Assembly (NCBI RefSeq): GCF_032854445.1
Contig: NC_088305.1
Span: forward strand, 32,265,645 to 32,329,644
Direction: 5' to 3'
Length of the DNA stretch: 64,000 nucleotides
DNA from: Liolophura sinensis
Lineage: Eukaryota > Mollusca > Polyplacophora > Chitonida > Chitonidae
A program made the translations under genes and the position numbers. Shown here piece after piece: positions 1 through 64,000 of the stretch. A model generated the notes under the pieces. It was not told where the DNA came from. It did no database searches and worked only from the letters and a program-made list of their open reading frames with translations. Every line of letters starts with the position of its first letter. The first letter of the stretch is position 1.

Positions 1-190
1 AATGCGGTGGCTGCGAGTTCATGTCTAGCTCATGTTGTCTTCTTCTCCAGTCATTCGTGGGAAGGTCTGCCAACAACCTGTGGTTGGTTGTGAGTTTCTG
101 CCAGGCTTTGTCCAGTTCATCCAACCATAACGCTGGCTGGAATTGTCTAAGTGAAGTATTCTTGTGTACGGTGTAAAATACAGATCACAT
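1..190 (+). mobile_element. tRNA-derived SINE, family 1 (5' end beyond the window)
   Basis: It starts within the tRNA-like head (gtggctgcgagttcatgtct resembles a B box) and continues through the body, in the order cttcgtggg...caacctgtggttgg...gctggctgg. It ends with the tail segment aagtgaagtattcttgtgta. Divergent copy. Confidence 0.7.
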
Positions 191-399
191 GGAAACCCAA
201 GATCATCGAGGATTGGAGGCAGACCCTCAGTGTTTGACATCATCAAACCTGATGGATTCTGTCTTTTGCATAAAGCCAACTTAAAGTAAAAGAAAGCTGA
301 GATATGAAGTAAGGTTCATCATCCAGACAACGGAAAACTATGAGTAAAAATACTGTCAATTATTTTTTCTGATTTTTTTTTAAGAGTGTTGAAAGTATT

Positions 400-646
400 G
401 GAATACTAAGGTGAGCTTTATGAGCCATACTGACAGTTTCTGGGAACTCTGACGTCACATCACCTTTTTTAACCGGTGATCTCTAGAAGGAAGGAACTTT
501 TAGGGACATTAATTCAGTAATCTTTTACTGATAAATAATAAGAGTTATTCAAACATTCAGTGTAGTGATTAGAGTTAGATAAACTTCCTGTGACGTCAGA
601 GTTCTTAATGTTTGATAGTATGGTCTGTAAAGGCCACCATAAAATT
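400..646. mobile_element. MITE-like inverted-repeat element carrying TGACGTCA, copy A
   Basis: The left arm runs aatactaaggtgagctttat, gagccatactgacag, aactctgacgtcaca. The right arm is its inverted counterpart: tgtgacgtcagagttc, atagtatggtctgtaa, aggccaccat. The arms are about 55 bp and the whole is about 245 bp with no coding capacity. The same element occurs at 7561-7782. Confidence 0.75.
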
Positions 647-657
647 CAAGTGTTTGA

Positions 658-830
658 TTTATTGATTTGATTGGTGTTTTATGCCATACTCAAGAATATT
701 TGACTTATATCACAGCGGCTGGTATTATGGTGGGAGGGAATCGAGCAGGGCCTGTGGGAAATTTAGACCATCTGCAGGTTGTTGGCAGATCTTCCTGCGT
801 CCAGCCAAGTGTTTGAGCAATGGAAGTATA
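658..830 (-). mobile_element. SINE family 1, truncated
   Basis: The plus strand reads gattggtgttttatgccata, ctcaagaatatttgacttat and gcaggttgttggcagatctt. These are the tail and body of the family, with the tRNA head missing. Confidence 0.75.
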
Positions 831-892
831 TTTATGTATAGTGTTAAGTGGTCTATCTATGATTTTTAGACATATTTTTCTTTGACTGCTTT

Positions 893-1056
893 TAATTTTG
901 TGGGAAAACTCTTTTTTTAGAACAAAGTGGGAGGGGGTTACAGATTTTAGGGTCATGTATGAAGTTACACATGTAATTTTGTGGGAAAACTCTTTTTTTA
1001 GAACAAAGGGGGAGGGGGTTAAAGCTTTTAGGGTCATGTATGAAGTTACACATGTA
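893..1056 (+). repeat. Tandem duplication, ~80-bp unit x2
   Basis: attttgtgggaaaactcttt, gggagggggtta and tagggtcatgtatgaagtta occur twice in direct order with few differences. Confidence 0.9.
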
Positions 1057-1504
1057 CATGTATTTTAACCTTTGACACCATGTGTACTGTACACATACAT
1101 GTAGAGTATACACTGGTGTGTCAAACAATACTATGCAGAACACGACCAGCTGTACCACAGAGGCCGATGTTTTGACTAGTTAGTGAATCATGACTAGTTA
1201 GTGAATCGACATTACAGTTAACTGCATACTATAAACATATATACATACTTGGGATATGGGTCTCTTTGTAAAGGGAATAAGCATGGAAATTTTGGCCTCA
1301 GACAGATTGCTAGTGTGTTCAAATGAGAGTTTGGTTGTATCCTTAAGATATAACGAATCATACCCATCATGGTGAAGCTAAGTGAGTGACTTGGGAGAAA
1401 CCCACACTGAGGCTCAGGCCCAAGGTGGTTAAAATGAAATTCCAAACTTTCCTTAAAGAACTCCTGAAAATTTCACTTGTATGTACCCATGTACGTGTAT
1501 AGGG

Positions 1505-1590
1505 CATGCGAAGAGTGGAGTAAAACAAAGTGCTGGGAGTAATCCACAAACCTTTGGCAGTTTAGTGGCAAACTTTGTCATGTGTAATGT
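1505..1590 (+). repeat. Dispersed repeat family 3, diverged copy
   Basis: gtggagtaaaacaaagtgct, gtaatccacaaacctttggc and gtggcaaactttgtcatgtg. Confidence 0.4.
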
Positions 1591-1974
1591 CATATTGGTG
1601 GAAAGTGAACGGTCTCTGTTCGATCCAAGATCTGTTCATTTCTTCCCAGCTTAGCATTCAGAAATAATGTGGAAGCTGAGCTGGGTACAAGGACAACCAA
1701 TCTCAAAGCTAGGTCTCAGTGAACGTGCAAAACCACACAAAGGGCACAGGGGCGAACATTTTATATTGCCATCAAATCTCAGTGAACAACTGGACACGCA
1801 GAATCCTGAACGTTCCCGGAGAATGAGAATGAAATTATGATGTGATCTTGGGACTGAAATGCAAATTAAGCCATGGACAACATCCTGATTGATGAACTTG
1901 ATAATTTTGTTCTTATATGACGGAGGAGGCAGAATATAGATGTATACTACCACCACTAGGTACACTGTAGGTAC

Positions 1975-2159
1975 CTGACAAATCTCTGCAACCTTCTTAA
2001 TCAGCGGAGAACTCGTTGGCTGTGGCCAGAACAATACTGTAGATAAATATGGGTCAGCAACAGCCTCCTCTCCGGTTATAAACAACCTAGAAGTCATCCA
2101 GTCTAAAGCATCAAGCAACCATTTGACATATACTGTATTGCTGGCGATTACGTGCCATG
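1975..2159 (-). CDS. Possible internal exon of an unidentified gene
   Basis: The minus strand has an open frame reading TVYVKWLLDALDWMTSRLF, then ITGEEAVADPYLS and SSPLIKKVAEICQ. It ends at a good donor, TGTCAG|gtacct (phase 0). A possible acceptor, acgacttcag, lies at 2160-2161. The composition is protein-like and helical. I do not recognise the family, and no connecting exon was established. It would belong to a gene downstream of shugoshin on the same strand, running off the left edge. Confidence 0.35.
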
Positions 2160-2280
2160 CTGAAGTCGTTGGTCGAATTACAGAATGATCTCAAGCAGTT
2201 TTCAGAAACAGAATTCTATTATAGTAAACACAGGTATTACGGTATTTTGAGTTGGTTTTTAGGGTATATGGTCTTGGGCC

Positions 2281-2400
2281 CAGTTTCACGAAGCTCTCTT
2301 AACGTTACGACCTAGCAACCACAACAATGACGTAATGCCTACACCACTGGTCATCGTGCTAGTTTAGTGAGCGTAACGTTAAGAGAGCTTTATGAGTCCT
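2281..2400. mobile_element. Short MITE-like hairpin element
   Basis: aagctctcttaacgttacg near 2292 and its reverse complement cgtaacgttaagagagctt near 2374 form near-perfect arms around about 60 bp. No coding capacity. Confidence 0.65.
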
Positions 2401-2672
2401 GCATCCTGCATGTGACATAGCCCTGTCTTGCAGGGCACGGCTTACTCACATACCTATCAGCACGTGTACTTCAGTGGGCGACAAAAAATGAACGATGCAG
2501 ATACGACATACAGCAGAAATGCGCAGCTTTATTTCACTCCAAACAATAACTAGTATACATGTATATGTGCAGCAGTGATCTGGCTGAGAAAACATGGAGT
2601 ATTCGGTACAGCCACACTTATCCTGTGATTGGTTACTGGCTCGCTACTCCTCAGTATGCATGAGTTCCTGCA

Positions 2673-2970
2673 TGTTGTGTGTCACATGAGCTCTGGGTAC
2701 ACCCTTATTCTGAGTACACCAGCTCATGAGACATTAACATGATACATGGCTAGTATCATGGCTAGCACATGTCGTGTGTCACATGTGTGTCACATGAGCT
2801 CTGGGTACACCCTTATTCTGAGTACACCAGCTCATGGGACATTAACATGATACATGGCTAGTATCATGGCTAGCACATGTTGTGTGTCACATGAGCTCTG
2901 GGTACACCCTTATTCTGAGTACACCAGCTCATGAGACATTAACATGATACATGGCTAGTATCATGGCTAG
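2673..2970 (+). repeat. Tandem triplication, ~95-110-bp unit
   Basis: tgtgtgtcacatgagctctg, ggtacacccttattctgagt and catggctagtatcatggcta occur three times almost unchanged. The middle unit carries an extra cacatgtgtgt. Each unit ends in a short palindromic stretch (catggctag...). Confidence 0.92.
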
Positions 2971-3249
2971 AATGTTCAAATAGAAGACAACAAACAATTC
3001 AAACTTAATTATGTTGGAAGAGATAGAAATAATCACCCACAGCAATTTTTTTCTAAGGAAGTTGGTAGCTCTATAAATTAACTTTTGATTTGGAATTCTT
3101 ATGAAGGCGTGGATGGCACCATGTTTGAGTAACAGTAAATGTGAGGTCTCGTCAATGGTACCCCAGGATGATATGGCCAAAAGACAAAACAGGGTTCGGC
3201 TGACGTCAGCAGACACAGGTGCTTTTTAAACTTGATACAGGATACTTTA

Positions 3250-4700
3250 TTGATGCTTATATGATGTCATTTGGTTTGCTGCCTTTCCTTTAAATATGTC
3301 CGAGCTAAACGGCTGGTAGCATTCCTTAGCAGACTAGCATGACTGGTGAGGAGCACCACAGTGTGGAGAGTGGGCTACTTCAACTTCAGAGCAGCAAAAG
3401 GAACAGGAAAATATGACCAATGTACATACATTGCACGCAAACTAAGAAAACTCATATCCGTGATAAATAAATAACTGATTATGGGTTTAAAACCCACTAC
3501 TTATCATTTGGAGCGGGAAGTAACGACGGTCAACAAACCTTTGGGTTGCTAATAAGTTCAAAGCAAAAATTCACACTACAATGTATAAAAGAAAAAGAAA
3601 AATCCCAAATAAAAATGAAAAAAAGAAAATCAATATCATATCTCTGGAAGCAATTATCAGGCCACTTTTTCCTTCAAGACACAGCTCCCAGTTATATATT
3701 GACAAATATTTCACCCAATCCATCACATAGGACTACACATGTACACAGGTTAAAATGGGTGCATAGCTGCAAAACGCAGACATGTGGTCAGAGGTGTATT
3801 TATAGGACTTCAGTCTGGTATTAAGTTTCGTGCTATAAAGTTCATGTTCATGAGGGCTGTATTACATTTCTGAATAACTGGCTCAATTTGTCCAGAAGTG
3901 TAATGACAAGCCCACTATGGCAATACGATTGGACCTGTACTGGATGAAAGGCACATATTTTGTTCAACAGGCTAGAGATCTTTTCAGCCCAACAAAATGT
4001 CTCCTATTTGTTCTCCAATTCCTGGCCCATGATTAAATCTACCAACCAAAGGAATTCGTCCACCTTACCTAAACGTTTGCTACATTACACCCAAACTCCA
4101 TCAAATTAAATTTTGATTTCTAAACCAAAAAAGAGTTATAGAAATAATAGGATTTCTAGGATGAATAGAACTCCAAGAATCCGTTAAAATATGTAACTTT
4201 AGTCTGGAGCAAAACTTTGGTGATTTTACCATATTCTTGACACAGTATATCCACACATATGAAGTAACATGTACAAATTAAAGCCCTTGGGAAATTTAAT
4301 TAACATTTAACAGGAGTGTTTGATTCACACAATATATGCATTTACATTTCACAGGTGACATACCAAAATACGTCATGTGCACACAAAAAATTCCTTTCGT
4401 TTGGTAAAAAGAAACTCAGATGAGTTGTAAGGATTCACACATTCTGCAAGTCTAAACGAGAAGACTGTACTGTATTGGGCTGTACAGTTTACATATTTTT
4501 ATAGATATAGATAATCAAATCAGTATATAAGCGTAGTTCATGGCTAGATGCTGTACCCACAGGAGTGACACTACCATTTGGTATGGCTGAAACTCATGTA
4601 GTCACCTTAATCACGCCACTGTTAAGTACACCAGTGACAAATCAGTAACATAAAGGTGACTGAAAAAAAGCCAAAAACGTTTTCAACAGAAAGGACGAAG
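3250..4700. other. No gene recognised; possible shugoshin 3' UTR and downstream DNA
   Basis: A/T-rich sequence with short frames only. A minus-strand AATAAA at 3246-3251 is a possible distal polyadenylation signal for shugoshin. Confidence 0.5.
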
Positions 4701-5322
4701 CATGGTTATACCTACACACACATTACATAAATGTAGCTAACTCATGGCTACACCTACACACACATTACATACATGTAGCTAACTCATGGCTACACCTACA
4801 CACACATAACATACATGTAGCTAACCCATGGCTACACCTACACACACATTACATACATGTAGCTAACTCATGGCTACACCTACACACACATAACATACAT
4901 GTAGCTAGCCCATGGCTACACCTACACACACATAACATACATGTAGCTAGCCCATGGCTACACCTACACACACATAACATACATGTAGCTAACCCATGGC
5001 TACACCTACACACACATAACATACATGTAGCTAACCCATGGCTACACCTACACACACATAACACACATGTAGCTAACCCATGGCTACACCTACACACACA
5101 TAACATACATGTAGCTAACTCATGGCTACACCTACACACACATTACATACATGTAGCTAACCCATGGCTACACCTACACACACATAACATACATGTAGCT
5201 AACCCATGGCTACACCTACACACACATAACATATATGTAGCTAACCCATGGCTACACCTACACACACATAACATACATGTAGCTAACCCATGGCTACACC
5301 TACACACACATTACAGACATGT
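4701..5322 (+). repeat. 42-bp minisatellite, about 15 units, just downstream of the shugoshin stop
   Basis: The unit is catggctacacctacacaca followed by cataacatacatgtagctaacc. The array ends about 70 bp beyond the stop codon on the minus strand, so it is probably in the 3' UTR. The 42-bp unit is open in one minus frame (MCRCSHGLAT...), which I take as a by-product. Confidence 0.92.
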
Positions 5323-5392
5323 ATGTTAAATATATACAATGGATAATAAGGTAGAATATGTGCAAAGACTAGCAATGGTATGTATAAAACAG

Positions 5393-5463
5393 TTACTGAG
5401 TATCAATAAGAGGACGGGTTGAGGAGCGTTTTGCCAGGCTGCTCTTGCTTCTAGATCGACCAG
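5393..5463 (-). CDS. SGO: Shugoshin terminal exon with stop codon
   Basis: The acceptor ttggatttcag is in phase 1 and completes an alanine codon with the G of exon 10. The exon encodes GRSRSKSSLAKRSSTRPLID, then TQ and TAA (5393-5395). The basic Ser/Arg tail is typical of shugoshin C-termini. The preceding intron (5464-9212) is 3.7 kb and holds a 50-bp array and two transposon-like elements. No convincing polyadenylation signal is close. An AATAAA on the minus strand at 3246-3251 and an ATTAAA near 4298 are candidates. Confidence 0.85.
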
Positions 5464-8400
5464 CTGAAATCCAAAACAAAAAGGCAACACTTAAAAAATA
5501 TTAATAAAGAGCGGTATATACATGAAAATGACAGTTTTTCATACAAAAATTTACTCATGACTTTTTCACATAAAAGAAGAATATCAGTGTCATGGATAAA
5601 TGAAGCCAGAGAGCTAGAGGTAAACCAGCAACCTTTGGTTTAACACTCTTTCACGCATGCCAGGCATTTTGCTCGAAAACTGGTGGTCTTCAACAAAGGT
5701 TAGACTGTCTAACGGCACACTTGACCACAACAAAACAACTTAGATGTAGATTAATTTTTCAACAGCATGAAACACACATCATGATAGTTCAATTAAATTA
5801 AACATTGAGGTCTATTTTCAACAATTTCTGATATTTACCTCCCTCAAAGTTTAATCATTGAATTAAAAAAACGCAGTAGGTTCATTCTGCAAGGCACATT
5901 GCAAAACAAAGTGGGCCGTTAAATCCACTCCAAAACGACTTCATTCGCCAATTTCTGGTGTGCATAAAATAGAATATGACCTTTATTACCATTACTGCGA
6001 GTGTAAATGCATTCCTTAGTCGAACTCTTGTTGAAATACACAAAAATATTTCTTTATCGCTCGTCCAACTAACTTTGCACTGTTATAACAAGTCTAATTT
6101 ACTTAAATCTCTGAACCGAGCACAAAAGGATATGCAAATCAACCTAACAAAAACAAGATGATGTAACCAGTCTTGTATGACAACTTTAACGATGATTTCA
6201 TCAGTTATCATGGATGTACAATAGAAAGAACAATTTCTCCAATCCATCGATGAAGAAAACATAATTCTGAAGGCCTCAGTGAAGGCTTGCAGCTATCAGG
6301 CATCTGCTTCGTTATCCATTTTTTCTGGCTGTGACAGATATAATCCGCATTTTGGATGCACCCGATGCATCATGCGTGCACACAGTGATTTTGAAGAGAC
6401 GAAAGTCAAAACTTTATCAGGTTTTCTGTATATAACTACTCTGAAATCGATTGAAACTTGCAGGAGTGATCGAAAAGACCCATCTCTTCTCAGTCCACAC
6501 TAGAAATCAGCATGTGGCACCGTTTTGAAGTAGACTTAACAGCCCACTTCATTCCACACAGTACCTTGCGGAATGAACCTTTCGGGTTTTTGAATTCAAC
6601 AATTAAATGCTAAGGCAGGTAAATATCAGAAATTGTTAAAGATAGACCTCAATGTTTAATTTTTAGGTAAATATCAGAAATTGTTGAAAATAGACCTCAA
6701 GATTCAATTTAATTAAACTAACATGATGATGAAGAGCTTCTCTCAAATACAGCTGAAAAAGATGAATGTGTAACTCATTCAGCTACATGTATATTGGTTC
6801 TTTAGGAAAAAAAACGCTCCAAGTGCATTATGAAAAGTTTACATGCTTTTCACATGATTAATCACAACTTCTTACCCACAAGTAACAGACACCCCGTATA
6901 CATGCACATGTAAACTTAACTGGCAATCTTCCACTTAAAAAAGCAAGCAGTACATTTCAGAGATTAGCAATAGACTGTTTGATCTGAACCTTAGTGTCTA
7001 CTCAAGTTGCCCAGGCTAAACTTGTGACAACTGTTGCAGTTTTGTCTTAGATGGTCAGATTGATTGACTGATTGATTGAATTGGTGTTTAATGCCATGCT
7101 CAAGAACTGTTCACTTATACGACAATGGTCAGAGTGGAGGAAAGTAGGTGGTTTGAATCAAAAGTTTAGATAGGCTTAAATTTTGTAACTACAAGAGCTT
7201 GTAAATGTGTTGATTATAGATTAGTTTGGACATTCAGTGTATCTAAAATGTATACACATCTGTCCCTAGGATCATGAAGATGTCTTAGGCTTCAGTCAAA
7301 CTTCAAAGTAGTGTACAACACCAAAATTGTGATTTACCCCAGGAATTTTTACTTCAATACTGATAATTATGTTGGTTCTTCATAAGAAAATCAAAAATTA
7401 GTGTTCAAGTTGAAGTCCAGAAATAATACCAGAAGTTAAGGAAAAGAACTCTAAAAATAAAAGTAGGCATCTCTAAATAGACCACTTAAAACTATGCATA
7501 AGTATACTTTCATTTACTATCTTACGTTTTTGTGAAAAGAGTTACAGTCGTTCTAACATTTGAATACTAAGGTAGGATTTATGTACCATACTGTCAGTGT
7601 TTAGGAACTCTGACGTCACATGAAGTTTTCCCAATGCTAATCACAATACTGAATATTGGAATAACTCTTTTTCCCCATGAGTAAAAGATTACTGAAATAA
7701 TGTTCCCAAAAATTACTGGTAATGTGACGTCAGAGTTCCCAGATACCATCAGTATGGCTTGTAAAACCCACCATAGTATTCCAATAATATTATTTGAACA
7801 AAAAATCAGAAAGAATAGATGAAAATGTTTGTACGCATAATTTTCAGTTGTCTGTACAATGAACCTTATTTCATATTTTAACTTGCTTTTACTTGTTTTA
7901 CTTTACACACTTAAAGTTGAGACTAAGGCAGCTTTGTGAACCTGGGACCTGGGACCTTACGAAGCAGTTACAACATGTGCCTTACTGTAACACTCATGGC
8001 AACAAATATCATGAGATATATCAACATGGTAAATGTACAAAACGTAGCGTTGTAACTGATCTATGAGATGAGCCCCTGGAACCATTTGTTCACATAGCCT
8101 TGTAACTGCTATGTGACATAAGCCCCTGGAACCATTCATTCACGAATCTTTGTAACTGCTTTGAAAGATAAGTTCCAGAAATATTAATTCATGAAGTGTT
8201 GTAACTGCTTTGTGAGATGAGAACCTGGAACCATTCATTCACGAAGCTTTGTAACTGCTTTGTAAGATGAGCCCCTGGAATTATTCATTCATGAAGTGTT
8301 GTAACTACTTTGTAAGATGAGAACCTGGAACCATTCATTCATGAAGTGTTGTAACTACTTTGTGAGATGAGCCCCTGGAACCATTCATTCACGAAGTGTT

Positions 8401-11400
8401 GTAACTACTTTGTGAGATGAGCTCCTGGAACCATTCATTCATGAAGTGTTGTAACTGCTTTGTGAGATGAGAACCTGGAACCATTCATTCACGAAGTGTT
8501 GTAACTGCTTTGTGAGATGAGCTCCTGGAACCATTCATTCACGAAGTGTTGTAACTGCTTTGTGAGATGAGCTCCTGGAACCATTCATTCACGAAGTGTT
8601 GTAACTACTTTGTGAGATGAGCCCCTGGAACCATCCATTCACGAAGTGTTGTAACTACTTTGTGAGATGAGCCCCTGGAACCATTCATTCATGAAGTGTT
8701 GTAACTACTTTGTGAGATGAGAACCTGGAACCATTCATTCACGAAAAGTTGTAACTGCTTTGTGAGATGAGCCCCTGGAACCATTCATTCACGAAGTGTT
8801 GTAACTACTTTGTGAGATGAGCCCCTGGAACCATTCATTCACGAAGTGTTGTAACTACTTTGTGAGATGAGCCCCTGGAACCATTCATTCACGAAGTGTT
8901 GTAACTACTTTGTGAGATGAGCCCCTGGAACCATTCATTCACGAAGTGTTGTGACTGCTTTGTGAGATGAGCCCCTGGAACCATGCATTCACGAAGTGTT
9001 GTAACTACTTTGTGAGATGAGCCCCTGGAACCATTCATTCACGAAGTGTTGTAACTACTTTGTGAGATGAGCCCCTGGAACCATTCATTCACGAAGTGTT
9101 GTGACTGCTTTGTGAGATGAGCCCCTAGAACCATTCATTCACGAAGTGTTGTAACTGCTTTGTAACATGAGCCCCCAGAACTATTCATGCAGTGTATTTG
9201 TATAAATACTACCTTTCTTCTTTGTTGGCAGTTCGTTTTCTCCATACACTGAACTTGTGTATTTGTCCCCTTGTCGCAGTTTACTGGAATATAAGAAAAT
9301 ATGCAGAATCTGAAGAACTCTTTCAACGACAGTTTTTGAGTCGAGGAAAATAAAGTCCTGGGTAAAACCACCATAGTCACCAAATACATCACAAAATTTC
9401 AGCCAAAGAACAACATGCAGTCAGATCAGCATTTTTTTCTAATTGGATTTAGTGGACTTATGGAGAAAGACTGGATTTGAACTTACACCCAATGTGCCTT
9501 GCAAGTTAGGAGTCGCACAGCACCATAAACTGAAAGCAGGCCATCTGAATGTGCAATGAATACAGAAGCATATAGCTGACAGTGGAATGTCACACATCTT
9601 GTCATGCTCGACTACTGATCTGTATTGATACAGTTCAGGCTACAGACGTTATGAAGTTTTAGAATGTATTGACACCATATTTACAAGTACATGCACGTAT
9701 ACCTTCTCAGTCTTGGCTCCTTGTAGCAGACATTAGTGGCACCTCTTCGTCTACGTTTCCTGGAGTTTTCATCATCTTCACCGCTGAAAATAAGTCAGTA
9801 GATGTAAGCCCTGTTCTGTCAAGGATGTCTTCCTGTTAAGCAAAACTCAATTGCAAAATATTGAATACTATACTTACTGTTACAACATACTGATAACAAT
9901 TCACAGACCTTCATAGGCTTCGTTTTTGTTTTCTTATCGTTTCTTTTTTCTTTGGGTGGGCGTATTTTTTTGTAACACCCTACTCAAGGCCATTTCATTT
10001 TTATAACGCCATATATTTTTTACACAAGTGGAGTGTAAGCCACTAAGTTTCAAACTTTTCCATGAGGAGGTAAAACTTGCGCATGCTGGTGGCAGACAAA
10101 TGGTGGTGATTTAGCTTAATATTAAGGGTTGCTGATACATCTACTTTCACAGGCTGTTACATACACTTTGTAGCAGTGTAATAGTTTTTGAAAAGACACA
10201 GAGGCAAAACAAAAGAAGATATATAAGCATGCAATGAGCTATAATATTTGGCAATTTCACAATGAGAGAGGAAAGAAAGCACAAAAAAGAATTCAGGACA
10301 AGTCTACATAACATTAACCAAAAAACTTACAACTGATCCAGTTGGTTATACAATGCCAGAAGCTCACTGGATGTACGTTTATGGTTGTCAAGGCACGCCT
10401 GCAAAAATTCCCCCGGGAAAAAAAGTCATATTTAGGCTTTTAGCTCATTTAAAAATTTTATGGCAGGAAAAAATGCCTTCAATATACTAACATATATTAA
10501 TATATTAACATCTGCAGTTTTACTGGCAACTTATGCAAATCAAGCAGACTAGTCATAAGACAGATCATCATAATTTTTTCTGACTACACACATTTGAAAA
10601 ATTGTTACAAGAAATCACAAACCCACATTAATCATCTCACCATTGAACTATTATTAAAAAAAAAAAAAAAACGGTCTTGGCCAAAATCCCTGTCACAACT
10701 ATTTCTATCAATATTGCATGTACATGTACATGTTATTGTACAAAATTTCATATTTTGATTATAAAACTCCATGAACAGTTTTCTATCCTCCATAAATAGT
10801 GAGCATGTTTTGTATTTGGTACAAAATATGCTAGTCTGTACATTTACTTAGTTAAGAGTGTTGATGGTAATGGTACTCAGTGTTTTGGGTGGAGGAAAGT
10901 GCAGAGCCCAAGGTAAAACACTAACCTTAGGGTAGTGACAAACTTCTCCCAGATGTGACACAGACTGATTTGTATATCTGCACTGGTGGCAGATAAGTGG
11001 TGTAGAGCAAAAGTACATCCTAAGGTTGTGCACGTGGCTCTATGAGCGCTGTCAACATCTTGTTGTCACCTCAGCACCAAGATAAGTAAGGACAGGAACA
11101 ACAAGAAATTCACTCAGCTGTAGGATTTGGAGGCACCTGGACAGTGGTTTACTATCTCACCTGGTTGCCTTTGCGATTACGGGGGAAGTGGCCGGTGGTT
11201 TATTCACCTGGTCATCTGTAGGATTTGGAGGCACCTGGCCAGCCTACCCCTGGTTTTCTATATGATTAGGGTGCACCTAGCCAGTCGTTTACTCCCCTGG
11301 TTGTCTGTAGGATTAGGGTGCACATGGCTGATCCTTTACTCACCTGGTTGTCTGTAGGATTAGGGTGCACCTAGCCAGTCGTTTACTCACCTGGTGGTGC

Positions 11401-14400
11401 ACGTGGCCAGTCGTTTACTAACCTGGTTGTCTGTACGATTAGGGTGCACGTGGCCAGTCGTTCCCTCACCTGGTTGTCTGTATGATTAGGGTGCACGTGG
11501 CCGGTAGTTTACTCACCTGGTTGTCTGTAGGATTAGGGGGCACCTGGCCGGTAGTTTACTCACCTGGTTGTCTGTAGGATTAGGGTGCACGTGGCCGGTA
11601 GTTTACTCACCTGGTGGTGCACTTGGCCAGTCGTTTACTCACCTGGTTGTCTGTAGGATTAGGGTGCACGTGGCCAGTTGTTTCCTCACCTGGTCGTCTG
11701 TAGGATTAGGGTGCACGTGGCCGGTAGTTTACTCACCTGGTTGTCTGTACAATTAGGGTGCACATGGCCAGTAGTTTTACTCAACTAGTTCTCTGTATGA
11801 TTAGGGTGCAAGTGGCCGGTAGTTTACTCACCTGGTTGTCTGTAGGATTAGGGGGCACCTGGCCAGCCGTTTACTCACCTGGTTGTCTGTATGATTAGGG
11901 GGCATGTGGCCAATAGTTTACTCACCTGGTTGTCTGTAGGATTAGGGGGCACATGGCCAGTTGTTTACTCACCTGGTTGTCTGTAGGATTAGGGTGCACG
12001 TGGCCGGTAGTTTACTCACCTGGTTGTCTGTACGATTAGGGTGCACGTGGCCGGTAGTTTACTCACCTGGTTGTCCGTATGATTAGGGTGTACGTGGCCG
12101 GTTGTTTACTCACCTGGTTGTCTGTACGATTAGGGGGCACATGGCCAGTTGTTTACTTACCTGGTTATCTGTAGGATTAGGGTGCATGTGGCCGGTAGTT
12201 TACTCACCTGGTTGTCTGTAGGATTAGGGGGGACCTGGCCAGTCGTTTACTCACCTGGTTGTCTGTAGGATTAGAGGGCACCTGGCCAGTCGTTTACTCA
12301 CCTGGTTGTCTGTAGGATTAGGGGGCACCTGGCCAGTCGTTTACTCACCTAGTTGTCTGTATGATTAGGGGGCATGTGGCCAATAGTTTACTCACCTGGT
12401 TGTCTGTAGGATTAGGGGGCACATGGCCAGTCGTTTACTCACCTGGTTGTCTGTAGGATTAGGGTGCACGTGGCCGGTAGTTTACTCACCTGGTTGTCTG
12501 TAGGATTAGGGTGCATGTGGCCAGTTGTTTACTTACCTGGTTGTCTGTAGGATTAGGGTGCATGTGGCCGGTAGTTTACTCACCTGGTTGTCTGTAGGAT
12601 TAGGGGGGACCTGGCCAGTCGTTTACTCACCTGGTTGTCTGTAGGATTAGGGGGCACCTGGCCAGTCGTTTACTCACCTGGTTGTCTGTAGGATTAGGGG
12701 GCACCTGGCCAGTTGTTTACTCACCTGGTTGTCTGTATGATTAGTGTGCATGTAGCCAGTCGTTTACTCACCTGGTTGTCTGTAGGATTAGTGTGCATGT
12801 GGCCAGTCGTTTATTCACCTGGTTGTCTGTATGATTAGGGTGTACGTGGCTGGTCGTTCACTCACCTGGTTGTCTGTATGATTAGGGGGCACTTGATTGT
12901 CCATAGGATTAGGGGACACCTGGTTGTCATTAGGGTTAGGGGACACCTGGTTGTCTACAGGGTTAGGGGACACCTGGTTGTCTACAGGGTTAGGGGACAC
13001 CTGGTTGTCTACAGGGTTAGGGGACACCTGGTTGTCTACAGGGTTAGGGGACACCTGGTTGTCTACAGGGTTAGGGGACACCTGGTTGTCTACAGGGTTA
13101 GGGGACACCTGGTTGTTTACAGGGTTAAGAGGCACCTGGACCGATTCCACAAGGCCGTTTTTGTCTTTATTTATTCTGACTTTAAGTCCAAAATTATGCC
13201 CAATGTTTAGTATTGTACAGTGTATTTTGAAATTTGAACACCTTTGTCCTAAGATACCAATGGTGAGATGGACAAAATTTCTAAAGCTCAAAAATAAGCT
13301 TTACGACAGTATATGTATTTCAAATTTTAACTGGAGTCATCTGTTTGTCTGTAGGACAAGGGGGCACCTGGATGTAGGATTGGTGAGAATTTGGCTGGTG
13401 GTTTACTCACCTGTTTGTCTGTAGGACAAGGGGGCACCTGGACGTAGGATTGATGAGAATTTGGCTGGTGGATTACTCACCTGTTTGTCTGTAGGACAAG
13501 GGGGCACCTGGATGTAGGATTAATGAGAATTTGGCTGGTGGTTTACTCACCTGTTTGTCTGTAGGACAAGGGGGCACCTGATCGGTCGTTTACTCATCTG
13601 TTTGTCTGCAGGACAAGGGGGCACCTGGATGTAGGATTAATGAGAATTTGGCTGGTGGTTTACTCACCTGTTTGTCTGTAGGACAAGGGGGCACCTGGAT
13701 GTAGGATTGATGAGAATTTGGCTGGTGGTTTACTCATCTGTTTGTCTGTAGGACAAGGGGGCACCTGGATGTAGGATTGATGAGAATTTGGCTGGTGGAT
13801 TACTCACCTGTTTGTCTGTAGGACAAGGGGACACCTGGATGTAGGATTGATGAGAATTTGGCTGGTGGTTTACTCCCCTGTTTGTCTGTAGGACAAGGGG
13901 GCACCTGATCGGTCGTTTACTCATCTGTTTGTCTGTAGGACAAGGGGGCACCTGGATGTAGGATTGATGAGAGTTTGGCTGGTGGTTTACTCATCTGTTT
14001 GTCTGTAGGACAAGGGGGCACCTGGATGTAGGATTGATGAGAATTTGGCTGGTGGTTTACTCACCTGTTTTTCTGTAGGACAAGGGGGCACCTGGATGTA
14101 GGATTGATGAGAATTTGGCTGGTGGTTTACTCACCTGCTTGTCTGTAGGGCTGGCAGGCACCTGATCGGTCGTTTCAGGACACTGGTTCTCAGCCCCTCC
14201 CTTCTGCTGCTGTTCCTGGCCCCTGTGGTCTGGAGGGGAGATGTTCTGGGAGAGTCTGGATAGGTGACGTCTACTGGCTGGCACTGGGGTCTCCTCTATG
14301 ACAGGATTAACCTGAGCTGCTTCCTCAACCTCCTTTCCCACTTCCTCCTCACTGTCCGTGTCAGGCATAATGGCAATAGTCACCCTCTTCTTCAGACGAG

Positions 14401-17400
14401 CCTTCTTCACGACTGGCGAGTCATCATCCGAGACTGTCCCTGAATTGATGAGGATACCTTGCCGACTGCCTTCTTTAGCTTGAGATTTTCGACACTCACT
14501 TTGCTTCTTGTTCTCAGTTGTCTGTGACTTGGGGTCTTTAGATGTGACATTATCAGTGTTTTCTTTTTCCGAATCGGTGCTCTTAAGTGATTCTAACCGT
14601 GCAGATGCTCTTCTCTGATTACTCCTGGGTTTTGGAGCCATCTTTTCCTTGCTTCGCTTCTCTTCTGGATTACTATCACTTTCCTCAACAAGATTATCCA
14701 CTGTGTCGTTTTTTTTGGCTTTTGACCTGGATTTGCTTCTTGGCTTTTTAGCTTTGCTTTCTTTGCCAGCCTGAAGCTGATCTTCATCTGTGGAGGCAGA
14801 CGAGCATCTGGACAGCTGTTTGCGGAACTCCTGGAAAGTAAACTTCTGCCCCACACACGATTCATTCATGGAGACATCAAAAACAGATTTGTGTGAGGAG
14901 GCTGTCTTCTCCTTAGTGACCTGAGGAGTTTTGTCATGGTAGTCAAATATGGAAGGGGGTTCTGTAGATGTACGCTCAGTTTGGAGCACGTTTGACTTGC
15001 TGCTTGACTTAGCCGAAGCCTTAGGCTTTCTCTGCTTGGATCGAGTTTTGGCGGGGAGTTTTTCGGGGACTGCTTGTCTGACACCATTATCGTCTTTGCG
15101 GCCCACAGCATAGCGGACATCACCCAGTTTGCCAACTCGGACCTCCACGAGACTCTTGGCAGACTCGTTACCTTTCCCTTTACCCTGGTCATCCTCAGAC
15201 TCCTCAGTGGCTGGAAGGGCGTTCTCCATTTCTCTGATGGCACGTGTGGTTGTAGGGTCCATGGGCTCACCTTTAGCTTTACCCTGGTCATTATTAGAGT
15301 CCTTACTGGCTGGGAGGGCACATGTGCTTGTGGTTGCAGGGTCCTTGGGCTCACCTTTACCTTTCCCCTGGTCATCCTCAGACTCCTCAGTGGCTGGGAG
15401 GGCCCTCTCCTTTTCTTTCACGGCATGTGTGGTTGTGGTTGCAGGTTTGTTGGGCTCGTAGGACTTGGGTTCATGCTGAGCCTTCGTCGCTGGTATTGCC
15501 GATCCACTGCCTTGCTGTGCCGGCTGTAGGACAGGCACACACGACATTGTCATGGACTGTCCCCCCAGAATCATGGGGATGTTGATGACTTCTGTGAACT
15601 CCATATCCATGTCCATAAGGACAGTGGCATCATCCTCTTCCATCATGTTGGCACCATACTGGTCACTGGCTGCACTTTGAGCAGGCTCAACACTCAACTG
15701 TGGAGCACCACTGTCCTTATTACTAGGCAACTCAAAGCTTCGCTCAACCAAAAGGGAATCCCCTTCACCTTTGAAAAACTTTTCTATTTCCTCCTCTGTG
15801 TCAGAGGTCAGGCCTCCGTCTGCCGATTCTTTGGCATCCGTTTTTCTGGCAGGCAGAAGAAATGTTCCCCTCCTTGCTTTCCCTGAGGTCTTGGCAAGGA
15901 CAGAAGAAGAAGCATTTTCGGCTAGGTTGTCCGCAGAACTGCCATCCTGCCGTTTAGCAGCCATCTTCTTGCGTCTTTCCTTCGCAGTTGTCTCTGTCAT
16001 GTCATAGCCTTTCATCTGTTGATCTGCACGGTCTTGTGTCTGATCGCTACATTTTGATGCCGGTTTGAATGGGTTGGGAATACTGTAAGTCTGACGTTTG
16101 CTGGTTCGCTTCTCCCCGCGTTTGTCTGCTTGCTTTTCCACTTCTTCAGACTCGTCCACTGTTTGTTCAGAGGGTCTCCTGATGGCACGAAGCACTGATG
16201 GCAGCGTAAAGGCTTCCTTACGGCTTGGCTTTGATGACTTACAGCCTTTGCTGTGCTCGTTTGATTCAGCTGGGTTGGCAGGCAAAACAAAAGTTCCCCT
16301 GCGGTCTGCAGTCTTTTCCTCAGCCTTATCAGTGGGCGATGACAACTCTTCCTCACTCTCAGGTTGTACGCTACTTTTTCTGGGCTCTTTTCGTTCTGCT
16401 TGTATGATTGGGAGGACAAAAGTCCCCCTGCGATCTATGCCTTTCTGCTCAGTCCCGTCACCAGGCATTGCTATCTCTTCCCCACTTTCACAATGTCCTG
16501 TACTGTCAAATGACTCTTCTGTTTCAGGAGACCTTTTTCTCTTGCTCCTTTTAGAGGGTTTTCCAGCACCAAGTCCTGGCTTTGTAGCCTTACATGTGGC
16601 GACAGTTGCAGAGGGCTCCTTACTGGGCCCTGGCTGTTTTCCAGTCCCTAAAGGTTTGCTGATACTAGAGCTTTTTCCTTGGCCTGACCATTCACCAGCC
16701 TCTGTGGCCTTTGTCTTTTGACCCCCAACATCTGTTTGTTGTTCTGTAACAGATTCTGTTGCATTGTCACTTGATGAACCTGCCTTTTTCGGCACACGTT
16801 GAGGAAGGAGAGACAGCAATCTCTTTGGTTCTCCAGGTTCGTGTACACTCCCAGGTCTACCTCTGGCTCCCTCTGCCTCCTCATCCTCTGAGACTATTCC
16901 CACAAATTATACAAAAAGGAATTCATGCTTTCATTTAGAGGTTGTTGTTATAGTCAGGTATTTGTAAATATCCAATGGAAATTTGGCTCATTTAAGCTCA
17001 TGTCAACCCTGGGATTATCTCACTTAAGACTGTCTTTTTGTTTTTGGCAGTACCTACAAATTATTGATTTAAGACTGTACTGTATTATGACTTACACTGC
17101 TTACAGGAACAACAAAAATACTTCCAACAAACAGGTAATTAAAATGACGCCAATTTTATTTCGTGTTTTAAGAGTGAGTTGAAACTAAAACATTCAAAAT
17201 ATGGAACAAAAATAAAACTGAAAATCCACTTTTTCATTGCGTCCAATATTTTTTATACCTTGTGATCATGTAAATATGTCCACAACAGAAACAATTCCAG
17301 AGATTGTCCACATATTCTATGAATTAGATGATTTTCACTTTTTTTTTTTGAAGACCATGTAAAACAACACTTTAAACTGGTGTGGCCTTATGGGGTTTTG

Positions 17401-20400
17401 CAGGCATTGTGAACTGGTTGATTCACTAAACTGTTCTGGTTTAACAAAAGTTTATACATTTTCTGAGTGCCATTTTTAATACCAGGAATTCTTTAGACAG
17501 ATATGATGTACTTGTACTTCAAGCACTTTCCAATATATTTTAATAATCTCAATAGGTTCATGCTAGGGCAAAGGTGCATTTCCACAAAACTCAGTCTGGA
17601 TCAGAGCCAGATTCTCTTATACCTTGTTTCTCAGGCAAATTATATATATTCACAGAAAAAAAAAGAGGTTGGTAGATACTGGACAATGTTCTGAGAAAGT
17701 GTCTTGATCTTCTTACACACTTGTAATTATGACATACCTTTGGTCAGTAAATTAGGCTGCTGGTCTGTGTCCATACCGTCCAAATGGTCTACAGACTCTG
17801 CGATCAGACTGAGGTTAGCCGCCACACCGGACAATTGCACTGGAAAGTGACCAGGGACGGCTTCACTCCCAGGCTGTCCCCCAGACAGTCTCGGCACTCC
17901 CTTGTCAAAGACGTTACGGACGGGTTGGTTGTAGATGGATCGCCTGGCAGGCACAGAGAGGGCAGGTCAGATTCTAATCACTGATAACTTGCGTACATGT
18001 ACTGGTGTGTAATATGCTATCAACAAACAGGTATACCAAAGAATGATCTCACTTCCACAAAGCTGGTCATGTTCATGAGTTAAGAAAATCAGAGTGCCTG
18101 TAGTAAAGCTGAGTCAACAAGCCAGCTTTGCCTCTGTATGTCAAAACTTGAAAATTTGATTGGAATTCATATTTTTGGACACCAGATGTTTAAACCTTAA
18201 ACACATGGAAAACATGTAGGTGTGTTGAGGGCGACACTGATTAATTTATTGGATTAGAATTTTATGCTGTACTCAAGGATATTTCACATATTCTGGTGGA
18301 AGGAAAATGGGCTGAGCCAGGGGAAAGCCATGGCCATCCACAGGTTGCTTCCCACAAACGGTCCAGTGAATGCTCGCTCAGGGTTTACAATCGTCCTTAA
18401 CAATTTTATGACGATGAATTTTATCGTCATATGACAATGAAGGAGTCCTTATAGTACATGTATGAGTAATGAGCCTCCTTGCTGCAGGACTCTTTTATCT
18501 AGCGCTGCTTCACTGAGACGATTTACCAAAGGTAAGTAAAACTAAGTCATCCTACCCAAGCCATTATACTTATACGGGTCAACCATTTGTACTATCCCCT
18601 TGATACTGAATTTGTCATGTTACTGAAGCTTGGGGGCAGTATTTAGTAACAAACCAAATTAATGGGAAACACATAACGCCTTCTTGCCTCCAGCAAAGCG
18701 TTCCAAACCATTGGAACATCAGATCCCAATTATCAGTGCATGTGAGAACATACAATGCATAGAAGACAAGTTACTTCTGCAGTCTAGACCCTTTTGTGTT
18801 GCCCGTCCTACAGTCTCCTATTGTAATTTCAATGCCTGATGTATACTGTAGTTGCTAACCTGGAGACAGAGATACCCTCTGTCAGTTCGTCGGGCTCCCC
18901 CGTGGCAGAAGCCCGTCCAGACCCCAGGGACGAGTGCCGTCCACTCGTCGTCTCCAGCGCTTCTCCCAGTAGCTCCACCACTCCCAGCAGCTGGGAGCTT
19001 ATTGTGTTCAGCAGCTTGCGATTGTCAAACATCCGATTCTGAAACACACCAGCACAAGGCTCTTTGTCATCACTGTCAAGTCCTAAACCACTTCAAACAC
19101 AAGATCACTTGAAAACAGCACCAGGTAATGCAGGCTTGTGTTAAGTATTCAGGACAATATAACAACATGTGGTCCTTGCTGGAATGGCAGTGTAAGGCAT
19201 GAAATGATTTTGTTAGTTATTCGATTGGTGTTTTATGCCGTTGTCAAGAATATTTCACTTGTACAATGACACTACCATGGTGGTCACCATCATTGTGATA
19301 GGAAAAAGGGGCAAAGCCCATGGGAAACCCATGCCAATCCACAGGTTGCTGCCAGGCCTTCCCTTGTATAGCCAGGAATGAAATGAGTTCTGTTAAATCA
19401 TTACCAACCTTTGACCCATGCATCACATCTTCGCTCTTCAGATAAGCTTTTGAAAAGTTAAGCAAGAATTTCAAAAAATAATTGCGTACCACTGTCACCG
19501 ACAATATCAAAAGTAAGTCTGTCAGTGAAGATGCCTGGAAACATTAACAAGACAGCGTCCACCAGGTATATATATTACAAGTGGATGCCATGACCGACAT
19601 TATGATCAATCTCATTGACACTGAACTATAGAATGTTATTCAGACATACAGCTACCGAATACTTAAACATGAGTATAACAGTTTAACGGCAAACAAGGAT
19701 GTCACTACGATTAAGGAATGAGTTTCCACATACATCAAATCGCTTCTGGACTTCAGCCTCTATGCTATCATTGGTCAGTCCAGCCACCCTGTTCAGAGTG
19801 GTCAGTTTTAGCATGATGTTCTGTCGCTCGGCCTTCTCCTCCACCAACGCCTGGTTCAACATGCGGTTCTCCTGTTTGGCATTCTCCAGAGCCTGGGCCA
19901 GAGCACGGTTATTAGCTCGCAATGTGCTTCTTGCGATCAATGAGCGGTTAGCTACAACAACAAGCAGCAAATATAGCGTGAATCTATGGTATGTTGGTTA
20001 GCCTGAAATAAGGTCCACACAATCAATGAGTGGTATTAAAGCTATTATAGCATCCTTGAAAAAAAATTCTTTGTTTGGGTAACCCAACGCTATCAAAAAA
20101 AACCAAAACAAATAGAATATGTCCAGAAGGATTTTCTATTTATTCTGACCTGGAAAAAGACAGGGGTTTTATATAAGTTAATAGTGAACGAATAAAAAAT
20201 AGCATGAAAAGCCCAATATAAACTTTTTGGCCCTTTTTTGGAGGGTCACACTCTAGGGACATATTTTTAATAATGGCCTCAGAGAAAAATGTAAATTGAA
20301 TACAGGTTCATATTTAATTAATTTTTTAGATTTGTGTTAAAGCCATGTATGATATACAAAATTTTCCAATATATGACATTGGCACACTGGTCAAGTTAAT

Positions 20401-22547
20401 GAGTAAAGGAGTCCAACCACCGTCGTTGCTGTGCATGGTGTGACAAGTACAAACCTCCTGACTTAAAAATGATGCTTCACTGGCAACAGTTGAATTAGAG
20501 CCTGCTACCTCAATGGTCAGGGGACCATCAATTGCAGTGAGACCAATGCCTCAAATCGCCAATAAAGCTTGGCAGGGCTCCTCTGTTTTTTTCACTAATG
20601 TTGCTATATCCAGAGGAAAGATATGCGTTGGAGTGGAAGATGGAAAAATTAGCCATTATTGATTAGATAAACAACATACATGTATTTCTAAGTTTGTTGC
20701 ACTGCGGTCAGTTTACTATAACCAGCTGTAGTCAGTTTTATGGGTGGAGGAAACAGGAGCGCGCAGCGTAAACCACTGACCTGGGATAACCTGGATAGTC
20801 TGCCCAGCCTCTATGCTACCTGTGGTTGTACAAGCACAATATACTGCTATAACATACATCTACATATTAAAATAAGTAGGTTTTTTGTATTTATATCTGC
20901 TGTACGTAACAAAGCACTAGTTGGATTGATAAGGTTTTGAAATTAGTCTACCAGAAGCCTCACAAAGGTATTTGCAGGCCTGAAACTCTTGAATTATCTG
21001 GCAGAAAGATGCTGCCAAGAAATTCTGTGAAAGCCATTGAACAGGTCTAATTATAAAGCCTTACCTGCACTTGTATTCAATCCAAGAGCTTTAATTATAC
21101 GATTCCTAGATAAATTCAAGTCACTCCTGATGATCTTGCGTCGCACTTTCTTTACTCTTTTGACTGCAGAGGCAGGTGTAGTAGCAGAGGGGTCCTCTGC
21201 ATGAGTCTTCATCTACAATCAGAAAACAAGATGAAATAAAACATAACCATGTGAAATGAAATCATGTGACCCATATTATTATAGTGAGCTTGATGTCTAG
21301 TTTACTTCACCAAAAGCCTTTCTCTTTTCTCCAGAAATTTCAAAAGGGGCATTGTGACCAGGCGCCTTCTAACTCCAATATATGTATCCCTATAAGTTGT
21401 CTCCCTTGTAAAGGAAGATAACCAACACAGAAAAATTCCTAGTCCAAGCAAGATGGCGTGTGAACACCACCAATGTTCTATGGGCTCAGATAGGACATGT
21501 TAGTGCCACTGGGACAAAATACAGTTGATCTGGAAATCCTGACGATGGATTTGAGCAGATAATAGCTCCAGTTTGAGAAACGAGTGAAAAAGTTCGAATG
21601 AATGCTTTATTCTTTATTTCGGATACATTGTGTGGTGCCTGTCGAAAGGCATTTCATACCTTACTTCTTACATATGTATGTAGGAGGCTGGTAGATAGGA
21701 TATGTAAGGTTTACAGACTGGATTCAAGCACCTGTGGTTACAATGAATGTCAGGATATTAAAACAGCACACTGACTCCATCTAGATGGACTAGGATTGAT
21801 ACAATGTAGTCTCACAATGAAAATAAAACTTTTTAAATCGTTGGCTGAGTTGCTATGGGCTACTGGGTCAGGAGCTGTCAATTTACTAAAGTTCATTTTT
21901 CCATTATTGACACTGGAGCGAATGGTTTTATTTTATTGTAAGATGACAAACTGGCAAAAGGAGTCTGCTCTCAGGACAGCTGTCTGGAAAATTTAGTTTC
22001 AAGGTGTGCTACATATAAATACTTGTAGCATTGGAATAATAAATAAAGGTCCTTTGTTATAAATCCACACAAGAAACTGACGTGTGCTGCGGTTTTAAGA
22101 TAGGTTTTATCACTTGGGATTATTAGTCTCTTTTCACTTCGATATGTTCGAGGATGAGACGCTGGCATGAATGAAAGCGAGTTGAGGTGTAGCAGTGACT
22201 AAAACAGATAAAATAATAGGCTTCAGCATTTAGTTTGATTGGAATATCAGTTCGATTTCAAGGTATAAATACTAATGCATGTAAAGATCTGAACAGCTGA
22301 AAATATACCTCAGCGCTGAATTTTACTGCACCTGGACACTACTAGACAGACTTGAAACAAAACCGCCTTAATTTTCAACACACGTTGTTGTTGTTTGGTC
22401 TCGTTTAGTTTACCCACACACGCAAGCCTGTGCTAATAGACTCCGGCATTAAATCAAGTAAAGAACTAGTTATTGTGCGTTACTGTAAGCCGCTCTGTGC
22501 GCTTGATTAAAGAAAGACATCTTAAGATCAACACAAACCTTCACCAT
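5393..22547 (-). CDS. SGO: Shugoshin (centromeric cohesion protector), complete multi-exon gene
   Basis: Shugoshin recruits PP2A to centromeric cohesin and shields it from separase or removal in mitosis and meiosis. Seen: coding segments 22539-22547, 21065-21212, 19734-19951, 18860-19038, 17738-17943, 14135-16893, 12866-13135, 10331-10398, 9703-9783, 9213-9283 and 5393-5463. Each internal boundary has GT and AG, and all junction phases agree (0,1,0,2,1,0,0,2,1). The sum is 4080 nt, about 1359 residues without optional microexons. Diagnostic family features are the N-terminal coiled coil (ALAQALENAKQENRMLNQAL) and the C-terminal SGO box (NVCYKEPRLR, then SKLRQGDKY after an intron). The middle is long, charged and low in complexity, as usual for the family, but larger than vertebrate SGO1. 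Which paralogue it matches (SGO1 or SGO2) is not decided. The exon model is inference from sequence; no transcript was seen. Confidence 0.9.
5777..6730. mobile_element. Non-coding element with ~170-200 bp terminal inverted repeats
   Basis: The left arm (5777-5960) contains aggtctattttcaacaattt, ctgatatttacct, ggttcattctgcaaggcaca and gtgggccgttaaatccactc. The right arm (about 6510-6730) contains all of these inverted and in order. A stretch of about 55 bp (aatatcagaaattgtt...agacctcaa) is duplicated in the right arm only. The middle 550 bp has no recognisable protein. It looks like a non-autonomous DNA transposon inside the last shugoshin intron. Confidence 0.8.
7060..7150 (-). mobile_element. 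SINE family 1 fragment
   Basis: gattgaattggtgtttaatg, ctcaagaactgttcacttat and a trace of the gtggaggaaa body. It lies inside the last shugoshin intron. Confidence 0.6.
7561..7782. mobile_element. MITE-like inverted-repeat element carrying TGACGTCA, copy B
   Basis: The left arm is gaatactaaggtaggattta, accatactgtcag and aactctgacgtcacat. The right arm is atgtgacgtcagagttccca, atcagtatggcttgta and ccaccatagtattc. It lies in the last shugoshin intron. Each arm holds one TGACGTCA palindrome. Confidence 0.78.
8048..9190 (+). repeat. 50-bp minisatellite, about 23 units, in the last shugoshin intron
   Basis: Units read like gtgttgtaactgctttgtga followed by gatgagcccctggaaccatt and catt-cacgaa. 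They are very similar to one another in the centre and diverge at the left end. An inverted partial unit (acgaagcagttacaacatg, about 7950-7977) sits just left of the array. The right end is about 20 bp from the donor of shugoshin exon 10. Confidence 0.92.
9213..9283 (-). CDS. SGO: Shugoshin exon 10 (second half of the SGO box)
   Basis: It is 71 nt long. It begins by completing a serine codon and encodes SKLRQGDKYTSSVYGEN and then a KKK-rich end. The K-L-R-x-G-D core completes the SGO box begun in exon 9, as in vertebrate sequences ending KLRRGD. The acceptor is tatattccag and the donor AAAG|gtagta, phase 1. A 50-bp minisatellite begins about 20 bp beyond the donor. Confidence 0.9.
9703..9783 (-). 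CDS. SGO: Shugoshin exon 9 (first half of the C-terminal SGO box)
   Basis: It is 81 nt, symmetric phase 2. It encodes GEDDENSRKRRRRG and then ATNVCYKEPRLR. This is the basic conserved shugoshin C-terminal motif. In the family this motif binds histone H2A phosphorylated by Bub1 and so directs the protein to centromeres. The acceptor is ttattttcag and the donor AGAAG|gtatac. Confidence 0.92.
9958..10115 (-). mobile_element. Degenerate SINE family 1 copy
   Basis: gtaacaccctactcaaggcc and atttcatttttataacgcca match the family tail at low identity. It is in a shugoshin intron. Confidence 0.4.
10331..10398 (-). CDS. SGO: Shugoshin exon 8
   Basis: It is 68 nt long with acceptor gaatttttgcag (phase 0) and donor CAGTT|gtaagt (phase 2). 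It encodes ACLDNHKRTSSELLALYNQL followed by DQF across the junction. Both phases fit the neighbouring exons exactly. It links the 9-residue repeat region to the SGO box. I recognise no motif. Confidence 0.75.
10850..10995 (+). repeat. Dispersed repeat family 3
   Basis: Shared block: gggtggaggaaa, a cagagccc-like stretch, ggtaaa-cac-gacctt, then gtgacaaact-tcccag. Other copies are near 1505-1590, 20728-20835 and 50925-51000. No tRNA-like head or terminal repeats were seen. Confidence 0.5.
11120..12865 (-). repeat. 47-bp minisatellite, about 37 units, related to the shugoshin microexon array
   Basis: Each unit on the minus strand is a 27-nt block (VPPNPTDNQ or VHPNPTDNQ in phase 0) followed by 20 nt starting gtgagtaaac and ending ggccag or ggccac/ggccat. 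It lies between exons 7 and 8. The block is the same one that makes up exon 7. Adjacent units cannot be spliced to each other because a 20-nt intron is too short. Isolated units could be included. Read through without splicing, the frame shifts and meets TGA. Confidence 0.9.
12866..13135 (-). CDS. SGO: Shugoshin exon 7: ten tandem 27-nt units (9-residue repeats)
   Basis: It is exactly 270 nt, ten 27-nt units. In order they are VPLNPVNNQ, six identical VSPNPVDNQ, VSPNPNDNQ, VSPNPMDNQ and VPPNHTDNQ. The acceptor tcggtccag|GTG precedes it and the donor CAG|gtgagtgaac follows it, both in phase 0. Phase 0 matches exon 6 and exon 8. Every CAG|GTG junction inside the exon also resembles a splice boundary. 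The frame is open well beyond the acceptor, so the 5' boundary is less sure than the 3' one. Confidence 0.7.
13341..14161 (-). repeat. 70/47-bp array of candidate 27-nt microexons in a shugoshin intron
   Basis: On the minus strand each unit is a 27-nt block (VPPCPTDKQ when translated in phase 0) plus a spacer. Most spacers are 43 nt, start GTGAGTAAACCACC and end ACATCCAG. Two are 20-nt spacers ending GACCGATCAG. Twelve blocks lie beyond exon 6. Six have both a preceding AG and a following GTGAGT: 14065-14091, 13808-13834, 13668-13694, 13551-13577, 13481-13507 and 13411-13437. The other six have a changed donor (ATGAGT, GGGAGT or ATGACT). The 14135-14161 block is the end of exon 6 itself. Confidence 0.85.
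14135..16893 (-). CDS. SGO: Shugoshin exon 6 (2.76 kb disordered central region)
   Basis: This single exon encodes about 920 highly charged, Ser/Lys/Glu-rich residues. It holds six spaced copies of a [RK][RK]x[TA][FY]x[LI]P motif or a weaker variant, for example RRGTFVLP three residues after KGID, and RRGTFLLP. It has three near-repeats beginning ALPA(T/S)..(S)..DDQGK, a KEN sequence (SEKENTD), a MELT-like MDMDMEFTEV, and acidic SDDDSPVVKK. The last 27 nt (VPASPTDKQ) are a unit of the repeat that fills the following introns. The donor CAG|gtgagtaaac is in phase 0. The acceptor is either ggaatag (16894-16895) or, six bases on, gtctcag (16888-16889). Both keep phase 1. Confidence 0.9.
17738..17943 (-). 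CDS. SGO: Shugoshin exon 5
   Basis: It is 206 nt long. The acceptor gtgcctgccag gives a phase 2 entry (AG|G = Arg), and the donor ACCAAAG|gtatgt leaves in phase 1. It encodes RRSIYNQPVRNVFDKG and then a Gly/Pro-rich stretch ending NLLTK. I recognise no domain. The RRSIYN start is a basophilic-kinase-like RRxS site, of the same kind as the repeated RRxTF motifs in exon 6. Confidence 0.85.
18238..18364 (-). mobile_element. SINE family 1, truncated
   Basis: ttaatttattggattagaat, gtactcaaggatatttcaca and ccatccacaggttgctt. It directly abuts a copy of SINE family 2. Confidence 0.7.
18365..18625 (-). mobile_element. tRNA-derived SINE, family 2, truncated
   Basis: It shares with the 43.5 kb copy, in order: ctcgctcagggtttacaatc, atgacaatgaaggagtcctt, gagcctccttgctgcaggac and agccattatacttatacggg. 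The tRNA-like head is missing. Confidence 0.75.
18860..19038 (-). CDS. SGO: Shugoshin exon 4 (end of coiled-coil region)
   Basis: It is 179 nt long and continues the helix with NRMFDNRKLLNTISSQLLGV, then turns Ser/Gly-rich. The acceptor gtgtttcag is in phase 0. The donor CTCCAG|gttagc is in phase 2 and splits an arginine codon completed by the next exon. Coding assignment rests on splice sites, phase fit and position. Confidence 0.85.
19212..19372 (-). mobile_element. SINE family 1, truncated
   Basis: cgattggtgttttatgccgt, aagaatatttcacttgtaca and ccacaggttgctgccaggcc. It is in the intron between shugoshin exons 3 and 4. Confidence 0.75.
19734..19951 (-). CDS. SGO: Shugoshin exon 3 (N-terminal coiled coil)
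   Basis: This exon carries the conserved Shugoshin_N coiled coil: NRSLIARSTLRANNRALAQ leads into ALENAKQENRMLNQAL and KAERQNIMLKLTTLN. In the family this helix dimerises and binds the PP2A A/C-B56 holoenzyme. The ALEN...K core resembles the same stretch of vertebrate SGO1. The acceptor has a pyrimidine and TTG-rich tract ending in tag (phase 1). The donor is GAT|gtatgt, phase 0. The length is 218 nt. Confidence 0.93.
20728..20835 (+). repeat. Dispersed repeat family 3, copy
   Basis: tttatgggtggaggaaacag and gcgtaaaccactgacctggg match the family 3 block. Confidence 0.45.
21065..21212 (-). CDS. SGO: Shugoshin exon 2 (basic N-terminal segment)
   Basis: It encodes about 49 residues rich in lysine and arginine (VKRVKKVRRKIIRSD) just before the coiled coil, matching the basic leader of animal shugoshins. 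The acceptor is ttgattgtag-type, immediately followed by ATG. The donor is GCAG|gtaagg, phase 1. The last base G completes an alanine codon with CT of the next exon. Confidence 0.85.
22539..22547 (-). CDS. SGO: Shugoshin exon 1, coding part (start codon, MVK)
   Basis: The minus strand reads ATG GTG AAG and then a donor gtttgt. An in-frame TAA lies three codons upstream, so the frame cannot begin earlier. Splicing in phase 0 to the acceptor at 21213 joins MVK to MKTHAEDPS. That acceptor AG directly precedes another ATG (21210-21212), so translation could also begin there. An upstream 5' exon is therefore required in either case. A CCAAT box and an E2F-like site lie 40-75 bp upstream. Confidence 0.55.
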
Positions 22548-22585
22548 ACACTTTTAAAATCCCAACGTTCTTCTTAAAATTGAAA

Positions 22586-22622
22586 TTTCCGCCAGCAGTG
22601 TAACATTCAATTTGATTGGTCA
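22586..22622 (-). promoter_or_regulatory. Possible shugoshin proximal promoter: CCAAT box and E2F-like site
   Basis: The minus strand has GACCAATCAA (ATTGG on plus at 22615-22619) and GGCGGAAA (plus 22586-22593), 40-75 bp upstream of the inferred start codon. CCAAT and E2F-type sites are common in promoters of cell-cycle genes. Site function is inference only. Confidence 0.35.
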
Positions 22623-23280
22623 GTTTCCCTGTGCCGCTTTCAAGGGGGGATAACTCCGGCGACAAGTCTCGGCGCAGGCACAGTTGTAAGTTCTGACTGG
22701 ACAAGGCATGTTTTAACAAATTCACACGCTAACATAAAAAAAAAAAAATAAGTTAAATTTCGAATTCAATCCAAATATTTGTTAATCTAATATAGACCAG
22801 CAATTGATTCAAGAATAACAAACCTGTTTGGAATGTTGCATCAAAATCAAACCGTCACAAACAACAATTAATCTACCGGTACCCGGTAGGCCTAAATAAG
22901 AGGATAGGCCCTAAGCCTAATAAAAGACCTCTAGCCCATTTTAAAATCACGATGAAAATGGAACTAATGCAAAGGATACATTTGTTTTCAGGACTTCTTA
23001 TACATTATTGGTAGCTGTACATGAATAAAAGATTTAAACATTTAAATAACCACAAAGATTGATGTCCTAGAGGGCTAGCCTATATATTAAGCCATACGTG
23101 TGGGCCTACCAGTAGGCCTACGTACGACAGATAGAGTAAGCTACATTCTTAAATTAAATTTATCTTCTTGGAGAGGAATAGGCCTAGACAGGTAGACATG
23201 CCTAACTTCAATTTTCTCACATGATACAGCTATATAATAGGCCTATGTGTTTCTATAAAGTAAATAATTCACAGCCAATT
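22620..23280. other. Upstream flank of shugoshin, no gene recognised
   Basis: Several TAGGCCTA-type palindromes occur (for example near 22890, 23115, 23180 and 23240). No coding signal was seen. Confidence 0.5.
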
Positions 23281-23282
23281 AA

Positions 23283-23428
23283 AGTATTTGGTGTCAGTAA
23301 CCTGCGGATGGTCGTGTGTTTCCCCCGGGCTCTGACGGTTTCCACCCACCATATTGCTGGCTGCCGTCGTATAAGTGAAATAGTCTTGAGTACGTGGTAA
23401 AACACCAATCAAATAAATAAATAAACAA
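23283..23428 (+). mobile_element. SINE family 1, 5'-truncated, with AAAT tail
   Basis: It reads cagtaacctgcggatggtcg, gctgccgtcgtataagtgaa, and ends taaaacaccaatcaaataaa with an (AAAT)n tail. Plus-strand orientation. Confidence 0.85.
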
Positions 23429-23717
23429 AATATTAGGCTTACAGATATTCTGGTCATCTTTAGATAAGGCCGACATGGTCGCTCCAGCCTCCTTCGGCCA
23501 TTGATCTTTTATTTATTTATTTTTGATTCCTTGACATTAACAGCCGGGCATTAATTTGTCATAACGTAATACATCATGGCTTCAAAAGTTTTCCAAAGCT
23601 CATCTTGCGGAAAATATGCGCCCTATGTAGTGCCTACCGTGTACTAATCATGTTCCCTTACAGTTGGGCATTACAAAGTACTCTCCCTTTGATTGCCTAC
23701 ATATGCTCTATATACAT

Positions 23718-23757
<40 letters not shown>

Positions 23758-23760
23758 TAA
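23718..23760 (+). repeat. (ATTT)n microsatellite
   Basis: About ten copies of ATTT. It may be the tail left by a SINE, since family 1 tails have the same sequence. Confidence 0.9.
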
Positions 23761-23954
23761 TATCGATTGCTTGTCAAAGATCAGTAAAAAAAATTCATGA
23801 CCAAAGCTTCTAGCAATGTCTAGTTGTTTTGGACAGGAGAGAAGTTGCCCTGCATGTAGTCTGGGCGAATGGCAACATTCGACACCATTCGTTGGTCCCA
23901 GGTTAAATGGTGTCCCAACAGATAAATAAGGTTCTCTTGACTTGCAGCAAAGTG

Positions 23955-25700
23955 TGTTTATATGATGTACATGTATATGGTGGGCATGTATATGATGTAA
24001 ACGTCAATGGTGCACATGTATATGACATAATATGGTGTGCAGGTATATGGTGGGCATGTGCATGGTGAACACGTATATGATGCAAATGTATGTGGTGCAC
24101 ATGTATATGTTGTAAACGTGTATGGTGCACCTGTATATGGTATACATGTATATGGTGCACATATATATGATGTAAACGTATATGGTGTACAGGTATATGG
24201 TGTACACGTACAAGGTGTGCATGTATGTGATGTTCATGTACATATGGTGCACATGTATATGGTCTACATGTATCTTGTGTACATTGATATGGTGTACACG
24301 TATATGATACAAATGTATATGGTGTGCATGTATAAGATGTACATTATATGTGGTGTACATGTATATGACACAAATGTATATGGTGTACACATCTATGGAG
24401 GAGATGTATTTGGTGCACATGTCTTTCGTGTACATGTATATGGTGTACACGTGTATGGTGTACATGTATAAGGTGCCCATGCATGTGGTGCCCATGTTTA
24501 TGGTGCACACGTATATAATGCAAAGGTAGGTGGTGCCCATGTATATGGTGAAAACGTATATGGTGCACATGCTTATGGTGTACAGGTATGGGTCTACACA
24601 CATATGGTGCACATGTATATTGTTTTTTAAAAGATGTATGCTGTACATGTATACGTTCTTTATGGTGTGCATGTATATGGTGTGCATGTATATGGTGTAC
24701 ACGTATATGATGCAAACGTATGTGGCGCACATGTATATGTTGTAAACGTGTATGGTGCACTTTTATATGATATACATGTATATGGTGTAAACGTATGTGG
24801 TGTACATGTACATTGTGTACATATATATAGTGTACATGTGTATGATGTGCATGTATATGCTGTACATGTGTATGGTGTACATGTACATGGTGTACATATA
24901 TATGGTGTACATGTATATGGTGTGCATGTATATGGTGCGTATGTATGTAGTGTACATATATAAGGTGTACGTGTATATGGTGTACACACATATGGTGTAC
25001 ATATATGATGTACAATTGTAAGGTGTGCTTGTATGTGGTGTACATGTATATGGTCCACATGTGTATGGTGTACATGCATATGGTGTATATGTGTATGGGG
25101 TACATGTACATGATGTACAATTGTAAGGTGTGCATGTATGTGGTGTACATGTATATGGTGCACATGTGTATGGTGTGCACGTATATGGTGTACATGCAGA
25201 TGGTACACATGTATGGTGTACACTTATATGGTGTACATATACATGGTGTGCATATATGTGATGTACATGTATATGGTGTACATGTATATGGTGTACAAGT
25301 ATTTGTGTACATGTATATGATGTGCATGTAGATGGTGTGCATGTGGGTACTTGTATAAGGTGTACACGTATATAGTGTACACGTAAGCCCATAAGATCTG
25401 CATACAGCAAGAAATGTGTTTAGTTATCTGTATATGTACATGTATATTGTGTACATGTATATGATGTGCATGTGTATGGTGTACATGTATACGATGTACA
25501 CGTATATGGTGTACAGGTATGCCCATAAGATCAGCATACAGCAACAGAAGTGTTTTTTTATCTGTATGTGTACATGTATATGATGTACATGTATATGGTG
25601 TGCAAGTATATGATGTACATGTGTACGGTGTATAAGTATATGGTGTACAGGTATGCCCATAAGATCAGCATACAGCAACAGAAGTGTTTATTTATCTGTT
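23955..25700 (+). repeat. 15-bp minisatellite (TGTACATGTATATGG-like), about 110 units
   Basis: Alternating tgtacatgtatatgg-type units with many point changes run for 1.7 kb. The right end has three copies of an inserted block, gcccataagatcagcataca, at about 25388, 25510 and 25648. These make a ~130-bp higher-order unit. Long open frames on both strands (up to 332 codons of His/Tyr/Thr/Met) result from the 15-bp period. Confidence 0.9.
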
Positions 25701-27595
25701 TGATTGTTGCATCCGACCTGTAAATCACCGACCTCGGACGAACTTTCCAACTATGACGCATGGATCTGTATGCACACCATATTGGTGGCGGTGAGGTGGT
25801 TTTCAACAAGTGTAATATGTATGTGCAAAAGGGCTAAAGCAGAACCAGAAGCCCAGTATAGGCGAGGCTCCATGCTCTATCGTCTTTCAGATAGCCCGAG
25901 ACGCGATTCCTAGCCGATTTAATTTTGGTAACTAAAATCATGGTACATGTAAGCAGATAAACTTTCCCTTCAGTCAAATATAGTACCATTTGTTTTGGGG
26001 TCCCGGTGTGGCGGAACTACACAGGCCTACACGCATGTATTATCCCAGCCAAACAGGCGGGCCCATTACGTCCAAGAAGCTCTGGTCTTCTGTATACATA
26101 TACGTTTTTATATCATTTTTGGTTTCTAAAGTTATGATAATAAACTGCGATAAACACCCTAAACACCGCATATTTATCTTTTAATTTTATTTTGAGGGAG
26201 GACTTCGTCCCATCCCGATTTACCTTCAACTTCATTGTTATTAATGTGAAGCAATCAGAAGTGAAAAAAATATTTGACAGGAAACAAAATGAAAAAGCAG
26301 GCCCTGTTTTTATTCACTATAAGTGACGTCAATAAGGGCTTTCAATACTTGGATGTTAATTAATCATGAAAAGTAAAACTTCATTTTCAAGTCAATGGAA
26401 GAACATTTACAGAATGACATTAGCTGGTTTAGGGAACAGCAATACTGTATATCAAAGAGTATATAGGTTTACAGACATCATCAAAACACCAGACAGAGTC
26501 AGCTGTAAAATCTCGAGACATTTTGTCAAACCACGAGAGGTTACAGTGCTAGTCCCGCGTTATCCCGCAATTTAATTGAAATCTGCCCCTTGAATACCTA
26601 TCGAATGAGAGACAGAGTGGTCCCATTCGTCCTCGTATTGCTGTCAGGAATATCAGACATCTGAAAAGCTATTCAAAAAATTTAAATTTCAGACTTAGGG
26701 CCTACAAGTGGATTTGGCCGGAAAAAAAACAAAAAGGCCTACCATTTGGGATATTTGCAACCTGCTTCCTTGTCCCCCGTGAAAGAAAAAAATCAAGTTA
26801 GGTTCATTAGACGGACCACTGAATTTAATATGCGTATATTTTTTCAGCGTTTTAAGAGAGTTAAATGGAGTTAAAGATTTCGGTATTGGGTGAATATAGA
26901 AAAAATGACATGTTATGACGTTTGAGCGGTTTACTACTGGCCGACAAAACCCACAATATTCAAAATTTAAACATACAGAATACATTTAAGTGTCAAAGTT
27001 AAAATAAAGATATACTGCGGCTTGTTTCCCGTTGTCCATCCAGGGAATCTTACTTCATTTTTTTTTTGTTTTCCTTTCCTTGTAAGGACTCTGGCGGGTT
27101 TGGAGATGGAGGAAGATGACTGCTTGAGGGAATGGCGGGAGGTTGTTGGCGGGTGGAGGGGGGGGGGGGGGTGGTGTCTACGACAATGTGTGACAATACC
27201 CTCAGAAAAGCCTCGTCTAAGACCGCTGCAGTATTTCCATATATAATCCTAGTCTTAACACTCCTAAGACCTGTTCTGCTTTTATTCCGCTGTAAAAGTT
27301 AGCCCCTGGGTATAACAAACCTTTATCTGATCGATTCAGGTACCACAAAATGAAATTCTCCAGTTCAGCTCCTTGTCTCCTTTACCCGATCTTCCCTTTC
27401 ATGTCTCCTTTCATTGCCATATCTACGTCAGACTGTATAAGCGTTCTGACATTCTTTTAAATACAGAAAAAAACATGAAAGATAATACATGACATGCAAT
27501 GTGTTTGTACTTCTAACTTCCTCAATACACTTTCTAGAATTTAACTTACAAGTAAATCACAACAGAGGCAAAAAATATTCACACGATTTAAGCCT
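25700..27595. other. Intergenic, no gene recognised
   Basis: Short frames only; a poly-G run near 27158-27170. Confidence 0.5.
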
Positions 27596-27599
27596 TTGC

Positions 27600-28340
27600 A
27601 CAGATCAGTACGTCGTCTTTCATCACATCGGTATGTCATCTGTCCCCGCACCCGAGTTTCCCACAGACCAATATGTCATTTGGCACCACACCAGAGATTC
27701 CTACAAACCGGTATGTCATCTGTTCACACGCCAAGGTTTCCCACAGGCCAGTTTGTCATTTGGCACCACACCAGAGCTTCTTACAAACCAGTACCGTTAT
27801 GTCATTTATACCCACACCAGAGGTTCCCACAGCCCAGTATATCATTTGGCAGCACACCAGAGATTCCTACAAACCAGTAGCGATATGCCATCCGTCCTCA
27901 CACCAGAGCTGTGTATATCATCTATTCCCACACCAGAGATTTCTTACAAACCAGTACCGGTATGTCACGTATCGCCACACCAAAGCTGTGTATGTCATCT
28001 ATTCCCACACCAGAGATTCTTACAAACCAGAACCGGTATGTCATCTATCGCCACACCAGAGCTGTTTATGTCATCTATTCCCACACCAGAGATTCTTACA
28101 AACCAGTACCGGTATGCCATCTATCGCCACACCAGAGCTGTGTATGTCATCTATTCCCACACCAGAGCATCCCACAAACCAGCATGCCATTTGGCACTAA
28201 ACACACTAGACCTTTCTACAAGTCAGTATGCCATCTGGGATCAAACCAGAAGTTACCACAAACCAGTACGTCATAATATAACAGACCAAAATTTCCCACA
28301 AACCAGTATGTCATCCGCCATCCCACCAGAGATCCCTCAA
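27600..28340 (+). repeat. Degenerate ~42-bp minisatellite, about 17 units
   Basis: Units resemble cacaccagagattcctacaa followed by accagtatgtcatctattcc. Lengths vary. The 313-codon plus-strand frame over this region is repetitive and has no recognisable domain. Confidence 0.85.
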
Positions 28341-28375
28341 ACTAGTACGCTATCTGATAGCATACCAGAGCTTCG

Positions 28376-28915
28376 TGTATGTAGCCAATGTGTAGCCAAT
28401 GTGTTCGTCATTCGGTTGACGTATATGTAGCTCATGTGTTCGTCATCTAGTGAACGTATACGTTTATTTCTTTTTATTGATTCATTAACTTGATTGTTGT
28501 TTTACGCAGTATTCAAGAATATTTCACTTATACGATGGCGGCAAGCATTATGATGGGTGGAAACCGGGCAGAGCCCGGAGGAAACCACAACCATTCGCAG
28601 GTTTCTGACAGACCTTCCCACGTAATGCTGGAGAGGAATCCAGCATGTGCTTGGCTTAAACTCACAGCGACCGCATTGGTGAGAGGCTCCTGAGTCATTA
28701 CGCTGCGCTAGCGCGCTAACCAACGTCTTATATGTAGCCAATGTGTTCGTCATCCGACTGATGTCACCCTGTTGACGTGTATGTAGCCCATGTGTTCGTC
28801 ATCCGGCTGACGTATATGTAGGCAATGTGTTCGTTATTCGGCTGACGTATATGTAGGCAATGTGTTCGTTATTCGGCTGACGTATATGTAGGCGATGTGT
28901 TGTTATTCGGCCGAG
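28376..28915 (+). repeat. ~35-bp minisatellite split by a SINE
   Basis: Units of gtatatgtaggcaatgtgtt plus cgttattcggctgac lie on both sides of the SINE at 28473-28730. Confidence 0.85.
28473..28730 (-). mobile_element. SINE family 1, near full length, inside a minisatellite
   Basis: It has the tail (acttgattgttgttttacgc), body (ggcggcaagcattatgatgg), B box (minus strand GAGTTTAAGCC) and head (gctgcgctagcgcgctaacc). The tRNA-like 5' end is on the right, so the element points left. It splits a 35-bp repeat array. Confidence 0.9.
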
Positions 28916-28919
28916 GTAT

Positions 28920-30930
28920 TTCATCCATATTGACCTCATGCACATGTTCTTGGGGATTCAGCTTGGGATACAGACAGTTCTATATAGCTGAATATTTGTA
29001 AATTTGTGCATATTGCAGAAAATAGCAAAAAACACGATTTTCCGACCTCATAATGTACTAATTCAATCTATGTGCAAGTCATTATGCAGAAATTCCCCGG
29101 TATAGAATCTTTATTTTTCGTTTTTATCGGTGTCTCATTGAGTTTGCCCTGGGCTGTTTGTCGAAAAAGGCGTCATTGTCTACGTTGGTGGCTTCAAGTT
29201 AAAGTAGAAATGTAGCGTTGAAGCTAATGTTCGTACAAGTAGGCCTACTGACAAGTTCATGTGATCAAGTCATGACTGATCGAGTTCAAAATCGCTATCC
29301 AGGTCAAGATACATAATTACGATTCGGTACCCTTGCACTACATGTTCATAGTTAAAAAATGAAGTGTGTAAAAAGAACATTGAAGTACTGGGCAAAAGCA
29401 CAGTAATTACATTAAACTCTAATGAAACATCCATCACACTGAAAAAGAAAATAAACATTACGCTATTAACAGAAAATTAGTGTCTTTTAAAAAGCTTTTG
29501 AGTTGGAAGCTTTAAACCGTGGATCTGCATGGACAGTACTCCGTCCAATCGCCGCTCAGAAGACAATGACGCAAAGCCCATCCATCGTTATATGGTAACC
29601 TACACATCTGCAGCGATGTCAGATGAAAAACCACTTGACGTAAACCCTCCATGCAGACAGGGAGGGAGTTTCGCCAAATTCCATGAGCAGGAACAAACTG
29701 GCCTCTGGCCTTAGCGACGTTTACAGAAAACCTGCTTTTGGGGAAGAATCGACGTCTTTTCTGCATCGATTAAGCCGAGACCAATGTTCAGAGCTCAGGG
29801 GTTTTATCGCCTTTTAAGCGTATTCTGCCACGAACCCCTTTGAAGTTATCTGCATCAGTGATTTCCGGCTACTCGTTACCGACTATAAACAATGTTTGAC
29901 GATGTCCACTAGGCTCTTCATTCTGACACCCAAGACAAGGTCTGGGCGGTTTAGTGGCCCATTATGCCGGGGTGCCGCCAATGTTTTGGACGTCGTAAGA
30001 GAGATACCGATAAGGTTGACAAGGCTAAATCGCTCCCATCCAAGAATTAACTCAGTTGGAAGCTGACCCGTTTTAATGAACGCCGGTTGACAATGACTGG
30101 CCCAAGGATTGGTAATCTTGACATTTGTTTTCAAGCGGCGCCAATAATGTGGTACCGTTGGGTGCATCGGAGTCAAGTTGGTGACGGCCGCAACTGTATT
30201 CTCACCGGAAGATCACAAACTCTTGAGTAAAGAAGTCTCTTTTCTGAAGCTGTTTTTCGTCAGGACAGTTGACTAGATTCTCGGTTTTATCTGACCTCAT
30301 TCCCTAATTCTTCAACCTTGAGCCCTAGGAAGACATGGATTTACAAGTGAAATATTTTTGAGTGCAGCCTAATGCACCAATGTAATACATGAACAAACTG
30401 TTAGGTATAGAGTCATAGGGTATAAAGTATCTCTAGTTGCCGGACAATCCGTGCCGTTAATGGAAATTCAACACAATCCAAATTTCAAATACCAAAAGAC
30501 AACTGATTCAAATTTCCTTCCGTTTAAAGGAAGCTTTCTCCACTGATACATCTCAGGGTCGCTGGTTCTAGTACAAATCACAGAAAACCGCTGTAATAAA
30601 CACACACATGCTGGAGCACACTTTCTACGCGTAAGTGCTACATGTTCTACTAAGTTCACAATCCTTGCCGTCAACTGCAGTCCAAATTGGCCATAGGTTA
30701 AATTGCACATAACATATTTCATTAATGGCCACTAATGTCTTCCAAACCTACGACCCTTTCTTCTGTTCTTGATTTGACAATAGACTTCGGTGTGTTTATG
30801 AGCCGTGTAAATTAACACTTTTCCATGGATTTATAATATATAAACTGGAAAATTATATATTCTGGCTGACTTGAGATTCATGTGACTGCAGTCCAAGTCA
30901 TCGATATACGTCACCTGCATTTCTGCATGT
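28920..30930. other. Intergenic, no gene recognised
   Basis: Apart from a SINE tail fragment near 30335 I see no repeat or coding feature. Frames of 60-97 codons lack recognisable motifs. Confidence 0.5.
30335..30388 (+). mobile_element. SINE family 1 tail fragment
   Basis: acaagtgaaatatttttgag and aatgcaccaatg match the last ~50 bp of the family in plus orientation. Confidence 0.45.
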
Positions 30931-32075
30931 TTATTATAGAGTACATGTCACGTGGAGCATTGCGTGTTTGTAATGAGCCATAGGTCGCGTGCAATCTTAC
31001 ACATGTGCGTGCCCTGTAACCCATTATAAACATGCAGTACTATGCTTGACCTGTAGCCCATTATAAACATGCAATACTGTGTGTGATATTTGCCCCAATA
31101 TAAATATGCAGGACTGCACGTGATCATGACCTGTGCCAGACTATAAACACGAAGGATTGCATGTGAACCGTACCCCTTCATAAACATGCAGAACAAGTCG
31201 TGATCATGACCTGTGTCCCATTGCAAACACGCGGAACAGTGTGTTAGCCGAGCGACATGGTAAGCGAGGAAAAGGGCTCGTGGTCATGACCTGTGTCCCA
31301 TTACAAACAAACAGAACTGCATGTGAGTCGTTCGACATGCTAAACAGGCAGAACGCCGTGTGATTATGACCTGTGTCCCATTACAAACATGCAGAACTAT
31401 GTGTGAGCCATGTCACATGATAAACATACAGAACGGCACGTGTTCATGACCTGTGTCCTATTACAAACACGCAGTACTGTATGTGAGCTGTTCCACAAGA
31501 CAAACATGCAGAGCGGCACGTGCTCCTGACCTTTGTCCCATTACAAACACGCAGAACTGCATGTGAGCCGTGCCACATTATAAACAGGCAGAACGCCGTG
31601 TGATTATGACCTGTGTCCCATTACAAACATGCAGAACTATGTGTGAGCCATGTCACATGATAAACATACAGAACGGCACGTGTTCATGACCTGTGTCCCA
31701 TTCCAAACGCCCAGGGCTGCATGTGAGACGTGCCACATAATAAACATGCAGAACGGCACGTGTTCATAACCTTTGTCTCATTAAAAAAAAACGCACGTGA
31801 TAAACATGCAAGAATGCACCAGCTTGATCTCTTGATAGATCTCTTGATGTATGCCCCAGCGTTAACATGTAAACCTGTGCGCGACCCATGCCTCTTGAAA
31901 AACATGAAGTATTTTGCACGTTCACTACGGTGCACAGGTCATGGACAGTCGTGTATCTACACCATGGGAGACGCAATGTCCTGCGCGCTTGTAATGGAGC
32001 ACAGATCAGGTGTGCTTCTATATGTTTATTAGGGAGGAAATGTGACGTGCAGTCCCATATGTTTATTATGGGACG
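30930..32075 (+). repeat. ~80-bp composite minisatellite
   Basis: Alternating half-units: gacctgtgtcccattacaaa plus catgcagaact, and ccacatgataaacatgcaga plus acggcacgtgttc. A ~105-bp block at 31350-31455 recurs almost unchanged at 31590-31695. The left and right ends are strongly diverged. Confidence 0.82.
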
Positions 32076-32489
32076 CAAGTCATTCGCCAGGAAGAGCCCT
32101 TTTCTGACCAAATCACTGACCACCTTAGCCTATTTCAACGTTAAATCGGCTGCAGTACGCGGTGATTTGAGATTTCCGCTCCCAGACAGCGGTCAGTAAT
32201 CAGGCTTGACCGGCGGAGTGCTCATCTGATGCCTGGTCATCGGGCATTTCCTGCGGCAATTCGCTTCACCTCGACTGTCTGTCAAGTAGCTGCTCGGATC
32301 ACCAACTGGCTTCTGCTTCTCCTCATTACTTTCCCTGCCGGAAACAATTCGAAACGTTGCACCCTTTTTACCCAGTGTCGCATCAAGTCTGCTCGCTACT
32401 TTCTTTTCACTCCCTGCAAAATCCAATAATTAGGATCTTTGTTAAGCCGACAATGAGACCGCGCATTATCGCCAGTAATACAGGAGAGG

Positions 32490-32552
32490 GTTTGGGGGGG
32501 GGGGGGGGGGGGGGAGGGGGGTGTTGGGGGGTGGGGGGGTGGGGGGGTGGAA
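32490..32552 (+). repeat. G-rich tract with long G runs
   Basis: One uninterrupted G run of more than 20 bases is followed by several runs of 6-7 G separated by T or A. It could form G-quadruplex structures. Exact run length is uncertain in any assembly. Confidence 0.9.
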
Positions 32553-32599
32553 GGACGATGCAGACCCGGACAGTCCAGAACGTAGAGAAAAAAGTTCAT

Positions 32600-35500
32600 C
32601 TAATCGAGTTATTTTACATCTCCAGTTGAGGGGAACATCCAGTTATATACGCGCCCTGTGGACTTTTAAATAGTAACGTTCACAAACACATTGTTCCGAT
32701 TTTATTGTAGGTTCAATAGTCTTTTATTTAGGTCTTAGATGTCACCAGGCTGACAAGGAACCTAGCACAGGGGGTACATGTACTTTTCTCTGCGATTTGC
32801 CGCCTTCGTACATGTAAATATCCTTGGGTATGGCGTTACAAACTCAATCAAATAAATGAATATTTTTTTTCTGTAATGTACAGGCATCGTGATAAGCGTA
32901 AATATAAAAGACTACACAGTGACACAACACAGTGAGTAAAACACGAGCAACGTCAGTGCGATGGATGGCATATGAACACACGAAACCGATGAAATACAAC
33001 CTCTTGTCACTTAATTCCTTTAGGGTTTTATTCTAAGTGTTCATGTAAATGCTTAAACAGTAGCAAAGTACACGCCCCTATCACCATGACTTAAGTAGAA
33101 TTAGGTGAATGCGCAGTGATGCTGTTGCATTATATTAGACGTCAATGGTCTAAACTTAACTGAAATGCCATATTATCTTGACATTTAATATAGGCCTACA
33201 AAGGCATTAAAACAATGCAAAAGGGCAACACCTCGTTTCTTAGACATCCTAATAGCATCCTTTAAGAATGGTGAAGTTTTCACCCGTGTTCTCTGTTTGG
33301 TTTTTCCATCCCTGTGTTACTGACGGAATGTTCAGAAGTAATTTACGATTTATTTTGATTTATTTATATTTACGTATTTATTATTTAATTTAATAAAAAG
33401 ATTATTACATTGTGTACATAAATCGTTTCGTGATCAAGTTGCAAAGAGAAAAGCAATGATTCCGTTTGGATTGAAGCCATGAATTGTAGTTCCTGTAACC
33501 GTGTTACATCAGCGTGTACACCTGCGAGCCATGTGTGAGCTTCGCGAATCGCTCTCATCGCATGCATGACCCATGTCGGGTTACGGCGCCAGTCACGTGA
33601 TACCTAAAACGATATTAAACAACATTTGTGCAAGTGGTATTGCAAGTGACTGAATAGCAGGGGGTAATCAGCCCCTCCCCGCGGGCTTTGTGACTGCCTG
33701 GCCGCTCCATCACTTAGCCCTCTGATGGAGCACTAAAACGTTGGATATTTGACAGCCAATTGGCGAGAGAGCGAAGGTCGGGGAATTTCAGTTTCCCGAC
33801 ATTTGGATTAAGCGCTGCGCCAATTTGTGACACGAGTTATCGCAAAATTGATAAAATATGGCACCCCCTTAGGGCAGTGACTGTGTAGCAGCGAGGCAGT
33901 TCCGCAGATTCCCGTACGAGAGCCGCTTCAATTATTTAATGTCTGCTTGTCATTCACGCTCCAACGCGTACATGTCACAGGCGTCTTTTCCTACCATTTG
34001 TTGGAATATATGTGGATCATAGATCAGAAATATTAATTGATGAAAGAGAGATATAAAATGTCGGTTATGCAATGAAAGACAACACATTTATGTACTATAT
34101 ATTTACTCTCATTTTCTTAAAACTCCATACAATACGAGCATTCTCCATGTAGTTTAATTCGATGTTTATCAGGGCTGAAAAACACAGGATGTGAAATAAA
34201 ATATTTTAATGTACTGTGAATTAAACGGTAAAGTCGCCAAAGACATATGCTTTTCATGTAACATATGCCATTTAAAACGCCAGCTGCTGCAATGTCGATT
34301 CACGCATATATTGGTACGCCATACTGAAGAGTACTTCTCTTCTATTTCGCTGTTCAAGTCAGTGGAATTGGGCCAGTTGATATTGTGTGTGTGAATGTCG
34401 TGGGGGAGGGGAAGAAGGGAGGTACCGCACAGAGAAAACCGCTGGAACTCGCAAGGAAACCTCGTAAAGTTAAGAAGTAACATTTGACATTTTGGTTTAG
34501 ATTTGAAGACACGAAAATAATCGGCCAGGTGTTCTTAGTACACAAGTACATTTAAACCTCGAAGGTAACTGTGGATTAATACCGAGAGCGCCCTCGCAGA
34601 GCTCGTAGATCGCACTCTCAGAGCTCGTAGAGGTCACTCAAAGAGCCCAAACATCCGCTCTACTTGGAAATATGTACATGTGACTCAGATACGTTTTAAT
34701 TTCCTAATATCCATCTCTAAAACCACAGTGCCATATACTCATATACTACAAAATATAAAGTAAAATTCATTTACTAGTATTGAGGTTATATCATACTAAA
34801 ACGTGTGAAAATTTCAAATATAGAGTTTCAGAAACTGTGTTTACAGTTAAGTTGACAGCAGTTCAGGGAACTCATATCACCCTCCTTCAAAAAATGTTGA
34901 ACTTCATCCAGTATCCTGCGTGCCACCGATTTTTGAATATCTATGGCGTCACCAGAGGCAATGAGCGTCGAAACTAAGCTTGTGAAGTTTACCATTATGA
35001 ATTAGAAACAGTATTCTAACTGGAATATCTTTATAATAATATGAACGTCCAAGATATCCATGTGTAGAGCTTGTGTTGTTACGTGTCACTGACTAGAGGC
35101 AATTTTTGTAGCGAGTATAACTTTACAGGCAGCTGAATATAGGTGACACGCTAAAAGAAATAGACAATAGGACACATTTGATCTCATTTCGCATTGTAAC
35201 TGTCGTAGATGCGCCACTCGAATCAGAGCGACATGTTATAACTAATCTCTGCCACAGCTAAATGTAGAAATACTTTATATTTCTATCCCTTCCGCCAGTC
35301 GTTAAGAATCGTTAAAAAACTTCCTTCACCAAAATGTATTGGATGCGCCCTTCGCCTGAGCTCTGGACAGAATTTCATTCAAATCCCTGCATAATTTTCC
35401 TTCCGGAAGATTCTGACTGGCAGATAGAAGGACAGACAGAAAAAAACCGCCGGTAAAACACCTCACCCCTTGAGCCAAAGTAATTAAGTTTTAGTTTATG

Positions 35501-36385
35501 TGTCCGTGTGAATTTCGAAACACGGTTTGCCCAGAATCAAACTTATTTCCCTGAAGTCGTAGTTACACAGCCATCTGTTGTTCAAGAACATCAAGTGCAA
35601 ACACAGAAGATGACGACAGAATCATTTGTCTTCATATTGGTCAGTGCAGTGACAGCCTTATGACCAGGTGCAAGTGCACTTTGCAACACCAAAATGCCAG
35701 ATAAGTTGATTTTCACGCCGTGCTCTTTCGACATGTGTTGTTTAATGCTGGGAGAATTTGGTTTGATTGAAAGTGGTACTCGACGCCGCAGTTCTAATTA
35801 GAAAGTCTATTACCATATCTGGCGCATTGCGCTGGACGTCATTAGCCCCCATTATACTGCAATCAGTCTTAGACGGGGACGCGTGAGTGTCGGGAAGAAA
35901 AGTCAAGCCATTACGGAGTGGGCCCCACTAAAGGAGTCTCTGAGAGTAGGATTGTAGCGCTGTTGGTATCTGTCAGCATAACTAGAAACAACCATTGGAA
36001 CACCGTATAGTCCTGCAGAGGTTTACACCAGATGGGCGGTTTATCTCCTGTACATCTTTCGCAAAGCGATTTTAAGCTACCAGTAAATCTTAAATTTGTA
36101 ACCTTATTTATGAAACAAAATACTTGAAGCTGGAAGTTCAAACTGGAATTACGCTATCACAACATAAAATCTACCGCCAAAATTGAATCGCATTGATGGA
36201 TATATTTCAGGGTTTTTTCTTATTTTCATAGATCAGCAATATGAACTTGTTTCGTTAGCTACAGCTGGATGACAACTTTTCCAAGCGTGATATATACAAG
36301 GCATTAGCAGGAAAGTTTGCATGGTCATAGAGCGATAGACGATCTTTGTTTTCTGGCTTTGTAACTAAAACAGGATATTCCCTCT
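32600..36385. other. Intergenic, no gene recognised
   Basis: Only a SINE tail fragment (32808-32868). No exon with convincing splice sites and a recognisable product was found. Confidence 0.5.
32808..32868 (+). mobile_element. SINE family 1 tail fragment
   Basis: atatccttgggtatggcgtt and caatcaaataaatgaat match the family 3' end. Confidence 0.5.
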
Positions 36386-36387
36386 TT

Positions 36388-36640
36388 AATTTATTTATTC
36401 GGCATTTACGCCGCAGTCGAGAATATTTCACTTATGCCACGCCGGCCAGCATTGCGGTAGGAGAAAATCGCGCAGTGCCCGGGGGAAACCCACGAACATC
36501 CACCATCTGTCAGTTTGTTGACAGACCTTTCCACATATGGCCCGAGAGGAAACCAGCATAATCTTTTGGATTTAACATGATTTATACAAGCAGAGAGCAT
36601 TTTGACCGCCAGTGGGGTAACAGTTATCCACTCTATTTCA
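36388..36640 (-). mobile_element. SINE family 1, nearly full length, diverged head
   Basis: atttatttattcggcattta, cagtcgagaatatttcactt, gcgcagtgcccgggggaaac, then gacagacctttccacat and a degraded head region. Confidence 0.8.
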
Positions 36641-37007
36641 AGATAACACCTTTTTAATGCAGGACAGCCCACCTCTTTACTCACACAAAAATTATACAGA
36701 TTTCAAACTTGCCGAAGTAAGAAGTTTATGTTTTACATATTTTGCGTATAAAATTGGCGTTTTTGATCGGGAGTCCATTTTTGACGAGTTATTAATAAGC
36801 CACCATATTTTTTAGGTCCATATAACTTTTATGGGTGCTTCAACCAAGTTTCATACCTCCGATTTGGAGATTTACAGAATCCTGCTGTGATTATGAAAAT
36901 TTGCGCTTTCTTTTCGTACTTCTCTGGGGCCAATTCTCCGCCTTACCGTGACAGGTTCTTTAACGCATTAGTACTTGACCCAAGTAAAGGCCAAGCTCCG
37001 CAGGAGA

Positions 37008-37080
37008 TTTTATTTATTTATTTGATAGGTGTTTGTATTTGACCTATTTTATACCGTACTATAATGCCGTTCAGTATTAT
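37008..37080 (-). mobile_element. SINE family 1 tail fragment
   Basis: An (ATTT)n tail followed by gataggtgtttgta and a partial repeat ataccgtacta. Confidence 0.45.
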
Positions 37081-37429
37081 AATGTGTGTGTGTGTCGGAG
37101 GGAGTGGGGGGGGGGGGACCCACGACCTTCCGCATGCAATCAGAAGAGTTTATAGGAATCTGTGATAAACGTTTTCACGAAATATTCACGAGACGGACGC
37201 AAAAAATAAACAGCGGCGACAACATAACCTCACTAGCGGATTACATCACAAAGTTTCTGTATGGATAACACATCCTGATCTATTTTCAACGACGATTCGA
37301 TGTACATTTTAACATTGAGCAAGTAAGATCCATATAAAACTTCGTGATCTTACTCTCTCATCTTCTATATTCTTCAAGACTCCCTTAGCGGTTGTTATGA
37401 AAGTATATTTACAATATAAACAGTTAGAA

Positions 37430-38112
37430 CAAAAGAAAGCATTGTACCATAAACAATAATAGGGTAATAGCAAGTTGCTATAAACAATGATAGGGTAATA
37501 TCATTTTACTATATACAATAATTGGGTAATAGCATTTTACTATAAACAATAATTGGGTAATAGCATGTTACTATAAACAATGATAAAGTAATAGCATGTT
37601 ACCATAAACAATAATAGCTTAATAGCATGTTACCATGAACAATGACAGGATAATAGCATGTTACCGTAAACAATGATAGGGTAATAACATGTTAACATAA
37701 AAAATGATAGGGTAATAGCATGTTACTATAAACAATAATTGGGTAATAGCATGTTACTATAAACAATGATAAAGTAATAGCATGTTACCATAAACAATAA
37801 TAGCTTAATAGCATGTTACCATGAACAATGACAGGATAATAGCATGTTACCGTAAACAATGATAGGGTAATAACATGTTAACATAAAAAATGATAGGGTA
37901 ATAGCACGTTACCATAAACAACGACAAGGTAATAACATCTTACTATAAACAATGATAGGGTAATAGCATGTTGCCATAAACAGTGATAAAGTAATAACAT
38001 ATAACCATAAGCAATGATATTCTAATAGTATGTTACCATAAACAATGATAGGGTAATAGCATGTTAATATAAACAATGAGAGGGTAATACCATGCTACCA
38101 TAAACGATGAGA
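37430..38112 (+). repeat. 32-bp A/T-rich minisatellite, about 21 units
   Basis: Units of taaacaatgatagggtaata plus gcatgttaccat. A ~160-bp block at about 37560-37720 is repeated at about 37725-37885, showing higher-order duplication. Confidence 0.92.
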
Positions 38113-38519
38113 GCCTATGACGAAGTGTGTTTATCAAAATGTGTTAAATGAGTACATTCGCATGCACATACTTGCAAATTAGCCTTGGGCAGTGAGGTAT
38201 CATGGAAAATGGCTACACCAAATATGTCGGCTTAACCTGGGTGAATTTCGTAAAGAGCCAAAAGCATCACAGACATGTAAAGATGTCTATATACTCGACG
38301 ACGATTATATTTACGGCTAAAGAGAATCGTCAAGTCTCTAGAATCAAAGATGCAACCAAACCAACGGCAGTCGTGTTCGAACTTACAATGTCATCACCAT
38401 CCAAGGGCTAGGGACCGTCCAATATAAACCATTAGTCCCTACCTGTATAATAAGATTTTTAGCATGCGGAAAGACTTTGCCGACTTCTGCATGGTATATT
38501 TATATATGTGTTTGGCCTA

Positions 38520-38578
38520 TATAAATTGTTAAGTATGACGTTAAAACCCCAAGCACTCACTCGCTCACCTAACCAAGA
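38520..38578 (+). mobile_element. SINE family 2 tail fragment
   Basis: taagtatgacgttaaaaccc and caagcactcactcgctcacc are the reverse complement of the family 2 tail. Confidence 0.5.
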
Positions 38579-38579
38579 T

Positions 38580-41500
38580 ACACACGAAGTTTCTGCATCA
38601 GCCGGCTCTCATTTGGTGACATTAAGAAATCGACAGCGCTCGCAAGGCAGTTTGTGCCATCTTACCGTCGCTAAACACTACTTATCGTTCAACAATATGG
38701 CCACCAGTGTTTATTTATTTGTTTTTCAAAACAGTAAGAAAAAAATCTTGAGAAAACGCATGAAGCAAAGCCTATATTCTTTTCTATATATTCTCTGAAT
38801 TTGATTTTGATTCCAGGGAATTTCATGCTGAAACCTGATGCACGAAGGCTTCAGGACTTCGACTTCGTACAGCGTAAGGGTAATATTTCTGTTCGTAAAT
38901 TAGGAGTCGCACGGAATCAGCCTCCCCTTCATTATTGTATTACCTAGTTCCAAGAAATCTGTTGAAACAAGGACAAAGTAAGGTTATACAACCATGGACA
39001 GGTCAGGTGAGTTTGAAACTTTCAAATGTCTTGAGATAATTCCGCACAGTTTCCTGATGGACGTTTTGGCACTGGGACAGAGAATCGCACACGAGATCCC
39101 GACCGGACTACCGTCTACATGCAAGACTTTGCACAGCGGGTAGGTTGGACGCTCGCCTCATCCAATTTCCCTGCCCCAAACACCACACCAAAACGCTATA
39201 CCAAGAACCCTCCCCTGACGCAAACATGTTAACTTTTCCATTAGCCTAACGAGGATCTATTCATTATGTGACCAAGGTGTCACGACAAGACACCGTACAT
39301 CGGTTCTACGACATGCTATGTTATTCGCTTTTTTCGGACGCCCTTTAACGCCGATTCTTGGAACTGGTAAAAGGTGGCCTGTACTTTAACGTCAGTGATA
39401 ATTTAGTGACCCATCTGTGACCCATGTGATAGTAAAATAGTTGTTTCGGGCCACTATAGAACTTGACAAATGAAGTCACGTGTACGGATGCATCTGCCGA
39501 CATCTGTGGCCTGTCATCTCTAAACTCTCATTTACACCTGGCCAGGCGCGGTGGGCTTTATTGTTGTTCCGATACACTTCAAAACATGACGGACGGTATA
39601 AGAGAGTAACAAGCCATACATATATTCTAGTTCATTATACAACAATGACAATAATTCCCTACACCAGTTTTACTACTATCAATGCGCATTCAGACATCGA
39701 GAAGTCTAAATTATAAAATCGATTTATTTCATGATTAGTTGGCTGACCGTTTGCATATTTGACCTTCACGCTGTCCAGTATGTTGGGTGTACAAATGTCC
39801 AAATACTGATTCGAATTCAACGTCAAAAGCGTAGAAAACTTATGGCAATATTTGAGGATAAGCTGAACTTGTGCTAATTGACATTAAAGCTGATAGTGAA
39901 GGATTTGTTACGACGTCTCTCAGGGAGTCGCACTTGGATAAAGACTAGAAAAGAGAGTATACTCCAATAATAAAGATCATTTCCTGGTTATAAAACTTAT
40001 CAACATCCTCAGCCGGTGCTCACTAAACTCCTACGCCAGTCACCGTTAAACACAAAGAGAAAAAGTTATATTAGAGTAGTGGAAACATTTATTTATTTAT
40101 TTATTTGATTGGTGTTTCCTCCGTAGAGAAGGATATTTCACTCATACGATGGCGGCCAGCATTATGATGGGAGGAAACCGTGCAGAACCCGGGGGAAACC
40201 CACGCCCATCCGCAAGTTCCTCGTAGACCTTCCCGCGTACGGGTGGAGAGGAAGTCAGCATAAGATGGACTTGAACTCATCGCGACCGCATTGGCGGGAG
40301 GCTCCTGGGTCATTGCGCCATGCTGGCGCGCAAAACTCCTCGGCCACGGAGGCCCCGTGGGGGAATCAGATCTAAACGGACACGGCTATTTTTTCGGATG
40401 TGCGTGGTAACTCAGTGAATCAATTTATAATCTGGGATTCTTAGGAGGCCATATTAAAGAAACCGGAAATGCAATACTACGTCACGGGTACCCCACGCTC
40501 ATGAGACTAATAGGCAAACCAAGGTTTGGGTGAGGTGAGCGAAAGTGCGATCCAGTCACGTATTACCGTTCAAAATCAGTAATAAAGTCCTTAAACTGTA
40601 TAGAGCGGGTTCCAGGATAACTAAGTTTCAGATCATTTTAACACAACAAATAGTACAGACATGAGTCTTATACGAATTGGAAGGCAAAAATTTGAGCTAT
40701 TCTTGGTCAATGCAGAAAATATTATTTGATTAGCGAATATGGAATTTTCCGCCAAAAAGTCTTCGATATAGTTTTTTATACAACACTAAATCATGTAGTA
40801 TGTGGTCATACATAATACTGGAGATATTAATCATTTAGATCTTGTCAAATCAAACCTCTTTGGCGGACTTTTCATGTTTGCTCCTAACATTTCCTGCGCT
40901 GAATTTACTTGTTTCGATTCTAAATGACTTAATACACCGGTATTTCAAACTTAACGTATTATTTATAGCGCATCATATTTAAACCATGTGACCAGTGTCT
41001 GGATTATGAACGTAAAGTGTCGTCACACTTTAAGATTTCCCAGACAACGATTTGTAGAGCAAAGTTTAGCTAAAAGAAAAAAAAAAGAAAGAAAAGAAAA
41101 AAAAATTCCAGAAGATTTTCTGTACGATGGAATACAGCCAGGAAGGGAAACTGTTCATTGAAGTACTTCACTGAAAGGCTTTCCGGCATCTGGGGGCAGT
41201 AAAGTTCTCACAGCCTGAGAAGATCGCACTGGAGGAAAGGGTATTAACCAAGCCGTGTTAGAGTAGTGTAGATCCCAAGCCGGGATGGATGCCAGTAATC
41301 TACCAACCCGTTGATGGATTAACTGACGGCAGCAATAAGAGCTAAGAAAAGGAAGTAAATCTACGAATTTTTTCGCTAATTTGAATGTGCGGCTAAGGGA
41401 TAGATATGACAAGAATATTAATTCAGTGCGGTGCTTTGTTGAGGTGGGGTTAGACGTAACTCAGCACCTAGAAGCCTTGTTCTTCGTGTAGCTCAATTAC

Positions 41501-41930
41501 TATCCTCTGACTCGAGCGTCGAGCCAACTGGATTACGTGAACGGCATGCTCACTGCATAACTCATAGGATCGGCCTCAATCCAGTCCAACCCTCAATTAA
41601 ATTAGAATAGATCAATGGGATCTTGTCGATGATTCACGACATTTCCTATACACCTCAATCAAACACGGATAATTCGGGCGGAGCTAGTTAGCACTCTGCT
41701 GCTTACATTTTGCACCCCTCTTTGTCATAACTCCCCGTTCAGGACACACAACCCCAGAGCGTATAATTGCTGAACAACGCATCGGTCCTGAGCAGGTACC
41801 CAGCACTATTGATAACGCCATGGCAGAGGAATTTTACTATTATGAGGCGAGGTTTCAATATCTCTTCTTCAAGGACAAAACACCAGGGATAAATTGAGAA
41901 ATTTGCTAAGCCGGTCTATTGCCAAGACTT
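38580..41930. other. Intergenic, with one full-length SINE
   Basis: It contains the SINE at 40086-40370 and an A-rich tract near 41075-41105. No gene recognised. Confidence 0.5.
40086..40370 (-). mobile_element. SINE family 1, full length reference copy
   Basis: The minus strand starts GGCCTCCGTGGCCGAGGAG (A-box-like), then GAGTTCAAGTCC (B-box-like), then the body with the conserved ggaaaccg...cccgggggaaaccca block. It ends caccaatcaaataaataaat. The layout is a tRNA-derived head, a tRNA-unrelated body and an A/T-rich tail. RNA polymerase III transcription is expected from the boxes. Confidence 0.92.
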
Positions 41931-41934
41931 GAAG

Positions 41935-43485
41935 AGTGAAGAGCAGAGAGAAAGGTGGATAAAATGACAGACAGAAAAGCATGCAGAGTACAGATAAGAA
42001 AGAAAGACGTTGTAAGTGAGAGACACAAAAGCATGCAGAATAAGAGAAGAAAGAAAGGCAGAGTAACTGACAGACAAAAAAGCATGCAGAATAAGAGAAG
42101 AAAGAAAGGCAGAGTAACTGACAGACAAAAAAGCGTGGAGAGCAAAGTAAAAAGGCAGAGTCAGTGACAGACATAAAAGGACGCAGAGAAGAGAGAAGAA
42201 AGAAAGGCAGTGTAAGTGAGAGACCCAAAAGCATGCAAAGTAAAGAGAAAAAAGAAAGGCAGAGTCAGTGACAGACATAAAAGCATGCAGAGTAAAGCGA
42301 AGAGAGAAATGAAGCGTAAGTGACAGACAAAAAATGAGTAAAAGAAATGATATACATGGCTTGCCAAAGGTCGGTGACTGACAGAGAAACGTTCAGAATA
42401 AAGAGAAGAGAGAAGGGCGGGGTAGGTGACAGACATATAAGCATGCCAAGTAAAGGGAAGAGAGGAAGGCAGTGTAAATGGCAGATAAAAGAAGCATGCA
42501 GAGTAAAAAGAACAGACATAGGTAATGTAAGTGACAGACAAAAAAAGCCTGCAGATTAAACAGAAAGGCAGAGTAAGTGACAGACAAAAAATGCACAGTA
42601 AGAAAAAGGGAGAAAGGCAAAATAAGTGACAGACAAAAAAGCATGCAGAGTAGAGAAGAAAGAAATGCAAAGTAAGTGACAGACAAAAAGACATACAAAG
42701 TAAAGAGAAGAGAGAAGGGCAGTGTAAGTGACAAACAAAAAGCATGCAGAATAAAGTGAAGAGACATACGCAGTGTGAGTGACAGTCAAAACAACCTGCA
42801 GAGTGGTTATCTGTTTAGATAGAAAGGCATTGTACGTGGCAGACAAAAAAGTATGCAGAGTAAAGAGTAGAGAAAAAGAACGTGGAAGTGACAGACGAAA
42901 ACGCATGCAGAGTGAAAAGAAGAGAGAAAGACAGAGTAGGTGACGGACAAAGAAGCATCCAGAGCAAAGAGAGGAAAGAAAAGCAGAGTAAGTGACAGAC
43001 AAAAAAGCATGCAGAGTAGAAAAAGGAGAAATGCAGAGTAAGTGACAGGCGAAAAAGACATACAGAGTAAAGAGAAGAGAGAAAGGCAGTGTGTGTGACA
43101 AACAAAAAGCATGCAGAATAAAGTGAAGAGACATACGCAGTGTGAGTGACAGTCAAAAAAACCCTGCAGAGTGGTTATCTGTTTAGATAGAAAGGCATTG
43201 TACGTGGCAGACAAAACAGTATGCAGAGTAAAGAGTAGAGAAAAAGAACGTGGAAGTGACAGACGAAACCCATGCAGAGTGAAAGAAGAGAGAAAGACAG
43301 AGTAGGTGACGGACAAAGAAGCATCCAGAGCAAAGAGAGGAGACAAAAGCAGTGTAAGTCACAGAGAGAAAAGACATGCAGAGTAGGGAAGAGAGAAAGG
43401 CGGAATAAGTGACAGACAAAAAAGCATGGGGAGGAAAGAGTAGACAGAAAGACAGACAAAAATAAGTAAACAAAATGACGTACAT
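41935..43485 (+). repeat. ~45-60-bp purine-rich minisatellite, about 28 units
   Basis: Units of gtaagtgacagacaaaaaag plus catgcagagtaaagagaaga plus gagaaaggcagt. A ~345-bp block at about 42730-42975 is largely repeated at about 43095-43340. Open minus-strand frames rich in Leu/Ser/Phe/Cys are by-products of the pyrimidine-rich strand. Confidence 0.9.
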
Positions 43486-43511
43486 GACTTGCAAGAAGGT
43501 CTGTGACTTAC

Positions 43512-43848
43512 CGCGGGCACTGAGTGAGTGAATGTTTTGGGTTCAACGTCGTACTCAACAATTTTTCAGTCCTATGACAACGAAGGAGTATTTAGAATGC
43601 ATGTAATGTGCCTCCTTGTTGCAGGACGCTCTTTTACGTTGTAGTGCTGCTTCAAGTAAGTCACCCCGCCCGAGCCATTATACTGATAGGTATCAACCAG
43701 CCGTTGCACTATCCCCCTTAATGCTGAGCGCCAAGCAAGCAAGTTACAACTCCCTCTTTTAAGGTCTTACGTGTGACCCGACCCAGAAGCGGACGCTCTA
43801 TAAACTGTGCTATCGGGGCCGGCACCGCGGGATCAGAATTTGACCGTG
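43512..43848 (-). mobile_element. tRNA-derived SINE, family 2, near full length
   Basis: The minus strand begins GGCCCCGATAGCACAGTTTA then TAGAGCGTCCGC, a tRNA-like head with an A-box-like segment. The body follows with the conserved tgcctccttgttgcaggacg and gagccattatactgatagg blocks (plus-strand spelling). It ends at agtgagtgaatgttttgggt. The B box is degraded. Confidence 0.8.
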
Positions 43849-43849
43849 A

Positions 43850-45368
43850 AATGATGCACCCATAAAACTGAGCTGTATTTCGTCCGTGGAGAATCCTTCA
43901 ACATGTGGTTAAACAACTTTCAATAAGTCTATCAACCAATCAAAAATTATGTGAGGTAGATTGTTTTTGGGATTTATCTCCAGCTGCTGATAATGGAAAG
44001 CAAAACTGTGTCGAAACACGCCAGGCAGGCTATTCTTATCTTAACACTATGGTGTGCTATGTTCTATTACAATGGTATGGTTATTATGTACTGAACTGAC
44101 AAGGCCTCCTAAAGCACATCAGGTAATATTTCGGCTTTTATCTTCCCGGAGAAGAGCAATTTTCATCAATACATATGGAATTGTTTGGCTGGTATAGTAA
44201 GAAGTAGAACTGACCAACTGGTAACACGAGCGTCCGAGGTCTTAGCAAGCCTTATGGAAGTGGATGATATTCTTAAACTTCTCTAAGACAGAATTAAATC
44301 CGGATATATCGCTTCGGACACAGACTGCTGCATGGGTTAAAACCCAAGCAGCGACAACATTGTGATGGTTGGTAAATGGTGTTAGGTATAACCAATGATA
44401 TCCGGCCTCTTGCCAAAGCGAAGAATTCAGCCACGGAGAACGCCAGGCAGTGTAGTGGACAACGTCGTTTAGTCATGCAGACAAATATAGGAGTCGTGAA
44501 AGGGTAAAGTCTTTGAACAGGTCAATAAAAAGTCGGGCCGATTGCCCTGCTGGTCAGCTGCCGTTGGCGAAATCGTCTCGTGTGAACTGATGATTGTTCG
44601 TGGAGCCTCTCGGTATTGTGTTCAGCAGAAGGAGTTACAGGCCTCCCATCAGACCAGTCCCTAGCCCCGGGCGCACGACCTAATTGGCCACTGTGCTAAA
44701 GTGCCAGGGTAATGGTACGTCTATGTACAATATGTTACCAGCCTGCTCTTTACGCTAGGATAATGTTAACTTTGCCATTCGGGCCACATATTTCCAATTT
44801 AGACAATATCCGTTGCCGAACACGCCATAGAACAAGACCCGTGTTGTGGTGGAACCAGGTGTCAATTTCTGGATTCCTCCACCAAAATGTGGGCCCAGTT
44901 TAGCCGGAAGCTCTTTCCCCACCCCCGCTTTCACGCACCCATGTTCTATACAACCCACCCAGTAGCAAGGAACTCAACATATCTCAGCTTGACAGAACCA
45001 ACATTGACCGTTACGATTGCTACCCTTGTAAAATCTGCAATATTTCATTTTAGAGCTTGCTTACTAGTAAAGCTGAACCAGTGACTGCTGACACATATTG
45101 AATGGGTGTGAAGGGATGAGGCGGGAAAGTATGTTTCTTTATATGTATGCTTGTAAGTGTTAATGTCGTTTCCAATAGCATTGCTATCATACCACGACCA
45201 TTGCCAACATTCTGCCACGTTGCCTCACTTGAATACCATGTCCAAGACACCAAATGAGACACCCCATCCTATAACAGTATAATGACGCAGGGGCAAACGT
45301 GCTAGCGCATATCTTGTACTATTTTGCAGAATTCGAAGCGAATTAATAAGTACCAAACATTGCAAATT
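43850..45368. other. Intergenic, no gene recognised
   Basis: Short frames only; no recognised motif or repeat. Confidence 0.45.
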
Positions 45369-45369
45369 A

Positions 45370-45595
45370 ATTAATTTATTTATTTATTTGATTGGTGTTT
45401 TACACCGTACTCAAGAACATTTCACCTTCTGACGGCGTCTAACATTTTGATGAGATAAGCAGAACCGGGGAGGAAACCCACAACCATCAGCAGGTTGCTG
45501 AGAAAATCTTGAACTAACAAATATCACATTGATAAGAGGCTCCTGGCTCATTGCACCGCGATGGCACGCTACAAACACCTCGTCCAAACCCCACC
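45370..45595 (-). mobile_element. SINE family 1, internally deleted
   Basis: ttatttgattggtgttttac, caccgtactcaagaacattt, accatcagcaggttgctgag, then the head region gaggctcctggctcattgca. Part of the body is missing. Confidence 0.8.
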
Positions 45596-45749
45596 CCCCT
45601 CTTCCTCCACCCGCTTCCAGCTGTTGCGAAGGACTAATCCATCAATGCGGTACCGGCAGATTTTCCTCTCACAAAGGATGGCGCTAGTGTGTCAACATTT
45701 GCACATCACAAGTCTTTTGTTACGCAACGCAAAACATGTTGCATTCTGC

Positions 45750-46075
45750 TGTGACGTATTTGGCTTACCCAATATGACGTATGTGGTCTACCCACTGTGA
45801 CGTAATTGGTCTCTCCACTGTGACGTATTTAGTCTACTCACTGTGACGTATTTGGTCTGCCCATTGTGGCGTATTTGGTCTACCCACTGTGACGTATTTG
45901 GTCTGCCCATTGTTACAACTGTGACGTATTGGGTCTACCCACTGTGATGTATTTGATCTGCCCCTGTGACATATTTGGTCTGCCCACTGTGACGTATTTG
46001 ATCTGCCCACAGTGAAGTATTTGGTCTGCCCGCTGTGACGTATTTTTTCTGCCCACTGTAATGTATTTGGTCAAT
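45750..46075 (+). repeat. 23-bp minisatellite with TGACGTA, about 14 units
   Basis: The unit is cccactgtgacgtatttggt plus ctg. Most units keep TGACGTA, a CRE/ATF half-site-like word. Confidence 0.9.
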
Positions 46076-47301
46076 ATTTCAAGAAACTGGATTGCAGTTA
46101 AATTGTGAGCTGTTGTCGAAGGATGTAATGCTGTACACTTGTCCTAAATGTGCTTTTCCTTGTCACACCTACGAGACATTACGCACATGCGTACTGAGGC
46201 ATCACTCGAAACAGCTATCTGGCTTATTCCAATCCAACTACCTCTCTCTCGGCCGTGCCTTTAAAGTCAGGAAGTTTCCCAGGTACATAGTGAGGGTCAC
46301 TCATAGTTCTGTATATGAAGTTTCCTCCACTCATAACCACCGTCGATCACATCACAGAAAAGGATTTGAGTATGGCGTGAATCGTCAATAACTCAGTATA
46401 TATACAAAATTATTTTATCCGTAACCAAACTACATATCTTTACTGCCATTCAGTCTAGATTTGCGATTCAAACACGAATGGTACAGCTTACAGGGGCCCT
46501 TCGAGTACATGCGCAGTGTACGTGCCTCTGCTGTCTGCTTGTCATCAAATCATAGCCAGATTCAGTTCCTTTATTCTCGACTTAAAACACTAATCTAATT
46601 TCTAGCGTTAGAATCGACATTCGCATTCGGATTTGACAAGATGTTGCACTACTGTCTTCCGTAAAACCGTAAAAATTGGGATAAATTCCCACTGCCAGTG
46701 ATGGTAAAAAGTCGCCGGTGTCGAGAGGAACTGATAATTGTAAGTGGTAATTGACAATCAGCAGGTAAATTGTACCCCAGCCGACCTGTGCTCTGGCCGG
46801 CCATTATCCGCGCCCTATAACTGACTATTATCTCCATAGGCAAGCCTATTACAGTCGTGATATTGTATAAAATTATGGGATTGCTGTGATTTATTTAATA
46901 TTGTGCGAGTTTTGCTGTCACTGCATTAAGCATAGCCTTTGTTCTTGGCCGGGAGCTCGTCTGTCACACCGCTCCGCGCATGTCCCTGGTTGTCACGGAA
47001 ACCAGGGGAGGCCGCGGATGTCAAAGCAAGATATCCGCCTTTCGGGACAATTAGCTGGTCGCAATTTAATCCGAACTACCTTTTTACAGAGAAGAAAAAA
47101 ACTGTCAGGGCAGACAGTGCAAAGGGCATTAACCCCTTGACGTATCATTTGGACTGTCTTGGTAATTGGCGCGACAAACAGAAGGAGGGTTATGCCTGGA
47201 CCGTTGGCTCCCAAGAGTAGACGAAGCTTCCGAGATTAAGTTAGACCGTTTTACTTTTATGATAAATTAGAACCCCAGCATTTTCTCTCTCGTCCCCTCG
47301 T

Positions 47302-47408
47302 GTCTCGCCCCGCGGGTCGTGGGCCGCGGGCCGATGCACGAGAAAGGAACAATTCACGCGCATTTTGGCCCTTCTTCGTGCCGCGGGCCGAGACCCACGG
47401 GGTGAGAT
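47302..47408. repeat. GC-rich inverted repeat
   Basis: Arms at about 47303-47329 (tctcgccccgcgggtcgtgg...) and 47381-47407 (inverted) match at about 22 of 27 positions, with about 50 bp between. It stands out from its A/T-rich surroundings. Confidence 0.55.
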
Positions 47409-50400
47409 GCCCTCATCTGGCTTCCAGAAACAACATTACTTGGGAGGTAGAATTTATAAGCAACACCACTTGTGCTAGGCAAAGTTGTAGATAACAAGCA
47501 CAATAAGCATATTGGCTGAATTTATGTAAGTAAATGCAGTAATTAATATTCATAACTGGACCCTAGCATTTTCCTCTCATCAGACAACACGTCATTGTTT
47601 AGTTGGAACACATACCTAAACCCTTGACCGGGACGTAGATGTCGCAGGAAGTGTCGAAGTTAAATTGACAAGAGATCGTATTTCACCCGTTACATGTGAC
47701 CATTTGCCAACTATCACACTAGTGTCGTTGCTCTGGATTTACTCTCTTTGTTGTACATCTTAAATTATATTAAAACAATGTGGATTTGACGTTGAAGAGG
47801 ACGGAAAAATACAATGAAGCACTGAGCAAATCACTAACTGACTATATAAGGTTTCAAAGATTTACTGGTTAATATGGGTTAATGGCATTGCGGATTGCTG
47901 TGTAAATATTCCTTGACCAAGTTTGATGTAATAAAAACCACCGAAAGGGCAGCCTAGCGTAAAGGTCATCGCTTTATAAAACACTTAAATTTTTTTCTTA
48001 AACGCAGCTTTACTCACGCACGTATCAACAACCATCAAGACAACTGGAGAATCTGATTTTTATCTCACGTGATTTCGCCCAACGACCATGTTTCTACCGA
48101 ACTTTCTAACATAATTGAGATTTATACTGATAGCTTTTTTGGCTATGCTACTCGCTTCTATACAGAAAACTGTGTTCCATCAAAGCGTGAAGAAGTAAAA
48201 TTGTGATGTATGCAATAGAAACATACTAAGTACATTTCAGTGAATTTCCATTGATTGGTTCAATGGACTGATAAAGAATTTAATGTATCTAAAGGAGCGG
48301 TAAGTTTCATGCAAAGACAGGGTTAATCCCTAGGCCACCGGAACTAAGGAAACATTATACGTAACCGACCCATCCGAATGAACTTATGGTGGGAGTGAAC
48401 TTTAGGTGTAGCCACAATGGCGTCCTGGAAATTAAGTTTGGGACCGCTCCGTCTTAGAAGTCTTTACAAGACAACAAACCTTCATTACCAAACCGTAATC
48501 TCATGGATGAAGAAAAAAACGGTACTTTTGACATTTGTGATATGAGATGAAAAACAGTTTGCCCTTGTGCACGCGGGAATGCCACAGGTTTTCGTTTCTG
48601 GCGAGGTGATATCCTACAGACTAGTGATTGACACTATTGCATAGGGCCAACCTCACTGCGTCAACAGCCATTTTCACAGCTTGTCGTCCTCATCACCACG
48701 CCAGAGTCGTCTGTTGGCGGAGTGTCCATAAATTCGAAACAGAGAAATTTACAGAAATAAGTATCAAATGAGACGCGTTTGGACGGCATGAGTTGGGTTT
48801 AATTTCGCATCCCTGTTGTTAACTTCCATTACCCTGACTTTAACAGGGCCGTGTTTTCCGCGTGGGTGAGCGGGCTATGCTGTTAGCGACTGCCGCCAAT
48901 GATCGCTCATTGCTGAAAGGCGGCTGGGGTAATGGTGATATACGCTCGGTGGTCAATGCTTCGCTGACGGCCTCTTTATCCACCAATACTCCGCTTACGC
49001 CGATCGGGTTCGGACAATGGGCCACTGATGGAATGGACGAAAAGTGGATTTGTATTTATGTTGTTTTATCTCACATGTGCATGTGAACTTCGTGTCAGTG
49101 GCAAACGTGCTGTTATTGCATATGGGTCATGGCAATGTTACGATCATGGCTGTCTTCGCTATTCTCCTGAAAAGCCCGGCCATTAAGTTTCTGGTTTGCC
49201 CTTAGTTAGGACATAGCCCCATACAATGACTATGGGTGAATTTTCTCAAATGAAACAATTATCCCTTTATGGTTTCGTGCCCTTCATTAATGACATACAC
49301 TTAGAAGAGATTTTACCGCATGCAGAGTTTAATACCATTTCGTGTCCTTATGACAAGATATATATCGACCAACTGCTGGATAGACAAGTCTGTGTGCTCG
49401 AGCGTGTCGTCAAGGAAAGTACCTGCTCGGATCATTAAAAAGCGCATAAAGAAACTACCGGTCAAATACAAATATCTGATGACAGTTAACTGTATTGTTT
49501 TAACATCGAATTACGTACTCTCATTATAGCTGTAAGTTTACATCACGTTGGTGGTCATTTGATTGGTGTTGCTAGCTTTACAGCTTTGTCTGAGACAATA
49601 TCGTATCTTTGTACAGCACCTTGGTTTCGTAACGATGCATATGAGTGCTCATTTAGAGTCAGAACATGGCTGTTTACCAACAAAAAACACACCGTTGTTC
49701 AAACTGGAAAAATACCCCGTTTATCACTGCAGGATGAGATCGATTACTAACATATGCTAACGTATGAAGATGTAAGCTTGAACCGCGCTCAATTAATTGA
49801 TCTCAAAATCTATTCTCGGCCTATTTCCTGGACATCAACCGTCGCTTGTCTCAAGCCTAATGTGAAGTTCGAATGACAAAGCATGGTGGTGGGAAGAGTC
49901 AGAAATTTGGCGGTGAATATGGACATATTGTTTGCATTCCTCGCTGTTGACTATTCTGTATTTGCTCAGATGCGTTCAATAGTCTTCTTTCATTTGTCAA
50001 GAGGACACAGGGTAATACAAGATGTTAGGATTCCTTACATATAACCAGTGCACTTGGTTTAAGTTCCATCCTCTTGCCTGCCTGTTGTAGAGAAATAATA
50101 GAAATTTAGCTTCCGATGTAGAAATAATGTGGGTGCTGTCTTAAAGACAAGCAACACCATTGTCTAACCAAACACCTAAATAACTGATTGCTCACCGCCA
50201 ATAACATACATGGTCAATGCACCAAAGCAACTATTGAGCCAATCAAGCGACGCCAGGTTTTGCAAACTGACACAAAATCTCAATCGTCTGTATTGTGAAC
50301 CGTTCGCGTTTAGATGTAACAGATACAGACCGAATGACCGAACTCTGCACTGAACAGCCTCTGAACGGCTAGACAGAAAAGGACAAATCTTTGATTTTTA

Positions 50401-50924
50401 TGCCAACTAAGCCATTAACAATAGGAAATTGACGCCAAAATGTTTGTCATCTACCTTAGACTAATAGATCGTGTATTGATGACTGTGTGACGTTAAGGAA
50501 TATGTAACCTGGCATCACAGTTGTTCCCGACGCCTGCCACCTTAGGTGTAATCTAAATGTTGATGCTTGTACGCTATCTGGAACGCGTGTGATAGCCGAC
50601 CTGACAGTGTCATTTTTCACGAAGACCAATCTTTCGGAATCCGCTATCTCCGTGTGAATTCGCCATAATATAAACTTCAAATTCGGTGAAACAAGGAAAG
50701 ACATTCTCAGACTTCAGTTTCGCAAAGCGTTCGTAACCATGTTTGCATGTGACTAGATGTATCAGGCAGCGCTGTAGCCATAGAAATTACATGATTGTAA
50801 TTAAACACAGGCGCCCTTAAACACTCCTTGTTTTAACACCAGGTTTCCAGCAGTTTCATCGAACTGCTTCTATGGTATTCCGCATGGCTCATACACTCAC
50901 TTCGCACTGACTGAATATGGGTAC

Positions 50925-51000
50925 ATGGAAACCGGAGTGCTGGGTGGTAAACCACCGATCTTTGGCAAGTTACTCGGTAACATTCCCACGTGTTAAGTAC
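50925..51000 (+). repeat. Dispersed repeat family 3, copy
   Basis: ggaaaccggagtgctgggtg, gtaaaccaccgatctttggc and gttactcggtaacattccca. Confidence 0.5.
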
Positions 51001-51096
51001 AGATAAGCACATCATAGTGTAATGGTGGAAGACGAGAGCTCTTCAACAGTCGACGGACTACACAAACAACCACACATACGAGCCTCGTCAACAGTT

Positions 51097-51250
51097 CATT
51101 TATTTATTTATTTATTTATTTGTTTGATTGGTGATTTTCGCCGTACTCCAGAATATTTCACTTATACGACGGCGGCCAGCATTGTGGTAGGAGGAAACCG
51201 GGCACCCCCGGGAAAAACCCATGACCATCCGCAGGTTGCTGAAATTGAAC
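51097..51250 (-). mobile_element. SINE family 1, 5'-truncated, long ATTT tail
   Basis: An (ATTT)n tail, gattggtgattttcgccgta, acttatacgacggcggccag and ccatccgcaggttgctgaaa. The head is missing. Confidence 0.88.
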
Positions 51251-51254
51251 ACTT

Positions 51255-53390
51255 TATATATAGTCACTAAGGTCCACGGAACAGAGGGCATGGCAACACA
51301 AGTGCTGTATCAAATGTAACAATATAGGGCATACTTGGCTATTGGCATGGATATGTCTATCGGTAGAAGCAAAATTGACCCTATCACTGACAGTATCTTG
51401 GCTTAAATTGTTACTGGCTGCGGTAGTCAATCATTAGTGTAACAGCTGTACTTATTGGATGCCACAGGTAAACCCTTGATAATAGCAAACTAAGTTAAGT
51501 CTGTTAAACGGTTCGAGTGATGTCAAGTTGTAGTCTGCTTTTTATACTCAAGGGGGCAATTCATTCTGTCAGGCCCTGCAAATGATTAAAGACATTGTGC
51601 CAGAAGAGTATTAAAATGAGATTAAATCGGTCTAATTACTTGTGATCTATAAAAGGCCTTTAGAAACAGTTTTTCATTTGAGCGATCAAGTGTTCATTCT
51701 GAGCAAACTATATGCGTACTTGTTCATATATGTTTATACTCGCATGGGTTTACTACAAAGCGATTCTTGCTGATTTCATCGAAAGTGAGCAGATGTGTCA
51801 GCCACACGTTATATCAACCCGTCTGTTTTCTCTCAGTGAAGGGCGAACGAGATTCACCGAAATCCAAACAGCGTTTTGTAGCCGAGGTGTATAAATAAAC
51901 ATCAATGCGAGCAGAAGAATGTATATATGATGAGTCTAAGTAGCGGAGAGTTCCGAGCAATTAGACGCCTAAGCTCTTCTCGGCGGAGCGTTCTTCCTCC
52001 AGTCCGCATACCGGACCAGGTCGCTATTATCACTGACCGAGCTGTAAGGACGTATGATTGGGGAACGCGTTGTAATCGAAAGCAAATGGAGCCGTCATTG
52101 CCCAGAATCATGATGTATTCCGCTAACGTGTTGCTTCTCTGTTATAAAAAGCGTCAGTGGAAACAGTGGTATTACTTGCTATTCATTGGCCCGCTGTCCC
52201 TTCAATCTCTCATCCGTGGATCGATGCCCGTTGGTTCCCAGGTGACCTTTTCGACCTCTACCACGACAGACATGTCCCCTTCAGCACCTCTCCTCACCAC
52301 CAAAGTCCCCGTGGCCTCAACTTCTTGGGTAATGAAGGTTGTCTGAGTTTGCGTAGACCAGCTGACCATAAAGGCCAGCGGATTTCACCATTTTACTATT
52401 AATCATTACATTGATTGCAGAGGGCTTTCACTTGATGCAACAAGAGAAGCGCAAGAGCTCACACACCAAACACTCGGACTTGCTGTTTCCATGATGACCT
52501 GACCCTCTCCTTGTTTACTAACTCCATACTTTAATCAGTCATGGAGAACAATCAGTGGACAGTGGAAGCCTTACCAGCGTTATCAGCGACTCCTTCTCTT
52601 TGACATCCAGATTCACCCTCTTCAATGGTTTACATAAACTCTCACCAAGATAGGATAGCAATGGTCAAACCATCAAAACGAATCTTCTCTGAATATTTTT
52701 GCCAATTTTTACCCGACTATACAGTAATATTAAACAGTACACATACTGTTGAGATAGTTGGATGCCTGAGTGTTATAATCTGAGGAATTGGGGAGTTTCG
52801 ATTTAGAACTCTTTTGTCGTTGAGGGTAAAAGCAGTCCTTCTGTATCAGTTGACTTATGAAAAATGTTAGGCAATCTTTGTAGACAATAAATTACCTATC
52901 ACTTGTTTCACGGTGTCACAGAGGCACAAATGACATCTCTTTCTCATAGAATCTTCTCAAAGTTCACAAATGTTCAGCTATTCAATTTTCTCGATCGTTT
53001 TTGAGACACTTTTTCACACGCCCTTGTTATATTAAATGTGTTCATGCAATAGTTGCCTAGCATTGTTGACAGGTCACATGATACATATGGCCTTTACTCA
53101 TCTTTAACGATTGAAGAGTTCCAACTCGAAACTCCCCTATTGTAGGCCCATATAAAAGAGTAACTAGGTGTAACAATATACATATATTTATTTATTTATG
53201 TACTTATTTACTTCACTACTTTAGATTGAAGGAATTGTTCACGGTCGGGTTTATGGCTTGAAGAAACGGGAGTTGCCACAAGAAAAGCACCGCCTTTCAT
53301 CAGATGAATTTTTACTTAAAAGCGAACACGTGGATAGACTGGTCAAAAGCCAGATATATGCAATGACCCACCCCAAGGCCCTCAGAATCC
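51255..53390. other. Intergenic, no gene recognised
   Basis: A 139-codon plus-strand frame near 51.9-52.3 kb has no recognisable motif or repeat origin. Confidence 0.45.
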
Positions 53391-53394
53391 GTTG

Positions 53395-54080
53395 TTCGTC
53401 TGAAAATTCGTCAGACAGTATTACGCTGAATCCATTGTTCGCCTGAAACTTCGTCAGACAGCATTACGCTGAATCCATTGTTCGTCTGAAAATTCGTCAG
53501 AGAGCATTGTGCTGAATCCATTCTTTGTGTGAAACTTCGTCAGACAGTATTACGCTGAATCAATCGTTCGTGTGAAAGTTCGACAAACAGCATTACGCTT
53601 AATTTATTGTTCGTCTGAAACTTCGCCAGACAGTATTATGCTGAATCCATTGTTCGTCTGAAACTTCGTCAGACAGTATTACGCTGAATCCATTGTTCGT
53701 CTAAAACTTCTCCAGACAGCATTATGCATAATCCATTATTCGTTGAAAACTTCCGGTGATAGTATACGCTGAATCCATTGTTCGTCTGAAACGTCGTCAG
53801 ACAGTATTACGCTGAATTCATTGTTCGCCTGAAACTTCGTCGGACAGTATGACGCTGAATCCATTGTTCACCTGAACCTTTGTCAGACAGCATTATGCTG
53901 AATCCTTCGTTCGTCTGAAACTTCGTCAGACAGCATTATGCTGAATCCATTGTCCGTCTCAAAATTCGTCAGACAGCATTATGCTGAATCCATCGTTCGT
54001 CTGATACTTCGTCGAACAGTATTACGCTGAATCCATTTTTCGTCTGAAACTTCGTCAGACAGTATTACGCTGAACCTAAG
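53395..54080 (+). repeat. 43-bp minisatellite with an internal hairpin, about 16 units
   Basis: The unit is ttcgtctgaaacttcgtcag plus acagtattacgctgaatcca plus ttg. GTCTGA and TCAGAC in each unit are reverse complements separated by 7 nt. Confidence 0.92.
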
Positions 54081-54544
54081 CTCAGTAATCTAGAGAATCA
54101 TGACTTACTTGACTTATTCCATACAGATATGTTATTCCCTGACCCGACGATTCGAATAATATCCGTGACGTCTTTAACAATGGGTCACTTTGTTATACTA
54201 TAGCTCACTCGAAAGGACCGTTGTTTTACGACAACAGGTTTATCGTATACGTGGCGGAGCGTGGTGGATTGTGCCGCGTGTAAGCCTGTCGGCTGTCCAA
54301 CAGTTTAAGTGACGGGAGATGGCTGTGTAGAAAAGGCGTTACGAATAAAAAAATACAGAAGTCTCCCATGGGGAAAAGAAGTACAATGGAAAATCAACAC
54401 TGGGTGTGAATGACCCTTTTTTGTTCACTAATCGATCAACCAATCAATGAATGGATCACTCATTCAATGGATCAAGAATTCATTGAGCTAATCAACTAAG
54501 TCTGTTTGATTTCTTGTGAGTTGTATACAATATCCATCTGTTCA

Positions 54545-57140
54545 GTGCACGCCCATGATCTGTTGTATGTACGCCCCTCAACTGCTGTATGTACGTTCCA
54601 GATCTGTTGTATGTACACCAATTATTTGCTGTATGAACACCCAGGATTTGTTGTATGTACGCCATTGATCTTTGTATGTACACCCCGGGTCTGTTGCAGG
54701 TACACCCAGGACTTCTTGTATGTACACCGCGGCACTGTTGTATGTACACCCAGACCCGTTGTGCGTACGCCCCGGATTTGTTGTATGTACGCCCCGAATC
54801 TGTTGTATGTACACCCTGGATCTGTTATATGTACGCCTTGGAGTTTAGTATGTACACCACTGTCCTGCTGTATACCTGATTCGCGTCCCTGATCTGCTGT
54901 TTGTACGCCCAGGATCTGCTGTATGTACACCCCTGGTCTGTTGTTTGCAAGCTCTGGACCTGTTGTATGTACATGTAGGATCCCATTTATGTACACCCAG
55001 GATCTGTTGTATGTACATCCCGCAACTGTTGTAGGTACATCCCGGATCTGTTGTATGTACATCCCGCAACTGTTGTAGGTACATCCCGGATCTGTTATAT
55101 GTACATCTAGGATCCTTTTATATACACCCAGGATCTGTTGTATGTACATCCCGGATCTGTTGTATGTACATCCCGCAACTGTTGTAGGTACATCCCGGAT
55201 CTGTTATATGTACATCTAGGATCCCTTTTATGTACACCCAGGATCTGTTGTATGTACATCCCGCAACTGTTGTATGTAGGCCTACATCCCGCAACTGTTG
55301 TAGGTACATCCCGGATCTGTTATATGTACATCTAGGATCCCTTTTATGTACACCCAGGATCTGTTATATGTACATCCCGCAACTGTTGTATGTACATCCC
55401 GCAACTGTTGTAGGTACATCCCGGATCTGTTATATGTACATCTAGGATCCCTTTTATATACACCCAGGATCTGTTGTATGTACATCCCGCAACTGTTGTA
55501 TGTACATCCCGCAACTGTTGTAGGTACATCCCGGATCTGTTGTAGGTACATCCTGGATCTGTTGTAGGTACATCTAGGATCCCTTTTATATACACCCAGG
55601 ATCTGTTGTATGTACATCCCGCAACTGTTGTAGGTACATCCCGGATCTGTTAAAGGTACATCCCGGATCTGTTATATGTACATCTAGGATCCCTTTTATG
55701 TACACCCAGGATCTGTTGTATGTACATCCCGCAAATGTTGTAGGTACATCCTGCAACTGTTGTAGGTACATCTAGGATCCCTTTTATATACACCCAGGAT
55801 CTGTTGTATGTACATCCCGCAACTGTTGTAGGTACATCCTGGATCTGTTGTAGGTACATCCCGGATCTGTTGTAGGTACATCCCGAAACTGTTGTAGGTA
55901 CATCCCGCAACTGTTGTATGTACATCCCGCAACTGTTGTAGGTACATCCCGGATCTGTTATATGTACATCTAGGATCCCTTTTATGTACACCCAGGATCT
56001 GTTGTATGTACATCCCGCAACTGTTGTATGTACATCCCGCAACTGTTGTAGGTACATCCCGCAACTGTTGTAGGTACATCCCGCAACTGTTGTAGGTACA
56101 TCCCGGATCTGTTGTAGGTACATCCTGGATCTGTTGTAGGTACATCCTGGATCTGTTGTAGGTACATCCCGCAACTGTTGTAGGTACATCCCGCAACTGC
56201 TGTATGTACATCCCGCAACTGTTGTAGGTACATCCCGGATCTGTTGTAGGTACATCCCGGATCTGTTATATGTACATCTAGGATCCCTTTTATGTACACC
56301 CAGGATCTGTTGTATGTACATCCCGCAACTGTTGTATGTACATCCTGCAACTGTTGTAGGTACATCTAGGATCCCTTTTATATACACCCAGGATCTGTTG
56401 TATGTACATCCCGCAACTGTTGTAGGTACATCCCGGATCTGTTGTAGGTACATCCCGGATCTGTTGTAGGTACATCTAGGATCCCTTTTATATACACCCA
56501 GGATCTGTTGTATGTACATCCCGCAAATGTTGTAGGTACATCCCGGATCTGTTGTAGGTACATCCCGGATCTGTTGTAGGTACATCCCGGATCTGTTGTA
56601 GGTACATCCTGGATCTGTTGTAGGTACATCCTGGATCTGTTGTAGGTACATCCCGCAACTGTTGTAGGTACATCCCGCAACTGTTGTATGTACATCCCGC
56701 AACTGTTGTAGGTACATCCCGGATCTGTTGTAGGTACATCCCGGATCTGTTGTATGTACATCCCGCAACTGTTGTATGTACATCCCGCAACTGTTGTAGG
56801 TACATCCCGGATCTGTTATATGTACATCTAGGATCCCTTTTATATACACCCAGGATCTGTTGTATGTACATCCCGCAACTGTTGTATGTACATCCCGCAA
56901 CTGTTGTAGGTACATCCGGGATCTGTTGTATGTACATCCCGCAACTGTTGTAGGTACATCCCGCAACTGTTGTAGGTACATCCCGCAACTGTTGTAGGTA
57001 CATCCTGGATCTGTTATATGTACATCTAGGATCCCTTTTTTATACACCCAGGATCTGTTGTATGTACATCCCGCAACTGTTGTAGGTACATCCCGGATCT
57101 GTTGACTGCACGCCCATGGTCTGTTGTATGTACGACCCGA
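54545..57140 (+). repeat. 22-bp minisatellite, about 115 units
   Basis: The main unit is catcccgcaactgttgtagg plus ta, with variants catcccggatctgttg and a longer ctaggatcccttttatgtac block. These form irregular higher-order groups. Three units make 66 bp, so open frames persist (465 codons on minus). I regard them as non-coding. Confidence 0.93.
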
Positions 57141-57144
57141 ATCC

Positions 57145-60100
57145 TGTGTGCATGAAAATCCGGCAAATCAAGGAGTCAAACAGATCGTTTACTTTACTAT
57201 CGCTGGATGTATTACAGTCGTTTCGGTTATGACTTCACAACGTTAAGATGACGTCATCTTTTACGGTACGTTGGAACAAATAGATTCATTTTGAATCAAT
57301 ATTATCCATAATCAATGACACAATTCCTGATATTTACTTTAAAGGATTTGTAAGTTCCAAGATTGGAAATTAAAGTCATCTTTTAATTGATACTTTTAAT
57401 GCTGATCTGCCCAGTCGCGTCGTAACGAGGTCATGACACAAGGACCTCACCATGAGATCGTAACGTCAAAACACGAAACGCCTGTGTTCTCTGTAATTTT
57501 CGCCGGCAAATGCTGCGTTATTTTCACTGTAACTACAACTTGCATATAATCGAGAGGCTAATATCCAAATAAACAACAAAGTAAACTTTCAGAATGTCTA
57601 AATAAAGTTTATTTTTAGTTTCAGATCCAAAGAAAATAACATGAAAAAGAACTGATGTTATGTTGAGTAGAGTAGAGACTGTATAATAAATGTAGAGACC
57701 CAAATGATCCAGGCGCTCCTTAACACATCATTGAGTTGCATATAGAGATGTTCAGATTGTAGGATATGTTTTGATGGCAAGCACTTAGGCCCAGAGACAT
57801 GCGTACCCTTATATCTAGATTTAACCCGGTCAGACACAAAGACGGTTAGGAGAAATAAAACTCCTTTATTATTATGAACATTTCATATAAATTTAAAGTA
57901 AGCTGATCTCTTTGGTCTTTGCTGATGAGATAGACAATTCGATATTTGCTTTCCACCGCATCTCTTGAACACATAATTCCACGAATATATTTATTTTACT
58001 TTCTCCTATCTGGCATTTACCAGAGATGACGTATTCTTGTAAAGACAAATGTTCAGAAATATTATTTAGCAAATGTCAGCGATAACTAAGTGTAAAGTGT
58101 ACTGAGATATTCTGCCCTTGACTGTACAGCTTTCATGGATTTATCGCTTCTAACGTAAACAGATTGGTAAATGCCTCAGTGCAGACAAACTTCATTAAAT
58201 CATTAACATGGGGGATTAAGAACCTTGATAGGTTTAAATGAATTTAATATGAGTCAATTAAGTCGGTTTTTGGAGCATTCTGAACATGAAGCCGGGGACA
58301 CCTGTTGCTAAGTGACATTGGCAATTACAGAGTACTAACATTGTAACATTAGATGTAGATGTACAGATGAAGCATCCTGCTACCCCCTTCACGATATCTT
58401 AATAGACAAACAATGCATCTGAACTACAAATGCGTACTAGTGAAAAATAAAATAAACTTTACCCATTTAAGAAAATATCCTCTTATATAAAGCCCACAGA
58501 TGCAATATATAACTCAGTGCAAAGGTGAACTCGTTATTAAAATTTATTTAGCTCTTTAGTTCCTTTGCGTAGAAAATCGTGGTCTGCTCGAGAGGAATGA
58601 TTGAAAACACTTCCGGTATATTCAGTCATCACCTGCCAGAACGAGCCTACCTACTCAGCACAAATAGACACGCGAGATGATGCAAGAGTTTGCGTAAAAA
58701 CACCGAGGTATATTATGTGATTTGCAAGCCGAAGTATGTATGGAAGCTAGAAACTAACAAAATACTAAAAACTATACAATAAGTAACAGTTCATATGAGC
58801 ATATAGTACAATCAATGTCACAAATTACACTGTATTTTGCTGAACATGAAAAAGTTTGTGTTATGAATACATTTACTTTAAAGCAGGGGCGATATATTCT
58901 ATACTGTGTTTTATCATATCGCTTTTCTTCAGCCATTAGTGACATCACTCCAATAGTTACCACAATCAATTTATTGCTATTCGTCAGCGTCACGGGACAC
59001 CACGAGCTCTATACACCCACTTGCACTGAAAAGTTCGAATGCTTTTTCTAGTTAAAACCCCTTTGATGTTAAACTCCATTAGTTATTTTTTAGACACAGA
59101 CTTCATTGTCTGAGGTGACAAAAATTATTCAAACAGAATACAAATTACTTTACAGATAGCTTTAATTGTTTTACAGATAGCTGGATAATAGGCACCAGAT
59201 TAAATGAAACAGAGAATAACTGAAAAATCTATACTAATGCATATATTTGAAGAGGGAACCAAACGTTACATTTCAGCATCAGACATAATAATGGGCGTTA
59301 GAGAAAAAAACAAAGCTGATGACACATCTTCATAAATATGACCAGTTTGTCTTCTGCTTATTACTATATATAGCAAATATTTCTTTATGATGCCGTTGCC
59401 AGTTCTACACCGTATTGCTCCGTTATTCTACATGTGATCACAGATGTGGTTAAGAGAAATACACATATGTCATGAGATGTCAATCACAGCTAGATGAGCT
59501 CATTAACAACCAGTCAGTTGATAGTAACAGGTAAAGTGTTCAAACTGACAAGAAACGTAACAATGGGAGTGCAAGGTGTAGAAATTAATCGTACCGTCAC
59601 CTACGCCCGTCTTTGCTTTGCGCGTACACACGTGGTTACGTTGAGCATGTCATGCATATATGCCACAGGGATAGATGCTACTCCCACGCTGCACAGTGTA
59701 ACATGACAGGAATGAATTGCCAGATATACACCTTGTGTTCATAATACATCATTGTGATAAAGTCAAGAGTTGAAGTTTACACACTGATCGTTGGTTCCAG
59801 GCTTTTGCCGTTCCCAGTTAACTCAATAAACTATACGCAACTAATTCACACTTCTGTCTCAGTCAGGATCTGTTCAATGTTTTGCGTATAGTAAGAATTC
59901 ATTTTTTTGTACAGGTCTGTAATCTTTTGAAGATAAAAATGTTAATATTTTAAACACATCTGTTCCACAAAATAGTTGTTTTTCTTTTCAACATGCCAGA
60001 TAATACAAAAGAAGTTAATCAGCTATGCCCTAGCTTTTTTCTCGAGCCAGTCACTAAACCGATCCGACAAAATGGCATAAGAGGCAATCAGAATTGATGG

Positions 60101-62540
60101 CTTCCACCACTATACCAATTTGACCGGAGTGACAACAGCCTGGGAAAAACAGGGGTCTTTTTCCTTCCACAAAAACTTCTACAGCTCCACTGGGATAAAA
60201 CCATGCATAATGCAGACATGTATCCCACTTTTACTAGATGGAAATATTAAATTATTTTTACACTCCAAGTGGTGATTAGGTCAGGTGCTGTATGGGCGTA
60301 CTTCTCTGGTGCTCTCTCTCCTGTACATATCACTGTTATTGGCCCCCAGACGCATGCGTGTATTTCACACAGCATTACGCTCCATATAACAGAGGTATTG
60401 GACAACAGGGGTGTAAAACGTGTAGAGCAGGTAATATGTCGTCTTCACGTCCGGTACAACTGCACTCACAATCACCTGGCCTACATTTTACCTTCTGTTG
60501 CTTTCAAAACATGAACGGAAAGTTTGTCTAGAATATATGTGCTCAGGTTGTCCGTAAAATACAAGATTGTACGGTTTAATAATTTTGTTCTATTTTTTCA
60601 CTAAACACGCGTCATCAACTGGACGTCATTAACCATCTTTTATAACATCCCAAGATCTTGATCCAGTTACGTAAATAGTGATGACGAGTATGCATCATAC
60701 ATGTGGATTGCATCAGCGAATATATTGAATTTTTTTTTCATTACTGTTTTACGGGGTTCAGAAGACTGACGCTTCACAACGATTGTTGTTATAAGTGGTG
60801 AACGCAGATAAACCAACCTGCTCCTAACGAGGTACCGAGGAACCCTTTCAACAGTAACTCACAAATGTTCATGTTAATACCCTATTTCTGGGAGTACCTA
60901 AACTCCAACGAACTTCATAGAAGGCCATCTAAACAACCACACTAGGGCTACCAACCGCTTATTGCCATGAAGGATTCCACAACAGTTTCATCCGGATCGA
61001 CAGATTATGATACCAGTACCTAGTGCGACCTGGTTGTTGAAAGACATGAGATCTTATTACCGAACACAGCACATCTTGTAGCAGAACCAGTCACTGGTAT
61101 AACAAGCCAGCATTTACACGTGTACTCCTTTTCTATGTCAATAAGGTATGTAGTGTGAGACGTATGGCATGCATGAAGTGCGGAAGCTTGGTGATTTGCT
61201 GTCGTTAGTTTCATTCTTGATAACAGGGTTATAAGAGCAAATAGCTGACGAAAACATCCTGATACATATTGACAAATGAAAGGACACATGTCGCCATATC
61301 CATTACGCACTGCGAAACTTACACCTAAAACCGAGCAATACATACATTCATACATATTTATAAAATTTAAAAAGGCAATAAAGCCGATCTTCATAATAAG
61401 TTCAGCATGTTTTAAATAGCGTGTCTTTACGGTAGGAACTTGTTTAACACCACCACAAACTTGCACGTGGACTTCCGGGTATCCCATAAATGTATTGTAC
61501 AACTCATGTTTGCCATTGTCTTGAAATATATACGATCTACACTCTCAGTATATTTTGACAAACAATAATTTTAACTATAAACAGGAACAACCTGTAATAT
61601 TGGGAGAATATCTCCATCTAAGGCATACTGGATTGTGATAGAAAACAATGTCAAATTACCATGGTCGAATATATAATACTATGACGTAAGAAATTTTCGT
61701 GCATTGTGAGGGAAGTAACTAATATGAAATCTGGCTTGATTGGCGTGTACATTGTTTTAAGGGGAGGGGTGGTAGTGTTTCGAACAATCGGTATTTACAA
61801 TGCATTCAATAAAATATCGATTATCATTCAATGGCATGGACTAAAAGAAATCATGATATTCACATAGTATTGTCTGATGAACATATTAACAGAAAGGCGA
61901 TAAGAGGATGACAGAAGGCTAAAAACTAAGCCCGGAATGTCGACCAATGTATGCGGAACCTCAAAATATAGACCTACTGAACCATATAAAATGTCGAATA
62001 TATCATGCGAAGATAAAATAACAGATAGAAGCACTATTCTGGCGGCATGGATGAATAATGACTATGTCTTTTCTATAGCTTCCAAGTTCCTATATTGCTT
62101 GACCATGGGTCATTAGTGGATTTAAATTAATAGAAGGGCGTCCAGCACGCCTTCAGCCTCCGACATTATCAGAATCACAATAGCACATTCAGAGGTTGCT
62201 CAAGTCACGGTTGTATGTTTTATATCAATAAGGCAGTAAATAAAGCAGAGAGTTACACCACAGTGTGACGCTCGTGGCGGACTTCCCCAGTAGGCTGTGC
62301 GGCACTGGATCCCAGCCTACCTCCCTTTAAACCATGCGCACGCAGCACCGAGCCAACCTATTAGCCTCGAATATTACTCAAATGTACACGTGTTTGTCAC
62401 TGTGTTGTGACCGATGTGTGTTAGTTTTAGAAAGTTGCCAGATCTTTGGCTGCGTTATAACCACAAGAGATATAGAATTCAGACAGATGTTAGGACACTG
62501 CTTACCAAGCCGATTAACTTTGCAAACATCACGTCACAGA
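57145..62540. other. Intergenic DNA downstream of the serotonin receptor
   Basis: A/T-rich with no repeat array. The part nearest 62.5 kb is presumably the receptor 3' UTR. A 160-codon minus frame at 61.0-61.5 kb has no recognisable domain. Confidence 0.5.
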
Positions 62541-62541
62541 A

Positions 62542-63915
62542 CTATCGATTCCGATTTCTGTACTTGCCGAACAGAATTTTTCTGAAGGCCTCGCGAAATT
62601 CGGGGCTGAATATTGTGTAAATGATAGGATTTAACAAGCTGTTGAAGTAACCGAGCCACAAAACGATGCTGCGTACAACAGGTGGCACTTGGCAGACCGT
62701 CATGTGGTGGCAGAAAGGGTACATCAAAGCTATGATAAAAAACGGCAGCCAGCACAAAATAAAAGCTCCGGTGATAATACCAAGAGTCCGTGCCGCTTTT
62801 CGTTCTCTCTTCAATTCTATTTTTTCTTTCTGTTTTTCCCGTATCATTCTTTTTAAATCGATGCTGTTTTCTCGTTTTCTCGTCTTCTCTGGTACCATCT
62901 TCACGGTGACTTCGTCCGTAGTGCCATTCTGAACAAAAGGCTCGGTGCCATTTGCGGTCGACACCTGGCCATTGCCTGCACAAGTGCTACCATTGTTTGA
63001 TCGAACACTTCCCCCGTTTTTCTCAGGCGGTAAACGCGTCACAGAAGTCACCTCGGAGTGGCAAGATGGCTTGTATTTTGTTTTGAACTTTTTGTCTTTG
63101 CTACCTTTCTTGCCCTTATGAAAGTTTTCCTTTCGGATTCTCGATCGCGCCACTTGGTATATTCTAGTGTATATAATCATCATGACTACCATAGGCAAGT
63201 AGAAGGCTCCCATGGTGGAAAATACGGTATAGCCAAGATCCTGGCTAATGACGCACTCACCTGTAATTGTCGGCTCATTTGCATCGTCTTTCCAGCCGAA
63301 CAGTGGCGGTATGGAAATACTAAGGCCTAATATCCAAGCGATGGCAATCATTGTGATAATAGTCTTGGCGCTGCGGTTTCGGATGTAATCTATGTTTGTT
63401 ACTGCCCAGTACCGATCAATTGAAATGGCTACGAGATGCAAGATGGACGCGGTGCAGCAGAGAACATCGAAGGACACCCACATGTCACATACAGCCGAAC
63501 TGAGAAACCAGACCGTGCTGATTTCATTGACGACGCTGACCGGCATGACGAGTGAGGCGACCATCAGGTCGGCCACAGCCAGGGACAGGATCAGGTAGTT
63601 GGCAACATTGTGCAGTTTCCTCTCCAGAACCACGGCCGCGATCACGAATACGTTGCCAATAATCGTGGCCAGGATCATGAGGCCGAGCACGAGCGATGTG
63701 ATCACCAGGTGTTCCGTGCTCGTGAACTTTGGCCCCCAGGTCTTCGTCGTCCGGTTCTCATTTTCCGGGTCATCCGAGTCATCCGGAAACGGGTAATCCG
63801 TGGAATCGTAGAATCCCGGAACAATCACTGGATCGTCGTCTGGATCCACGATGAAATACTCAGTGGCGTTCATGGCCAGGTAGTCTAGTGTAGTGCCAGT
63901 CCCCGGGCTCGTCAT
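62542..63915 (-). CDS. 5-HT1-like serotonin receptor (class A GPCR)
   Basis: Rhodopsin-family amine receptor of the plasma membrane, expected to bind serotonin and signal through Gi/o. From the ATG at 63913-63915 it is 457 residues with seven membrane segments. Seen: an acidic glycosylatable N-terminus (NATE, NRTT); TM2 LAVADLMVASLV; the TM3 aspartate for the amine in WVSFDVLCC (about residue 150); SIDRYWAV; paired cysteines (about 143 and 221); TM5 STMGAFYLP; a ~120-residue third loop; TM6 FILCWLPFF; TM7 NSLLNPIIYT; a short basic tail ending RNRNR and TAG. STxGAFY(I/L)P and FILCWLPFFI closely match 5-HT1A-type receptors. The gene is intronless as far as seen. The frame stays open to the window edge, so an upstream start outside the window cannot be excluded. 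Confidence 0.9.
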   Translation of the reverse strand: MTSPGTGTTLDYLAMNATEYFIVDPDDDPVIVPGFYDSTDYPFPDDSDDPENENRTTKTWGPKFTSTEHLVITSLVLGLMILATIIGNVFVIAAVVLERKLHNVANYLILSLAVADLMVASLVMPVSVVNEISTVWFLSSAVCDMWVSFDVLCCTASILHLVAISIDRYWAVTNIDYIRNRSAKTIITMIAIAWILGLSISIPPLFGWKDDANEPTITGECVISQDLGYTVFSTMGAFYLPMVVMMIIYTRIYQVARSRIRKENFHKGKKGSKDKKFKTKYKPSCHSEVTSVTRLPPEKNGGSVRSNNGSTCAGNGQVSTANGTEPFVQNGTTDEVTVKMVPEKTRKRENSIDLKRMIREKQKEKIELKRERKAARTLGIITGAFILCWLPFFIIALMYPFCHHMTVCQVPPVVRSIVLWLGYFNSLLNPIIYTIFSPEFREAFRKILFGKYRNRNR

Positions 63916-64000
63916 GGCGAATCTGTGATCACCTGTCGTATACGGATGGCTACTATTAAAGTAAGGCCTTAAGGTCAAAATCTGAATATCAAATAAGACT

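Follow-up and report, generated by a model that had tools for sequence, protein, structure and literature searches.

A minisatellite at an exon–intron junction of a shugoshin-like gene in a chiton, probably removed whole by splicing

When a short repeat forms the end of a coding exon and recurs dozens of times in the intron that follows, do the intronic copies act as a reserve of small exons, or are they passengers that splicing removes? The window examined here, a stretch of 64,000 nucleotides from the chiton Liolophura sinensis, raises this question in a gene that looks like shugoshin, and the initial annotation had answered it in favor of a bank of microexons.

A 27-nt array inside a shugoshin-like gene

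The gene lies on the minus strand, as do all features described below. Coding exons 1 to 4 (21212-21065, 19951-19734, 19038-18860 and 17943-17738; span 17738..21212) precede a large coding exon 5 of 2759 nt (14135..16893), which ends in phase 0 at CAG/GTGAGTAAAC; another in-frame start, at 16887, is possible within this exon. The entire array is contained in intron 5 (10399..14134; 3736 nt), beyond which coding exon 6 (10331..10398; 68 nt), positioned from frame and splice sites rather than from homology, starts in phase 0. Within coding exon 7 (9703..9783) lies the shugoshin C-terminal motif core (RRRRGATNVCYKEPRLRS..); coding exon 8 (9213..9283) and coding exon 9 (5393..5463) follow, the latter with the stop codon. 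The eight introns measure 419-3749 nt, and our coding exons 5 and 6 correspond to exons 6 and 8 of the initial annotation. The two exons flanking the array meet at phase 0, as had been claimed; joining the end of exon 5 at 14135 straight to 10398 stays in frame with no 27-mer included in between, and the predicted protein is this 1266-residue frame, without any repeat copy from the intron.

The assignment to shugoshin, also made earlier, is supported to the extent of a shugoshin-like gene. PF07557, the shugoshin C-terminal motif, scores 22.8 bits in the predicted protein (E 7.8e-5), just under the cut-off of 23.3, and the best homologue (P0001) has PF07557 within the part that aligns to the predicted protein. 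In a homologue search that scored only the 7999 candidates sharing most words, 21% of the predicted protein aligned to an oyster protein (E 4.5e-19). Exons 1-3 gave three weak Pfam matches, with no shugoshin N-terminal model among them, and a PDB search with the C-terminal exons returned three matches (E 0.17 to 0.65), none of them relevant. A search of the whole genome with PF07557 gave no match, nor did 14 control genomes; since it missed even this gene, it is too blunt to count.

Between 14161 and 11110, we located 59 copies of the 27-mer, a copy being any stretch that matches one of five consensus strings at 18 or more of its 27 positions. The founder, encoding VPASPTDKQ and preceded by ACGACCGATCAG, is the last 27 nt of exon 5 (14135..14161), in agreement with the proposed placement of the minisatellite at an exon end. 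Twelve copies follow at 13341..14091, with spacers of 43 nt in 70-bp units or 20 nt in 47-bp units; ten more stand head to tail over 270 nt (12866..13135, exon 7 of the initial annotation), and 36, mostly in 47-bp units of 27 + 20 nt, fill 11110..12845. The array described earlier—exon end, tandem block and flanking intron copies—is thereby confirmed, and so is its wealth of spaced copies, which number 48 instead of about 49. Its extent is far beyond chance, with TRF scores of up to 1894, and a 19-base piece of it has 22 exact matches in the 609-Mb assembly, all 22 at the shugoshin-like locus. The units of 27, 47 and 70 bp fall within the range of roughly 10-100 bp expected of a boundary minisatellite. 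An in-frame stop interrupts the 27-mer in 3 of the 59 copies.

The copied unit and the splice sites it carries

Comparison of the exon 5/intron 5 junction with individual copies indicates what was multiplied. Over 49 bases, 42 are equal in copy 5 (13878..13904), whose donor is broken (GG), and 43 in copy 10 (13551..13577); moreover, the 12 exonic bases preceding the 27-mer in exon 5 are the same 12 that precede these two copies, in which exon and intron sequence thus occur together. Judged by these alignments, the copied unit straddles the exon-intron boundary, with the 27-mer as the exonic passenger. The idea that duplication began from the 27-mer itself is rejected, the unit being the junction.

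Our preferred reading, to which we give a probability of about 0.7, is that of a junction minisatellite that splicing normally skips whole. A segment of ~47 bp across the exon 5/intron 5 boundary, made up in order of 10-12 exonic nt, the 27-mer and GTGAGTAAAC, would have been duplicated, probably by slippage or unequal exchange, as suggested by a nearly identical AAACnACC word at both segment ends. The array would then have grown inside the intron to ~48 spaced copies, with later reshaping into 70-bp, 47-bp and 27-bp units. Splicing would mostly pair the exon-adjacent donor at 14134 with the acceptor at 10399, removing the whole array and yielding the 1266-residue protein without repeats; splicing to a copy would in most cases disrupt the frame, leaving the transcript open to decay. 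The earlier proposal that repeat expansion created exons and introns together is not supported in a gene whose flanking exons already join directly in frame, so that the intron does not need the repeats; we infer the duplication step, an intron older than the array and the skipping of the array. The assembly was searched for a retrocopy or another allele of exon 5, and only the locus itself matched; as the exon-5 sequence beside the array occurs once, there is no second allele for comparison.

Alternatively, the ten-copy block at 12866-13135 could alone be a real 270-nt cassette exon, with the spaced copies as intronic passengers, which we consider unlikely. The block is open and would run from phase 0 to phase 0 when spliced at its own AG and GT, and its end donor is perfect (12.9 bits), but its boundary acceptor reaches just 4.3 bits. 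Its units code for VSPNPVDNQ. Open frames in the block were rejected as exon evidence, given that the strand opposite the gene has them as well; a 27-nt period keeps a frame open by itself, and exon 7 of the initial annotation was therefore a guess. Across nine of the copies, 6 of 19 possible synonymous changes are seen against 5 of 62 nonsynonymous ones (Fisher p 0.017, one of seven distinct tests), a value that rises to 0.067 when the tenth copy is added. Two of the six synonymous changes fall in codons altered at other positions as well and in that setting are not silent, and the count is small, in part an artefact of such multiply changed codons; the excess is a weak hint of coding. Additionally, two oyster relatives have no such repeat before the shugoshin motif, and a search for homologues of the C-terminal region including the block, limited to proteins of similar length, found 0 among 4124 candidates at E 0.001.

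A still less probable alternative is the microexon bank itself, in which spaced 27-nt copies would be included frame-neutrally and the protein would vary in 9-residue steps before the shugoshin motif. An AG stands before all 12 copies of the 70-bp part and a GT after 6, and the copies with both intact are exactly the six that had been named: copies 2 (14065..14091), 6 (13808..13834), 8 (13668..13694), 10, 11 (13481..13507) and 12 (13411..13437). These have perfect donors and phase 0 on either side, and five of the six pass both thresholds of our cassette-exon scan. The boundary acceptor of copy 10 is poor (-2.6 bits). Scored with general weights that were not fitted to this species, the boundary acceptors of the ten 43-nt-spaced copies (6.3 to 7.1 bits) are within the range of the real acceptors of the gene, which is 5.5 to 11.2 bits except for exon 5 at -2.3.

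Against this stands a second acceptor 19 nt inside the unit, which scores above the boundary acceptor in all 47 spaced copies that were scored (12 of 12 among copies 2-13 and 35 of 35 among copies 24-58, the latter 35 of the 36 in the 47-bp part); its AG is present in 12/12 and 34/35, respectively, copy 40 being the one without. Its use would yield 8-nt exons and a broken frame. Among 156 candidate cassette exons, 7 both keep the frame and are open, 5 of these being 27-nt units, and lengthening exon 5 to any of 42 strong donors leaves 0/42 in frame and open. Any subset of copies had been proposed to be frame-neutral: this is so via the AG before the unit, but not via the stronger internal acceptor or the 42 extension donors. 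Donors are broken in 6 of the 12 copies of the 70-bp part; in the 47-bp part, a GT follows 32 of 36 copies, but an AG precedes only 12, leaving 24 of 36 boundary acceptors broken. Introns of workable length between short exons, as in micro-exon genes, are not what the array offers, with spacers of 20 or 43 nt in most cases and 419 nt as the shortest intron of the gene. Non-adjacent copies could still be joined across longer distances.

Nor does the 47-bp part show any codon constraint. In copies 24-56 (33 of 36), diversity by codon position is 0.089, 0.121 and 0.052, and 4 of the 17 possible synonymous changes are observed, as are 13 of the 64 nonsynonymous ones. Taken with four other donor arrays that homology indicates are skipped whole, the stronger internal acceptor argues against the proposal that the spaced copies form a bank of microexons. 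The lesson of the shugoshin-like array is that an open frame and neat phase in a period divisible by three do not amount to evidence for an exon.

Donor arrays elsewhere in the genome

Three consensus donors in succession occur at 1093 places in the genome, compared with 251 for the reversed motif. Grouped by eye, 100 listed places of the 1093 form 16 loci within the first 18.84 Mb of C1; scaling by proportion suggests roughly 175 donor-array loci genome-wide. We read 16 other donor arrays, of which four could be resolved to two flanking exons by homology, in the genes for OGDH, a Fe-hydrogenase-like protein, alpha-L-fucosidase and RNA polymerase III RPC1. In each, homology runs gap-free across the array from exon to exon, from which these four arrays in conserved genes are judged to be skipped whole. 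Such gap-free homology means that skipping must occur, and later copies may sometimes be used. Directly after the real donor, three of the four genes carry 14, 36 and 67 tandem consensus donors (67 in the Fe-hydrogenase-like gene), and in RPC1 the exon-adjacent donor is GTAAAT with stronger GTAAGT donors downstream. At the alpha-L-fucosidase locus, the unit has only its last few bases in common with the exon end; clear copying of an exon end therefore does not hold for every donor array.

It is possible, though we hold this with more doubt than confidence, that some donor arrays were multiplied from the start of an intron and that in the four checked genes the exon-proximal copy must be used despite dozens of equal or stronger donors. 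If this rule were true, adjacency to the exon, or earliest transcription, might decide donor choice in vivo, an equally tentative suggestion.

Minisatellites are common in this genome: 7 were counted in 60 kb of arbitrarily spaced sequence, and the window holds 13 such stretches (period 10-120, at least 4 copies, score at least 150), two of them parts of the shugoshin-like array, which was split in two. Random minisatellite seeding predicts donor arrays in a number of similar order to that observed, taken in this comparison as 168 loci from 104 listed places. The predicted figure treats 37 positions per unit as usable and includes every array with a donor, and its upper value uses the flanks of donor loci and is biased upward. 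As the seeding count takes any donor-bearing array and the genome count needs three intact neighbors, a modest excess of donor arrays is possible.

Within the same 18.8 Mb, 16 donor loci contrast with 3 acceptor-motif loci, whereas single sites in 104 kb number 14 for the acceptor motif and 4 for the donor (Fisher p 0.0002 against the loci counts), in a test chosen after the data were seen and with the acceptor motif only a proxy. The four donor motifs were counted with all TRF rows masked; otherwise there are 9 (arbitrary stretches plus window). Loci of the comparison motifs, likewise grouped by eye, number 10 and 15 on the whole of C1 and 3 and 3 in its first 18.84 Mb, and in raw places donor and acceptor motifs look alike. 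By loci, arrays with an acceptor-like motif seem rarer than donor arrays, which would be expected, if the exon-proximal rule is true, from an upstream duplicate acceptor being chosen first and spoiling the protein. Donor against scrambled motif (16:3 versus 4:2) was not significant (p 0.56 or 0.45), and minisatellite seeding specific to donors was rejected as unproven.

These counts bear on a functional role for the donors, as a U1-binding field that would control how the intron is spliced or keep premature polyadenylation in check. Around and in intron 5, 45 of 233 GT sites reach the median donor strength of the gene, and donors at least that strong occur at 11.8 per kb in intron 5, while the remaining seven introns have 0 to 1.8 per kb. 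However, the donor columns are not specially conserved (0.091 versus 0.130 elsewhere in the unit; rank 20 of 47 windows), and donor arrays number on the order expected from random seeding, which makes such a role very improbable. Finally, an assembly artefact with a wrong copy number or arrangement is very improbable: long arrays are hard to assemble and the locus was found once, in one assembly, but the copies differ from one another, the unit types are ordered in blocks, and other exons have donor arrays as well.

How cells choose among identical donors has been studied mostly with constructs that duplicate one site. Conserved genes with consensus donors in tandem right after the real one provide a natural test, in which protein homology reveals which donor has to be used at least sometimes. 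At such loci, the error rate of donor choice could be measured against copy number, spacing and strength within one species.

Relation to known repeat and exon systems

In the literature, mostly at the level of titles and abstracts, the cases found that bear on junction minisatellites were the human, potato and fission yeast ones discussed below, and no direct treatment of donor competition was found at that level. Schistosome micro-exon genes are reported to alternate short exons (3-81 bp) with long introns. The chiton array would resemble them in that many very short exons would vary the protein, but its spacers are mostly 20 or 43 nt and its copies only candidate exons. An abalone gene has an intronic 27-bp minisatellite, which is not said there to lie at a junction (PMC6905558).

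Fission yeast genes with tandem 24-bp exonic segments bearing AGGT, in which an intron extends across several copies, are described in PMC4974935. The chiton array shares with them a short AGGT-bearing unit and splicing across copies; as described there, the yeast segments are of exonic origin and few in number, whereas the chiton array is intronic, and splicing there probably joins the founder copy to a site past the array. The same report describes the potato RdRp gene, where a tandem duplication across intron 1 and exon 2 led to intron gain (PMC4974935). There too, the duplicated segment crosses a splice boundary and the splicing signals are copied along; in the chiton, by contrast, the 5' end of an intron has been copied many times, and the intron is usable without the copies.

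Close counterparts are also the minisatellite-type internal tandem repeats found at exon-intron boundaries in duplicated human genes, which, according to that work, average 30 bp and 4 copies, can change splicing and have RNA support in most cases (PMC2812944). Both systems place tandem units of minisatellite size at an exon-intron boundary. Unlike the human repeats described there, the chiton array has 48 spaced copies, most with a consensus-like donor, and is read from genome sequence; moreover, the simplest reading of the chiton array is that it leaves the transcript unchanged.

The shugoshin-like gene and its repeat array

Nine coding exons on the minus strand, with every intron bounded by GT...AG, join into a single 1266-residue frame in a window at 32.27-32.33 Mb of a 32.82-Mb contig (609-Mb assembly). 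We regard the gene as shugoshin-like because its C-terminal motif scores 22.8 bits for PF07557, against a Pfam cut-off of 23.3, and because the top one of its three homologues, from Crassostrea virginica, bears PF07557 (E 4.5e-19); Saccostrea echinata and Pinctada imbricata each supply one of the remaining two. Coding exon 5 (14135-16893) encodes several short DRRGTFVLP-like motifs, and by eye the similar DRRGTFVV or DRRKTFV is present in the bivalve homologues (P0001, P0002 and P0003); molluscan shugoshins may share it as a conserved motif for phosphorylation or binding. The same exon holds a tandem duplication at 15245-15403 (1.9 copies of an 84-bp unit, a length that is a multiple of three) and, at its start (16887-16893), two candidate acceptors six bases apart, both in frame and scoring -2.3 and 0.3 bits.

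The 27-nt unit, encoding V-P-x-x-P-T-D-x-Q, occurs in 59 copies: one at the end of exon 5, 12 in a part of intron 5 built mostly of 70-bp units (the 70-bp part, 13341-14091), 10 in a tandem block (12866-13135) and 36 in a part with mostly 47-bp units (the 47-bp part, 11110-12845). A 19-base piece of this array matched the 609-Mb assembly 22 times, always at the shugoshin-like locus (22/22). The 12 exonic bases preceding the founder unit recur exactly ahead of two intronic copies (13878..13904 and 13551..13577), which agree with the exon-intron junction, including the first ten intronic bases, at 42/49 and 43/49 positions. The 20-nt spacer thus consists of ten bases from the intron start plus ten from the exon, and is not itself an intron. 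The unit carries the exon word AAACGACC at one end and the intron word AAACCACC at the other, a plausible slippage site. CAGGTG flanks the 27-mer on both sides, not only in the exon but also in many of the copies, and could be the origin of the 27-bp units in the ten-copy block. As read from sequence, the array behaves as a junction minisatellite, agreeing with that kind in both features checked, unit size and composition.

Other repeats accompany the gene. The last intron contains another large minisatellite, with 23 copies of a 50-bp unit (8042-9188); upstream of the first coding exon, units of about 15 bp form a long array (23959-25699); and a 42-bp minisatellite of about 15 copies (4701-5323) begins about 70 nt past the stop codon and may fall within the 3' untranslated region.

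Exon status of the copies

The initial annotation had read the copies as a bank of frame-neutral microexons and had named six in the 70-bp part with AG and GT intact. We recovered an identical set of six, but the sequence evidence does not favour the microexon reading itself. The flanking exons meet in phase 0 without any repeat copy, and the 68-nt exon 6 continues the frame into the following exon. Scored with a generic position-weight model not fitted to this species, an internal acceptor (TACAG, 19 nt inside the unit) outscored the acceptor at the unit boundary in 12/12 and 35/35 scored copies, one of the 35 having no AG at the internal site; splicing there would leave an 8-nt exon. Acceptors reaching at least 5.5 bits numbered 42, of which 10 were boundary, 29 internal and three elsewhere. 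Candidate cassette exons of 6-300 nt whose donor scored at least 8 bits came to 156; seven were frame-preserving and open, five of them 27-nt units, and extending exon 5 to each of 42 strong donors gave an open, in-frame product in 0/42 cases.

The 47-bp part showed no codon constraint. Across 33 of its 36 copies, diversity at codon positions 1/2/3 was 0.089/0.121/0.052, 4/17 possible synonymous and 13/64 possible nonsynonymous changes were seen (p 0.75), and the donor columns ranked 20th of 47 windows in conservation; on these figures, this part is neutral. Nine copies of the ten-copy block gave 6/19 synonymous vs 5/62 nonsynonymous changes; p was 0.017, in a set of seven tests, and rose to 0.067 once the tenth copy was included. 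This synonymous excess counts against the non-exon reading, but only as a hint, since two of the six synonymous changes fall in codons bearing other changes. No similar repeat was found ahead of the shugoshin motif in two aligned oyster relatives. Judged from sequence, the evidence does not support calling this a micro-exon gene.

Donor arrays elsewhere in the genome

Runs of three consensus donors (CAGGTRAGT) in tandem, spaced 29-59 bp apart, occurred at 1093 places in this one genome, vs 251 for the reversed motif, 251 for a scrambled motif and 249 for its reverse. Grouped by eye, the 100 places listed of the 1093 formed 16 loci, and all 16 were inspected. Several have an array that starts at an exon end and a unit that includes the exon's last bases, a pattern clearest at L020, L026 and L027; at L025, agreement with the exon is limited to the last few bases. 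In the OGDH, alpha-fucosidase and SNF2 genes, homology extends up to the final residue ahead of the array's first donor; the SNF2 gene (L020) is one we take to be Mot1-like (PDB label, helicase-like).

The next exon was found in four loci, and the joined peptide aligned gap-free at the join in each: OGDH (L027), with 14 additional consensus donors in an intron of about 1967 nt; an Fe-hydrogenase-like gene (L026), with 67 in 3932 nt and a single alignment gap elsewhere; alpha-L-fucosidase (L025), with 36 in 3418 nt; and RNA polymerase III RPC1 (L030, 4405-8436), with an intron of 4030 nt. For the Mot1-like gene, no next exon was found within the stretch inspected. As judged by homology, the whole array is skipped in these four other genes; this identifies a splice that must occur, and others may occur too. 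The exon-proximal donor of RPC1 is GTAAAT and later copies read GTAAGT, so the weaker site must serve at least sometimes. By eye, eight of the remaining 11 of the 16 loci have their first consensus donor already within repeat sequence. One locus (L032) carries 46 antisense consensus donors in addition to its 13 sense donors.

Frequency and possible origin of donor arrays

Twelve arbitrarily spaced 5-kb stretches held seven minisatellites in 60 kb, vs 13 stretches in the 64-kb window, two of them parts of the shugoshin array. Minisatellites make up about 20% of the window vs about 8% of bases in the 60 kb over 11 contigs. Random seeding, estimated from single donor-motif density in repeat-masked sequence, would give some 100 to 180 donor-bearing arrays genome-wide vs about 175 estimated; because the observed count demands three intact neighbours, the figures are not fully comparable and a modest excess is possible. 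Since the number of arrays is near that expected from random seeding, and the difference between donor and scrambled motif is not significant, the class needs no special mechanism.

The one asymmetry is that donor arrays outnumbered acceptor-like ones by 16 to 3 loci over one 18.8-Mb stretch, with single sites at 4 vs 14 in 104 kb (p 0.0002); in raw places the two motifs look alike (1093 vs 251 reversed for donors; 777 vs 198 reversed for acceptor-like). We treat this asymmetry only as a lead, the acceptor motif being a poor proxy and the test a post hoc choice. Donor arrays may be denser towards contig ends, since only about 0.5 Mb separates the window from the end of its own contig and, among listed places in the first 18.8 Mb, 12 of the 16 loci fall within the first 7 Mb of their contig (C1).

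For shugoshin, a 47-bp junction segment was most likely duplicated and would then have expanded within the intron. The array would be tolerated there because the exon-proximal donor is probably used and the whole array removed as one intron. The unit structure and frames of the array are read directly from the sequence; any general rule of donor choice we infer.

A limited search of the open literature found no report of many introns of one genome opening with dozens of tandem consensus donors. Tandem repeats at exon-intron boundaries are described as altering splicing in human duplicated genes (PMC2812944), and an intron created by tandem duplication across a splice boundary is described in potato (PMC4974935).
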